In this document: positions 1 to 64,000 of the stretch, piece after piece
Position numbering within the stretch: the first letter of the stretch is position 1
How the letters are laid out: each line of letters opens with the position of its first letter
Source: Amanita rubescens
Taxonomy: Eukaryota > Basidiomycota > Agaricomycetes > Agaricales > Amanitaceae
Length of the DNA: 64,000 nucleotides
Assembly: GCA_015039365.1 (NCBI GenBank)
Contig: WION01000242.1
Span: 16,468-80,467, forward strand
Direction: 5' to 3'
Program-made: the position numbers and the translations under genes
The notes under the pieces: model-generated
Database searches by the model: none
What the model was told of the DNA's origin: nothing
Seen by the model: only the letters and a program-made list of their open reading frames with translations

Positions 1-2060
1 CTGAGGAAACAGTAAAAGCAGCTTCAAGGTGTTCATGTGTGACAGTGTTGTTATCAAGAATCAATTTCACAATTCTTTTATGTCCTCTGAGTGATGCAGC
101 TTGTAAAGCACTGCTTAAATCAGATGTCACATCATCATCATCATCATCATTGTATCCATCACACCATACTACTTGCACAGTTTGACTGGACTTGGCATTA
201 GCCCCTGCTCTAAGCAGCAATTCAACAATTCCTTTATGACCTTCAAATGATGCAGCTTGCAGAGCATTGCCATAGTATCCTCCACAATCATTCACATCTG
301 CTCCACTGGCTAGTAGTAATTTAGCAATGTCCATGTGACCACAAGCAGATGCAGCTTGGAGAGCAGTACCAAAATGACCTCCATGCATATGCACATTTGC
401 TCCTCTTTCAAGCAGCGTCTTAGTTATAAGATTTCCTGAAAATGCATTCCCTGAACATCCTGATACAGCCTGAAGAGCATTTCCATAATATCCTCCTTGT
501 GCATTTATGTCTGCCCCCCTGTCAAGTAGCAGCTCAACAATGTCCTTGCTACCTCTATTTGATGCAATCTGAAGAGCATTTCCATAGTGACCTCCCTGTG
601 CATTTACATCTGCCCCAATGTCAAGCAGCATTTGAATGAGATCCTTTTTTCCATTTGCCAATGCAGCCTGGAGAGCATTTCCATACTCCCCCCCTTGTGC
701 ATTTACTTCTGCTCCTCTGTAAATCAGCAGCTCAATAATCTCCTTCTGAGCATTACAACATGCTGCTTGAAGTGCATTTCCAAATTTCCCCCCTTGTGCA
801 TTCACTTCTGCTCCTTTGTGAAGCAGCAGCTCAATGATCTCCTTCTGATTACTTGAACATGCTGCTTGAAGAGCACTTCCAAGCCATCCTCCTTGTACAT
901 TCACTTCTGCTCCAGTTGCTATCAGTAATTCAACAATGTTCTTGTGACCAAGAGATACTGCAGCTTGAAGAGCATTTCCAAGCTTTCCTCCATGTACATC
1001 AACCTTTGCCCCATTTGCAATCAACAGTTCAACAATCTCCTTATGACCCTGATATGATGCAGCATGGAGAGCATTTCCATATTCACCTCCCTGTGCATTT
1101 ACCTCTGCTCCATTTGCAACCAACATTTCAACAATTTTCTTGTTTCCCATGGACGATGCAGCTTGGAGAGCATTTCCAAATGTTCCACCTTGTGCATTCA
1201 CATCTACTCCTTTTGTAAGAAGCAGCTCAACAATGCCCTTGTTTTCAAGAACATTTTTGTATTTCCCACATGATGCAGCCTGGAGGGCATTACCATAATA
1301 TCCTCCCTGCATATCCACCTTTGCTCCTTTAACAAGCAGCAGCTCAACAATGTCCTCATCACCTTGACATGATGCAGCTTGAAGAGCATTACCATATTTG
1401 CCTCCCTGCAGATTCACTTCTGCACCTCTGTTAAGCAGCAATTCAACAATGTCCTTGTGACCAGTATATGCTGCAGCTTGTAAAGCATTTCCATAATACC
1501 CTCCTCCTGCATTTACATTTGCACCTCTTCTGAACAGCAGTTCAATAGTATCTTTGTGACCAGCATATGATGCAATCTGGAGAGCATTTCCAAAATATCC
1601 TCCTTGTGCATTCACATCAGCTTTTCTGCCAAGTAGCAACTCAATGAGACCCTGGTTATTGTTCAATGATGCAATCTGGAGAGCACTTCCATAATGTCCT
1701 CCTGTTATGCTGATGTCTGCTCCTCTTGTAAGTAAAAGCTCAATGATGTTCTTATGACCATGAAGCAATGCAGCCTGGAGGGCATTTTTATAACATCCAC
1801 CCTGTGGATTCATATTTGCTCCTCTGTCAAGCAGAAGCTCAACAATATCCTTTCTCTCAACAACACCTGCAGATGCAGCCTGGAGAGCATTTCCATATAT
1901 GTATCCCTTTTCATTCACATCTGCTCCTCTCTCAAGTAGCAGCTCAATGATGTCTTTGTGACCACCACGTGATGCAGTCTCAAGTAAATTTTTGGACCGT
2001 CCATGTACATCTGCTCCACTTTCAAGCAGCAGTTCAGCAACATCTCTGTGACCCATACGT
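1..2060 (-). CDS. Ankyrin-repeat protein, partial at both ends
   Basis: One minus-strand frame was read as open across the whole stretch, with no stop up to the left window edge. It encodes about 20 tandem ankyrin repeats of about 33 residues, typified by NALQAASYQGHKEIVELL followed by a GAEVNAQGG-like turn. Two repeats carry insertions (around 1250 and around 450), and the repeat near 130-150 holds an Asp run encoded by an ATC-type microsatellite. Ankyrin arrays are protein-binding solenoids, and in fungi they often form the C-terminal sensor of NACHT/NLR-like proteins. Here the N-terminal part is missing because the 5' LTR of element E1 starts at 2061, so no effector or NACHT domain is visible. 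The near-identity of neighbouring repeats suggests recent repeat turnover. The C-terminus lies outside the window. The fold is certain; the parent protein is not known. Confidence 0.88.
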
Positions 2061-2396
2061 TGATGGACTGGAGGAGAGGCTGGACGGAGAAAACGCGCAT
2101 AATAGAAGACCTACTGAAGCGATAGGACGATTGCCGAAGCGGACCGAAGCAGGAAAGGAAGATCGAACTCAAAAGAAGAGCGACAGGTTCGATTGTGTTC
2201 AAGCCCTAGGCCTTAGGCGTGTCGGAGCATTTGGATCACGTGGAGCTGTGGACCATGACTCATCTGAGGCAGGATCGGCAAGGAGCATCAAAAGGCGCAT
2301 CAGCGATCATCCTCGGCGACCTCGGAATCACGCGGCATGGAAAAAGAGGACTCGGATTGAATAGCGTCGCTCTTGACGCTTTCCCCTTCTTCCCAG

Positions 2397-3113
2397 ATGA
2401 GTTCCCCAGCACTCTCAGCTAACGACGCGATCCAGGAGAACGGCGATAGAGCGCGGCCTCTTATCGAGCGGCTTTCGACGCCTCCACCCGAGTACCCCCT
2501 TTTCCGAGAAGGAGACGACGCGCCGATACAAAGCTTGCAAGAGCCAGCGTATCCCTATGGGAGCATGTACCCCTCGTTTAACAGAAGGCGCGGCGACTGG
2601 TATCATTCGCTAGGAGCCTATATTCGGCCAATCTAGACGGCTTTCGGCGTCCCCGCTAGTAGGAGGAGAGTTCCACGCTACAGTCACCCCAAGTACCGGC
2701 GACGAGATAAGGCATAGGGGATGGATGGAAGAGCCGGAGCAGAGCGCGGAGGATCGGCGAAGAAACGGATTCGCGCTCGACCTTATCAATCGCGTCGAGT
2801 ATTTCGGTCTTGAGCAAGGCAACCAGAGTACCATCCACCTAGGGCGCGGACAGCTAGTTCATAGGGTTATCCATAGGCCACACATCGCAGGACGAGGACT
2901 GGAGATCGATCACGGCGGCCCTTATATCATTATCGACCGATGCCACACCCACTACCTCCTCATGACCAGAAAAGGAGACATATTCCCCCAGCTCGTCCCG
3001 GCACCCTGTATCTACCCTTGCCTGACTACCTGGCATGTTGTCGAATATCCCGCGCGATTTACTTAATCATCCAGAGGTAGAACAGACTCCAGAACGAATA
3101 CATCCGAGCTTAA
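2397..3113 (+). pseudogene. Broken copy of the LTR-encoded ORF
   Basis: This aligns base for base with the 237-codon ORF of the 3' LTR (15006-15719). One extra base near 2618 (GGAGCCTAT against GGAGCTAT) shifts the frame and gives an early stop. Further small length differences occur near 3050 and 3080. The start ATG at 2397 is kept. Because this copy sits in U3, upstream of the TATA-like box, it would not be part of the element's own transcript. Confidence 0.8.
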
Positions 3114-3334
3114 AAGAAGTTCGGTCACCTTCGCAAAGGTTCATTTCCCCCGTATTTCAGCGTCGTCTCGCTTTCCGCTCAGCGCGCCAGTATCGTCAAG
3201 TGTCCATCGTCATTCTAGGCTATCCTCAAGTCCACTTCTCGGAGCTCAACGTCAGCGCCGCGGTCGTCGCATAGATTTCCTTTTATTTCGTTTCTTTTCG
3301 ATTTCTTTTACTTTACACTCACAAAGTCCCTTCT

Positions 3335-3342
3335 CTATATAG
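3335..3342 (+). promoter_or_regulatory. TATA-like box of E1 5' LTR
   Basis: CTATATAG lies in a pyrimidine-rich stretch about 530 bp before the LTR end. The same octamer occurs at 15941-15948 in the 3' LTR. It is the likely start region of the element transcript. Confidence 0.5.
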
Positions 3343-3877
3343 AATATCGGCACGTGCTCGTCAGCACGACACTTACTTAGCTACCTATTCCGTTCCCTTT
3401 TACTTTAGCCTAACTAAAAATAACTAACATATATATTCTGTCTTAGATAGACAGAGAAATAGATTTTCCCTTCCCCCTTTTCCCTCAGAGTCGAAATTTG
3501 AAGCTAGTATCGAGTTCACTGCGTCCAGAGTTGCGTCCTTTGAGTCCTGCGATTGCGTCTTACTGCGGTTTTTAGTTCCTTTCTGCGATTCACTGCGTTC
3601 TAGAAGTTCGAGTTTCTTCATTTAGCTGCGATTTCGATTATCTTAGGTTCCCCTCCTTGCCACACTCATCCTCTACTGCTTATTCAATCAAATACTACTT
3701 TACGAGGCGTCTGAGAAGTCTCCTGGACTCGCAAAACAAAAGCGAACTTCGACCGTCGTTCAATCCTCTTCGATCCCTTCTTTTACCTTCGGTTCCCTGC
3801 ACTAAGAGGGTGCCACTGCACTTCAGGTGTTTGTTGGGTTGGGTTTGTGGTTGAGTGCGCTCGCTGCGTATCATTTC

Positions 3878-3896
3878 TGGAGCCCACCGCGAGGGG
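3878..3896 (+). other. Primer-binding-like site of E1
   Basis: TGGAGCCCACCGCGAGGGG begins 4 nt after the 5' LTR. It starts with TGG, the complement of a tRNA CCA end. Its first 12 bases recur in the same position after the LTRs of E3 (minus strand, 17276 downward) and of the gag-only element (28873 onward), which shares the full 19 bases. Confidence 0.75.
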
Positions 3897-3980
3897 TTTC
3901 AAGTTTAGAAAGCCCACAGGAGATATTTTACTTCATTCACACTCGTGAACACAACAACTATTCTATTCAAAACACTCTAA

Positions 3981-6434
3981 CAGCCTTCAACAATTCCTAC
4001 CACACGTTCCGGACTAGAAACCGAACACCCGAGGAGTTCATTGAGGCCCCGGCGTCGTCAGCGAAGATCACAACTTGTTATAGATACTGCGCCCCAGCCT
4101 TCCGTTTCTCAGCAATCGTCTCCGTTATCTTCTCAGGGTTCAACAGCAGTCGAAACCGCGCCAGAATCACCCGAAGTTCCTTCAGCGGCGCAAATACCTT
4201 CGACGTCAGCAATTCTTTCGTCGCCATCTGTAGAAAGACCGCTATCAGCTAGTTTGTTTGACGAGGTGATAGAAGCGGAAAATAGAAGTTATTTTGAAGA
4301 ACCTACGAGACAGTTCCCCGGCGCACTACCCTTCGATTCGCCGTTTAGACCCCCTTTTGACCCCGACAGTAGGAGAGTTTCGACGCCAGCGCATTCCGCT
4401 CTTTTAGCCGAGTTCGAGATCAGTGATCAGATCAGCCATCAAAGCGTACCTGATCTTCATCAGATAACCGAAGAAGATAGATTAGAAGAGGAAGAAGGTA
4501 TTATCCAGCGTTTCGAGAAGATCAGAATCAGATTCGGAGACCCAGACACCACAGTACAGCAAATATCCATGGAAGTGTTACCGATTGTAGGAAAAGGAAA
4601 AGAGAGAGCGATAGAGGAGCGATTAGAGCCACGCGCGCCGCCACCGCGTCCACAGCGTTCGGCTTCGCGCCCAAATTCACCGAGAGTCCAGATGGAGAGA
4701 TCAGTTTCAGAGGAAGAAGACGAGATACAGGCGAGGTTTAGACGTCGAGAGGCGGAGATGGAAGAGAGGCTTAGACAACGGGAGGAAGAGGCGGAAGAAA
4801 GGTTTATGCGGAGAGAGATGGAGGAGAGACTTAGACGAAGGGCGGAAAGAGAGCGAGAGGAAGAGAGCGAGAGGAAAGAGAGCGTGATGAAAGAGAGCGT
4901 CTTGCTCAACCGATCCGACAGGAGTACCAGCGTTATCGGGAACCAGAAGTACAGCCGAACGTCGTATATCAGCAACCGGCGCGTTTGGCCGCGATGCCCG
5001 CAAAGAACAGTAGCTCGGCCCCGAACTTTGATTCCCAGAACCCCCGCACTTTGATCCGCTATTTCCGAGAGCTAGAGCATTTGATGGATGCGGCAAATAT
5101 TGATGAACGACAGTCCCGGAAAGAGCACGCGATGAGGTACCTGGACAACGAAGATTATGAGACTTGGGAGTCTTTACCAGAGGCGAGAATCGACTATACC
5201 TATGCGGCGTTCAAGCAAGCGGTTATCGACTCGTACCCCGGCGCTGAGGAAACTAGAAAGTATAGGCTCGACGATGTTGCGGAGTTGACGGATAAATGGA
5301 GAAAGGAAGGGATAACGACACCTTTGCTCCTAGGAAACTATTTCCGGGAGTATAGGAACGCTACCAACTACTTGATCGAGCACCGGCGTTTATCAGAGAT
5401 GGAGCAGAGAAGGAGGTTCGTTTTAGGGTTTTCACAGGAGATGTTGGACAAGATTGGTTACAAGCTGCAGTCGGCGTATCCAGACGTTGATCCAGAGGAC
5501 GGGTTTTCTATGAAGGAGGTCTACTGACGCGGCATTGACGATTCTAAGGGGTTCAAGCTTCTTTCGTTTAGATTCGGCGGCGCCTTCGGTCAAATCTGAC
5601 AGGCCTTCATCTTCTACGACGTCATATGCCGCGCCTGCGACACGAAGCGCTCCAGTTACTTCTACGGCCTCGGCTACTGTCAAACAGGAGGATCTCCTTT
5701 CTGCGATTGGAAGACTAGTGAATACATTGAATACCAACGTCACCACAGTGCGTCCAGCGGCCCCACAGTACCCTCCGACGAATAGATATGTTCCCCCAGC
5801 AGGGCCTGTCCCGCCAACGACGACTTCAGCACCAGCGGCTCCTATAGCGCCTGCGTATCCAGCGACATCGGTTCCCTACACAGCGGCGGCATTCCCTAGG
5901 CGTTCAGGACCAAGTGAGACGGAGCGTTGCAACTTTTGCGGAGAGAGCGGTCACTTCATGGCCAATTGTCCCGTAGCGGAGCACTATCTGAGGAGCGGGA
6001 GGATTGTTAGGAAAGCGGATGGGAAGTTGGTCTTACCGAATGGGATGTTCGTACCGAGGAGTATTGAAGGAGCATGGTTGAAGGATCGAGTGGACACTTA
6101 TTGGCAGCGTCAGTTAGGAGATCAAGCGAACGTCAACCCAGCACCTACCGAGGTTTCTACGCCAGATGCAGCGCCCGCTGCAAATGCTGGTGCGATGTTT
6201 TTCAGTGTGGCCTCAGGATCGAAGACAACAGAAGGTACCCGAGCTGCGTTTGCTTCGGTGGTTAGTGAAGAAGAAGAGGAGGCTCTGGCAGAGGATATCG
6301 AATACTATCAGCAACAGATCTTTGCACTTCAGGCTAAGCAGAAGGCGAAGAAGCTGGTGTTTGATGGTGTAGAGATTATGAAGAAGCCGACTGAGAGCGG
6401 TCACGGCGAAACCGAACGCGGGTCCATCGGCTAG
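3981..6434 (+). pseudogene. gag: E1 gag (nucleocapsid), frame-disrupted
   Basis: The region encodes a Ty3-type Gag. A low-complexity Pro/Ser N-terminal part and an Arg/Glu-rich coiled coil (about 4690-4900) are followed by a capsid-like helical segment (about 5030-5520). A CX2CX4HX4C zinc knuckle (CNFCGESGHFMANC) lies near 5930-5970. The frame changes between about 4836 and 5054, and again near 5525, where a single extra T turns a Tyr-Asp junction into TAC-TGA. It changes a third time near 6400, before the protease. The first two shifts cancel. No ATG opens the first frame upstream of 4569, so the true start is unclear. The gag ORF of the element at 28474-31105 is a recognisable homologue and reads through without breaks. 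Confidence 0.8.
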
Positions 6435-7521
6435 AGCAACGGTGCCCTCCGCTAGCGTCGCAAGCCCTGAAAAGGATAAAGGAAAGGAGAAAGCGACTAC
6501 GCCCGTACCTGAGACATCTCAGCCTGCTGTTACCGCGGTCCCTGCGACTCAACCGAGTACAACCGAGGTTCCTAGTGCGTCGACTAGCAGTACCGAGCCT
6601 CCGACGCACCCGTTTGAGAAAGCGAAGGATGCCAACTACTTGCCACCGGTTAATCGGAATCTCGGCGCGATTGGGAAGACCAAGGATCCGGCGTATCACA
6701 CCCAGGCCCCTATTCAAGATGCTAAGTTTGTCGACACGGTTTTAGAGCGGTCGTTAAAGGAGACTCACGTAACTCTTACCTTTGAGGAGTTGCTTTCGCT
6801 CTCGCCAGATTTGCGTTATCGAATCCGCGACAAAGTTACCCCTAAGCGACAAGCGCCGGCGACGAAGCATGTTAGTTTTGCAGGAGATGGAGATGGGGAG
6901 ATAGAGGAGTTGGTTTCACCTTCGGCTTTGGCGGATTTGGAGTTGGATGCTACGAGGATTGCGCCTGACAGATATCGAGTCCCAGACATAGCGCAAGTGT
7001 TATATTCGGCGCAGAATAGGGTTGACGGAGAGAAGCGTATCGTTTTGCAGAGCAAGAAGGAGTCTTTGGCGTCTCGGGCGATAACGATGAAGGTTGCGGA
7101 GAAATCGAACGTCGAATGTATCTTGGATCCCGGAAGCGAAATCATTTGCATGTCGGACGCAGTTAGCCATCAATTGGGTATTCCCTACGACCCCACAGTT
7201 ACTATCAGGATGCAATCTGCGAACGGCGAGCGGGACCCTACACTCGGTTTAGCGCGAGACGTTCCGTTTGAGATAGGGAACTTCGTTCTGTTGTTCCAGG
7301 TTCACGTTGTGCGGTCACCGGCATACGATATTCTGCTAGGACGGCCTTTCGATGACTTGACGAACGCGAAGGTTGAGAATATGCCGAATGAAGAACAAGT
7401 TTGTACCATTAACCACCCGGAGTCCGGTCGCGCCTTCGCTATTCCAACGGTTGCGCGCGGGCCGGCGAGGTTCACTAAGATGCGAGAGGAGAAGGATTTT
7501 CACTTAGCTTCGAGGAACTAA
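6400..7521 (+). CDS. E1 protease-containing ORF
   Basis: The frame is open from about 6400 and has no ATG near its beginning, so it is probably made as part of a polyprotein. Roughly 220 residues of low-complexity linker are followed by a retropepsin-like domain. In this domain the catalytic D-S/T-G is represented by ILDPGSEIICM near 7110-7150, and a partner ILLGRPF motif lies near 7330-7350. In DPGSE the usual D[ST]G is changed to D-P-G, which is common in Ty3-type fungal elements. The ORF overlaps the following pol frame by about 43 nt (7479-7521) in the -1 register, so pol would need a -1 frameshift or has been damaged. Confidence 0.75.
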   Translation, partial: VTAKPNAGPSARATVPSASVASPEKDKGKEKATTPVPETSQPAVTAVPATQPSTTEVPSASTSSTEPPTHPFEKAKDANYLPPVNRNLGAIGKTKDPAYHTQAPIQDAKFVDTVLERSLKETHVTLTFEELLSLSPDLRYRIRDKVTPKRQAPATKHVSFAGDGDGEIEELVSPSALADLELDATRIAPDRYRVPDIAQVLYSAQNRVDGEKRIVLQSKKESLASRAITMKVAEKSNVECILDPGSEIICMSDAVSHQLGIPYDPTVTIRMQSANGERDPTLGLARDVPFEIGNFVLLFQVHVVRSPAYDILLGRPFDDLTNAKVENMPNEEQVCTINHPESGRAFAIPTVARGPARFTKMREEKDFHLASRN

Positions 7522-10500
7522 TAGAAGACCAGGGAGAAGCGGCGTTAATTATCCAAGTCAACGACAGAAAAGAAAAACCCGTATACATTTCAGCATATGC
7601 CCTTATTCCCCATGAGTCTAGTTCGTTTTCGCCTTCTATTTCCGATTCCAGTTGCAAAGAATACCGCGCGCGTTTGATTTTGGACGCTTTTATCCAGTTT
7701 GAAGAAAAAGAAGAAAAGAAAGAAGAGGATCGAGCTTCGAGCGCCTTCATACGCGCTCACTTGAATTCAACAAAAGATGTTTCAACATCACAAAGTCCTG
7801 TATGGACGAACCTTATAACACCTTTACACCAGGGCGTTGCCACAAGCGGCGTTCTCTTCAATTCGGTTGACAGCCCCACGTTCGACGACGTTCGTTCAAC
7901 GGCTAGTTCACCGCCCCCAGTAGCAGTTTTTGGAAAGAAATACAAGCCTGTAGCGCAGAAAGTCAAACCAGTCATTAGCGCGTTACCCCAAGAGTTTAGA
8001 ATCATACGAAATATTATCGGCGACCCCCTTAAAGATATGCCGAAACTAGAAGTTAGACCACCGGCGTTTATTCCGACAGGGAGATATAGCGAGGAGAGGA
8101 AGGAAGCGGTAGATGCGGTTCACGACGGCGAGTTCCTCTGGCCAGAAGAGAGAAAGTTGATGCACCATTTCATGATGTTACAGAACGAAGGTTTTGCGTG
8201 GAGCGATCCGGAGCGGGGAAGTTTCAAGGCGGAGTATTTCCCTCCAGTAGAGATTCCGACGATACCTCATATCCCGTGGATTCAGAGGAACATACCGATA
8301 CCTCCAGGGATCTACAACGAAGTTTGCAAGATTATCAAATCGAAGATAGACTCGGGCGTTTATGAACCTTCAAATTCGTCGTACCGGTCGCGTTGGTTTT
8401 GTGTGGCGAAGAAAGATGGGCGGTTGAGGATAGTGCACTCGTTGGAGCCTTTGAACAAGGTTACGATTCAGCATTCGGGAGTTACACCCATTCCGGAGCA
8501 CTTAGCGGAGCAATTTGCGTGTAGGCCGTGCGGCGCGATGTTGGATCTTTATGTCGGCTACGACGAGCGTTTACTCCACGAAGGGTCTCGAGACTTGACG
8601 ACCTTCCAGACTCCGTTTGGCTCGTTGCGGCTGGTTACACTTCCTATGGGATGGACGAACTCAGTCCCTATCTTTCACGACGACGTCACTCACATCTTGC
8701 GATCCGAGATCCCCGATTTCACTATTCCATATATAGACGACGTACCTGTTAAGGGTCCAGCCTCGACATACAAGTTAGAAGACGGGAGTTTCGAGACAAT
8801 ACCGGAGAATGCAGGAATTAGGCGGTTCATTTGGGAGCACTTTGCGAATTTGAACAGGATTGTACAGAGGATGAAGCATGCGGGAGGCACGTTTTCCGGC
8901 AAGAAGCTCACATTATGCGCCGCGGAGATCACTGTCGTCGGCCACGTGTGTACCCCTGATGGACGTATCCCCGATCGGAAACGAGTAGCTGCGATCGTAG
9001 CGTGGGGCCCTTGCCAGTCTTTAACCGACTTGCGCGCGTTCTTGGGCGTGACAGGACTGTTGCGAATATACGTGTTGGACTTCTCATGTCGAGCGGCGGC
9101 TCTGATTCGTCTATTAAGAAAGGGAGAAGACTTTGTCTTTGGAGAAGAACAGATCAAGGCTCAGGAGGATATCAAGCAAGCAATACTCGACGCACCTGCG
9201 CTAGTACCTATCGACTATGAATCTGGAGCTATGGTTATCCTCGGAGTGGATTCTTGTCCTAACGGCACTGGCTACTACTTGGCGCAATGCGATTTGACCA
9301 ATCCGAAGATTCGGCGCTACAGTCGGTTCGGTTCTATTACCTTCAATGATCGAGAGCGGCGGTTTTCTCAAGCAAAGTTAGAGTTGTATGGGCTGTATAG
9401 GGCGATGAGGGAGTTGAAGATGTACATTCTGGGCGTCAGGAACCTAGTGGTGGAGTTGGATGCGAAATACATCAAGGGTATGCTCGAAAATCCAGACATT
9501 GCGCCGTCGGCTTCGATCAATAGATGGATTCTGGCGATTCTTACATTCCACTTCACGCTTGTTCATGTTCCCGGAACTCACCACGGCGCGGATGGACTGT
9601 CTCGGAGACCTAGGCAACCAGAAGATGAAGTGAGAGACGAAGAGAAGCTAGACGAAGAATTTGACGACTGGATCGACAACCTCTACGGCTTTCTGCATTT
9701 TATTAATCCGTCCCCAATGTTGTCTCAGGTGTCTCAGACCAGCGCTCAGAGATGCGTCGCTACCTTCGCTAGTCACCTTATCACTCAGGAAAGCGAGAGC
9801 GTCGGCGTGTTTAGCTTATCGAACAAGAATGAAGGCTTCGATTATTCTCAGGTTCCTCGTTCAGAGCATGCAGAAGAAGATGACGATCGGTTAGCTTCGG
9901 TAAAGGAGTTTCTTAGGGATCTGAAGAGGCCGGCTGCGATAGCGGACAAGGAGTATCGCAGTTTCTTGCGCTATTGCTTGAGGTTCTTTTGGAAGGACGG
10001 GAAGCTTTGGAGAAAGGATGCGAGAGGAGAGCACAAGTTGGTTATGGAGAAGGATAGGAGGCTAGAGGTGCTTGGGGAGTGTCACGACTCACTTGGACAC
10101 AAGGGTTTCTATGCGACAAGAGCGCTCGTTCAAGAACGGTTCTGGTGGCCCTATATTCACCGCGACGTTATGTGGTTCGTTCAGACTTGCAAGCTATGTC
10201 AAGAGCGTCAATTGCGGCTGTTTCACATACCTCCTATCGTTGCTCAGCCGGCGCCTCTGTTTACGAAGGTCTACCTCGACGTGCTTCATTTACCAGCTTC
10301 GAACAAGTTCCGTTACATCATACAAGCTCGGTGTTCCCTTACGCACTATCCGGAATACCGCGCGTTGCGTACTCAGACGGCTCAGACTGTAGGCGAGTGG
10401 GTCTTCCAAGACTTATTGTGTCGATGGGGAGCCCTTTCAGAAATTGTTACCGACAACGGCGCTCCAATTATCAGTGCTTGCGAGCATCTATCGAAGAAGT

Positions 10501-10952
10501 ACAAAGTGAATCATATTAGAATTTCCGGCTACAACTCCCAGGCGAATGGTTTGGTCGAGCGGTCTCATTTCGACGTTCGGCAGTCATTGTACAAGGCGTG
10601 CGGCGGAGACGAAACGAAGTGGGCGAGAGCGGTCCCAACAGTCTTTTGGGCGGAGCGCGTTACAGTTAGAAGGCGTATGGGCGTTTCGCCTTTCTTTGCG
10701 GTTACAGGAACTCACCCTATATTGCCATTGGATATCGTGGAGGCAAGCTATTTGTTGCCACCCCCTGAGGCGTTCTTATCGACGACGGAGCTGATTGCGA
10801 GGAGAGCGGTTGAGTTGCAGAAGAGGCACGAGCATGTGGCGGCGTTGAGAGACAAGGTGTTCGTCAATCGTATCAAGGCGGCTCGAAAGTTTGAGCTGGA
10901 TCACGCAACGGTAATAAAGGATTTCGACTTCAAGACCGGAGACCTAGTGCTA

Positions 10953-12195
10953 CACGTCCAAATGAGAAAAATGTTAGATGTGCCTGAGAGCGCAACTGTT
11001 AATATGAGATCTGTAACACGCCATTGTGACATCAGAATAACCTGACGATCGGAATTTTTCGAGATGTTGATACAACATCTAAACCCTGGTTATCAGCACA
11101 ATGTTTGACTTGGCAACAATTTTTATATGACCGGACAATGTCACCCTGATGTTTGCCAGTAGAATGTTTGCCTAACATCTGCTTCTGGGGCATAATTTAG
11201 ACATCTTTATTAGATACCACATTGACGTCGACATCACGTTGACCTTACCATGATGTCCATTATCATATTTTTTTTGTATTCGACATGTACACTCTCGATA
11301 AGTACAACATACCACTAATCTATAATACTATGATCATGAATACATCCGAGGGAGGGAGCACGAGGCTCCAATTGCGAGCGGTCGCGGGTGTGGATGAACA
11401 GGAATAAAGGCAAAGTCCATTATTTGGACATACAAACAAAGACATGGCATCTAACACCGTACACGAACGAACCCATACCCCCTTGGCCACCGCGGCAACA
11501 CGCACAATACTCGGTATGTGTCCTCCCCCCCCTCGCCAGCACCCAAACACGGTTTAGAATTTATTAACTCAACCCAATTACTAGAACCCGCCACTGCTCT
11601 TCAAGAAACCCTTTGCCACCGGCCCACCGCGGCAACACTCGCAACACTCACAATACTCGATATGTGTCCTCCCCCCCTCGCCCGCACCCAGATGGCCCAT
11701 CGACCAAACAGTCCCCCGCAGCGCCACAGTGGCTTCCATCTTTTGCCCGGATCACATAGCATACCCACACACGACGCAGACGCGGTCGACAGACTCGACA
11801 CCCTGTCATTACCACAACGTGACCATATCACCCCTAATAGATTTTTATGAGTAGTATCTTAGCATGCAATATATTGAATGTTCCGAGAAATGTAACAGTC
11901 GAGCAGCAACCACATTTATTTGTGATGAGCTATCTGAGTCAATCTAGTGAATCGTGATGTCGTGGTGACATTGTGGTAGTGTCTGCCTGATGATCATCGG
12001 GATATGATACTTGGGATGCCCTCACAACATCACAGGAAGATGTATTTCCTCTGTCCATATTCAGACATAGGTATCAGATCGGATAAAATTGATCGGAGAA
12101 TACAGGCGTTTTTATATGCAATAAACATTCGTTACGGGCTTGTCACAATATTTGTATTGAAATACTTTTTCCCGCCTCAGGATCACTTGGACGTG
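10953..12195. mobile_element. 1.24-kb TA-flanked non-autonomous DNA transposon in E1 pol
   Basis: The element has 13-bp imperfect terminal inverted repeats. The left end is CACGTCCAAATGA, and the right end is the complement of CACGTCCAAGTGA. It is flanked by TA at 10951-10952 and 12196-12197. Removing it with one TA restores an uninterrupted pol frame, which confirms the borders. It encodes no recognisable transposase. Inside are two diverged direct copies of a roughly 60-bp GC-rich segment (about 11486-11548 and 11622-11690). TA duplication fits Tc1/mariner-like mobilisation, but the family is inferred only. Confidence 0.88.
11486..11690. repeat. Internal direct repeat pair in the TA-flanked element
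   Basis: Two copies of a segment containing CCACCGCGGCAACAC, then ACAATACTCG and a run of C followed by TCGCC, lie about 136 bp apart. They are diverged, and the second has an extra CTCGCAACA. No function is apparent. Confidence 0.75.
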
Positions 12196-12566
12196 TAGCG
12201 AGGAATACCGCTATAGAGAAGTCATTGAATCGCAAGATGCGCGCACGCTATAACGGCCCCTATGTTGTCGTCACGAGAAACAGGGGTGGCGCATATATTC
12301 TTTGCGAATTGGATGGTTCAGTCTTGGATAGGCCCATGGCAGCGTTCCGAGTCATTCCTTACTTCGCGAGAGGTTCAATCGAAGTCCCTACTGAAGCCTT
12401 GGATGTGCACCTGAAGAGAATCGAAGAGATGAGAGCGTCTATTAGTCTCGGTGATGATGATGAAAGAGAGGTAGAAAAAGGAAAAGACGATTTTGACGAT
12501 GAAGATGAGCCGGATGGTTTAGATTCAAGTGAGGAGGGGGGGAGCGAAGGCTTTGACGAAGAATAG

Positions 12567-12912
12567 CGGCAGAACGCGCAAAACCGAAGCTTCTTTTTGC
12601 TTCGAAGAGCCCCTCTTCAACAGGCGGACTACGTTTCTTTTCATTTTTATTCATTTTCTTTCGTTTCTCAACTCATTTATATCTTACTTATCGGTTTCTC
12701 ATAAAAACAGACAGTCAAAAGATCACAAAAAGTCAAAGATAAAGGTTAAAAAGGCAAAAACATATAGTTTCCTACTTATATATTTCTGTTTCCTCTTTTC
12801 TCTTTTCTGCTAACACTCTAGATACTCTATAGATATAATTGCGGCGGCGGCAGGCGGTAAAGAAAAATACTGGCGAACGGCGGACCACCTTTTGGCTCTC
12901 GGCGCGCGATTT
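12567..12912. other. Spacer between E1 pol stop and the antisense gene
   Basis: This is AT- and pyrimidine-rich DNA with no ORF of note. It lies downstream of both the pol stop (plus strand) and the antisense gene stop (minus strand), so it is a convergent 3' region. Confidence 0.6.
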
Positions 12913-14460
12913 CTAGTTGCGGCGAGACTTCTTCTTCGGCGGTTGAAGATCGTCCTCTTCGTCCTCCTCGTATTCTTCGGCATCTGGACATCAAGATTAG
13001 CAAGATGATTAGGGTTATGGACGTCTGAGACCCACCTTCGTCATCTTCAATGTCTTGGTCAACGGTATCCACGGATTTGCGAGAAGACTTGTCGCGACGA
13101 GACCGAGCGCGTTCTTCGGCGGCCCTAGCGTCTGCGGCATCCCTCTCGTCTTGTTTCCCTCGGCGGTACTCAAGGCGCGCGACTTCTTGCAAGTTACGGC
13201 GCATTTCCCTGACTTGGGCTTCTATGCGGTTGCGGGTATTGTCGAGATCAGCCTCTACGCGGCTTATAACCGCTTCGGTGTACGCGGCGTACTTGCCCAT
13301 ACGTTGTTCACGGCTGTAGGTGCGGAGTTTTTCGAAGTTGAGGGTAGGAATATCGATTTTCGGCGGTTGCGGGTCTGGAGATGTACTGCGGGGCGGTTTG
13401 GACTTGGACTTGGAAGCCTTGGACCGAGTCTTGATAGTGAAAGAGTGTTTCGGCTTGACGTCGTCGTCGTCGTCCTCTTCCATGCGTTTGGTCTTTTTCG
13501 CGGAAGGTTTCGGCGTTCTGGAACTACGGCGTTCGCTGAGGATCGACCTAGCCTCGTCATCGTCATCGACTTCTTCTTCTATAGTCTCGGCGCTGCGCAG
13601 TTTTTTCATCGGAGGAAAGGTCGTGACTTCCTCGTCGTACGCGTGGTCTGTGTTGTCGCAAGGCGCGATTCGATTGCGTTTGCAGCGGAGACATTTGGTT
13701 TTGGGCGATTGGATATCGAGCACGCAGAACGGAATGACGCGACCCTTTTTGCAGGCATGGCACTAGAAAACGTTGATCAGCGGACGAAGAATAGGAAGAA
13801 TTCAATACTTACCTTGACGGAATCCGATTGTAAGGTGGCGGCTCTAGTCAAGTGATAGTCGCGGCCATTGTAGCGTTTAACGAAATCGTGGTAATCCATG
13901 GTAGGCAAGACTTGGGAATCGTCTTCAGCGTCAGGGTCGTCTTGAAGCTCGTCTTCGCCTTCAGGCTCTTCGTTTTCGCCAGCAGGTTCGTTAGCCTCTG
14001 CAGGAGCAACGTTTGGGTTCGTTGGAGGGAGATCAGGTAGCGTTTGGATGGTAGGTTGAGAAGTTGGTGGAGGAGGAGCAGCAGAAGGAAGGTTGTCGTC
14101 CATGTCCTGGTCATTGGCTGGTTCACCAACAGCGTTTGCGTTATTCTCGAGCGACCTTGGATCTAGGGTTTTGGAAGGAGAAGAAGCCTCGCGTTCCGTC
14201 TCAGGTTGTGCCTGCGGAGAAAACTGGTAGTCCGACGAAGTTAAGAATCAGCGGTCTACGAGCGGTCTGGTTCATGGATCACTTACCTCGCGTTCCTTGG
14301 AGGTCTTGTTACGTTCCCATTCTTCGCGCTCAAGGCGAGCATTTACCTCGTATGGCGGTGGAGAACTTTGCGGTGGTTGATAAGGAGAGACCGGCGGACT
14401 TGGAGTAGGCGTGTGCATGGGTTGGTCGACGGTGGAAGGATCTTGCGTGTTGTTGGACAT
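12913..14460 (-). CDS. Spliced antisense gene inside E1, cysteine-cluster protein
   Basis: Four minus-strand exons (14460-14287, 14211-13813, 13762-13036, 12983-12913) join through three introns with GT-AG ends. The phases close to 456 codons plus a TAG stop. The first residues are Pro-rich and the second exon is Pro- and Asp/Glu-rich. Exon 3 opens with a zinc-type cluster C192-x2-C195-x8-C204-x10-C215-x2-C218-x7-C226. Acidic and Lys/Arg stretches follow, then a predicted coiled coil and a basic end KKKSRRN that looks like a nuclear signal. The gene lies between pol and the polypurine tract, opposite to gag-pol. I do not recognise the family. A DNA-binding or chromatin role is only inferred from the Cys cluster and basic tail. 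It may be a captured host gene or an element-encoded regulator. Confidence 0.7.
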
Positions 14461-14655
14461 GGTGGTTGAAGAAACGAGCGTTGCTTGAGGATCCCTCTTG
14501 ATAGAGCGCGGCTATTTGGCGTTGTTGACATCTGGATCATGATTTGTCGGCGATCAGCGTTCTATGTCCCCGGCTAGCCGAATTTGGAAGGAGCTATCTT
14601 TGGCATCCCCGGATTGTTCGCGCACATTGGCACTGACTGGGGACAGTCAGATTTT

Positions 14656-14669
14656 AAGTGAGGAGGGGA
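14656..14669 (+). other. Polypurine tract of E1
   Basis: AAGTGAGGAGGGGA directly precedes the 3' LTR. This is the expected place for plus-strand DNA priming, and it fixes the LTR start at 14670. Confidence 0.8.
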
Positions 14670-15005
14670 TGATGGACTAGAGGAGCGGCTGGACGGAGAA
14701 AACGCGCATAATAGAAGACCTACCGAAGCGATAGGACGATTGCCGAAGCGGACCGAAGCAGGAAAGGAAGATCGAACTCAAAAGAAGGGCGACAGGTTCG
14801 ATTATGTTCAAGCCCTAAGCCTTAGGCGTGTCGGAGCATTTGGATCACGTGGAGTTGCGGACCATGACTCATCCGAGGCAGGATCGGCAAGGAGCATCAA
14901 AAGGCGCATCAGCGATCATCCTCGGCAACCTCGGAATCACGCGGCATGGAAAAAGAGGACTCGGATTGAATAGCGTCGTGCTTGACGCTTTCCCCTCCTT
15001 CCCAG

Positions 15006-15719
15006 ATGAGTTCCCCAGCACTCTCAGCTAACGATGCGATCCAGGAGAACGGCGATAGAGCGCGGCCTCTTATCGAGCGGCTTTCGACGCCTCCGCCCGA
15101 GTACCCCCTTTTCCGAGAAGGAGACGACGCGCCGATACAAAGCTTGCAAGAGCCAGCGTATCCCTATGGGAGCATGTACCCCTCGTTTAACAGAAGGCGC
15201 GGCGACTGGTATCATTCGCTAGGAGCTATATTCGGCCAATCTAGACGGCTTTCGGCGTCCCCGCTAGTAGGAGGAGAGTTCCACGCTACAGTCACCCCAA
15301 GTACCGGCGACGAGATAAGGCATAGGAGATGGATGGAAGAGCCGGAGCAGAGCGCGGAGGATCGGCGAAGAAACGGATTCGAGCTCGACCTTATCAATCG
15401 CGTCGAGTATTTCGGTCTTGAGCAAGGCAACCAGAGTACCATCCACCTAGGGCGCGGACAGCTAGTTCATAGGGTTATCCATAGGCCACATATCGCAGGA
15501 CGAGGACTGGAGATCGATCACGGCGGCCCTTATATCATTATCGACCGATGCCACACCCATTACCTCCTCATGACCAGAAAAGGAGACATATTCCCCCAGC
15601 TCGTTCCGGCACCCTGTATCTACCCTTGCCTGACTACCTGGCATGTTGTCGACATCCCGCGCGATTTACTTAATCATCCAGAGGTAGAAAGACTCCAGAA
15701 CGAATACATCCGAGCCTAA
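15006..15719 (+). CDS. ORF encoded in the LTR U3 region
   Basis: An ATG-initiated frame of 237 residues lies wholly within the 3' LTR, 336 nt after its start and ending about 220 nt before the TATA-like box. It would therefore be present at the 3' end of the element transcript. The protein is hydrophilic and rich in Arg, Glu and Pro early on. The middle and C-terminal parts have mixed, globular-looking composition (for example GLEIDHGGPYIIIDRCHTHY and TTWHVVDIPRDLL). No family is recognised. The 5' LTR copy is broken by small indels while this one reads through. An ORF in U3 resembles the arrangement of accessory genes in some retroviruses, but any function here is unknown. Confidence 0.6.
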   Translation: MSSPALSANDAIQENGDRARPLIERLSTPPPEYPLFREGDDAPIQSLQEPAYPYGSMYPSFNRRRGDWYHSLGAIFGQSRRLSASPLVGGEFHATVTPSTGDEIRHRRWMEEPEQSAEDRRRNGFELDLINRVEYFGLEQGNQSTIHLGRGQLVHRVIHRPHIAGRGLEIDHGGPYIIIDRCHTHYLLMTRKGDIFPQLVPAPCIYPCLTTWHVVDIPRDLLNHPEVERLQNEYIRA

Positions 15720-15940
15720 AAGAAGTTCGGTCACCTTCGCAGAGGTTCATTTCCCCCGTATTTCAGCGTCGTCTCGTTTTCCGCTCAGCGCGCAAGTATC
15801 GTCAAGTGTCCATCGTTATCCTAGGCTATCCTCAAGTCCACTTCTCGGAGCTCAACGTCAGCGCCGCGGTCGTCGCATAGATTTCCTTTTATTTCGTTTC
15901 TTTTCGATTTCTTTTACTTTACACTCACAAAGTCCCTTCC

Positions 15941-15948
15941 CTATATAG
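15941..15948 (+). promoter_or_regulatory. TATA-like box of E1 3' LTR
   Basis: CTATATAG is the same octamer as in the 5' LTR. It could drive transcription outward into 16479 onward. Confidence 0.5.
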
Positions 15949-17264
15949 AATATCGGCGCGTGCTCGTCGGCACGACGCTTACTTAGCTACCTATTCCGTT
16001 CCCTTTTACTTTAGCCTAACTAAAAATAACTAACATATATATTCTGTCTTAGATAGACAGAGAGATAGATTTTCCATTCCCCCTTTTCCCTCAGAGTCGG
16101 AATTTGAAGCTAGTATCGAGTTCACTGCGTCCAGAGTTGCGTCCTTTGAGTCCTGCGATTGCGTCTTACTGCGGTTTTTAGTCCTTTCTGCGATTCACTG
16201 CGTTCTAGAAGTTCGAGTTTCTTCATTTAGCTGCGATTTCGATTATCTTAGGTTCCCCTCCTTGCCACACTCATCCTCTACTGCTTATTCGATCAAATAC
16301 TACTTTACGAGGCGTCTGAGAAGTCTCCTGGACTCGCAAAACAAAAGCGAACTTCGACCGTCGTTCAATCCTCTTCGATCCCTTCTTTTACCTTCGGTTC
16401 CCTGCACTAAGAGGGTGCCACTGCACTTCAGGTGTTTGTTGGGTTTGGTTTGTGGTTGAGTGCGCTCGCTGCGTATCAGCGTTCGTGGGTGAGATGGCAC
16501 CGGAGCGTGCAAGGGTGCTGGTAGTATATGCCGGGGTGCTGGCAGTGTTCAGGAGCATGGAATGTGGCGGCGGACGGCTGTAGCGAGTGCGAGAGGTGAA
16601 GGGAGGGGACGGCGTGGTCTACACGTGTTGATGAAGGGAAGGAATGCGGCGAATTAATGACGGAGTGGGTTAGCGTGGAATAAATGGTATGCGGCTGGCT
16701 GGGGCGTGCTCCGGTTTCGTCCAATGTGTGAGTGCATGAGGCAGGTGCGTGCTGTGGGGCAGTGCATGCAGATGGGGTGCGATGGCATCCGATAAGGGTA
16801 TGGCTGGGTGCAGACATCGAGTGGTTGGCTAGGTGAGCTCTGATGGCTTCCGATGGACTCCGATAAGGGCTCGGTAGGCTGTAGGCATCGATCGGCGGGG
16901 TGCAAGTGCTTGGGATAGAGCATAGGCCAGCGGATCGGAGCTGCTGAGGCAGATAGCGGCTAGCACTAGCGCTTGTGCATGTCTCGGCAGGCTGGGATGC
17001 GGAAGCAGGGGTCCGATGGGGTCTGATAGGGCTGCAGCGGGCGGAATCCAATAAGGCTGTAGGCTGTAGATGTCGTGCAGCGGCTCGGTGGACTGGGATG
17101 CAGAGGCAGTGCGTTTGGCGGTAACCAATGGACGTGTGTGAGCAAGGATGAGCTGATGGGGCCGTCCAGAAGGAGATGAAAGCCTCCGGGGCTGTGCGCA
17201 AGAAGAGAGAGTGTGAAAGCAAGTACGAGTGAGCGTGTTTGAGTGCGATCCAAGCTGGACCGAG

Positions 17265-17276
17265 CGGTGGGCTCCA
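17265..17276 (-). other. Primer-binding-like site of E3
   Basis: TGGAGCCCACCG is on the minus strand, 2 nt after the LTR. It matches the first 12 bases of the E1 and gag-only element sites. Confidence 0.7.
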
Positions 17277-17278
17277 GT

Positions 17279-17605
17279 TGAAACAACGCAAGAGAGGCTG
17301 ACTTGGGGTGCAGCCTCCGAGATGCGATGCGGCCGGCGAGTTCGGCAGCACCGAAAGGTGCTCGTCCAAGCTCGGTCGCACTCGTTGACTCTCGGAACGT
17401 AGATGCGAAGTGCGGGGAAGAAGAAGATGTATATCCAAACTAACTACGACATAATATATACTGTGTACCTCGTGTACTATGTGCGCTACTCGGTCCGAGA
17501 CGTATCCGATGCCGAGGTTGGGGGTCCGAGGTGTCGGAGGTCCGAGTCCGGATGTCGGAAGGGTTTCAGTATCGGTTCCAGCATAGCCGGAATCGATACG
17601 TTACA
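17279..17605 (-). repeat. E3 5' LTR (327 bp)
   Basis: It starts TGTAACG and ends CA on the minus strand. It is GC-rich with repeated CCGA-type motifs. No second copy is in the window. Confidence 0.75.
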
Positions 17606-19109
17606 TCGGGACGAGGGACTGTTGGCGGTAGGGATGTGGCGGCAAAGAGCCGGACGTGGGACTGGTAATGGAGGAAATCCGAGATTTCCTGGTGGATGCG
17701 GGCGAGGCGTTCTCGACCGTCGAAGGCGCCGATGCTGAAGGCGGTGGGGGTGGAGGCCGATGCGGCATTGGAGACGGTGGGGGTCTGTTGGGTCTGTTCT
17801 GCGTTCCCTTCCATAGTCGATAAAGGTTGTGTTGGGGAATGAGCGAGCGTCCGAGGTTCTTAAACCTTTCGGCGGTCTGAGTGACGGGCGTGGAAGGTAT
17901 AAGGTTCTGATGGAGATCTAATTCCATCATGACGTGAGCAACTTCTTCATAAGCGTTATGAGAGAGTTGCTGCGGTTTAGCTCCTTTGGTAAACAGATCT
18001 TCTGTCCATGCGGTAGTCCGTCTAGAGGATTCGGCGATCTCCTTGATTCGATCTGCTAGATCGGCTAAGGCGATTGCTCCGATTTCGGTTCTGTTTGTGA
18101 GCTCCAAGATATGCTGTGCATCTGGTGCGATCCTGTGAGGGTCAAAGCTGTGATGGATGGCGACAAGATCGTTGGGGTCGTCGTTAAGGATGAATGGAGG
18201 GTGTGCTTCATTCCTGACATCTAGGATTGCTTGTTCGTAGAAGCGTTCTACGTCAGCGGTGAGGATTCGGCGTAAGAGGTCGATTCCGAATTGGTGGATG
18301 GTGCATCCATGAGAGAGTTTGGTGTACCATTCCATACGATCTAAGTTGGTCCAGATTTCTATAAGATCTGCGCAGTGATAGTTGTATCGTTCTCGAGCAT
18401 TGACGATGATTGCCTTGGCAAGCCTTGCGTCTGAGAGAATGCGCCAGAGTCTGGTAAGTCGTTCCAGTTCCTGAGAATTGATTGACAGGCCGGAAAGTCT
18501 TTTAATGTCGTCAATAGTCTTTCGCATAAGAGCTGAGCTGTTATAGTCTGCAAATGTCGTAAAGATCGTCTGAGGTTCAGAGGGAGTGATGTCTGCCATG
18601 ATTCGATGACTGCTAGGGCTAGCTGGGTTGTTATCATCGCTTCTGTCGCGAAGATCGCCAGTTGATTCCTTGTCGAATTCGGCAAAAGAGTCGGGGTTAT
18701 GATATACCTTTCGCATGTTATCAAGTATTTTCCTAGCTCTCCTTGTATCTTCATTATGTCCTCCGTTATCTTGATCTTTTGTGGTATCGTGAGGACTCGT
18801 AGCTCGGCTTGTTCTGGGTGAATCATCAGGTCGATTCTCTTTGTCAGAATCTGAAGCGCTGTGATAAGGAACGAGACGTGGCCTATTGGGTTTGGTGATC
18901 GTTGTCCTTCTGCTAGCATCCTGATTATTGGATGTGTCGGAGGATTCGACGGTGGTGGTGTCGTCGTCGTTGTCTGGGTAAAGACTGAGTATATGGGCGG
19001 TTCTGGTGATGGTGCTCTCATCGTTGTTGGCGAGATCGTTGGCAAGGTTCTTGTTGATTCCATAGTTCATAGGTAGTTTTTGGGTGTTGTAGGTGTAATC
19101 TTTGTTCAT
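17601..19109 (-). CDS. E2 ORF3, unknown protein after pol
   Basis: This is an ATG-initiated frame of 502 residues. The ATG directly follows the pol TGA (TGA-ATG) in the same reading frame. The N-terminal third is Asp/Asn/Thr-rich and probably disordered. The middle (about residues 170-400) looks helical and globular, and the C-terminal 70 residues are Pro/Ser-rich. The last codons and the stop TAA are created by the first bases of the E3 LTR, so the original C-terminus is probably lost. I do not recognise a domain. The position after the integrase-chromodomain is where envelope-like or other accessory ORFs occur, but no signal peptide or membrane span is seen. Either a read-through extension of pol or a re-initiated ORF is possible. 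Confidence 0.6.
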   Translation of the reverse strand: MNKDYTYNTQKLPMNYGINKNLANDLANNDESTITRTAHILSLYPDNDDDTTTVESSDTSNNQDASRRTTITKPNRPRLVPYHSASDSDKENRPDDSPRTSRATSPHDTTKDQDNGGHNEDTRRARKILDNMRKVYHNPDSFAEFDKESTGDLRDRSDDNNPASPSSHRIMADITPSEPQTIFTTFADYNSSALMRKTIDDIKRLSGLSINSQELERLTRLWRILSDARLAKAIIVNARERYNYHCADLIEIWTNLDRMEWYTKLSHGCTIHQFGIDLLRRILTADVERFYEQAILDVRNEAHPPFILNDDPNDLVAIHHSFDPHRIAPDAQHILELTNRTEIGAIALADLADRIKEIAESSRRTTAWTEDLFTKGAKPQQLSHNAYEEVAHVMMELDLHQNLIPSTPVTQTAERFKNLGRSLIPQHNLYRLWKGTQNRPNRPPPSPMPHRPPPPPPSASAPSTVENASPASTRKSRISSITSPTSGSLPPHPYRQQSLVPM

Positions 19110-22100
19110 TCAGAGTTTCCTACATTTCTTATATTCGTCAAGGATATCCTCGGTGTTTGACAAGTTCCTTTGGGGTTCCCAAGTGTTTTCGCTTGTATCA
19201 TAGCCTTTCCATTTGACAAGAAACTGTAATTGTCGTCCGATCTTTCGGTGTGCGAGAATAGCTTCTATTTCGTATTCTTCTGATCCTTCTATTAGATCGG
19301 GTGGTGGACGTGTATCGTTAGGTCCATGGAATTCTGTTTCTTTAAATGGTGAAAGTAAACATGCGTGGAAAACGCTGTGTATCTTCCATTGTTTCGGTAG
19401 GTCTAGTTGATAGGTGACAGGTCCTAAGACTTTCTTTATCTTGAAGGGTCCTTCTCGTTTGGGTGCGAGTTTACGTGACTGATAAGGAATGCGTAGGTTT
19501 TTTGAATCTAGCCAAACCTTTTCTCCTTCTTTGAACGGTTTAGAGTGTTTCATCGTTCATTGTGCCATTTTGAGGCGTGCAAGGTCGTGTGCTGCCAGAG
19601 CTTCTTCTCTTGCTTTGATCAGGAGTCTGATGCGTTCATCTGCTACAGGGGTAGCTGATTGTTCTGTAACCTGGGGTAGTGCCACAGGGTTAGATCCATA
19701 TATGAGATAGAACGGTGATTGTTTCAGTTCTTCATGCGTTCTTGAATTATGAGCGAATTGTGCGATAGGAAGTATCTTGTTCCATTTGTCTGGTTCATAA
19801 GCGCAGAATATGCGGAGGTATACTTCAAGTACGGCGTTATAGCGTTCCGTTTGTCCATCTGTTTGAGGGTGAAAAGCGGTGCTCATCTTGTGTTTGATCT
19901 GTAGTGCACTGGTTATCCCTTTGAAGACTTTTGCTGCGAATTGCGGTCCTCTGTCAGATATCATTATGTCTGGTAATCCGAAGTTCTTGAAAACTTCTTT
20001 GATGTAGAGGTCAGCGGTTTCAGCTGATGTAATAGTTTTATTACAGGGACATAGAATTACTCCCTTTGAAAGTCCTTGGTCGACCACGACAAAGATAGAA
20101 TCAAATCTGTCACTGGTTGGTAGATCGGTGATGAAATCCATAGTAATCTGTTGAAATGGTCGGTGTGCGTGGGATTTAATCGGCATTAGGGGTGCGGCGG
20201 TGGGGTGTGTATTAGGTTTCATCTGTTGACAGGTAAGACATCCGTCGATAAAACTTTTGACAAGTGTTGTCATTCTAGGCCACCAGTAGTGTTCCCTTAG
20301 TAGGCTAAGTGTTTTGAAGAATCCAGGGTGTCCTGCACTCGGTGCTTCATGGTATTCTTTGATAATAGATCGGCGAAGATCGGAGTCTAATGGAACGTAT
20401 GCCTTATTTTTAAATAGGATGATTCCGTTATCTTCGGTCCAATCGGTGATTGCTGTGCGAAGGGGCGCTGTTCCTTTCTCCTTTAAGCATCTTCTAATGG
20501 TTTCAGCAAACTCGTCGGTTTGAGTTGCGTTCTTTACTTGATCTCGGAGATCTTCGGCGATGACTTGGATAAATAGTGAGTCAGGGAGCATCGTGACTGT
20601 TTCGTCATCTTCTTCTCCATTAGTGTGATCAGGTCGGCGGGATAAGGCATCCGCTTGAGTTAGTTTTGCTCCAGGAACGTGAATTAGTTGGTAATTATAT
20701 CTTGAGAGATTATTCCACCATCTTGCTTGTCTAGCTGTGAGACGTTGTGGTGCGCGGTAATAGGTTAAGTTTTTGTGATCGCAGTGAATAGTGAGTGTGT
20801 GTTCTGCTCCAAGCAGTAGGTATTTCCATTCGTCAAGGGCGTAAATTATGGCAAAGAGTTCTCGGTCGTAGATTTGCCAATTTCGTTCAGTGGGTGTAAG
20901 TGCGTGTGAGAGATATCCACAAGGGTGTAAATCTCCGTTTTCGTCTTTCTGCATTAAGGCGGCTCCGACAGCCCATTTAGATGTGTCTGTTTCAAGTATG
21001 AAGGGTTGATTGACATCTGGCATCTTTAGTACTGGTGCTGTTACGAAACTTTCCTTTAATGAGTCGAAGGCGACTCTACATTCTAGTGTCCATTCCCATA
21101 TCTTGTTTTTCTTCGTTAAGTCGTGAAGGGGTCGTGCGAGGTGCGCGAATCCGGATATGAAACGTCTGTAGTAATTTCCAAATCCAAGAAACGAGCGTAC
21201 TTGTTTAACTGTTGTCGGAGGGGGCCAGTCTCTGATTCCAGCGAGTTTTATTGGATCCATTTTTATCGTGTCTTTCGTGATTATCATGCCTAAGAAGTCC
21301 ACTTCTTCGGCGGCAAATTTGCATTTTTCAAGTTTCAGGTAAAGATCGTGTTCTTTCAATTTTGCGAGTACTAGCTTTGTTCTTTTCTCGAGTTCTTGTT
21401 TGTTGCGCGCGTGTATCAAGATGTCATCCATGTAAATGGCGATCCATCCTTCGTTCATGAAGTCCCTGAAGTAATCGTCCATCATTGCTTGAAATGTTGC
21501 CGGTGAATTGCGTAATCCGAAGAACATAACTGTCGGTTCGAATAGTCCTTTATTCGTGATGAATGCGGCTTTCCATTCGTCTCCTTCTTTGATACGAACA
21601 TTGTTGTATCCCCATCTGATGTCTAGTTTCGTAAAATATTGCGATCCTTTAAGTTGTAGCATCAGATCGGATATGAGTGGTAAGGGGTATGAGTTTGGTT
21701 TCGTATGTTCGTTCAAGTATCGGTAGTCCTGGCAGGGTCTGAGTGTTTTGCTATCCTTCTTTTTGACATAAAAGAATGGCGCTGCCTGCGGAGATTTGGA
21801 TGGTCATATATATCCTTTAGTTAGTTGTTCTTTGATCCATTCATCAAGCGTATTTTGTTGTAATGGTGATATTGGGTAGATCTTTCCTTTCTTTGGTATA
21901 AAATCTTCGCGAAGTTCAATTGCGTGATCCCATGATCTGCGGTCCGGGAATCGTTCTGACGCTTGTTTTTCAAATATCTCTTTCCATTCGAGATACTCAG
22001 GAGGTAGCGTGATTTCCTTCTGATCGGTGTTGTACTTATGTTCCATTTGTTGAGCTGGTGAATAGCGATTAATCGTGATCTCGTCATAATCTTCTTCAGT

Positions 22101-22727
22101 CCATCTTCCTATGTCTTCAAATGGTGGTTTCCAACGTAGACTCTTCTCTTCTGGTCCTTTGTGCGACAACAAATACCGAATTACGACGTCTTCTTCCCAT
22201 TTAGGCATTGCTTCTTCATCGAGTCGATGCAAGATGCTCCGTATTGATGCCTTCCATTCGTCTTCTTTGGAGTTACGGAACTCCAGAGTTCTATTCCTCC
22301 AGCTTATGATTGGGTCATGCTTCTCGAGCCACGGAAGCCCCAGTATCAAGTTTTGATCGCCAAGCGAAGTGACCAGGAACCATTCGGTCATCTTCTTCCC
22401 ATTGATATCGATGGTGATCAAACACTTGTCAGAAATTTCTCCATTCGTATTATATGTGCCGTCAACGTTCTTGACTCGGATTGGTTTTGCGAGTTTCTTT
22501 CTTCTCCATTTGTGCGCGATTGATGAATTGATAAATAAACCTTCTGCACCGCTGTCGACCAGTGCAGTCATTGATTCAGTGTTGTCTTCGGTTTCAACTT
22601 CGAGAGGAATAGATAATTGATTGCTTGAAATAGAACGTACTATTACAGGTGATATCGAAAGATCGTCCTTTGGAGTTGAATCCGAAGTTATGGGACAAGC
22701 ATCCACTGACATGTGTCCCACTGTCAA
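19110..22727 (-). pseudogene. pol: E2 pol: protease, RT, RNase H, integrase, chromodomain, with in-frame TGA codons
   Basis: A single minus-strand register runs through the whole interval. Protease ALVDSGAEGLFI lies near 22560, RT with IYMDDILIHARN near 21410-21440, and RNase H ETDTSKWAVGAAL near 20970. The integrase zinc finger HPGF to CLTCQQMK lies near 20310-20220. The integrase core has MDFITDLP, ISDRGPQF and DGQTERYN. The chromodomain FLVKWKGYDTSENTWEP lies near 19150-19230. Two TGA codons interrupt it, at 21804-21806 (between protease and RT) and 19557-19559 (between integrase and tail). Both are in places where homologues usually keep Arg, so CGA to TGA by CpG deamination is likely. 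The start overlaps the gag stop in another register (22724-22727), as expected for gag-pol frameshifting. Confidence 0.88.
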
Positions 22728-24395
22728 AAATCCGGTTTATCCGCGTTGATAAGGAGGTTGATACGTTGATCTGGAGAAAGTTTCTTTAACATAGCGCGTA
22801 TCGTTCTGTCGCTAGTGTCTTCTTCTTCTTCTTGTTCTTGCTGGCTAGACTCTTCGACGTCTTCATAGTTACTGCCATCGTCATCCCTTTCGGTTGCTCG
22901 AATATGACGACCGTGTGCGAATTTCTTTCCTTTCTTTCCATTAAACTTCTTCTTTCCTTTGTAAGATCCTTTATCCTTCCTCATGGGGCATTGTCCTGAC
23001 ATGTGGTCTGGTTTATGACATATGAAACAAAGTCCATCGCGGATATGTCGGGTTCGTTCATCCTTTGATAACGCGCCAAGAATTATTGCATCGAGATCCA
23101 TATCCCATTCGTTTCGAGGGGGTTTGTGTGAAGATGACCCTCCTCTGTTGGTTGCTAGAATGCCAATACGTGTTTCGGCGTTGTATGCTCTGAGTGCTCC
23201 TTCATACCATTCGTCCAAGGTTTTAGGGTCTCTCATTACGACTGCTCTGTATGTGTTGGCGTCGAGTCCTTGTCCGAACATGTGGGTAGCGGCACTGCCT
23301 GTAATTCCAGCTTTCTTTATGAGTTCTTTGAATAAACCAACGTATTTTGGGATTGAGATTCGTTTTCCTTTCTTGTCTTTGCGTTTTTGTAGCTGTACTA
23401 ATTCTGTGTACGCGTTTCCGGGTGAATCTATTTCTTGCCAATTATTGAGGAATCTGGTTTTGAATCCTGTCCAGTCGTTCCATGTTATTTCCGTTTTTGC
23501 TGCATCGTTAAGATCGTCGTTCTGATTGCGTCTCCAGTTCTCAGCTTTGTCGGTTATCATAGATAACGTCAGTCCGATTTTGAGTCTATCTGTGTTGATG
23601 TGACCTGGATTGAGATCTAGGAACAGCTCCATTCGATCTATGAAATCCTGTGCTTGAGATCGCTTTCCTGTGAAGGTAGGGATTTCTCCTAAGAGACTAG
23701 GAATCGGTTGTATTGCTGGCGTCATCATTGTAACTGTTGGTGGTTCTGGAGGTGGTGTAGGCGGTTTTGGTGGTACTGGTGGTCCTGGACTAGGATCGGG
23801 TTTAGGATCGACTTCTATGTATTGAAGTCCTGGGGAATTCAGTTTCTCCTGTTCTGTTTCAAACGGGTTGAAATCGATTGGGCTAAGTAAGTCTGGAACA
23901 GTTTTGTCTTCCGACTCGGAAAGGTCACTGGAACTTTCGAATTGCTGATCGGGGTTTTCGTCACTTGATTCGGTTCCTGATTCGGTTCCTTCTGTTACTC
24001 CAAAAGTTCTACTTTTGGTGTAGTTTTGACTGCTGCTTTCGGTGTAGAGACTGCGCTTCTGTGCTGTAGGCTTTCGGGCAAGTTATCTGGGTTTCCTTCT
24101 ATCCACTTTGGTCCTTTGAAGAAATCGTCTGGTACGAATTCGTATGTGAGTTCTGATTCAGGGCCTGGGTTATATCCTCCCCAACGTTTGGTATTTTTGT
24201 TGAATTCAACTTCAAATCCTAGGAGGTAGTATTTATCGTTGAATCGATGATAGAATGCGTTGTTGGGTGGTCTATTGGCTCTCTGTGGTATCCAAAACTC
24301 TGATGTTGGTACGAGACTGTGGTCTTTCGAATATTTCCAAAGGTGGTCCTTAGGGTCGTTGTAGATAGCGATATGATCTAGATAATAATGTCCTC
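22724..24395 (-). pseudogene. gag: E2 gag with nucleocapsid zinc knuckle
   Basis: The main frame is open from about 24080 down to the TGA at 22724. It has an acidic Ser-rich segment, a Pro-rich linker, and a capsid-like helical domain beginning near FTGKRSQAQDFIDRM (about 23670). A zinc knuckle CFICHKPDHMSGQC lies near 23020-22980, before a Lys-rich and acidic tail. A second minus-strand frame (about 24395-24007) carries a well-composed upstream segment (for example NDKYYLLGFEVEFNKN) that overlaps the main frame by about 70 nt in a different register. This could be a frameshift mutation, an intron, or a separate small ORF. Confidence 0.75.
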
Positions 24396-24587
24396 TTGTT
24401 CCTCTTGTAGCACGATTAGGCGGTGTTCTCTGTTGATCCGAAATTGTTGCAAGCTGACCGGTAACCTACGGGCCGGTTCTCCGGAAGTTCGATAGTTATC
24501 TTTGTGTTTCACCAACGAGGTAATACTCGGGTATCGTTTTGATAAGTTCGACTTAATTGTTATGATCACGTCAATCTCCACCTACGA

Positions 24588-24796
24588 TGTGTCCACGCTA
24601 TGAGCGTTTGACAAAGTAGACTAAGTCCAACGGACAAGTCAAACAATAGGTGAACGAATAAGCTAAGTGATAAGACGACTAGAAGAAGTCTTATCCTTGA
24701 GAGCGGTAATGAACGGAGTAGAAACGACGTTCTTTTAGGCGAGATGAGGTGATATTGATAAAGACAGTTAAGTCGAACTTAAGGTTCAACGTTACA
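24588..24796 (-). repeat. Probable E2 5' LTR
   Basis: The minus strand begins TGTAACGTTGAACC at 24796, matching the TG start and the first seven bases of the other LTRs here. The end is placed tentatively near ACACA at about 24588, because TGGAG follows a few bases later. No second copy is available to confirm the length. Confidence 0.35.
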
Positions 24797-25039
24797 GTAC
24801 ATCAGTTTATATACATGTACAGAAACACAGCCGTATCGTAAGTAGAACAAGGGCAATAGCAAGTATAGGTAAAACAGGGGGCATAGGGGATGGTACGCGT
24901 ATGAACAAGGGGTTGGGCATAGGGTAAATGGAATGGGGATCGATAAGGGAACGAGGTAGTCCGTTTGATGAACATAATGGGGATGTGACGAAGGGATAGA
25001 CATATACGAAAAAGTAAGCATGTCCGACGTGTCATGTAA
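24797..25039. other. Spacer between E2 and the interrupted minus-strand gene
   Basis: No ORF is evident. The region is probably the 3' untranslated part of the minus-strand ORF ending at 25040. Confidence 0.4.
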
Positions 25040-25730
25040 TCATAATGTAGGAGTCCGTACCGTGTTTGTAACACGCGGAGCTTTATTGACAAACCAGAGA
25101 GCACTGTCATCATATTCCATTTCGTCGGAGGTAACCTTGAGGGTGGTGATGGATTCATAGAAGTCGCGTGCATCCTCCAGGTTTCCCGTGATCTCCGTAT
25201 CAAGGAGGATGTCTGTAAGGAAGTTAGCAAGTGTACGCCAATTGATGCGATCTGTTAATAAAGCTCTGGTTGCCGTAGTGATGCTCTCGATGGTTAGAGT
25301 GGCACGTTTGACAAACCTATACGGATTTTCGCTGTCCGTTTCAACTATTATACCTCCCGAATCCATATATCCATCAATGAGGTCGGGGGTAGGCGTCCAG
25401 TCCTCCGGAGCTGGGGTTTCTTCGCGTTGGTCGTTGGGCACTGTGAACATAGGAGGGGCAAGCAAATAACCGTCGTCGTCTCCAGAGCTGTCAGAGGACT
25501 GGCTGGGTGAGCGGCGTTTGGTAAACAAGGCAGAAGAATGAGCACGAGAAGCAGGACGAGAAGGCGTGGGTGTAGGAGCAAACGGGTTGTCGCTGGGGTT
25601 CATTGGGCCTGATGCACCATGCCTCGGACCACGTACAGTGCCAGGAGGAGAAAGAGACTTCTCCATATCCGGAAAGGTGGATGGGATAGTGGGGGTAGTG
25701 GGGCTATCTCCCCCTCCTCGCAGCCGTGAG
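25040..25730 (-). CDS. Hypothetical protein, downstream part of an hAT-interrupted locus
   Basis: The minus-strand frame, open from about 25730, has an ATG at 25666 and stops at 25040 (208 residues from that ATG). The N-terminal half is Pro/Ser-rich and disordered (DNPFAPTPTPSRP, KRRSPSQSSDSSGDDD). The C-terminal half looks helical and globular (for example ATLTIESITTATRALL and WRTLANFLTDILL). A splice-acceptor-like TTTTAG lies just upstream, near the hAT insertion point. The 5' exon may therefore be the minus-strand ORF at 32668-32999 on the other side of the transposon, but I could not fix a donor with the right phase. The function is not recognised. Confidence 0.5.
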
Positions 25731-25749
25731 GCGGGGATAACACTAAAAT

Positions 25750-25757
25750 TAGCTGGC
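25750..25757. repeat. hAT target-site duplication, left
   Basis: TAGCTGGC is identical to 32660-32667. An 8-bp duplication is diagnostic of hAT insertion. Confidence 0.95.
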
Positions 25758-28473
25758 TAGTGATGTGCACGGCCCGGCTCCAAGCCGTCAAGCCCCGGCT
25801 GCCGAGCCGTCAAAGCCCGAGCCGAGCCGAGCCCTACTGAACGGCCTTGTAGGGCTCCAGGCTCGGCTTGCACTTGGGGAAGCCGTGGGCCGAGCCGTCC
25901 AGCCGCGGCTTCTCTCCCTCTCTTCCACTTCATTTTGGCGCGTCTTGTGAATTTCATACGAATGGAATAGCTGGGACAAACTAAGCCAAACCTGATGGCG
26001 CCGTCGTATATAATCAGGTGATTCCCACGGTAGCACCTTCTGGTCGCCCAACGGCGCGGCGACCAAAAGGTATGTTGTTATTCCGGGGTAAGTGCCTCGT
26101 TTCTACCTCCTTGGCGTTAGCTAACTGCGCAATGTAGATACAATTGTTCTTGGTTCAGATGGCTGGCAACGTGCAAACAGAATTCAACTTGTCTCACTAC
26201 TACTACTACCCATAAAGACGGGTTTCTCGGGTTATTCCCCACTCGGACGTGCACATGCTTCTTGTCTACATTTATTATGTCCCATGTACTGTACAGTTTA
26301 TTCAAGGAGGCTGATTGTCATGGCATTCTGACACTTGAAAACGGAAAATACAGACCGAGCACACGGCCACAGCTGTCAGCGATGACAGCTGATGCCACCT
26401 TATCAGCATCACGCCCAAAACGAGTGCCGACAGCATCCGGAAAGCTCCTCGATGCCTCCAACTCAGCCGCACCCGCCCTCTCTGCTCATAAAAATGCAAT
26501 TGAAGCAAAGCGAGCTGATGAAGCTGCTACTACTGGTAAACGACAAGCAATCGCATCGTCAACTTTGTCAGTGGCATCTCAGGCCATTTTGTCAGTTCCA
26601 GCTTTGACACCCTCATCTCTGGTGATCGCAGATGCTCATCAGATCAGTTCTGACTCAGATCTTGAGTCACAACGACCCCGTAAGTTTTTCAACACATGGC
26701 ACATTCGGAATTCCGTACTGATCCCATTATTAGGTAGGAAGAAATCGCGCACCCAGATTATCGCTGATGACAAGACCCCTAATTCGATCGAGAAAACCGC
26801 ACCAATTGAGAAAACCACACCACCTGTCGAGAGTTCTGTACAAGAGTCCTCCACTCGATCTGATCTGATCGATGCAGATGGATTTCTGGCTGATATTGAC
26901 GTTCAAGCCATCCCTGTTGAAGTCCCGAAGGCTACTCTTAAAGATCGCAGTCGTGATGTAGAACATTTCTTCTCTAAGCCTTATCAAAATAACGGCAAGA
27001 ACTACAGAAACTGTAACATATGCTCGTGAGCAAAATTTGTTTTGTTTTATTGTCGTACTTACTTGAATTTAGCAAGAAGTCAGTTGCAAATCCCGTGGCC
27101 CTGGTCGCCGAAGTCTTGACGCTGAGACGACACATGCAGTCTAGCCATAAAGTGCGTCATAAAACATGTAGTTTCGGACTCATATATAGCTAACGCGGTT
27201 GCTTTCTCTACTAGGCAGCATACCAGAAATGGGCCGAAACGAATAGTTTCTTATCGATGCTACCAAAGGATGCCGAAAACCGTCGTAAAGATGCGCTGGC
27301 CAATAACCAGTCACGCCTTGATCCACATCTTCGGGAGAAGCAACAGAAGGAGGCAGTAATACCATATAGTGACGAGCGCTTTCGCGATGCAGCCATTGAG
27401 TGGCTTGTGTCAACAGATCAGGTATGCAAGTAGTCTCCCGAACTTGGCACCAAGCTTTTATCACGCAAATCGCAGCCCATCCAAGCCTTCGAACACCGGT
27501 CTTATCAGAATATGATCAACATAGCAGCCCGTGCTGGCAGTAACGGAGTTAAAATTCCCAATCGCCGCCAAACTCGACAAGCCATAATTGATACGTTCAA
27601 GCGGCAGTTGGTGGCACTTCGAGACAGGTTGAATGTACGTGTCATTCTGCATCACTACTATCATGTGGCGCTAACGTTCGATACTTAGAGTGCGAAGGGA
27701 AAGGTAAGTATAACATGCGATGCGTGGCAAGCCTCCAACAGCGATGGATACCTGGCGGCGACGGGATCTTGGATAGAAGAAGAAAATGGAAAGTGGCAAG
27801 TTCAATCAGCACTATTCGGCTTCGTACAGCTGAACAATGCACATAATGGGACACGGCTGGGGCAAGCACTGTTCAAAATCATATCACGGCTACATATAGG
27901 CCACAAAGTTAGTGTTCCAAGTCGTTGTATCCAACATCTCTATATATAATACTTAGATCGGCTGGGTGACCTGCGACAATGCGTCCAACAACAACACCAT
28001 GTTCATTGAGTTTGCAAAGCACATCTTGGCATCTAATGGAAAGATTCTTGATCCAGAGGCCCATCGCATCCGGTAAGCTTCCCTGATCTTCCGTATGATG
28101 CTATGGTCTTTTTAATTTTATAATCATAAAACAGGTGTCTTGCACATATCGTTAACCTCGCAACGCAAGCTGTAATCACAACATACAGCAAATCGAAGCA
28201 TTACAATAACACAGAGCCCGAGGCAGACCTCATTGCTGGGGTTGAACGGGATGGGGTTGGACTGGTGCGGGCAATCTGCGTGAAGGTACGATTTTGCTAC
28301 TATACATTTTCCTTGAGTCTTTGACCTTGACGTTTGATTCTTAGGCTCGTTCTTCCGCAAAACGCAAGCAACTTTTCATCGACATTCAAAAGCGGGGAGG
28401 AACAAAAACCATTTATCAACTTCTGCTTGACATGCCTGTCCGCTGGTCATCCACATATGTCATGACATCACGG

Positions 28474-28870
28474 TGTAACGAGCCGATTCCGGCTACGTTG
28501 GAACCGATCTCCGAAACCTTCCGAAGCTCCCCGAAGCACTCCGAGCCTATGCTCGATCCCGGAGGATGATCGTTTGTGTTCGGATGCACGCACAGGCCTC
28601 GGACTTGGTGCAGGATTCATCACATGGTCACCTCGTGCCTCCGTAGTATATATACCATTGTGTACGTAGTTGTAGTTAGCGAATTATCACCCCATTACTG
28701 CTCCGAGTTCGATTCATTTCGTTCCCTTCGTTCCTCGGTGCTTCGGACACCTTCCACTCGTTCACCTTCGCATTCGGCACCCTCTCTGCTTCTGAGGCAC
28801 CCCCAGGACTGACCTCCGAAGCCCCTTTGGCCGAACGCATTTCCGCATCGGCCTTCTTCTGATCGTTTCA
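28474..28870 (+). repeat. 5' LTR of gag-only element
   Basis: 397 bp, starting TGTAACG and ending TTTCA. A TATA-like TATATATA lies near 28647-28654. Confidence 0.93.
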
Positions 28871-28872
28871 AC

Positions 28873-28891
28873 TGGAGCCCACCGCGAGGGG
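28873..28891 (+). other. Primer-binding-like site of gag-only element
   Basis: TGGAGCCCACCGCGAGGGG, 2 nt after the LTR, is identical to the site after the E1 5' LTR. Confidence 0.75.
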
Positions 28892-29256
28892 CTCTTAGGT
28901 CAGTCCGTCGGTCATTCCTTTCACCCAACCGCTGCACAGAAAGCATCGGACAAGTTCCGGTGTCACTTGGAATCTCCTCCGAGCCACTCCAAGCACTCTG
29001 CCGGCCTCCCCATAGCTCAGAGACCATACCCCGCCGACCTTTCTTCAATTATACCCTCCCCGCTCTTTACACTGCAGTAGCCTTCACCACTTGGCCCCAC
29101 AGCACCAGCACAGCATCAGCCGAACAACGCCCACACGTTCCACTACTCCCGATCCAGCTCCGATCGATCAATAGCTTTCGTCCCTGAAGCCCCTTGCTTA
29201 ATTCACCTCGCTTTCCATCAGAACAGCTCGCTTCGCTTTGGCCTGCCAGTAACATC

Positions 29257-30804
29257 ATGACTGAACCAAGCCGCCGCATGCCCATCCGAACGAACAAGGA
29301 GGCACCCTGCTTCCGAGGCACTGCTGCTGGCCTTGAGAGATACCTCGAAGATATCGAGATGATCTGCGAGGATAGACAACGCTCCGGAGATGCTGAACTG
29401 ATCAAATGGGCCGTCTACTACACCGATGAGAAATCTTCCGAGATCTGGAGAGCTGCTCGGGACACCCTATCGGATCCGAAAACCTGGGATGCATTTAAGA
29501 AAGCAATTTCCGAGATCTACCCCGAGGCACAGCCCGATCGCCGCCACACTATTGCAGCACTACACGCCGTTTCCGACCGCTTCTCAGCGCAAAATGTCAC
29601 ATCTGAGACAGCCCTTGCTGAGTATCACAGGGAATTTTCCGGAACAGCTCAATACCTCATCGGAAAGCGCCGCATGACACGCCGTGAGGCAAGCATCATG
29701 TACATGTCCGCATTCCCTCCAGATCTCCGACCCGATATCACTACTCGGCTCACAATCAAGTACCCGGATGTCCACCCCGATGACGGCTATGATCTAAAGG
29801 ACATGAATAGTGCCGCGCAATTCATTATCAGTTCAAGGTCTGCTATAGCCTTGCTCGCCATGACCACCCCACGAGTTCCGACACTTCCGACACCTTCAAT
29901 GCCTATCCCTACTTCCCCTCCGAGCACTGCCTTTGCTCCGAGCACAGCTTCCACCCATCTCCTTAGCGGATGCATTTTCTGCGGAGATATCAATCATCGG
30001 ACGGCCTGCTGCCATATCAGGGATGAATACGCAAGGCAAGGAAAGATAAAAATAGTCAATGGACGGATTCAATTTTTGGACGGCAACGAACCGAATGCAT
30101 TCCAATACCGCCACTTCGGACAATGGTTCAAAGAACGCATCGATGTATGGCTGCTGAGGTACACACAGCCGACCGCTCCGAAGCCATTTGTGTCCTCCAA
30201 CTACTTCCTGGAAGCTCTAGACCACTCCGAGTCCGGAACGCATACCGCCGAGCCTGTCAATACTGAAGAACTGCAAAACATACATACGACTCCGACGCAC
30301 ATACACATTAGCACCACGATCCCTAATCAATCCACGCTCCCTAATACCACCCCCTCCGAACCCTCCGAACCCTCCAGACCCTCCGACGCTCCTACCACTA
30401 CAATGCATGATACCACCGAGACCTCCGAGGCTCCTGATGACCCCACCACTGCTACGCCAATTTCTGCCACCCCGGAAACCCTCGGCGACCCCATCGCCGA
30501 AGTCTTTATCATTTCCGAGCCATCTGGCATCCCGACAGCTGCCATTCCGAGACCTGATTCCGCCGAAATTCCAACTGCCGCCTTGACCGCCTGCACAATT
30601 GAAGAAAGCGAGATGAGAAGAACCCACCCACCACTTCCCTTCTACTTCCTATCACCATCCGATCTCCCCGTCCTGACCAGGAGGTCAGTATTAAAAGTAC
30701 CCAGGAGGTGTAACGAGCCGATTCCGGCTACGTTGGAACCAATCTCCGAAACCTTCCGAAGCTCCCCGAAGCACTCCGAGCCTATGCTCGATCCCGGAGG
30801 ATGA
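29257..30804 (+). CDS. gag: Intact Gag of the nested LTR element
   Basis: The ATG at 29257 opens a 515-residue frame, and the stop TGA lies inside the 3' LTR, so the last 32 residues are LTR-encoded. Residues about 15-190 form a helical capsid-like region. Two stretches align with E1 Gag (LERYLEDIEMICEDRQ, and PDVHPDDGYDLKDM against PDVDPEDGFSMKEV). A zinc knuckle CX2CX4HX4C (CIFCGDINHRTACC) lies near 29970-30010, followed by a conserved RHFGQWFKERIDVW segment. The remainder is a Pro/Thr/Ser-rich disordered tail. The uninterrupted frame in a 2.6-kb element without pol suggests Gag itself is what the element needs to keep. An upstream in-frame extension to 29194 has no ATG. Confidence 0.88.
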   Translation: MTEPSRRMPIRTNKEAPCFRGTAAGLERYLEDIEMICEDRQRSGDAELIKWAVYYTDEKSSEIWRAARDTLSDPKTWDAFKKAISEIYPEAQPDRRHTIAALHAVSDRFSAQNVTSETALAEYHREFSGTAQYLIGKRRMTRREASIMYMSAFPPDLRPDITTRLTIKYPDVHPDDGYDLKDMNSAAQFIISSRSAIALLAMTTPRVPTLPTPSMPIPTSPPSTAFAPSTASTHLLSGCIFCGDINHRTACCHIRDEYARQGKIKIVNGRIQFLDGNEPNAFQYRHFGQWFKERIDVWLLRYTQPTAPKPFVSSNYFLEALDHSESGTHTAEPVNTEELQNIHTTPTHIHISTTIPNQSTLPNTTPSEPSEPSRPSDAPTTTMHDTTETSEAPDDPTTATPISATPETLGDPIAEVFIISEPSGIPTAAIPRPDSAEIPTAALTACTIEESEMRRTHPPLPFYFLSPSDLPVLTRRSVLKVPRRCNEPIPATLEPISETFRSSPKHSEPMLDPGG

Positions 30805-31105
30805 TCGTTTGTGTTCGGATGCACGCACAAGCCTCGGACTTGGTGCAGGATTCATCACATGGTCACCTCGTGCCTCCGTAGTATATATACCATTGTGTAC
30901 GTAGTTGTAGTTAGCGAATTATCACCCCATTACTGCTCCGAGTTCGATTCCTTTCGTTCCCTTCGTTCCTCGGTGCTTCGGACACCTTCCACTCGTTCAC
31001 CTTCGCATTCGGCACCCTCTCTGCCTCTGAGGCACCCCCAGGACTGACCTCCGAAGCCCCTTTGGCCGAACGCATTTCCGCATCGGCCTTCTTCTGATCG
31101 TTTCA
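30709..31105 (+). repeat. 3' LTR of gag-only element
   Basis: 397 bp, differing from the 5' copy at only a few bases (for example near 30830), so the insertion is young. It is preceded by a weak purine stretch (CCAGGAGG). Confidence 0.93.
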
Positions 31106-32659
31106 ACGGGCTGAAGCGATGCGCACGGTACGTAAACCCTTCTGTCGGTAACTAAAACTGCACTAACAAATTGCACTAGTTCGTTGACACATTTGTATAT
31201 GAGATTGGACGAGAGGAGAAGGATCTTGCAAAACGACAGAAGATAGATGATTTACGGCTCTCAGATCATGAATGGGGCCAGATCGGGTTGTTTAACGATC
31301 TTCTTGCTGTAAGATATATTATATTTGATATTTGACTTCGCTGACATTGTCTAGCATGCTGATAATGCGCAACAGGCATTTTCATCTGATCAGGCGACAA
31401 CACTTCATCGGGCATTACCCGCTCTCGAAGCCCTACACAAGGCATGGACGAAACGAGCCGAGCGCTCAAAATATTTTGAATTTGTGCCTGCCCTTAATGC
31501 CGGCCTAGCAAAGATCGAAGAATACTATCGTCGCACAGCTGAAAGTGATGCATATACGTTTGCTATGTGTTCGTTTCCCTTCGGCCTTTTTGAGTCTTTT
31601 GTTATCTAAACATGATTATTCGTTTCAGTACTTGACCCGTCACAGAAAACAGAACATATTCGCAAATATTGGGGTGACGACAAATTGGAAAGACTACTCA
31701 AGCAGGCTGAGGAAACAGTTAGTGATTATTCCAGGGTTCCTCGTGAATGTTAACTTTGAAACTCATTTTGATAGTACAAGAAGTGCTATCTTGAGACGTA
31801 TGGCAACTCAGCACCAGCCCCACGGCGACGAACTGGCAAATCCGCAACACGCAAACTCGGCGTGCTAATCCGTGAGTTGTCTGATGATGACGAAGATGAC
31901 ACTTCAGAGTCACCAGCATCCCCTATTGTGCATGAGGATTTACGTGCACCATGGCAAAAGGATTTCAATGGTTACTTGAACTCAAAGGATCAACTCGGTA
32001 ATATGACTATTACGGAGTGGTGGGGAGTAAGTATTGTTCGTCATACCACTGTTACAACTACAATCTGACCATGAAATAGTGGAATGCTACTCGGTATCCT
32101 GTCTGGGCATCTCTCGCGCGCGACATGCTCCCCATTATGGCATCATCTGTTTCTAGCGAAAGGGCATTCTCATCAGCGGGTATCACTATTACTAAGCGAC
32201 GTAATCGACTAAAACCTGACATTGTGGAGGCACTACAGTTTTTGAAGTGCCTCTACCACCATGATCTACTATTTCGTGAAGAGGCTAGCACGCAGTTTGA
32301 GGAGGAATTTGAGGAGTCTCCTGATACCGAGGATATCATGGCAGGCTGGGATAGAATGGTTGAGGATCTTGCTGATGATGAGGGGTTCATAGACCGAGAT
32401 GGAGACGAAGTATTTGTACAAGAAGTAGCACTGTAGGTGCTTGATTACAATGCTAGCTAGATTTCTGTCTACCACCAAGCCCCGGCCTATATCCTGGCAG
32501 GCCCCGGCCTATATGAAGCCCCGGCCTGAGCCTGAGCCGGGCCTGAGCCGGCTGTGAGCCCTCTACTGGGGCCCGGCTCGTATTTAGCACAAGCCCGAGC
32601 CGTCTCAAGCCGAGCCCGAGCCGGGGCTTTTGAGCCGAGCCGGGCCCTGCACATCACTA

Positions 32660-32667
32660 TAGCTGGC
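32660..32667. repeat. hAT target-site duplication, right
   Basis: TAGCTGGC, an exact copy of 25750-25757. Confidence 0.95.
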
Positions 32668-32999
32668 GCCAGAGGACGATCAATTTCAGTGGCGGTGAAC
32701 CAGTCGGCTTCGATTTCTAAATTAAGGTTTGAGCAAGCAACAGGGGTGGCAGATTGTGAAGAGGCAGCAGAGATTTGTCCGACAGAGTGAAGAGCGTACA
32801 GGGTAGTGGGAGGCATGGGCACAGGGTATACGGCTGTGGGTTGAGCAATAGCAGTGACGCCAAAGTCTAGCTGCTTTCCGGGCGACAACAAGTCTAACCC
32901 GCGCGATGAAGGAGATGGAAAGTGAGGAGATGCGGACCTAGACCGACGATGAGGTTTGCGGGAGTGACCAAGGTGGTCCGTTGAGGGGGGTTCCCTCAT
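32668..32999 (-). CDS. Hypothetical protein, 5' part of the hAT-interrupted locus
   Basis: The minus-strand ATG at 32999 opens a frame of about 110 residues before the hAT border. It starts MREPPSTDHLGHSRKPHRRS and is rich in Ser, Pro and Arg, and then continues as ordinary-looking sequence. The DNA before the ATG (33000-33120) is CT/GA-rich, like a fungal core promoter. It and the ORF at 25040-25730 lie on the same strand on either side of the transposon, so they may be one gene. The insertion point is close to, or in, an intron 3' end. The function is unknown. Confidence 0.5.
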
Positions 33000-33220
33000 T
33001 ACACGAGGATGCGAGTGTCGAGGAAGATGGAGGAATGAAAAAGACGATGGAAAAAAGGGAAAAAAGACGAGAAATGGGGAAAATTGAGAGGAGTGAGAGA
33101 GATGCTTCTCTATAAGACACTATGTGGAAAGAAGGGGAGTAGAGGATGTTAAACGTGTTTTCTCAAATGGGAAGGTGATGGTGAAAAGACGAGAAGCGCC
33201 TGGAACGTTCTCCTCAACCC
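33000..33220. promoter_or_regulatory. Divergent region between hypothetical gene and NACHT gene 1
   Basis: A purine-rich (plus strand) stretch of about 120 bp precedes the minus-strand ATG at 32999. Homology to the other NACHT genes begins only at about 33205, so NACHT gene 1 has lost its usual 5' region and faces this foreign one. Confidence 0.4.
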
Positions 33221-34537
33221 ATGTGTCATCCCAATACCCGTCAGGAGGTTTTGAAGATAATCACGGATTGGGTTAAAGATTCACACCCGCGCCAGCGTAT
33301 CCTGTGGTTAAACGGTCCCGCAGGAGCCGGAAAATCTGCCATCGCCCAAACAATCGCTGAACGCTGCTCAAATAAGCAGTTGGCAGCGTCCTTTTTCTTT
33401 CTTAGGAACAGCATAGACAGAGGTTCCGCAACTCTTTTGTTCACTACATTGGCCTGGCAACTTGCAAAGAGCATACCTGAAATCCTTCCCTACATCGAAT
33501 CGGCCGTGGAGGAGGAACCTCTTCTTCCCACCAAATCCATTGATATCCAGTTCAATCGCCTCATCGTACAGCCGTTCCAGAAACTTCTACACGACAAGCC
33601 TGACTTTCGCCCAACAAAGCTTGTCGTCATAATCGACGGTGTGGACGAATGCGCACCTGATCAAGACCAGTTACAGCTCCTGGGACTCATTGGCAATGCA
33701 CTATCGAACGCACAGATCCCATTACGTTTCTTGATGTGCAGCAGAGCAGAAGCATACATTCAAGAAACTTTTGGATTAGAAGGCATCGCAGAAATTACTA
33801 ATCAAATAACATTGGACCACCGTTTCTCTCCCGATGTCGATATTCGAAGATATTTGAACGACGAATTCACTCGTATTTGTACCGAGCGAAAACTTTCGGC
33901 ATCTACATGGCCACTAGACAGAGCTATTGACCAACTAGTCTCGAAGTCATCTGGGCAATTCATATATCCTTCTACTGTGGTCAAGTTCGTCGACGACATG
34001 GATGGCGATCCCAGAACACAACTAAATATCATATTGAAGACCCATTCAGCCGACTTTTCCTCGCCATTTGCGGACCTGGACCAGCTTTACATTCAGATAC
34101 TCTCACAGCAGTCGGACACCAGAATGCTTAGGGATCTATTCACACTGATTATCGCCTTACGTGAACCAGACATCGGATTTGTCTGTCGGCGACTCCGGAT
34201 CAGTGAGGAAGAACTGAAGCGCAAGTTACGTAGGCTTCATTCCCTCGTTCGGATTTCAGAATTGGTCATCGACACGTATCATCTTTCCCTCCACGATTTT
34301 TTCCGCGACAAGAAGCGTGCGGGTAAGTACTTTATACACCCGGCGCGGGTCGCATGCGTGCGGTTACCAGACACCACGCGTCCGGGGCTGCAAATGGCGG
34401 TTATGATGCCATTCGCAGTTGCGGGAGTCGCTCTGGGTGCGGCCCTCACCGTGGCAACGCTTGGACTCCCAGTCTACTTCTACTGGCGTAAGCTAAAAAA
34501 GCTAAAACCGCCTCGCCGCAGCTTGGACTCGCCTTGA
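33221..34537 (+). CDS. NACHT P-loop NTPase (NLR-like), N-terminally truncated copy 1
   Basis: This is a single frame of 438 residues. It begins at MCHPNTRQEV, which aligns with internal positions (about residue 83) of the three downstream copies. The FQINN leader exon and its intron are therefore missing, and an in-frame TGA lies just upstream. The P-loop GPAGAGKS is near residue 31, Walker B LVVIIDGVDEC near residue 140, and the MCSRAE sensor-like motif follows. A winged-helix-like segment includes LRDLFTLIIALREP, followed by TYHLSLHDFF. The C-terminus has one hydrophobic span followed by a basic tail (YFYWRKLKKLKPPRR). Fungal NACHT proteins act in non-self recognition and cell death. The truncation suggests this copy is non-functional or altered. 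Confidence 0.85.
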   Translation: MCHPNTRQEVLKIITDWVKDSHPRQRILWLNGPAGAGKSAIAQTIAERCSNKQLAASFFFLRNSIDRGSATLLFTTLAWQLAKSIPEILPYIESAVEEEPLLPTKSIDIQFNRLIVQPFQKLLHDKPDFRPTKLVVIIDGVDECAPDQDQLQLLGLIGNALSNAQIPLRFLMCSRAEAYIQETFGLEGIAEITNQITLDHRFSPDVDIRRYLNDEFTRICTERKLSASTWPLDRAIDQLVSKSSGQFIYPSTVVKFVDDMDGDPRTQLNIILKTHSADFSSPFADLDQLYIQILSQQSDTRMLRDLFTLIIALREPDIGFVCRRLRISEEELKRKLRRLHSLVRISELVIDTYHLSLHDFFRDKKRAGKYFIHPARVACVRLPDTTRPGLQMAVMMPFAVAGVALGAALTVATLGLPVYFYWRKLKKLKPPRRSLDSP

Positions 34538-35279
34538 AGCTCGTGTACTCGAAGTCCTGCTCTCTTCAACACGTTGTTATTCCCTTCTCTAATGTCTCCT
34601 CACATCTGCTCGCTTTCGTATACTTGCTATCACCTTGAATCATTAGGTCTATCTACTACCTAGCTATGAATGTAATCTATTTCACTCCTTTGCTGAACTA
34701 TCTAAGGTGTGCGTGTCAAAAACGCGCAATAGTCAGTCACCTCTGAACGCAGGAGTGGCACCTGGTACCTTTCCCGCTGGCAGCGATGAGGTCAATAGAC
34801 TCTTCAGCTTGAGCCTCCAGACAGGCATACAAAACCTATTCCGGGAGACAATAGCGCCGCGAGCACGATCTATATATACGCCCACATCCGCCTCTTCAGT
34901 GAGCTTTTTCAGCCACGTCACACGTTCAAACGTTCAACCGGGAGTCGATGGAGTTTTACATTACACAACATAAGTTCCTCTCGGACTCGAAAGGCCTCCT
35001 CTTTCTTACCAGGCACAGTACAGGTAAGCACGCGGTTTCCGAGGGTTTCCGTCCACAACGTTTACTTCCCTGATCCCCCCATCACCATCCCCTAAACACT
35101 AGTATCGAATAGATCTGGAGGTGGGGCAATCGGCATCCAGTATGGTTGTTGTTCGTTTCAGAAGCCTGAGGCTAAATTGCAGCCTTGTACCGTCTCAGAT
35201 CGACAGCGTCGAAAACATGAACACACAACCGTGGCAGACTAACACAGCCTGAGCTCAACATCCTACATCCTCCAAATGA
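34538..35279. other. Intergenic region upstream of NACHT gene 2
   Basis: There is no convincing ORF. A TATA-like CTATATATACG lies near 34869-34879. A stretch GTAAGCACG to CACTAG (about 35024-35102) could be a 5'-UTR intron. The last 90 bp (GCGTCGAAAACATGA and ACAACCGTGG) match the regions before NACHT copies 3 and 4. Confidence 0.4.
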
Positions 35280-36877
35280 ATGGGATCCAAGCACAACACT
35301 CCGGCTGGCAATGGCTTACAGCATAGGCGACTGCATCCAAATAGCGAGGCTGCTACACAATCTACGGGACTCTTCTCAGGCTCTCACCACTTCCAAATCA
35401 ACAACTGCCATCTTAATGACTTTAGTCGGTACGCAGAGAAAGGGACATGTGAATGCCGTTCGCCCTTTGGAGTCTATGATCACCTTTCTAATTGCGATTC
35501 ATAGGTCTCGAGTACCTTCAAAAGTACATTTCGGAAGGTGCACTTCATGATTCCATGGCACGTTTTCCTCCACCCAGGTGCCATCCCCAAACCCGTGAAA
35601 AGGTCTTGAAGATAATCACGGATTGGGTTAAGAATCCACACGCGCGGCAGCGTATCATATGGTTAAACGGCCCCGCAGGAGCCGGGAAATCTGCCATTGC
35701 ACAAACGATTGCTGGGCGCTGCTCGGGCGAGCAATTAGCAGCGTCATTTTTCTTTTTTAGAAACAGCTCGGACCGAGGTACTGCGACGCGCTTATTCACA
35801 ACGTTGGCCTGGCAACTTGCAAAGAACATACCTGAATTGCTTCCCTACATTGAATCGGCAGTCGAGACGGAACCTCTCTTTCCCACCAAATCCATTGATA
35901 TCCACTTCGATCTTCTCATAATACAGCCATTCCAAGAACTTTTACGTGACAAACCAAACTTTTGTCCACAAAAGTCCCTGGTCGTAATCGACGGTGTAGA
36001 CGAATGCGCGTCTGATCGAGACCAGATGCTTTTCCTGAGGCTCATCGGGGAGGCACTTTCAAAGATACATACCCCATTACGTTTCCTCATATGCAGCAGA
36101 CCAGAAGCCCACATTCAAGCAACGTTTGAATCAAAAGTCATGACGGGGATCACCCATACAATTTCGTTAAACGATCGGTTCGAACCAGATGATGACATTC
36201 GAAAATATCTGAAGGACGAATTCGCTCGTATCTGTGTGGAGCACAAACGTTTCAAGTTATCACCTGGATGGCCACCGGGTAAGGCGATCGACCAACTAGT
36301 CTTGAAATCGTCCGGGCAGTTCATATACGCCTCTACTGTGGTCAAGTTTGTCGACGACATATATGATGATCCCAAAGAACGACTTGAGATTGTGTTGAAC
36401 ACCCGTCCAGTTAACTCTGAATCGCCGTTTGCAGAGCAAGACCAGCTTTATACCCAGATACTTTCGCAACAACCAAACGTCAGGCTGTTGCGAGATCTAT
36501 TCACGCTGATTATCGCCTTGCGTGAACCAAAAATGAAATTCGTCTGTCGACGACTCCGGATCGGGGAAGAGCAATTAGAGCGCAAGTTACTCAGGTTACG
36601 TTCGCTCGTTCGTATTTCATACGGAGGTGAAATTACGACGTATCATCTATCCCTACATGACTTCTTTCTGGATAGGAAGCGTGCGGGGAAGTACTTTATA
36701 CATCCGATTCGGGTTACCTTTGTGCGACTACCAAAAATAATGAGTGCAGCGAGGGGACCCGTAATCACGATGCTCATTGTGCCTCCGATACTTTTTGGGT
36801 TTTGGGCCTTTGTCACTCTGTTGTATGGAATAGTTTGTCGCGTCGATGTATGGAATAAAGTGAAAGGGGAGAACTAG
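35280..36877 (+). CDS. NACHT P-loop NTPase (NLR-like), copy 2
   Basis: Exon 1 is 35280-35424, followed by an intron of 80 nt with GTCGGT donor and branch-like TTCTAAT, then exon 2 at 35505-36877 (505 residues). The donor was chosen because the same position is used in copies 3 and 4 and keeps the phase. The leader contains FQINN. The P-loop GPAGAGKS is near residue 104, Walker B VVIDGVDEC near 210, and ICSRPE follows. The C-terminus (about residues 470-500) has one or two hydrophobic spans. An ATG 4 nt upstream opens a short overlapping frame (16 codons), also present in the other copies. Confidence 0.85.
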
Positions 36878-37085
36878 TCTTCTCGTTACGCCAGGAGTTC
36901 TGCTTTTTTTCCTCATCCAATCTGCCGTATTAATGGCTTACACTATTTGATTATGATATTCTTCTCTTCTTGCCGTAAATGTAATCAATTTCACTGATTG
37001 CCAGAATGATCCAAATTATTTGTATATCGACAGTAATTAATTAAATAACTATACAAAAAACAGAAACGGTATATGTCGTCAGCAG

Positions 37086-37715
37086 TCAAGTAGACATCCC
37101 ACGTTTCGACAGCAGATGTTTGCTCCTTGATGCGTATGCTGCAACGGTCTGACGAGTGACCCACCGTGGTTTGCCATTGTTGATGATCAAACGATGGGTA
37201 GGAAGAAGTGGGTGCGACGCGCCAACCTGTATTGGTCGCCAAAGGCCTTCTGCGGACCATAACCAAATTTGGATTTCGCCGGAGACTGGCCGATGGACAA
37301 AAAGGTCATTGGGAATGGCCTCTCTTAACAATGGTGGCATATCAAGGGAGCTGGTGCCCTCCGACTCAAACCATCCATATATATGCCCTTTTTGCTCGCG
37401 GATTTTACGGCTGTTTCGAATGTACGACGAGGGATGCCGTAGTACTGAAAGTGGAGACGAGATGGCAGGAGATTGCGTTTCCATGATCCTAGGAAAGACA
37501 GGAGGCAATAGCGTACGTGGCTTTGTGTCTAGCCTGGGCAATGGGGGAGGCAACGATGCGGGCGGAAGCTTCGATTCTATTGTGGGCAATGCTGAAGGGG
37601 TCTCAGGCTGACTCTCCATGGCGTCATCCACTGGGATCAAGAGTGACTCGATTTCTGCGCTCTCGGAGTCATCGATCATATTTGCAACCAACGCATATTT
37701 TATAAGGGGAAGCAT
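37086..37715 (-). CDS. Hypothetical protein
   Basis: The minus-strand ATG at 37715 opens 209 residues. The N-terminal half is rich in Ser/Pro. The second half looks folded (for example KGHIYGWFESEGTSSLDMPP and VSGEIQIWLWSAEGLWRPIQ). It lies opposite to and between two NACHT genes. I do not recognise a family. The balanced composition and single uninterrupted frame favour a real gene or a recent remnant. Confidence 0.5.
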   Translation of the reverse strand: MLPLIKYALVANMIDDSESAEIESLLIPVDDAMESQPETPSALPTIESKLPPASLPPPLPRLDTKPRTLLPPVFPRIMETQSPAISSPLSVLRHPSSYIRNSRKIREQKGHIYGWFESEGTSSLDMPPLLREAIPNDLFVHRPVSGEIQIWLWSAEGLWRPIQVGASHPLLPTHRLIINNGKPRWVTRQTVAAYASRSKHLLSKRGMST

Positions 37716-39190
37716 TGTCGATGGATGGGGATATCTTGGTGAAACAATTAATATGTTGAAAAGTAGTGACTTACGTCAAGGTACTCTATATCAGAAATTC
37801 GCGCATACAGAGGGAAGCAATATCGATGGATGGGGATTTCCTTCAAACATATTGGTGAAACAGTCAACATGTTGAAACGTAGTGACTTACGTCAAAGCAT
37901 GGGTACCTTCTAACAGGCGGTCGAAGTCGAGGAGACGCCATTGACGTGGAAGTTGACCGTCACGGACCGTCACACTCACCAGCCATCCTCAGTTTTATCA
38001 CCAATTCGCATGACCTCAGCCTCCATGCCTGGTTCCTATGCAAGCGGTGCTGCTGCTGCCAGTATCGCTCTGAAAACTGGGACTGGGACCGGTATTTTTA
38101 CTATTTGGCGAGCCGTTCACCCAGAGAAGCGATCGCGGTTATTTGGAGCACACGATGAGCCGGAGGACATCATTCTAGCTCCCAGATATGTCAGTATTGA
38201 AGATCCGGACGCAGAAAAAAAGAACGGGATGTTACCTCCATAATCGAAGACGATATCGACCAGAATCCGTTCGCCCCTTCTAAACCTAAACGAGCGCAAA
38301 CTAGATGTCAGACCTAAATCATCCCTCAACCCAAGCAGGACATCCTCGCCCGCTGCTAGGTCCTTGTTACCATCGACCTATTTACACCGGGATTCGTTCG
38401 AGTTTGCGGTTGACGATGACAGGAGCGACGAAGAGGAAGAGGTCGATTTCTACGACAATGAACCTGACAAGAGTCATTTGCGGATCCCTTGGAAGAGTTT
38501 ACGCACAAAAGCATCAAGCGCGCTATTCCTGCCAAAGTCGACGAGGAGAACGGGTGGACGGATTTGATGCGTGGGGGTAAAGCTGTCGGGCCGCGTTCTC
38601 GTTGGCTGCCGAGTCTAGAGGGAAGTACGAACGGTTATGCACCACAAGGGCTGGTCGCGGTCCAGGAGGATGGATCGAAGTCAATGTCAACGAAGTGAAC
38701 GACAATAGGAACAGGGAGAAGTAGGAAGAGCCTGAGGTGGTGGAGTCTCGCTGTCTCAAATCCCGACCCTGAAAGTCCCGTGGTCGTTGGCATCCGCGTT
38801 TCCGTTCCCGTTGTTCTAGAACCAACACGACCAGCAAGATGAGAAGACAAGCCGAAGATCCATATACGCCTGCCCCGACGCGTATGAGGAGCGCGAACAG
38901 GAACCGCAGTTCGTCGCGCGCTGGAAGTCATGTTACTGGTCCCACCAAGAGCAGTGGAGGTTCTCAATGCCAAGCGATACGCCCGTCTGTGTTGCGGATG
39001 CGAAGCCCGCCGATTGTGATGACGCCACAGATGGAGAGCGCGTTGCATTTTACGGCTGGGAGGGTCGAGTGCGAGATGGTACAGATCTGGAATACATTGA
39101 TTCTCCCCGTTTGAGGGTGCGGTTGACCAAAGCTCGGAGCGCTGAGAGGGCCGAGAAAGGGATGGCGTTTATGGAGCCCGTGCCTCAGCT
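37716..39190 (+). pseudogene. Decayed coding remnants
   Basis: Short plus-strand frames with coding-like composition occur in changing registers. One is at 38010-38243 (SIALKTGTGTGIFTIWRAVH) and another at 38364-38567 (acidic, FAVDDDRSDEEEEVDFYDNE). Others are at 38489-38698 (KSIKRAIPAKVDEENGWTD) and 38967-39194 (GERVAFYGWEGRVRDGTDLE). Frame changes and stops separate them, and one lies at an A-run near 38215. No family is recognised. They may be exons of an unrecognised gene, but broken remnants seem more likely. Confidence 0.35.
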
Positions 39191-39979
39191 ATAAGTATTA
39201 AATTCACATCACCCAACATAAGTCCATTACCGTGTCAAGCCTCGGCCCTCGTATACCGCAGACGCCGCCCTCCTCCCATCCAGACAAGTCATTCTCCTCA
39301 TCCTCTACTCCTCCTCCCACCTCTTCCGCTTATACACTTCCATCTCACCCATTCCGCCCCCACACTCAACCAACGCCTCGGGACTCCGATCCAAAAGCGT
39401 ATCTAACTCTTCCTCGCTCAACACTTGACACTTGCTCTCGTCTCGCATTCTGCAGGGAAGGTGTAACCTGAAAGAGAATTTTGGCTTGAGGACGAACGAA
39501 TCGGAATACGGCAGCCCACTCTTCAACGCTCCCAGCTTTTTTTTCTCGTCGCGCGCTGCATCATAATCTTCACCTCCGTTGTTACACGGCGCTCAGGAAT
39601 GGCGGGTCATCTGGAACTGGAATTGACCTGCAGAAGTACATTGCATATCATCAGGTTTGTTAGCAGTGGCCAATGAAGAACAAGCCTGGAACGCATGCAA
39701 AGGAAATCGCAAAGAGTGCTACAGAGAGCGTTGATGACGCTCAAGGCCTCGATCATTCCAATTTCCAAGTTGCTGTCTACCGCCTCCCCAAGTGCTCCTC
39801 CCGTTTTGATGGTTGACTCGACTTACCATACTTAAGTTGAAAGGAAGGCATCGGATCTGCCACCGCGTCGAAAACATGATAAACGAGCGTGCCTGAAAAC
39901 GCCGAATTGACAACCGTGGTAACAAAAGTTAACACAGCTTGAGCCTAACATCCCTCCCCTTCCAACATCCCCCAAATGA

Positions 39980-41820
39980 ATGGGATCCAAGGACAACATC
40001 CCGACTGGCAGTTCGAGCTTGCGGCGCATGCGGCCACACTCAAATAGCGAGGTAGAAACACAACCTATCGGCACAGGACTCTTCCCAGGCTCTCACGACT
40101 TCCAAATCAATAACTCCCAGCTTATTGATTTCAGTCAGAATGTCTATTACCCCAAGGAGGGGACATGTAAATGCCGTTTGCCCTTTTGATTCTATAACCA
40201 CCGTTCTAATTGCGAACCATAGATCTTGAGCACCTTCAAAAGTATATTTCGGAAGGTGCACTTCATGATTCCAAGGCACGTTTTCCTCCACCCAGGTGCC
40301 ATCCCCAAACCCGTGAAGCGGTCTTGGAAATAATCACGGATTGGGTTAACGATCCACACGCGCGACAGCCTATTATATGGTTAAACGGCCCCGCAGGAGC
40401 CGGGAAATCTGCCATTGCCCAGACGATTGCCGGGCGCTGCTCGGGCGAGCAATTAGCAGCTTCGTTTTTCTTTTTAAGAAACAGCTCTGACCGAGGTTCC
40501 GCAGTTTGTTTATTCACAACTTTGGCCTGGCAACTTGCGCAGAACATACCTAAATTGCTTTCCTACATCCAATCGGCCATCAAGACAGAACCTCTCCTTT
40601 TCACGAAATCCCTTGATGTCCAGTTCGACCATCTTATAGTACAGCCATTACAAGAACTTTTACGTCACGAACCGGACTTCTGTCCACAAAAGTCTCTCGT
40701 CATAATCGACGGTGTAGACGAATGCGCGCCTGATCGAGATCAGATGCTCTTTCTGAGGCTCATTGGCAACGCACTGTCAAAGATACATATCCTATTACGT
40801 TTCCTTTTATGTAGCAGACCAGAACTGCACATTCAAGAAGCGTTTGAATCACAAGTCATGACCACGCTCACCCGTTCAGTTTCATTAAACGATCAGTTCG
40901 AGCCAGATGATGACATTCGAAAATATCTGATCGACGAATTCGCTCGTATATGTGCGGAACACAAGCTTTTCAAGTTGTCACCTGGATGGCCACCGGTAGG
41001 CACGATCGGCCAGCTAGTCTCGAAATCGTCCGGGCAGTTCATATACGCCTCTACTGTAGTCAAGTTCGTCGACGACATATATGATGATCCCAGAGAACGA
41101 CTTGGCATTGTATTGAAGACCCATCCAGTCAACTCTGCGTCGCCGTTTGCAGAGTTGGACCAGCTTTATATCCAGATACTTTCGCAACAGCCAGACATCA
41201 GGCTGTTGCGAGATCTGTTCACACTGATTATCGCCTTGCGTTACCCAAAAATCAAATTTGTCTGTCGACGACTTCGGATCAGGGAAGAGCACCTCGAGCG
41301 CAAGTTACTCAGGCTACGTTCCCTTGTTCATATTTCACACTATGATATCACGACGTATCATCTATCCCTACATGACTTCTTTCTCGACAAGAAACGTGCG
41401 GGGAAGTACTTTATACATCCCATTCGGGTTACCTTTTTGCGGCTACCAAAGATCATGAGCTTGGCGCGGGAACCCATAATTACGGTGGTCTCAATGCTTG
41501 TGATATCTCCGCAACTTGTCGGGTTTGAGGTTTTTGGCCCATTGACCTATGGAACACCGCGAACTAATCTGCTCGTCTTCCTCGTCCAATCTGCCGTGAC
41601 GGATTATCTTACCGTTTTTAATGGCTTACCCTACTTGATTGTGACGTTCTTCTTAACATGGTTCTTAGTAAAAACCCCGGTGATCGACTTGAGGCACGGC
41701 TTCACGCATGCCCTACTCCGCGTCATCCTGCTTTTTACGCGCTTCATGACCCTCTATCTCCTTATTGTCAAACTCTTCTTCCCCTCCACGTCGAGCTTAG
41801 GGCTACATACCTTACCGTAA
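39980..41820 (+). CDS. NACHT P-loop NTPase with C-terminal membrane segments, copy 3
   Basis: Exon 1 is 39980-40133 and exon 2 is 40223-41820 (583 residues). The leader has SHDFQINNSQLIDF. The P-loop GPAGAGKS is near residue 107, Walker B VIIDGVDEC near 210, and LLCSRPE follows. The conserved HLSLHDFFLDKKRAGKYF segment is near 465-480. The last about 115 residues hold roughly four hydrophobic spans (for example V-x-M-L-V-I-S-P-Q-L-V-G-F, LIVTFFLTWFLV, LLVFLVQSAV and FMTLYLLIVKLFF). Instead of WD, TPR or ankyrin repeats the protein ends in membrane-like sequence, so a membrane-acting output is possible but inferred. Confidence 0.87.
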
Positions 41821-42001
41821 ATGTAATCTATTTCACCGCATACCAGAACGATGCAATTCCAATAAATTATCAAAGACCGACAACAGAGACGTAGTAATGA
41901 ACGAAGTATGATGTGTGCTATGTATGACTGTATACAAGCAAGCACTCCAAGTGTGCATGTATGCGTGCCAATTTCCGATCCCAAGAACGCTACCGCTCCC
42001 C

Positions 42002-42266
42002 TCACACTGCAACCCCAAACTTGGCAGAAATTTCCTCACTAGCGCTTCTAAACGCAGTACTGGAAGACCCCCAAAAATACATCAAACACGGGATCGTTGA
42101 ACGTCCCGCCGGGGAGATACGCCTCCGCTTCGTCTTCTGCCTCTTCATCCTCGTTCACATGACACATCCGGGCCTTTCCCTTGACCTCGATGGCGACGGA
42201 CGTCGTACCGGCAACGGCGGGCTGAGATTCATGTGGAAGCTCCACACAGATCTTGACCTGCCTCAA
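42002..42266 (-). pseudogene. 3' fragment of the F-box gene (duplicated)
   Basis: The minus-strand frame reads VKICVELPHESQPAV, then EDEAEAYLPGGTFNDPVFD. It matches the C-terminus of the F-box protein encoded at 48544-50377. The rest of that gene is absent here, so this is the border of the segmental duplication. Confidence 0.8.
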
Positions 42267-42431
42267 GGGAACGCGAGAGGTGTATGGATATTCCGAGCCC
42301 TAGCTTGTGGAACTTCTCTTATTATTCGACCTGAGCGTTTGAGCACAGGTGGTATTCCGGGTACTGATTAGCCGATAACCGAGGCGTGGCTGAACATCAA
42401 CACTTTCCCGTCCGAAATCACTAAATTTTAG

Positions 42432-42600
42432 GTGCTCAAGCTATCATCGGTCTCAATCAATGAGCCTGCAGCCACCGCTATCGCCTACGGTCTTAACAAG
42501 AAAGGCCAGTCCCAGGTTTTGGCTGCCGCAGGTGATGGAACGATTTTCGGCCTCAACATCCTCCATATCGTCAACGAACCTATGCTGCTGGAACTTCGTA
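42432..42600 (+). pseudogene. Hsp70-like relic
   Basis: The frame contains INEPAATAIAYGLNKKGQSQ and, further on, GTIFGLNILHIVNEP. Both recall the Hsp70 ATPase-domain signature ([25 protein letters not shown]-like), but in swapped order. No other Hsp70 sequence is visible. Confidence 0.45.
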
Positions 42601-42644
42601 CGTTTCTGAAACTTATCATTAGCTACTTCCTTACTTTACGATAA

Positions 42645-44504
42645 GACACCTGAAGAAACAAGCGCTATTGGCCCTTTCAGAAATGTAGAAAATCGTCGAG
42701 GCTTACTTAGTTAGGGCAAATCACTCGCCTTCTCCCATCGCATCCTACCGCATCACGCTCCTCTGCCTCCCACCCGCTTCCCTCCCGGCCCCCTTGGCTC
42801 GGCTAGTCCGCCAATAACATATCTAAAGCAGCCTGCACCTGCCTTATTCACCCCGCCGCAATCTGGATGAGTTCCTTGGATCATCCGCCGTCTACGCCAA
42901 TAAGTCAATCAGGATCATTTGGCCAAGCAACGGATGCTGCAGTAACCATCCCAAACACGGGATAACTCTTTTCCCCTGTTTGTACAGCATGTTGAGAATA
43001 CTTCCAGTTATGGAGGCTTTACAAGAAGTTCAGGAGGCGTCCGAGGGGTCATGTTCGCAGTTGAGCATTCAGTTGAGTGTGTCAGATGGATGGGGATGTT
43101 TTCCGGTACGCAGTTTGATCCTCTTGTTGTTCGTGTCAATGTTGACGAAATGTGTTGTAGATACGCCCCCTCGCCTACAAATCCACCATTAACCCACCCT
43201 AACACAAACATTTCCATCCACTCCTTACCCACGTAGGCTCCCTCTCGCTGTCAAATACTACCTCGAGCCCCCGCGTTCCAGCTGGACAACCTTCCTTCTA
43301 TCATCAGGGTTCCTGGATTAGGAATTCGTGGCATTGACAAGTAAGCTGAGGCTGGACGCCACGGTGCTTGGAGCTCGCCTTCAGTTGCCTCTTCGGCTGA
43401 GTCAATTCCAGAGAGACCCGTTATTCCACCACTGAGTGCGGGGGCGCCTCCGAGACTAGGCGTTGGATCAGCTACTGGGTCTACGTCGTCTTCTCCCAGG
43501 CATGGACTTTCGCACTTAGCGCAACCTTCCCTACCTTCCCTACCACCCTAGCACCAGCAGCATTGCTCAGAGAGCTAATCCCCTGGCGGAGGGCTCGGCT
43601 CGCTACCATCTGCCTCCGTCGATGATTCCTCTGACAACACCTACCGTACCGATACCACCTTCCGCGACGCCTGCCATGCCCATTGCTGTTCCCGTTCCCG
43701 TGCCAGCGCCAACCTTGAGGTTAAGTTTGACGCTTGGACCTCCACAACAAGACGAATACGCTCTTGGGTGGCGGCACCTGCTGGCCCCAAACATTGCATA
43801 GACTCGCTACATTCTGTCTATTCGCCGCGACATGCTGGCTCACCTTTAGGCCTTGGTAGAGCAAGAGGGAGAGAATCATCTTTTTCACGCTCCTCACCTC
43901 ATTCATCCGCATTATCCACGATACCGATGGTGGGTCAGCCGGGGCGGAGGAAGCGGTATTTGAGCAGCTTTTCACATCGATATACGACTTCGGGGTCGGT
44001 TTGGAGTGCCACTGGGGTAGTTGCGCCAGGAGATTCGTCGACTGGGTCTGCTACTCCGGTTGTTGTATCGCCTGCGCTTGGGTCGCCGTTGGATGGGTCG
44101 GGGACCAAGGAAGGGAGAGGAACGCCTAGTTCAGGCCCTGGTGAAGCAGGGAAGTCTAGATGTAGGGTGCGCTTCTTTTGCTCGTCGGTGAGGGTAAGGG
44201 AGCTGACGGATGCACTTGGAGTATTTAGACCGAGTCGTCGTTCCTTGGGAAGAGGATGGAAGACAATATGCATGATATTGGGACGAGAAATCCAATTGGG
44301 TGGAAGGTGGGAGATGTCTGCACATGAAAGAGAAGGAAATAGTAATGGGGAGTGGTGACCGACGTAAGCGGGGGAACTTGAAGGCACGCAGGGGAAAGGT
44401 CCAAGGGAGAACTCTAGACACTTTCAATAGTTGAATAGCGTCGAAAACAACACATGAGGTTGAAACACAACCTATCAGGCCCATCACTGCCTCGTACGCG
44501 TAAC
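42645..44504. other. Region without a confident gene
   Basis: Minus-strand frames such as 43935-44387 (Pro/Ser-rich, without a good ATG) and 43721-43975 have some coding-like composition, but stops and register changes divide them. The last about 60 bp (GCGTCGAAAACA, then GAGGTTGAAACACAACCTATC) resemble the 5' region of the NACHT genes, so a NACHT 5' fragment may lie just before the DUF3669-like gene. Confidence 0.35.
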
Positions 44505-45535
44505 ATGTCCGAGTCGTCATCGGATATCAATCCTGAATGGAAACTTATAACGATTGGCAGGGGCAGCTTCGCCCTTGTCTCCATACTGTCAGGCCGCCCG
44601 GTGGCCTTTAAACATGTCATCTTTCCTAGTCGTACTCCAGAACTCAAAGCCGAGTTTGAAACACTCTGCTCGCTTCACAACTCTTTCAATACCGATTCAT
44701 TCTTCGAGATTCCACAGTCCACATGCATACTATGACCCAAATATCCCCACCAGCTTCGTTTCCCCAAATCGTTTCCCCAAATCGAAGGGTCGAAGGCCAG
44801 CCCGCCGCCCTTTAGTCGCGGAAAAGGATTTCAAAGCCTTAAATTTGGACAACGCCGCGTACGCAATGGATCAGGTTTTACCTCTTCCTATATCTACAGC
44901 ACTCATAATCCGCAAGTTGTTCTATCCTCCTGGCCAGGAAATGGCACCACCTCCTTCGCTCTGTCGACTTTATTTTGGCAAAGTAATTGAGACCAAGGCT
45001 CTTACAAGTGGCCGTCCGAGCCGTTTTTTCAACTCTGCCAACTTTCCCCTAGATGTATCAAGGTATAGCCAGATGACGGAAGTTGCACACGTTGACGATT
45101 ACCCTAACGTGGATGAAATTGCACACGGCATGGGAGAGATGTTAGGTCTTCTACACTGGCGTGCTGGATATGATGGTCGTGACATTGAGTTCATTATGGG
45201 TGGGGCGTCATTCAGTGGCATAGCAATGAATGTCATTGACTTTAATCAGGTAAGTTGTGACAAGTCTGCTTATGTTCAGCTTACCACCTCCTTTCCTTAG
45301 ATGCGTGCCTGGTCGAGGAAGAAGGAGGATGTACATCAGCTTGTCGAAAGTTTCTTTACCAACGATCCATATTATCCTCGTCCTCGCCCTGAAGACCCGC
45401 TTTATCAAAAGTTCTGTGCTTGGTTATATGGACGCGTATCCAAAGAACTCTGATGAGGCTATACAACTTGCCCAGGACTTTCTCCGCACAATCGAAGCGG
45501 AGCAGGGTCGACGTGATTCCATCGTACGAGTCTAG
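44505..45535 (+). pseudogene. DUF3669-like protein gene with frameshifts
   Basis: The ATG at 44505 opens a frame with ITIGRGSFALVSILSGRPVA and FKHVIFP. This shifts by one base near 44710 into a second frame carrying SKGRRPARRPLV, EKDFKALNLDNAAYAMD, PPSLCRLYFGKVIETKA and EIAHGMGEMLGLLHWRAGYD. An intron (about 45249-45300) then leads to KEDVHQLVESFF and PYYPRPRPEDPLYQKF. A second shift near 45420 leads to NSDEAIQLAQDFLRTIEAEQ and the stop at 45535. The order and motifs match the fungal DUF3669 family, whose role is unknown. Two one-base shifts make this a pseudogene unless they are assembly errors. Confidence 0.75.
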
Positions 45536-45839
45536 TCCTGTGTCCTTCAACCCCCACTTACTGAATTCAAGTTGTAATAACTATCGTCGTTTACAGACCT
45601 AATCGATTGATATTCTGTACACTATGCACTACAGAATATCGCCTTTGGTGTTCACGTTATCTAACAGCCACGTTCGTCCTCGACGACGGATTCGGACGCG
45701 GCGGCGGGACTGACTGACGTGTAGATTAGAGCGATGTCGGTTGGTCCGGGAGGACCAGGACGACTCAACATGTGAACCAGACTCCTTCCCAGTCTCGTCG
45801 TGGACGAGCGACATTATTGAATACTCCTTCGATGATAGT

Positions 45840-48835
45840 ATCAGCTATATTAAATTCACATTACCCAACATCCTCGCAAGTGCATTCTGATCCGCCCTTT
45901 GGAGCCTCGTGTACCGCAGACGCCGCCCTCCTCCCACCCAGACCCTCATCCTCCTCCGCTTATACACTTCCTATCTCACCACATACTCCGACCCAAAAGC
46001 GTATCCGCTCAATACTTGACACTTGCTCTCGTCTCGCATTTTTGCAGAGAAGGTATAACCTTTACCCGCCTGAAAGAGAATCTTAGTTTGAGGACGAACG
46101 AATCGGGGGACACCCCAGGTGATGACCAACGCTACTTTTTTTTCTGGTCACGCACTGTATCATAATCCTTCACTTCCATTGTTGCAATGCGCTCAGGAAT
46201 GGCAGGTCATCTGGAACTGGAATTGACCTGCAGAAGTACGTTGCACATCATCAAGTTTGTTAGCAATCGCCAATGAAGAATCGCATTCCCCAAAGTTTTG
46301 GTGCTTGACTTACCAGAAGTTGAAAAGAAGGCATCGGATTTGCCACCGCGTCGAAAACATGATAAACAAGCGTGCCTGAAAATGTCGAATTGACAACCGT
46401 GGTAACCAAAGTCAACACAGCTTGAGCCTAACATCTCTCCCCTTCCAACATCCCCCAAATGAATGGGATCCAAGGACAACATTCCGACTGGCAGTTCGAG
46501 CTTGCGGTGCATGCGGCCACACTCAGATAGCGAGGTAGAAACACAACCTATCGGCACAGGACTCTTCCCAGGCTCTCACGACTTCCAAATCAACAACTCC
46601 CAGCTTATTGATTTCAGTCAGAATGTCTATTACCCCAAGGAGGGGACATGTAAATGCCGTTTGCCCTTTTGATTCTATGATCACCGTTCTAATTGCGAAC
46701 CATAGATCTTGAGCACCTTCAAAAGCATATTTCGGAAGGTGCACTTCATGATTCCCTGGCACGATTTCCTCCACCCAGGTGCCATCCCCAAACCCGTGAA
46801 AAAGTCTTGAAAACAATTACAGATTGGGTTAAGAATCCACACGCGCACGAGCGTATTATGTGGTTAAACGGCCCCGCAGGAGCCGGGAAATCTGCCATTG
46901 CCCAAACGATTTCAGGGCACTACTCGGGCGAGCAACTGGCAGCGTCTTTTTTCTTTCTTAGAAACAGCTCGGATCGAGGTGCTGCGACGCGTTTATTCAC
47001 GACGTTGGCCTGGCAACTTGCGCAGAACATACCTGAACTACTCTCCTACATTGAATCGGCCATCAAGACAGAACCTCTCTTTTACACCAAATCCCTTGAT
47101 ATCCATTTCGAGCGTCTCATAATACAGCCATTCCAAAAACTTTTACGTGACAAACCAGATTTCTGTCCACAAAAGTCGCTCGTCGTAATCGATGGTGTAG
47201 ACGAATGCGCGCCTGATCGAGACCAGACGCTCTTTCTGAGGCTCATCGGCAATGGATTCTCAGAGATACCAATCCCACTACGTTTCCTGATATGCAGCAG
47301 ACCGGAAGCCCACATTCAAGCAGCGTTTGAATCGGAAGTCATGGCCGGGATCGCCCATTCAGTTTCATTAAACGAACAGTTCAAGCCAGATGATGACACT
47401 CGAAGATATATGAAGGACGAATTCGCTCGTATCCGTACTGAACACAAGTTGTCACCTGGATGGCCACCAAGTACGGTGATTGAACAGCTAGTCTCGAAAT
47501 CGTCAGGGCAGTTCATATACGCCTCTACTGTGGTCAAGTTCGTCGACGACATATATGATGATCCCAGAGAACGACTTGACATTGTATTGAAGACCCATCC
47601 AGTTAACTCTGCGTCACCATTTGCAGCGTTAGACCAGCTTTATATCCAGATACTTTCGCAACAGCCAAACATCAGGCTGTTGCGAGATCTATTCACGCTG
47701 ATTATCGCTTTGCGTAACCCAGAAATCAAATTCGTACGTCGACGACTTCGGATCAAAGAAGAGGAACTCGAGCGCAAGTTACTCAGGCTACGTTCGCTTG
47801 TTTGCACTTCACACCGTGATATCACGACGTATCATCTATCCCTACACGACTTCTTTCTCGACAAGAAGCGTGCGGGGAAGTACTTTATACATCCCATTCG
47901 GGTTACCTTTGTGCGACTACCAAAAATCATGAGTTCGGCACGGGAACCCATAATTGGGCTGCTTTCGGTAATGCTCAGGATATATTCGGAAGTTATACTC
48001 GAGTCTTGGGCCATTGCCACATTGGTCTATGGAATAGAGCCAAAGCGGAGGACTACTAGTCTTCCCGTTAGGCTGGGAATTCTGCTCTTCCTCCTCATCC
48101 AATCTGCCCTGATGAATTACTTTGCCTTTGTTAATGGCTTACCTGCTTATTTCGTTATGATCTTCTCCTTACTCTTTTCTGGACTTTACATAGAAAGGAC
48201 CTATGGAACGTTCGAATCGAGGCGGCGGAACTTGAAGCCTCCCCTACAGTACGTCATCCTGCTTTCCCCGCACATTACCGCCCTCTGTCTCCTTATTTAC
48301 CAACTTGTCTGCCCCCCACGTTGAGCTTGGGGCTATATACCTTGCCGTAAATGTAATCTATTTCACTGCTTGCCAGAACGATCCAATCCAATAAATTATC
48401 AAAAATAAATAAAGATCGACAACAGAGACGGAGTAACGAACGAAGTATGATCTGTGCTATGTATGACCGTTTGATGGTATGTACAAGCAAGCACTCCAAG
48501 CGTGCTTGCATGCGTGCCGATTTCCAACCCCAAGAATAATACCTCACACCGCAACCCCAAACTTGGCAGAAATCTGCTCACCGGCGCCTCTGAACGCAGG
48601 ACTGGAAGACCCCCAATATGCATCGAATACGGGATCGTTGAACGTCCCGCCAGGGAGATACGCCTCCGCTTCGTCGTCTGCCTCTTCATCCTCGTCCGCA
48701 TCGCACATCCGGGCCTTTTCCTTGACCTCGATGGCGACGAACGTGGTGCCGGCAACGACCGCCTCGACTCTTTCTGCAACGGCAGGCTGAGATCCGTGTG
48801 GAAGCTCCATACAGATCTTGATTTGCCTCAAAGGC
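45840..48835. repeat. Segmental duplication, copy B (NACHT copy 4 plus F-box gene end)
   Basis: This is collinear with 39190-42270. It continues into the complete F-box gene, so this copy is probably closer to the ancestral arrangement. Confidence 0.85.
46463..48324 (+). CDS. NACHT P-loop NTPase with C-terminal membrane segments, copy 4
   Basis: Exon 1 is 46463-46616 and exon 2 is 46706-48324 (590 residues). It is very close to copy 3 through residue about 480. It has the leader SHDFQINNSQ, the P-loop GPAGAGKS, VVIDGVDEC, ICSRPE, SKSSGQFIYASTVVKFVDD and HLSLHDFFLDKKRAGKYF. The C-terminal about 120 residues hold roughly four hydrophobic spans but differ markedly from copy 3. The tail is therefore the fastest-diverging part. 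One codon block near 47450 is shorter than in copy 3. Confidence 0.87.
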
Positions 48836-50377
48836 GATGTCTTCCGAGTCCGTCCCTCCGCCAAACGCTTCGTCATCTCGAACCAACTAGGTACGTCGTT
48901 CAACGGAGATGAAGACGACGAACAACAAGCTGCACCCGTTTTGACAGAGAGAGTTTCCAACTCTGGACACGGATACCGACCATCCTGCTCGTCCTCCGGT
49001 ATCAGCGCCGAAAGCACCGTCTCCACACCCACATCTTCCGCCTTGAGTTTCCTTAACCGCGTCGCGCCATCCAACACCGTCCTAAGCGTATCCCGATCAA
49101 TCGATTGCTTGCCAAGTTTAACGTTGCGCAAGGTGAGTTCCTCGACTTGCAAGCTACCCTCCTCCACCTCTCCCTTCCCTTTACACAAACACGCAAGGAC
49201 GCGGTTCCCATCCACGTCATTGACTTCCCCAGGGTGCGCCACGTCTTCCAACACCATCTCTTTCACGCTCGGCGTCCAAATCGAATCGAAAACCGCTCTA
49301 GCCTCCCTTAACGACCGGTAACCAACCGCGAGCTTTCGTAATTTCCCAAGACGGACTTTGTCCTTTCCGCTTGTGTTTCCTCCTTCCGGCGATGATGGTT
49401 CTTCCGGAATAGGCCCAGACCCGCTGACACTCAACACTTCCAATCCCGGGCTAGCGCTCAACAAACGACGAAAATCGCAACGAGAAGGCCGGACTTGGAG
49501 CGAATGCGAAGCAAGAGAGAGTGACTTCAGTCCTCCAACTTGGCTAGTTTCCATGGCGTCTGCCAGAGCCGGCCAATCGAGATGAACGCCTTTGAGGGTG
49601 AGATGTTTCAACCTCGGCACCACGTTCGTCGTCGTCGTCTTTGGTTGTTGTGAACACTGTGAACCTGCACCCACACACGCCTTCTTCTTTCGTCTGAGAA
49701 ATGCCGGTTTGGCCAATTGACGAGGCCGAAACTCGGGGCTGAAACTGACAAAATCGTTGCACCGCATCAAAGTGAGAGATTCGAGGAGAGGCGCGCCGAG
49801 GGTGGTGATGGAGGGATTGATCATGTTGAGTGCGATGAACATGGGGGCCCAAGTGTCGGTGAAGATGGTGAGAGAGTGCCATCGACGGAGGTGAGGGATG
49901 AGGAGGGAAAGCGCGCTGTTGATGAGGGCTGGAGCGACGATGGGGTTGAAGGTGCTGCCCGGGTCTACCGGCATGATTCTGTGGGACTAAGGTTGAGACA
50001 AAAATGGCTGGATAGTTTTACGTTGACACTAACTCTGGTTCCGTAAAGTCCCATTCATCGTCTCTCGCGTCGATGAGGATATCGAGAGGACATTTTCTCG
50101 ACAAGGCGAGACAAGTACGGATATGGGTCGTATCGATCGCGATTCTGCGATTGAAGGCGGGTTTGGAGACGAGAAGCTCTTGGGTGACGCAGATCCTCGT
50201 CCAGAGTCTGGGAGTGTTGCGAGCTACGTCTCGCCAGTGTTTGGATACGCTAGAGAGGATGAGTGGGGTCTTGACTGTGGCCGAACAAAAGGGAGCGGCT
50301 GGGTTTGCCACATTGTCAGGCTCAGCGGAGAAAAGGAAGATGTAGGAGAGGAGCTCGACCGGGAGCTTTGGGAACAT
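48544..50377 (-). CDS. F-box protein
   Basis: Exon 1 is 50377-50034, the intron is 50033-49979 (GTTAGT to CCACAG), and exon 2 is 49978-48544 (592 residues). The first residues FPKLPVELLSYIFLF, then SSVSKHWRDVARNTPRLW, form a mushroom-type F-box, the domain that binds Skp1 in SCF ubiquitin ligases. The remainder contains leucine-rich, LRR-like stretches (LRRWHSLTIFTDTW, APLLESLTLMRCNDF, LKHLTLKGVHLDWPALADAM), probably the substrate-binding part. The C-terminal 90 residues are acidic and are duplicated at 42002-42266. It is transcribed convergently with NACHT copy 4. Confidence 0.85.
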
Positions 50378-50575
50378 GATTTGGCGGTCGGAGAGCCAGA
50401 ATGGCTGGTATTAAAAAGGAACCCAGAATCGAGAACAAAAAAGAAGAAAATAAACTAAAGGAGAGAGAACATTGCAGATGAAAAAACAATAACTTGGCTC
50501 TTTGGCTCTTTAAGCTTTATTGTTACGTCCACAAAGGCAAACCTATATCAGGCAACTCCTCCGGCCCAATCATTA
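50378..50575. other. Short spacer between F-box gene promoter and transcription factor stop
   Basis: 198 bp with no ORF. It must contain the F-box promoter and the 3' end of the upstream minus-strand gene. Confidence 0.5.
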
Positions 50576-53500
50576 TTACGACTCCCCTCCTCCCATTCTA
50601 CCCATTCCAGGACCCACCCCAACGCTCATCTCAGGCCCAAACAAACCTACTTCCATACCCAGAGAACCCCCTCCAACTCCCATTCCAAGTTCAACCCCAC
50701 CAGCAGACCCGTCACCAAAAAATCCAGCCATCACATCCACAGGGGACATGTACACGTCCATACCCGAACCGTCCATCCCAAACAAGGGTCCTCCTTGTCC
50801 TGTCCCACCTCCCTGTGTCTGCCCCTGACCTGCCCCACCCCCCGAAACAGATCCTGGCCGTGAGTTTGCCGAATACGTCGACGGTCCAGCCCCAGGATTG
50901 CCCGCCTCACCGAAAAACTCGGAAAACGACTCCGGACTGCTATGGTGCGACGGCGAATCACCGCTGTGATTGGGTGATCGGCCATTCGCCGCTGATACAG
51001 ACGAAGCCTTTTTACGAACAGGCCGTATCCACGGCGGCCGCGAGCTTTGGGAATTGCCCGTATTTTTTCCGCTCCCATCCCCTCGAGGTGGGTCAAGCGG
51101 GATCTGCGTCACTGGAGAATCGTGAGTATGCTAAACCCATCTTTATCGCTGGCACTCACCTCGACAAAATTCCTCCATCAGGTCACCAGACCTCATACCG
51201 CACACGTATCTCCCGCTGAACCTCCGCAATAATCCAATACAAGATCGGATCGCGTCCAGGCCCGTGCGTATCAGATGCTGCAACGTCTCAGACTTGCAGC
51301 AAAGTAAGATAGCCATCAACGTCCTCCCCGCTTGCGTCAACTGGTGGATAACATGAACTCCATCTATGTTTCGTCCCGTCATCAGCAGCAGTCACAAAAG
51401 CTACTGAAAACCAACTCACAATACGTCATTAAACCCTTCTTCGCAATGTGCACATGCGTCGCCACGATTTGCAGCGCCGAATTATGAGCAGACACAATCG
51501 CCTGCACTTCCGCGTCGCTCTGCTCTACATCCATACCCCCAACTGTCCTCTCAGCCACCATTTCCGAGAATCGATGTCTATAAATCAGCATCCTGACATA
51601 ATGCTCCGCGCAATGAATCCTCGCAGCCTGGGTCAATCTAATCGTATCCTCGCTCGCCAGCGTATCAGCCGAATGGGCCCAAAACACGGGGAGCGTCGCA
51701 TGAATCTCGTCCAACATGGCTTCTTCGTCCCTCATATCTCTAAACCCACGCCGACCAGCCAACAAGACGGACGTCGCCCTTAAGAGGAACGACGAAGAGG
51801 ATAAATCCCCTGTATGTCTTGCAGGCGGGACATCTAACACCGACTCTAGCACGACCATAATCCTCAACGTCGCGACGAACGCGTTCATCCTGCACTCCGT
51901 ACCAGGCGGAGGCATCCCGACCCCTTCTTTCGTGATATACTCATCGTCCACCGGCGCCGGCTCTGGTACGTCGCAATCCCTCAACCTCAACATGGACGGT
52001 CGCCCAAAATGGGTGCTGAACTGTTTGTCCCAGATGTACACGCACCAAAACGTGCGTTTTCTGACTTCGTCTTCGACCGGGTCGAACAAGTCCCACGTCT
52101 CAGCGGACCGGTGCATCCCAGCGTCGACGCACATCGTCACCGCTTCCGTCAGCAATGACGCCGTTTTGGAAATCCGCCCGAGTCCGACGGCGTAGACGGC
52201 CGCGATTAGGTTTGCTTGGATGTTGTATAGAGTGGGTCGGTCAGAGATGGGCAGCGTGCGTAGACGGTTGTATAACTCAAACCAGTGAGTACCAGCGGTG
52301 ATGCCTTCATTGGGGTCTGCCCGGACGCGCGGATCATCCATGTGCCGTGAAGCGAGGCAACAAATGGCGACGATGAATGCTGCAAAGCCTGGTTCTCCCC
52401 ATTTTTGTGGGTTTCCATAATCCTGCGCGCGCGTTGGTGAGCAAAACAAAGGAGGGAGGCGAGTATACTTACAGCGAGAAAAGTGGGTACATGAAGAAAT
52501 GGAAGGATATAATATGACGTAGACAAGTAACATTGGACGAGGCTGTATATGTGGCAGGGTCGGTTAATAGTCCGACGAGGTCACACGACAGCATATATAC
52601 GCACCTGTCCATAAGATCCGGCGCGATAGAAGCGGTAATGAGTCCCCATAACGCCTGAGGGTTCATATCCGTTCTCCTCAATTTTCTATCCGGAAACCAA
52701 TCTATATCATTCCCCGTTTTCGTCGCGGTGGATCCCTCCGCAGTAGGGGAGGACCCAAACCTTGGCGAGGAAGGATCATTTTGGTGGTTACCACCCCCGC
52801 TCAACGAATGTCGCTCGACGAGTAGATCAAGCACGGGCAGTCCAGACGTCTCGCCTTGCCACCGAGTATACCCCTCATCATCGATATACAGATACGATGC
52901 AGTTAGCGATAATTTGGACGTTTCCTCCACCGCCGCGAGATGATCAAGCGAGGTGGCCCCCGAGCCGGCCGCCGAGTGGGCAGAGAATGGACCGTTAAGG
53001 AAGGTGCCGAAGGACCGGATCGGGCTCCTGCCTCGCTCGTCGTACGGTGACTGCGGATCTTGTTTGAAGTGAGTGGATGGGTTTGTGAGAGGGAAGACGT
53101 GCAATGAGGGAGGGGGAACGCCGGATGCTGAAAAACCGGAGGGAGGGTACATGAACGGAGCGATGGGGTCCGTAGGCGGTGGTTGGGTTTGTAAGAGCGG
53201 ATTGGGAGGGAGAGCTCCGCCTGCTGCGAATACGGCGGCGGGGATGGACTGGATGAGTGATTCGAGGTGTTGCATACGGTCTTCTAACGTTGCCGTACGT
53301 CTACCAAAATGTCAGTCAGTCTTTTTTGAGATCGTTCTGCGCACGCACTTTGACTTGTGTGGATGAGTCCTCTTCCCCGGTTCTTCAAACGTACAGGCCG
53401 AGTTGGCAGTTAGACAGGCCTGACATGGATGACCTTCATCGCACTTGATCCTCCTCCGCCTGGTAGGATGGACAAGTTAGATATGCTCAACGCGAAAAGC

Positions 53501-53672
53501 AACGCACGTACCGACAGCGATCACATGCCCTTGGGGACGTCGAAGTAAGTAAGTTCCGTTAGATATGGTGAGCGATAACGAACCTGCTGAGCTTGAAACG
53601 CCTTTCCTTGAGGATAGAGGATGAAGAAGGCTGTTGTGAGTGATCTTGCGATAGCTGTGGCTCGGGAGGCAT
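50576..53672 (-). CDS. Zn2Cys6 fungal transcription factor
   Basis: Eight exons are joined by GT-AG introns with consistent phases, giving 908 residues: 53672-53584, 53529-53512, 53459-53349, 53300-52605, 52542-52473, 52422-51420, 51363-51160 and 51111-50576. The binuclear cluster is perfect: C32-x2-C35-x6-C42-x5-C48-x2-C51-x6-C58. It is preceded by basic residues and followed by a leucine-type coiled segment (TATLEDRMQHLESLIQSI). A fungal_trans-type middle domain lies at about residues 330-560 (GDPNEG-like WFELYNRLRTL, RRTFWCVYIWDKQFS-like motif, FGRPSMLRLRDCDV). The C-terminal 130 residues are Gly/Met-rich. Exon 2 is only 18 nt and carries the first two cysteines. It probably binds CGG-type DNA elements; the target pathway is unknown. 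Confidence 0.92.
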
Positions 53673-53962
53673 TGGTGTGGAGGTGGGGGACGGGGATAAA
53701 GTAATAGTAAATTATAAATTAAACGGAGAATTGTTTCAGTAAACATTTTTGTTCTACCAAATCTGACCGTATCCATCCGTCTTCACACCCACGGGAGCGC
53801 TCGGCTCTTCCTTTTTCCGTTTGTAATACAAAATAGATTTGCTTCATACATTATAAATACGATGTAACACGACTCATATCCAAACGTGGGGGCGCCTGAC
53901 ACGCCTCGTCCTTCTTCATGGCGGATACCGTCGACTGCAAAGTTAACCTTGCATTATCGATC
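53673..53962. other. Promoter region of the transcription factor gene
   Basis: 290 bp of AT-rich DNA lie between the transcription factor ATG and the stop of the upstream same-strand ATPase gene. No ORF is seen. Confidence 0.4.
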
Positions 53963-56900
53963 CTACATCGCCCGCCCAATCCCCCAACCTGTACTCTCTC
54001 TCTGACCCACTATCGTCCTTGAATCATCTTCTTCGTCCTGCGACTGCCGACGCACCTGACTTTCCCGCCACCCCCGTGATCGTCCTACCCCTTCTTCACT
54101 CGCAGTCACATAACTCTTGCCAGTCTGAGGTCCATCCCCGATATCCCCATCATCCTCTGCCGTCATATAATCGTCGGTCCGATACGATAGTCCAGTGTCA
54201 GACCGATCTGGATCGTTCACCGACAACTTCGGACTCGTTGCACTAACCACCTCGGACTTTTTCCGCACTGTAACCGCCTCGCTCGCCCCTGTGTCATGAT
54301 ATAGCAACGATGGGGAACTCAGGTCCTGGGACTGCGTCATGGGTGGTGGCGACAACCGTTCTCGTTGTTTAGGGTACACCTGCGACGAAGAAGTAGCCCC
54401 ACTGTTCGGCCGATCGTGCGTCCCCGTGACCATTGTAAACTGATACGACTCAGATGGCGGAGGTATGTCGGATACAGAGTAGTACGAGAATTGAGGCGAT
54501 GGCAGTGGCCGTCCTTGATGACTTGGCGCTTGCAACTGATCATATGGATTGACCAACGGTGGTGGCTCTTCTTGCTCTGGCCGGGTATTATTTGTCGGTC
54601 CATCGGGTATATCTTTCTGGTCCATCGGCGGTGTGCCTAAGTATGTTGATCTAGTTATCGTATCCGGTGGCGGCGACGATGACGCAGCGAGCTCGTAAGA
54701 CTCATGCGGGCTCACTGGTTCGGATAACGATCTTGAATGAAGCTCCCGTAATATCGGTTGTGCCTCCACGTTTCTGTCCACGTTTCTATTCTTGCGCTCT
54801 TTTCTATGCCGTATACCGAGTTGATCCTTGAGATCGCCCATGACCCACATTTCACGGACGATATCTTTGTCTAAGGGATAATATACAGTGCTGACGTATT
54901 TGACGACGAAGCGTGGACCTGGCGTTGCTGCGTATCAGCATGTTTCCATTCGGTCACTTCAGCCACTCACCGAGCGCCACAAAAACGGTCAGGAGTACAG
55001 TCGTCCAAAATTGGAGGTTCCCAAATAGGATAATCACCTCATTTGGCATATCCGAGGTTGGCCATGGGATGAACGAATATATCACAATCCACAACAGCAT
55101 TGAAAGACAGGACTTGAGAACCGCGTAGAACATTATCTTCGTCCAACTACGTCATCTATCAGAAAACGTGCGGACGAAACAACCGAAAAAAGACGTACTA
55201 GTGGGTATTTATCCCAACATATACATTGGCGGCGATTACCCCTGAAACCGCCACCGTTGTCCCATACTCTGTGAGTCCTTCGATCCCAAGGCCATTCCAG
55301 GATACTTGGCTGCAAAACATCCACGCGCAAAACGGTATGAAAAAGATGACAGCAGATTGGTACAGCCCATCGAACATGTATAGCCAAAACTTGGCGCGGG
55401 TATATTCCAGACCACGGATACCCCTGACATACAATTGTGGAAACGCGAGCGCTGCTTTTGCGTTGATATCCTGATCATAGGCTACACGTAACATATCAAT
55501 AACCGGTCGCGTAACGTGCCGTTATCGGACCTACCTCCGAGTATGACAACGGGCAGTGAGGTGAATACAAGATTATACAGCAATATAAAAGTATAATCAT
55601 ACAAATACGTTGCGCTAAATCTGAAAAAGTAACGTTAGTACCCCATATGCTCCTTGGTGTATGATCATCGCCAACGTACGAGTTAAAGGGTAAATACCAA
55701 AACATGGCAAATGTCCAAATCACGTTCTACGAGAGACATCAGCCGACTTGTTCCGTCATTTGTAAGGTTCGCACCTTGTAGAAGAAGTTACTATGCATAT
55801 CTGCAACACGTTGATACGACCACCGGCCGTGAACGAGGAGAAGCTTCGTCAAGAACCTAAACTGGCCGAATGCGTAATCCGCAGACATGGCCGCTTGCGA
55901 GCCTTCGAGGCCATACAACCCACATCCAATGTTGGCTTCTTGGATCATTGCCACGTCGTTCGCGCCATCGCCAACTGCGAGTGTCATTGCCTCTTTGCCT
56001 TCCTTCACCTACAAGGATGTGCCCGTCAACGTTTGATCCAAAGAACCGACGAAAACTCACAAGCTTGACAGTCAATGCCTTTTGAGCAGGCGACACTCGG
56101 CAACACACCACAGTCTCGCACTGCGTGCCCAAGCTCAAGAAAAGAGGCTTCAACTCGGGCGTCAAAGCGTGAGTCAAGGTATCGCCATCAATCACAACCG
56201 CAAATGACGCCCGCGCGCCAATGACGAACCCTCTCTCCTCTTCCTTTGGCCTCTTCGCACCGACCACAGGGGGACCCAGCACCGACGCAATCTTGTTCAA
56301 ACCACCTTCAATCTGCGAGCGCGTCTCCTCCGGCGTATCCGCCGAGAGAATCATCACTTCCATATCGCTCTTGAGCAGGTTGCAACTGTACCCAATCTCA
56401 ATCGCCGTCTGCAGCTTGTCGCCCGTCAGAATCCACAGCTTAATCCCAGCCCGATGAAGCATTTGAATCGCCTCCGGCACTCCTTCCTGCAATTTGTCCT
56501 CCAACGCCGTCGCACCGAGAATTTCAAGGTCCCTCTCCACCATCTGACACGCCTTCTCAATTTCCTCGTCCCTATTCTCCACCGCACTCGTCGCAGCATC
56601 ATATATCCTCGACCAGACCATGAACTCGTCCTCGCCCATCTCTCGACAAGCGATACACAACGTCCTCAACCCGTTATTCGCAAACATCTCCATATCCTTC
56701 GACGTCTGCTCCTTCACCCACGGGTCATGGCCCTCCTTTAGCCGCGCATAGATGACGCTATCGGCACCTTTACAAAAGAGCACCACCTTCCCATCCGGCC
56801 TACGCGCGATAACACTCATCCGCTTCCGCGTGCTGTTGAACTCGAGAACCTTGAGAGGCACAAACCGCTCCATCTGACCCATCACCTCAACGTCAATCCC

Positions 56901-59430
56901 GTCCTTTGTACGCGCGATGAACGGGAAACCAACGTCCCGCGCTGCAGCCACCAACGCAGCCTCGTCGGGCGACTCGGCCTTGTACGCCACTTTCCACGGA
57001 TCATTCTGCGAATCTGGTCGGTCCGGCAGCACGCTATGGCACACCGCCAACGCCCTGAAAAACGCAGCGATGTGCTCCCTTTGCTCGCCTTCCCTATTCA
57101 CCATATCCTCTGCGAGCCGAGGTGAGATCAACGTCAACTTGTCCCGCTGCAAATAGCGATTCTTGAAAGATCGTTCCATGATGGTAATCATATCGCTTTT
57201 GAGCTTGCCTAATTTGTTCTCTATCTCCTTTGGGTCTAGCTCGTTCGTGCGTCCCTCCCTTGTGGCAGAACCGCGTTGCGCTTCCGTAATGCCTTCCCCA
57301 TAAGCGACACCATGGATGGAGCACTTTTGGAACTCCATAACGTTTTGTGTCAGGGTGCCCGTTTTGTCGGAAAAAATGTATTCGATCTGCCCTAGATCAT
57401 CAGAGATATTCCACGTCTTGGGAACACAAGCAGTGTCATATGGTTGATAGTACATGTCGATATCTTGGGAGATGAAGTAGGCCTGGATTGTCTTGACGAT
57501 TTCGATGGAGATGTAGAGCGAGATAGGGACAATGTTTTGGAATGCGATCAAGCATGAACTACACGACGGAAAGTTGTTAGAAGCATTAAACGAACTCGGA
57601 ACAAAGATACGCACGCAAAAGTAATGATGGCATCAACAGCATAATTTGATGATGGCTGCGAACCCGCCTCAAAGAAATACGCGCTTGTTCCCCGCTGCGC
57701 ATCCATTATACCATTAAGGATGGCCGAAAAGACACACATAAACGTCAACACGCCGAAATTGACAAGGACATTGAAGTTGGTTTCTTTTTCAATCTTGCTC
57801 CGTTTGGACGGCGTTGCTCCTCCATTAAGCATAATCTTGGTATCGGCGCCCGTAAATACGACCAAGCCGATGACCCAAGGGGTATTACGCAGTGCACAGC
57901 CACGCAAAAGCAACTCATTGATCGTGGCTGCCTCTTGCTTCGGTTCATTGGTTGCTGGGTCTGTGTACCGCAGCACGCCGTGATATAGGTATAGGTTCGC
58001 GTGCGGCGGTTCTGAGTCGAGGTAGAAGGATGAACGCTCAATGTCTTCCTCCGTTGCAATGCTCATCGTAGCCTTGACCGCCTTTCGAGGTTTCAAGTTT
58101 GTCTCGCCATCCAAGTTCTTCGTTTCCAAATAACACATTCCGTCCGGATCTGAAGTGGCCAGCACCACGACATCCGCCGGGACCTGCTCGTTCTCGCGCA
58201 AAAGAACGATATCCCCGACTTCTAGCTTCTTCCACAATGTCCGTTCCCACATTGCCGTTCCGCTGGTATGTTTCTTCCAATCCACAACGCCAAAACTGGC
58301 GGTAGAGCGAGTAGATTGGTGGTATCGCGATAGCGAGCCGACATTTACCCAGGGCGATTGGGTATTATCCTGAAGATTGGACGCGTCGTTATCCATGGAC
58401 GCGTCGTAAGATGTTGGGGGGTATGTGTGAGAATCAACACTGATGATATCGTCTAGCCTTCTCCCTCCTGGCCCTTTAGGAGGAATGTCAAGGCTTGCCG
58501 TGCTATCAGTGGCGTTGGTAACGTTGCGATGCAGCATCGTTCTAATCTCTTTTTCCGCCTTGCCGGCTTCCTTGTCCCTCAGCTTACGCACGCCGGGCGT
58601 AATTCGCCCGGGTTTGTTGAGCCCGAGGGCGCGTTGATACCATGGTCTAGGGTCCGTAGGCTGGTTGAGGTTCTTCCAACCGCCGCCGAGACGGGTGACG
58701 GCAGATGTATTGACTTCTTCATCTAATACTCCACGGCGGTAATCTTCTATGCCGTCTTTAACGGCGGTGACTGCGAGAATGAAGGCGAGGGGGAGGACGG
58801 CGGAAGCACCAGACGATGAGCCAAAGATGGGAAAGACTAGGTGCGGTTAGATAGAAGATGAAGCTAGATGTGATTAGTCTTACGTTGGAGGACGACTAGG
58901 ACGAGAAAGAATATATTGGCAACGCTATATTCGAAGTCAGATCGGAGATTGGGGCAATGATTGAGCTGACGGACCGACGGAACTGTTCGTATAAATTTTT
59001 AGGTATGAAAGTTATGATAGTATACTCTGTTGGAAAACTTAGCGGGATATTAGCAGAATGGAAAAGGGGGATGCTTACTGGTGGTGCAGACTTTGTTCCT
59101 CTTGTAGCGAACGATAGGTTCGCCATGGGCATCTACCTCTATAGCGGAGAGTGGTTGATTGACATAGACGTTCCTGCGCCGTCCTGGTATTACTTTGTGT
59201 TGTGTGTCGTCGGCCGGGGGTTGAGATTGCTTGTCTTTCGCACTCTTCCTAAAGAAGAAGTGTTTCTGGCGGATTGTCTTTCTTCTCTCGGCACGTTGCT
59301 CTGATCTGATAGATTCTGCAATAACTGAAGCAGCCGTACGGGATGACCTGAGTCGTAAATGTGGGTCGACTGGGTCGTCGTCTTCATCGTCAGGGCCGGT
59401 TTCGGGAGGACGCTTGAAGAAGGAGTGCAT
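53963..59430 (-). CDS. P4-type phospholipid-translocating ATPase (flippase, Dnf-like)
   Basis: Eleven exons (59430-59079, 59026-58975, 58924-58884, 58836-57615, 57558-56061, 56008-55775, 55726-55680, 55620-55535, 55481-55199, 55146-54971, 54927-53963) splice in phase to 1651 residues. The N-terminal part has [17 protein letters not shown] before the first membrane span. The phosphorylation motif DKTGTLTQN is near residue 620. The hinge and metal-binding [16 protein letters not shown] is near 1068, followed by [13 protein letters not shown]. The C-terminal third carries the remaining membrane spans (for example [17 protein letters not shown]), then a long disordered Ser/Pro tail. P4-ATPases move aminophospholipids to the cytosolic leaflet at Golgi, endosome or plasma membrane, usually with a Cdc50/Lem3 partner. 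The long N- and C-terminal tails resemble the Dnf1/Dnf2 class more than Neo1; that assignment is inferred. Confidence 0.95.
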
Positions 59431-60759
59431 GAGAAAGGGGAATTAGGGAGGGCTATAGTAAGCGGTAACTGTCAAACTTAACCATCCCACGACTCTGCAC
59501 AGCCACACACGCCGCCTCTCGCTTTCCTCGCTGCGCACCGTGTTCTAGATGACAAACCAGGGGCTGAAACAACGCTACTCCACTACAACCCCTCGGCTGC
59601 TATTTCTTGTCCTGGCTCTTTACTGCGCAACACGGCCTTGCCTCCATGACATAGACTTTCTTTCTTTCTTTCGCATTTTGTGGCTCAGCCTGGCGTTGCG
59701 AGCAATGAAAGTAAGGATTTAAGTGACTTGTCAACGATACTCCTTCATCGTAACGCGTCTCATTTTCTCTCTTCAATGACGTGGCCGGGATTAGGGCTGG
59801 GCCAAGATGCGCAAGGATGATCACGGAGCAAGATATTTTATCAGACAAATGTTCCCGCCTTTTGCCTACGAAAGTGCAACGATTATCTCTGTGTATATGA
59901 TACCACCCGCTCGCCGTGGACCATGATCCTGCGAGTTGGACATGACCAAGGCGCCATACCAGTCCGTGATTCACAGAAAATGGGAGTTGGCGCTGTTCCC
60001 GGTTGCGCATAAGCTATCGAGAACTGAGCCCGTAATGTGCTAGATTGCAGATCCACAGTCCCTTGTTCCGCTCGTTGGGTGAATTTCTCAACACTGATTC
60101 TGTCAGTGATCGGAATGCGCCTATTGCTTCTAAGCATCTTGTGATGATGATGGAATTCGTCGTGTCTACAAGGCGCGATCGCGAAAACCATATTTCTCGA
60201 CGCTCTTGGTCGAATGCTATTTCTGCGGACCCAATTTCTCGTTCAACCAAGGGTGACCTTGTATAACCAAGCAGGTGCTTAATATGTTGGCGATGCGAAC
60301 GTCTATTCTCGCACTACTGCCGCCCCTTTACTCCGGAAGAATGACGACATATTTTATAATGTCGGAACCGGAACTACCAGGCGTGAATGCATGGTATGCT
60401 CATGCTAGAGAGATATGCATGGTCGTCAGTGACTGGTGACCGGAGGCCTGGCGCGTTCCCAAATGGGGCAAGCATAAGGCGCTCGTCCGAAGAGTGAGGT
60501 TAAAGTTTGGGAGAAGCAGCCACAGTTCCCGGGGTCCGTTCACTGCTCTCGCCTTGAATCCTGCTTGAGCCGCACTGAGTCGCACACTCATCCCTCTACC
60601 TGTTCGGAGCCCTTTCCCCTCGAATCCCTCAGCTCTCAAGTCAAACGAGCCATTTCTTGCCTCACAAGTGACTTTCCACCCTCATATCTACTCTTATCTC
60701 TCAAGATAAACACACCATTTAGTCCACTGTCCAATTCCTTGCTAGCATAAGCATTAGCA
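59431..60759. promoter_or_regulatory. Divergent intergenic region
   Basis: 1.33 kb lie between the ATPase gene (minus) and the GTPase-like gene (plus). Several small ORFs are present, but none has a recognisable motif or codon pattern. It should hold both promoters. The stretch 60600-60755 before the GTPase ATG is CT-rich, as in fungal core promoters. Confidence 0.4.
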
Positions 60760-62015
60760 ATGTGGGATGAATCAGATGATGCACTTGCATCTCGTGAGTG
60801 AAGTGTTTGTCTTGAATTGATCAAAGCTTGAGATGTAAATGACAGAGGTGATTGGTATTCGCAGGGAGCAATACAAGTGTTCCCATTTTCGTATTCTTGT
60901 CATTGGGAGGGCCAATGCAGGCAAGACTACAATCCTTGAGAAGGTTTGTGGTGTAGCAAAAGGAACAGAGCCAATCATAATCTATGACAAGATGGGTAAG
61001 TTTGACATTGAAGTCCAATTTACTTTTCAATCCTAATTGCTTTTTAGGCAGAGTACTGGTGCCTGATGAGACCCATGTGGCATCATCAATTGGGGTAAGT
61101 TGAGTGCATAAACCTCATGGACCTGCTTTCTGAGATACATTAAACTGTAAGAGAGGCATACATGACATTGAACACCAGATTACATATGGAGGAAGCAACT
61201 TCATCTTCCATGATTCCCAAGGTTTTGAATCTGGTGCAAAGGAAGAGTTAGAGGTTGTTTGGGATTTCATTGAGAAGAGGTCTGCAGCAGCTAAGCTAAA
61301 GAATCGGTTACATGCGATTTGGTATCTTTCACATTTGTCTTTTGTGCAAATAACTGATCTAGGTTTTTATATGTAGGTACTGTATACCTATGGACAGTTC
61401 TCGCCCCATTCTGCCTACAGAACTTGACTTCTTCAGTAAAGGAACAGGGAAAGGTGAGCCTTGAGCCCATATATTTGAACATGACTAATTGCTACTTCCA
61501 CAGTTCCTTTGGTGGTCATATTCACTAAGTTTGATGGACAAGTAATCCAAGAATCTGGAAAATTAAATGATATAGAAGATGATGCAGTTAAGTGGGATAT
61601 GGCCATGGAGAATGCTGAAATCACTTTTCAGACTGTTTATCTTCCTAAAGTCTTTAATACTACATATCCCCCAAAAGCACATGTGCGATTGGAAGGTAAG
61701 GACAGTAAACATTTTCTGTTTCAAAATAGGGATAATAATATTAATAGATATGGATATACCAGAGAATGACTGTCCTGAATTGACCAAGATAACTGCTGAT
61801 GCTATTGATGATGAAAGTCTACAAGAATTGTTTGTCTCAACACAAATGAACAATCTTGGCCTTTGTGTCAAATATGGACTGAAGTAAGTGATGATAAATT
61901 TTCAATTTCAACTGTTGAGTTCTTCAGACATATCCTGAGCCGAAAGAACACTTCATGGGAAGTTGTTTTTGGCATAGTCATTTCCAAGTTTCCACATTAT
62001 TGGGTATTTCACTAA
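60760..62015 (+). CDS. Small GTPase-like G-domain protein
   Basis: Eight exons (60760-60793, 60846-60995, 61048-61094, 61179-61321, 61377-61453, 61504-61695, 61748-61883, 61928-62015) close to 288 residues plus TAA. The P-loop is G32-RANAGKT-39 (GxxxxGKT), the G3-like motif is HDSQGFESG, and the G4 motif is VIFTKFD. The HAIWYCIPMD segment is typical of a G-domain family found in mushroom genomes. The C-terminal part reads CVKYGLK, then VVFGIVISKFPHYW. The last exon is the least certain: without splicing, exon 7 would stop at GLK. Homologues may extend past FPHYW, and the array of tiny exon-like units begins only about 100 nt later, so the true C-terminus may lie in that array. The cellular role is unknown. 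Confidence 0.8.
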
Positions 62016-62118
62016 GTAACCAATGTGACCACAAAAATGCTGAGCTGAAAGTAGATTGTCAGAGGAGTAAGTCTTTTGTACAAATTGTGTGGCAGCAATA
62101 ATGCAAACATTCCACAAG

Positions 62119-64000
62119 GATGTAAGTGAATTGTATTATCATTTATTATGTGCACTGAGCAGAATAATGAACAGAATGTATGTCACACTGTTCTATGAAG
62201 TTTGATAAGTGATGACAAAATATTGTATCAAGGAGATTGATGTGAGTGATACCACAATATTGTTTTTGGCAGTAGATACATATGATGTCTTAAAACAATA
62301 GTGGGCAAGTGATACTGATACAGACTTCAATGAGCACTAATATCATGATAAACAGTTTGTGAGTGATACTGAACATTCACAGCTAAGAAATCTCACTATA
62401 CATAACAGGAAGTGAGTGACACTGTAAATTTCCTGAGAAACACTCACCAAGTCTCATTCTCCAATAAACAGAGGGCAAGTTACTATTTTCTTTTTTGAAA
62501 TCAGCTCAATTTCATTTCAAACCACAACCAACAGGCAGTAAGTGACAAAACCATTTTTTTTCAGGGAGTAAAATGCCATGTATCCCATGCCACATAGGAT
62601 GTGAGTGGCTCACCAGCTTTTAAGGTGGAAACCCTTTCATCTTGATCAATTGCTGACAGAAAGTATGTGATATTTTGCTGCTGCTACTTCTCATTGAAGA
62701 CATCCCATGGTTGGTAGACTGTAAGCAATTTCATTGTTCTACAGTACAGTCTTGTGACACCTCACCCTATGACCAATAGGCTGCAAGTGGACTCCACTCA
62801 TTGTTTGTTAATAGTCTTATTTGATCACAGGGAGTAAGTGACACTGCACAGTTATTGGTATGCATGTCTCAATATTGCACAACTTACAGGAAGTGAGTGA
62901 TTATGTATGCACCTCTACATGCTACTATTCAACGTCTACAGGAAGTGAGTGTTAATGTTATGAAAGTTTGCTGTCAAGTGTTCCAATATGTGTAATCCAA
63001 TGGCAGAGAGTGAGAAATTGCATTGTTGAAACACAGCATATCTCACAGTTGTATCACCAATAGAATGTTTGTGATGCTGCAGTTATGTGGCCAGACAAAC
63101 TCACCATGTGTTATCTTATGTCCAATAGTTGGTTAGTGCTGGTGTAGCATATTAGACTCATTTCATTACATTCTCATGGCCAACAGTTTGTGAGTGACTC
63201 TGCACTTGTTCCTTTCAAAAGTCTTACATATCTCATTTCATCTCATGATCAACAGGAAGTGAGTGGTGCTGCATTTGTTGCTTTAGCATCACCTCATTCA
63301 TAATCAACAGAAAGTGAGTGAGATTGCACTTCTATGCCCAACACCTCAACACAATGGACCATAGAGAGTAAGTGATGCTCCATTTCTTTCCCAGCTAATC
63401 ATAACATATGTACTGTATCTCACACCATAACCGATAGAAAGTAAATGTCACAGCACTATTTCTTTGCCACTGGCTGATGCCTGTATCCAATGACCAACAG
63501 AATGTGAGACAGACTTTCCTTGCCATGCAGGCAAATTTCTCATCCCATACCCAACAGTATGTGAGTGAAACAGCATTTATTTCATTGCTATGCAGTCTGA
63601 CATGTGTCAATCCCTGACCTACAGAATGTAAGTAATGCTTGTCTATACCAGGCAGTCTCATTTCATCTCATTCCATGATGGACAGGATGTGAGTGACATT
63701 GTATCTTTTTCTTAAACAGTCTCCTCACATCTTGTCTATAACCAATAGAATGTGAGCAATGTTTACCAGGTTGTCTTTCCACATCATCTCTGGAACAACA
63801 GGATGTGAGTAACACTGCATTTGTTTGTCTATGCAACGGTATCACCTCATACAATGACCCTCAGTATGTAAGAGTGACCTGCATTATTTAAAGATAGTTT
63901 TAATACATCTCACCACATGACCGACAGGGAGTAAGTACATCTTTCTTTCCTTTTCCTGGATTCTCATCTCTTGACATTCAATAGTTTGTGAGCAACACCA
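62119..64000 (+). other. Array of 31 single-codon exon-like units and one 9-nt unit between intron-like spacers
   Basis: From 62117 to the window edge, acceptor AG and donor GT/GC follow each other with exactly 3 nt between them 31 times, and once with 9 nt (62233-62241). The 3-nt units start at 62119, 62175, 62302, 62356, 62409, 62472, 62535, 62598, 62660, 62718, 62780, 62831, 62890, 62942, 63007, 63064, 63129, 63187, 63256, 63311, 63365, 63438, 63501, 63558, 63625, 63686, 63749, 63802, 63865, 63928 and 63985. The spacers are 48-70 nt, the same size as normal introns in this window. Donors are mainly GTGAGTG or GTAAGTG. Three are GCAAGT (62305, 62475, 62783). Acceptors are mostly CAACAG or CAATAG, often preceded by CTCAT or CTCAC branch-like motifs. 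Spacers share a loose consensus (GTGAGTGAYACTGCATTT at the start). The units are AAT x5, GAA x4, GAT x4, TTT x3, AAA x3 and others, with no stop codon. The pattern is certain; splicing is inferred. Confidence 0.85.

Follow-up and report, generated by a model that had tools for sequence, protein, structure and literature searches.

The window, that is, the whole analyzed stretch of 64,000 nucleotides of the Amanita rubescens genome, ends inside an array of exons of a single codon each, immediately downstream of the exons of a gene that, judging from its motifs, is a P-loop GTPase. Eight exons of this gene, all on the + strand, were obtained as a hand-spliced ORF: exon 1 with the predicted start ATG (60760..60793; the public protein P0001 reads alike), exon 2 with GRANAGKTT, which we take to be the G1 (P-loop) motif, and the Pfam MMR_HSR1 match (60846..60995), exon 3 (61048..61094), exon 4 with DSQG, presumably the G3-like motif DxxG (61152..61321), exon 5 (61377..61453), exon 6 with TKFD, presumably the G4-like motif TKxD (61504..61695), exon 7 (61748..61883) and exon 8 (61928..62003), which ends in KFPHYW in phase 0. 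The 12-nt exon 9 (62055..62066, +) encodes IVRG and was placed by the residues that follow FPHYW in the relatives (VIRE or IMRE in the proteins P0002, P0006 and P0007 and, by eye, IARE in the paralog on contig C190), with the full ORF remaining open. The G1, DxxG and TKxD motifs are all present in the spliced protein, the Pfam MMR_HSR1 match falls just below the cut-off (E 2.3e-4, 21.7 bits vs 21.9, with the older exon model as the query), and solved GTPase structures give weak matches only (best E 0.006). The best protein match, likewise for the older-model query, is P0001 (A. rubescens F5887DRAFT_119034, 99% identical), a public model of 297 aa that ends in FPHYWVFH, just inside the next intron, and lacks the array altogether. 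Annotated proteins of A. brunnescens, A. muscaria and A. polypyramis match the GTPase as well. The first exon model, with exons of 22, 26 and 15 nt, was rejected because it implies an intron of 29 nt and agrees less closely with the relatives. The 12-nt exon supersedes its 22-nt exon, and the protein and Pfam searches were run with the protein of this first model.

The rest of the window harbors four NACHT/NPHP3_N NLR-like ORFs on the + strand (33221-34534, 35492-36874, 40210-41817 and 46693-48321), a 703-codon open stretch on the - strand (2-2110) with repeats that we take to be ankyrin-like, the DNA of which contains similar 99-bp tandem repeats, and two ORFs that by eye resemble retrotransposon pol (7674-11045, +; 19557-21716, -).

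The array occupies positions 62119-63987 and comprises 31 exons that are exactly 3 nt long together with a single 9-nt exon, as the earlier note had claimed. It opens with GAT (62119..62121, +), AAT (62175..62177, +) and the 9-nt exon GAGATTGAT (EID; 62233..62241, +), the surrounding peptide NEIDWF being present in P0002 as well. The remaining 29 exons of 3 nt (62302..63987, +) start at 62302, 62356, 62409, 62472, 62535, 62598, 62660, 62718, 62780, 62831, 62890, 62942, 63007, 63064, 63129, 63187, 63256, 63311, 63365, 63438, 63501, 63558, 63625, 63686, 63749, 63802, 63865, 63928 and 63985, and the array continues beyond the contig end in the copy on contig C54 (locus L010). The regularity far exceeds random expectation. 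With a list of donor hexamers that was picked after the array had been seen, 30 instances of a YAG separated by 3 nt from a donor-like hexamer are counted between 62119 and 64000 (the total of 31 includes the exon at 62119, which has an AAG acceptor), compared with 0-2 occurrences for each other gap length between 0 and 20; in 1000 dinucleotide shuffles, such gaps numbered 0.29 on average and 3 at most, and the + strand of the remaining 62 kb of the window contains 3 matches. The 31 array introns are 48-70 nt long (median 58), the range given in the earlier note, and 20 of them carry a branch-like CTNAY motif 8-45 nt upstream of the acceptor. Retention would disrupt the frame for 26 of the 31. 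The concatenated exons read DNEIDWFERADKTAGEERNLFEKRKNYNDNDYGF, without a stop, again as previously noted, and the GTPase exons 60760-62003 are stop-free and lead into the array in phase 0.

The window contains only 31 of the 55 3-nt exons of this gene because its contig, C160, ends inside the array. Rightward extension, which the earlier note had suggested, is possible with contig C54, which is 99.2% identical to C160 over 3.5 kb, with zero differences from 61376 to 64000, and in which the array continues to its full 55 3-nt exons and is followed by C-terminal exons. The complete gene in C54 is predicted to consist of 68 exons, with a CDS of 1374 nt (457 codons) that has no internal stop, and 67 introns of 44-125 nt (median 57); all array junctions are in phase 0, the predicted spliced sequence carries IVRGDNEIDWFERADKTAGEERNLFEK... 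in the order of the units, and the 3' end of the gene is the C-terminal exon shared with relatives known as continuous proteins. The earlier note further held that the intervening introns are related to one another. For the window array, this holds only weakly (mean identity of 37%, measured over the C54 copy); the array is an old one, and it is in young paralogous arrays that the relationship is strong.

The scan of the 75.7 Mb assembly indicates that this array is one of many. A pattern of two consecutive units has 3739 matches (1872 + 1867), compared with 0 + 0 for the reversed control, and since the fetched loci contain 996 chained units (counting near-copies) for 455 matches to the pattern, the assembly may contain some 8,000 3-nt exons by extrapolation, part of these on duplicate contigs. 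A search with GTPase exons gave at least 205 matches, with up to two per gene. In the 18 fetched loci, which were chosen for an array match and include near-copies, the main array consists of 26-89 chained units; the array is preceded by a GTPase match at a distance of at most 450 nt in 17 of these 18 loci and followed by the C-terminal exon in 15. The earlier suggestion that the units may continue the adjacent GTPase is supported, as far as sequence goes, in that the GTPase reading frame continues open into the array in phase 0 and in that 13 of 17 arrays match relatives (see below), but the conserved C-terminal exon downstream, present in 15 of the 18 loci, makes the array an internal segment and not the tail. 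Among the first matches listed (contigs C1-C3), eight of nine pattern clusters have a same-strand GTPase match no more than 2 kb away. In locus L026, a Copia-like pol ORF (by eye; 1-1200) is located upstream of the array on contig C3, and the nearest GTPase match among those listed is about 11 kb away from that array. Contigs C160 and C239 both terminate inside arrays, and because of this, the arrays appear to break or strain the assembly.

The content of the units suggests that they form a protein-coding segment in which each codon would be an exon of its own. Among 770 well-signalled units from 17 arrays, TAA and TAG are absent, compared with 28.7 and 4.0 expected from the base composition at each position, and TGA occurs once, compared with 15.2 expected; that one TGA is the first chained unit of L011, which is mis-chained and sits inside a GTGAGT donor (the first unit of each array, 16 of the 770, was counted without an acceptor check). 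The window piece (L009) and the near-copies L013, L022 and L025 were left out of this count and of the intron-identity, lag and shuffle counts. When the units are joined, stops make up 5 of 828 codons in frame 0, all of them mis-chained TGAs, 6 of 811 in frame 1 and 123 of 811 in the third frame (frame 2). The stop count alone cannot fix the frame because frame 1 is nearly as stop-free as frame 0; what identifies frame 0 is the phase of the exons upstream, together with the alignment to continuous relatives, and a phase-1 reading was rejected. The five chained TGA units are found in L011 (two), L015, L018 and L023 (one each). In L015, the better reading is a 6-nt exon, CAAGCA. The TGA units of L018 and L023 and the other one of L011 fall at a common site where the unit has no clear 3-nt exon and acceptor and donor overlap, so that, the 3-nt exon having been lost, two introns may be spliced there as one. 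The unit peptides share a conserved start across arrays (WFERADKTAGEER, WFEQGKKETDREIKY), one subgroup of arrays also has a conserved peptide end (KRQQFFKKDIL and similar), and residues are kept unit by unit between paralogs. The codons are restricted, with NNC, NNG and NTA being rare, perhaps because of competing splice sites.

Evidence on the reading of the units also comes from related, continuous proteins on contigs of 1446-1903 bp, presumably cDNAs of related species, which share a mean identity of 59-80% with the best-matching fetched locus. The unit peptides were locally aligned to the tails of six such proteins (P0002, P0006, P0007, P0012, P0016 and P0079), of which the first three reach the C-terminus and the last three do not, and the scores were compared with those of 300 shuffles of the unit order. 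The codon order matches the continuous proteins in 13 of the 17 arrays: in 12, none of the 300 shuffles reached the score, and in L011, 2 of 300 did. In these 13 arrays, lower scores are obtained for either of the alternative frames. One example is the alignment of EWFEKGKKETDREIKYD from L021 with KWFEKGKKESDREIEYD from P0016. The four arrays that do not beat the shuffles are the second array of L015, that of L020 and both arrays of L026, the latter two lacking a GTPase match in the fetched stretch. The stretch from DW to IL comprises 47, 67 and 50 residues in P0002, P0006 and P0007, respectively, and 50 in the C54 gene with all exons included; P0006 and P0007 also differ outside this stretch and look like different genes or alleles. 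A protein search with the tail of P0002 recovered P0002 only, whereas one with a part of P0016 returned 39 proteins, those reaching furthest into the tail, besides the query itself, being P0079 (77% identity over 84%) and P0012 (59% over 88%).

In the young arrays, nearly uniform introns alternate with scrambled codons. In L012, 2117 of the 3321 unit pairs have introns that are at least 95% identical, and the codons of these pairs agree at 35% of the bases. One exact 62-nt intron, common to 7 of the 18 array loci, is present in 139 units of these loci and is associated with 21 different codons. Pairwise comparison of these 139 units gives 8507 non-synonymous, 77 synonymous and 1007 identical codon pairs, and the diversity per codon site is 0.58-0.69, whereas the adjoining intron averages 0.015; these counts are independent of how units are paired between loci. 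The selection argument is weakened by the preference for A or T at the third base (128 of the 139 codons, compared with 187 of 294 in the GTPase exons of the window gene) because the splice-site constraint also narrows the synonymous choice. Most residues are represented by one codon, such as CGA for 27 of 27 Arg, GGA for 21 of 21 Gly and GAA for 18 of 18 Glu. Between paralogs, with units paired by aligning near-identical repeats so that one-to-one homology is not guaranteed, the divergence of the upstream flank, the array introns and the codon bases is, respectively, 1.6, 1.4 and 39% for L014-L016, 1.8, 1.0 and 44% for L014-L017, 1.4, 1.6 and 45% for L016-L017, 2.3, 0.2 and 20% for L021-L024, and 5.6, 3.5 and 46% for L012-L014. 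The contrast is smaller in near-copies: 1.6, 0.3 and 3.2% for L016-L025, and for L016-L022, 0 of 2911 upstream, 4 of 3320 intron, 4 of 162 codon and 4 of 2834 downstream bases (0, 0.1, 2.5 and 0.1%). L012 and L013 show no divergence (zero mismatches and 4 gap positions over 5378 nt). Arrays also differ in length and contain multi-unit segmental duplicates: the spans of L021 and L024 differ by 714 nt, or about 11 units of 65, and duplicates are apparent at a lag of 18 units in L012 and of 3 units in L021. Growth by tandem duplication, as proposed in the earlier note, is supported as far as the sequence goes, and the young arrays display the pattern of concerted hypervariable repeats, that is, uniform repeats with a few hypervariable codons.

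Taken together, these observations are best explained, with high probability, by a segment that would be spliced codon by codon and is hypervariable, probably serving in recognition, with recombination among introns and diversifying selection as the putative driving forces. Under this scenario, the spliceosome would remove the introns one after another, probably in the 5' to 3' direction, each step adding one residue; sequential removal appears likely because a 3-nt exon can hardly carry the splice factors for both of its introns at once. Skipping of any number of units would keep the frame. The interchangeable introns would serve as recombination tracts, such that unequal exchange or conversion could lengthen, shorten or reshuffle the peptide codon by codon with no loss of frame, and the same exchange would homogenize the introns while diversifying selection keeps the codons different. 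The usage of single codons per residue looks as if cassettes were reused, and codons ending in A or T may be favored because NAG, NTA or NGT next to a donor would create rival splice sites. The least certain part of the proposal is that the hypervariable segment between the GTPase domain and the C-terminus could be a recognition surface, in nonself recognition, immunity or symbiosis; by analogy, a variable recognition surface on a GTPase switch seems the likeliest role in view of the large size of the family, a pattern of variation similar to that seen in fungal nonself receptors, and the NACHT and ankyrin-like ORFs in the window. More tentatively, and at somewhat less than even odds in our estimate, the arrays could be likened to movable type, with recognition peptides stored as one-residue cassettes of a codon and a near-identical intron that recombination edits by whole residues without frameshift, in which case the approximately 8,000 exons of a large GTPase family would constitute a fast-evolving system of nonself recognition or symbiosis, possibly supplemented by exon skipping.

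Alternative explanations differ in how much of this evidence they can accommodate. The arrays might be libraries for alternative splicing, each mRNA keeping some of the codon exons so that one gene yields many peptides. This possibility, which is compatible with the codon-by-codon spliced segment, fits the phase 0 array junctions and the statement in reviews (PMC4986451, PMC10197012, PMC9815663) that exons of this type are alternatively spliced in Tuber melanosporum, but it is rather doubtful given the lengths of the DW-to-IL stretch (47, 67 and 50 residues in the three continuous proteins vs 50 in C54), which reveal no wholesale skipping. Repeated insertion of one introner-like intron between the codons of an existing exon could account for the exact 62-nt intron in 139 units, 7 loci and 21 codons. 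However, the 3-nt spacing that is kept nearly throughout, the A- or T-ending codons of the units (128/139), unlike those of the GTPase exons of the window gene (187/294), the multi-unit segmental duplicates in L012 and L021, and the adjacency of eight of nine clusters (among the first matches listed, on three contigs) to a single gene family all make this explanation improbable. Slightly less probable still is a dedicated process that mutates the 3-nt exon itself: the excess of diversity in codons over the adjoining intron (0.58-0.69 vs 0.015) and the distribution of the L016-L022 differences (4/162 codon vs 4/3320 intron bases) count in its favor, but the use of mostly one codon per residue looks like the reuse of existing cassettes.

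Removal of the whole block as one intron, or by recursive splicing that never retains the units, would need regular splice sites too, yet the units avoid stop triplets, and their residues are conserved one unit after another, both among paralogs and in comparison with continuous proteins; we consider this possibility very unlikely. This alternative and that of 3-bp remnants between mobile introns were both raised in the earlier note, and the conserved coding content is explained by neither. Least credible of all is an assembly artefact, a satellite or a dead gene family; the termination of C160 and C239 inside arrays might hint at an artefact, but C160 and C54 are identical from 61376 to 64000, L012 and L013 can be aligned over 5378 nt without a single mismatch and with 4 gap positions, and C54 carries a full open gene.

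If the arrays are spliced as proposed here, codon by codon, how small an exon can be and in which order the introns are removed become directly testable. The contrast between uniform introns and scrambled codons suggests that introns can buy evolvability because every intron-intron recombination is in frame. The arrays also represent a class of genes that annotation misses, as illustrated by the public model of the window gene, which ends where the array starts.

Serial one-codon exons are a kind already known, because arrays of them have been reported in the NACHT-ANK (nank) genes of the truffle Tuber melanosporum, which contain dozens of 3-bp mini-exons and are alternatively spliced (Iotti et al. 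2012, as cited in passages of PMC4986451, PMC10197012, PMC9815663 and PMC3689799); the earlier note named no serial array of 3-nt exons, but the case is not without precedent (PMC4986451, PMC10197012, PMC9815663). According to these passages, the truffle genes resemble those of Amanita in having dozens of codon-sized exons, in belonging to an expanded family and in coming from an ectomycorrhizal fungus, and their exons are reported to diversify a C-terminal recognition region; with 55 such exons predicted in the C54 gene, tens of serial 3-bp exons in one gene are found in Amanita as well. The two systems differ in that the truffle hosts are NLR genes of an ascomycete, whereas the host here is a P-loop GTPase, not NACHT-ANK, from a basidiomycete family, with the array between the GTPase domain and the C-terminal exon, and the passages on nank contain nothing on near-identical introns with scrambled codons as in the Amanita arrays. 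The HET-E/hnwd NLR genes of Podospora, as described in part of PMC4986451, share the high internal repeat identity, concerted evolution and diversifying selection that targets a few codons in each repeat. Unlike in Amanita, where the unit is an intron with a single codon in a GTPase protein, the repeat there is coding sequence, and WD repeats on an NLR protein have no counterpart here. Fungal introner-like elements are similarly near-identical short spliceosomal introns in many copies (passages of PMC4457414), but the Amanita introns are arranged head-to-tail with 3-nt spacing and, so far, beside one gene family. The 3-bp microexon of Drosophila homothorax (passages of PMC7392893) shows that a 3-nt exon can be spliced into mRNA, although it is a single exon as opposed to the tens in series that are read from sequence alone in Amanita. 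Among the matches listed from open-licence PMC papers, none describes arrays of this kind in Amanita or in any other basidiomycete, so that, within these matches, the gene family, the phylum, the scale and the contrast between introns and codons appear to be new. With the Amanita arrays, serial one-codon exons would no longer be confined to a single receptor family of an ascomycete but would also occur in a GTPase family of a basidiomycete, with thousands of exons by extrapolation.
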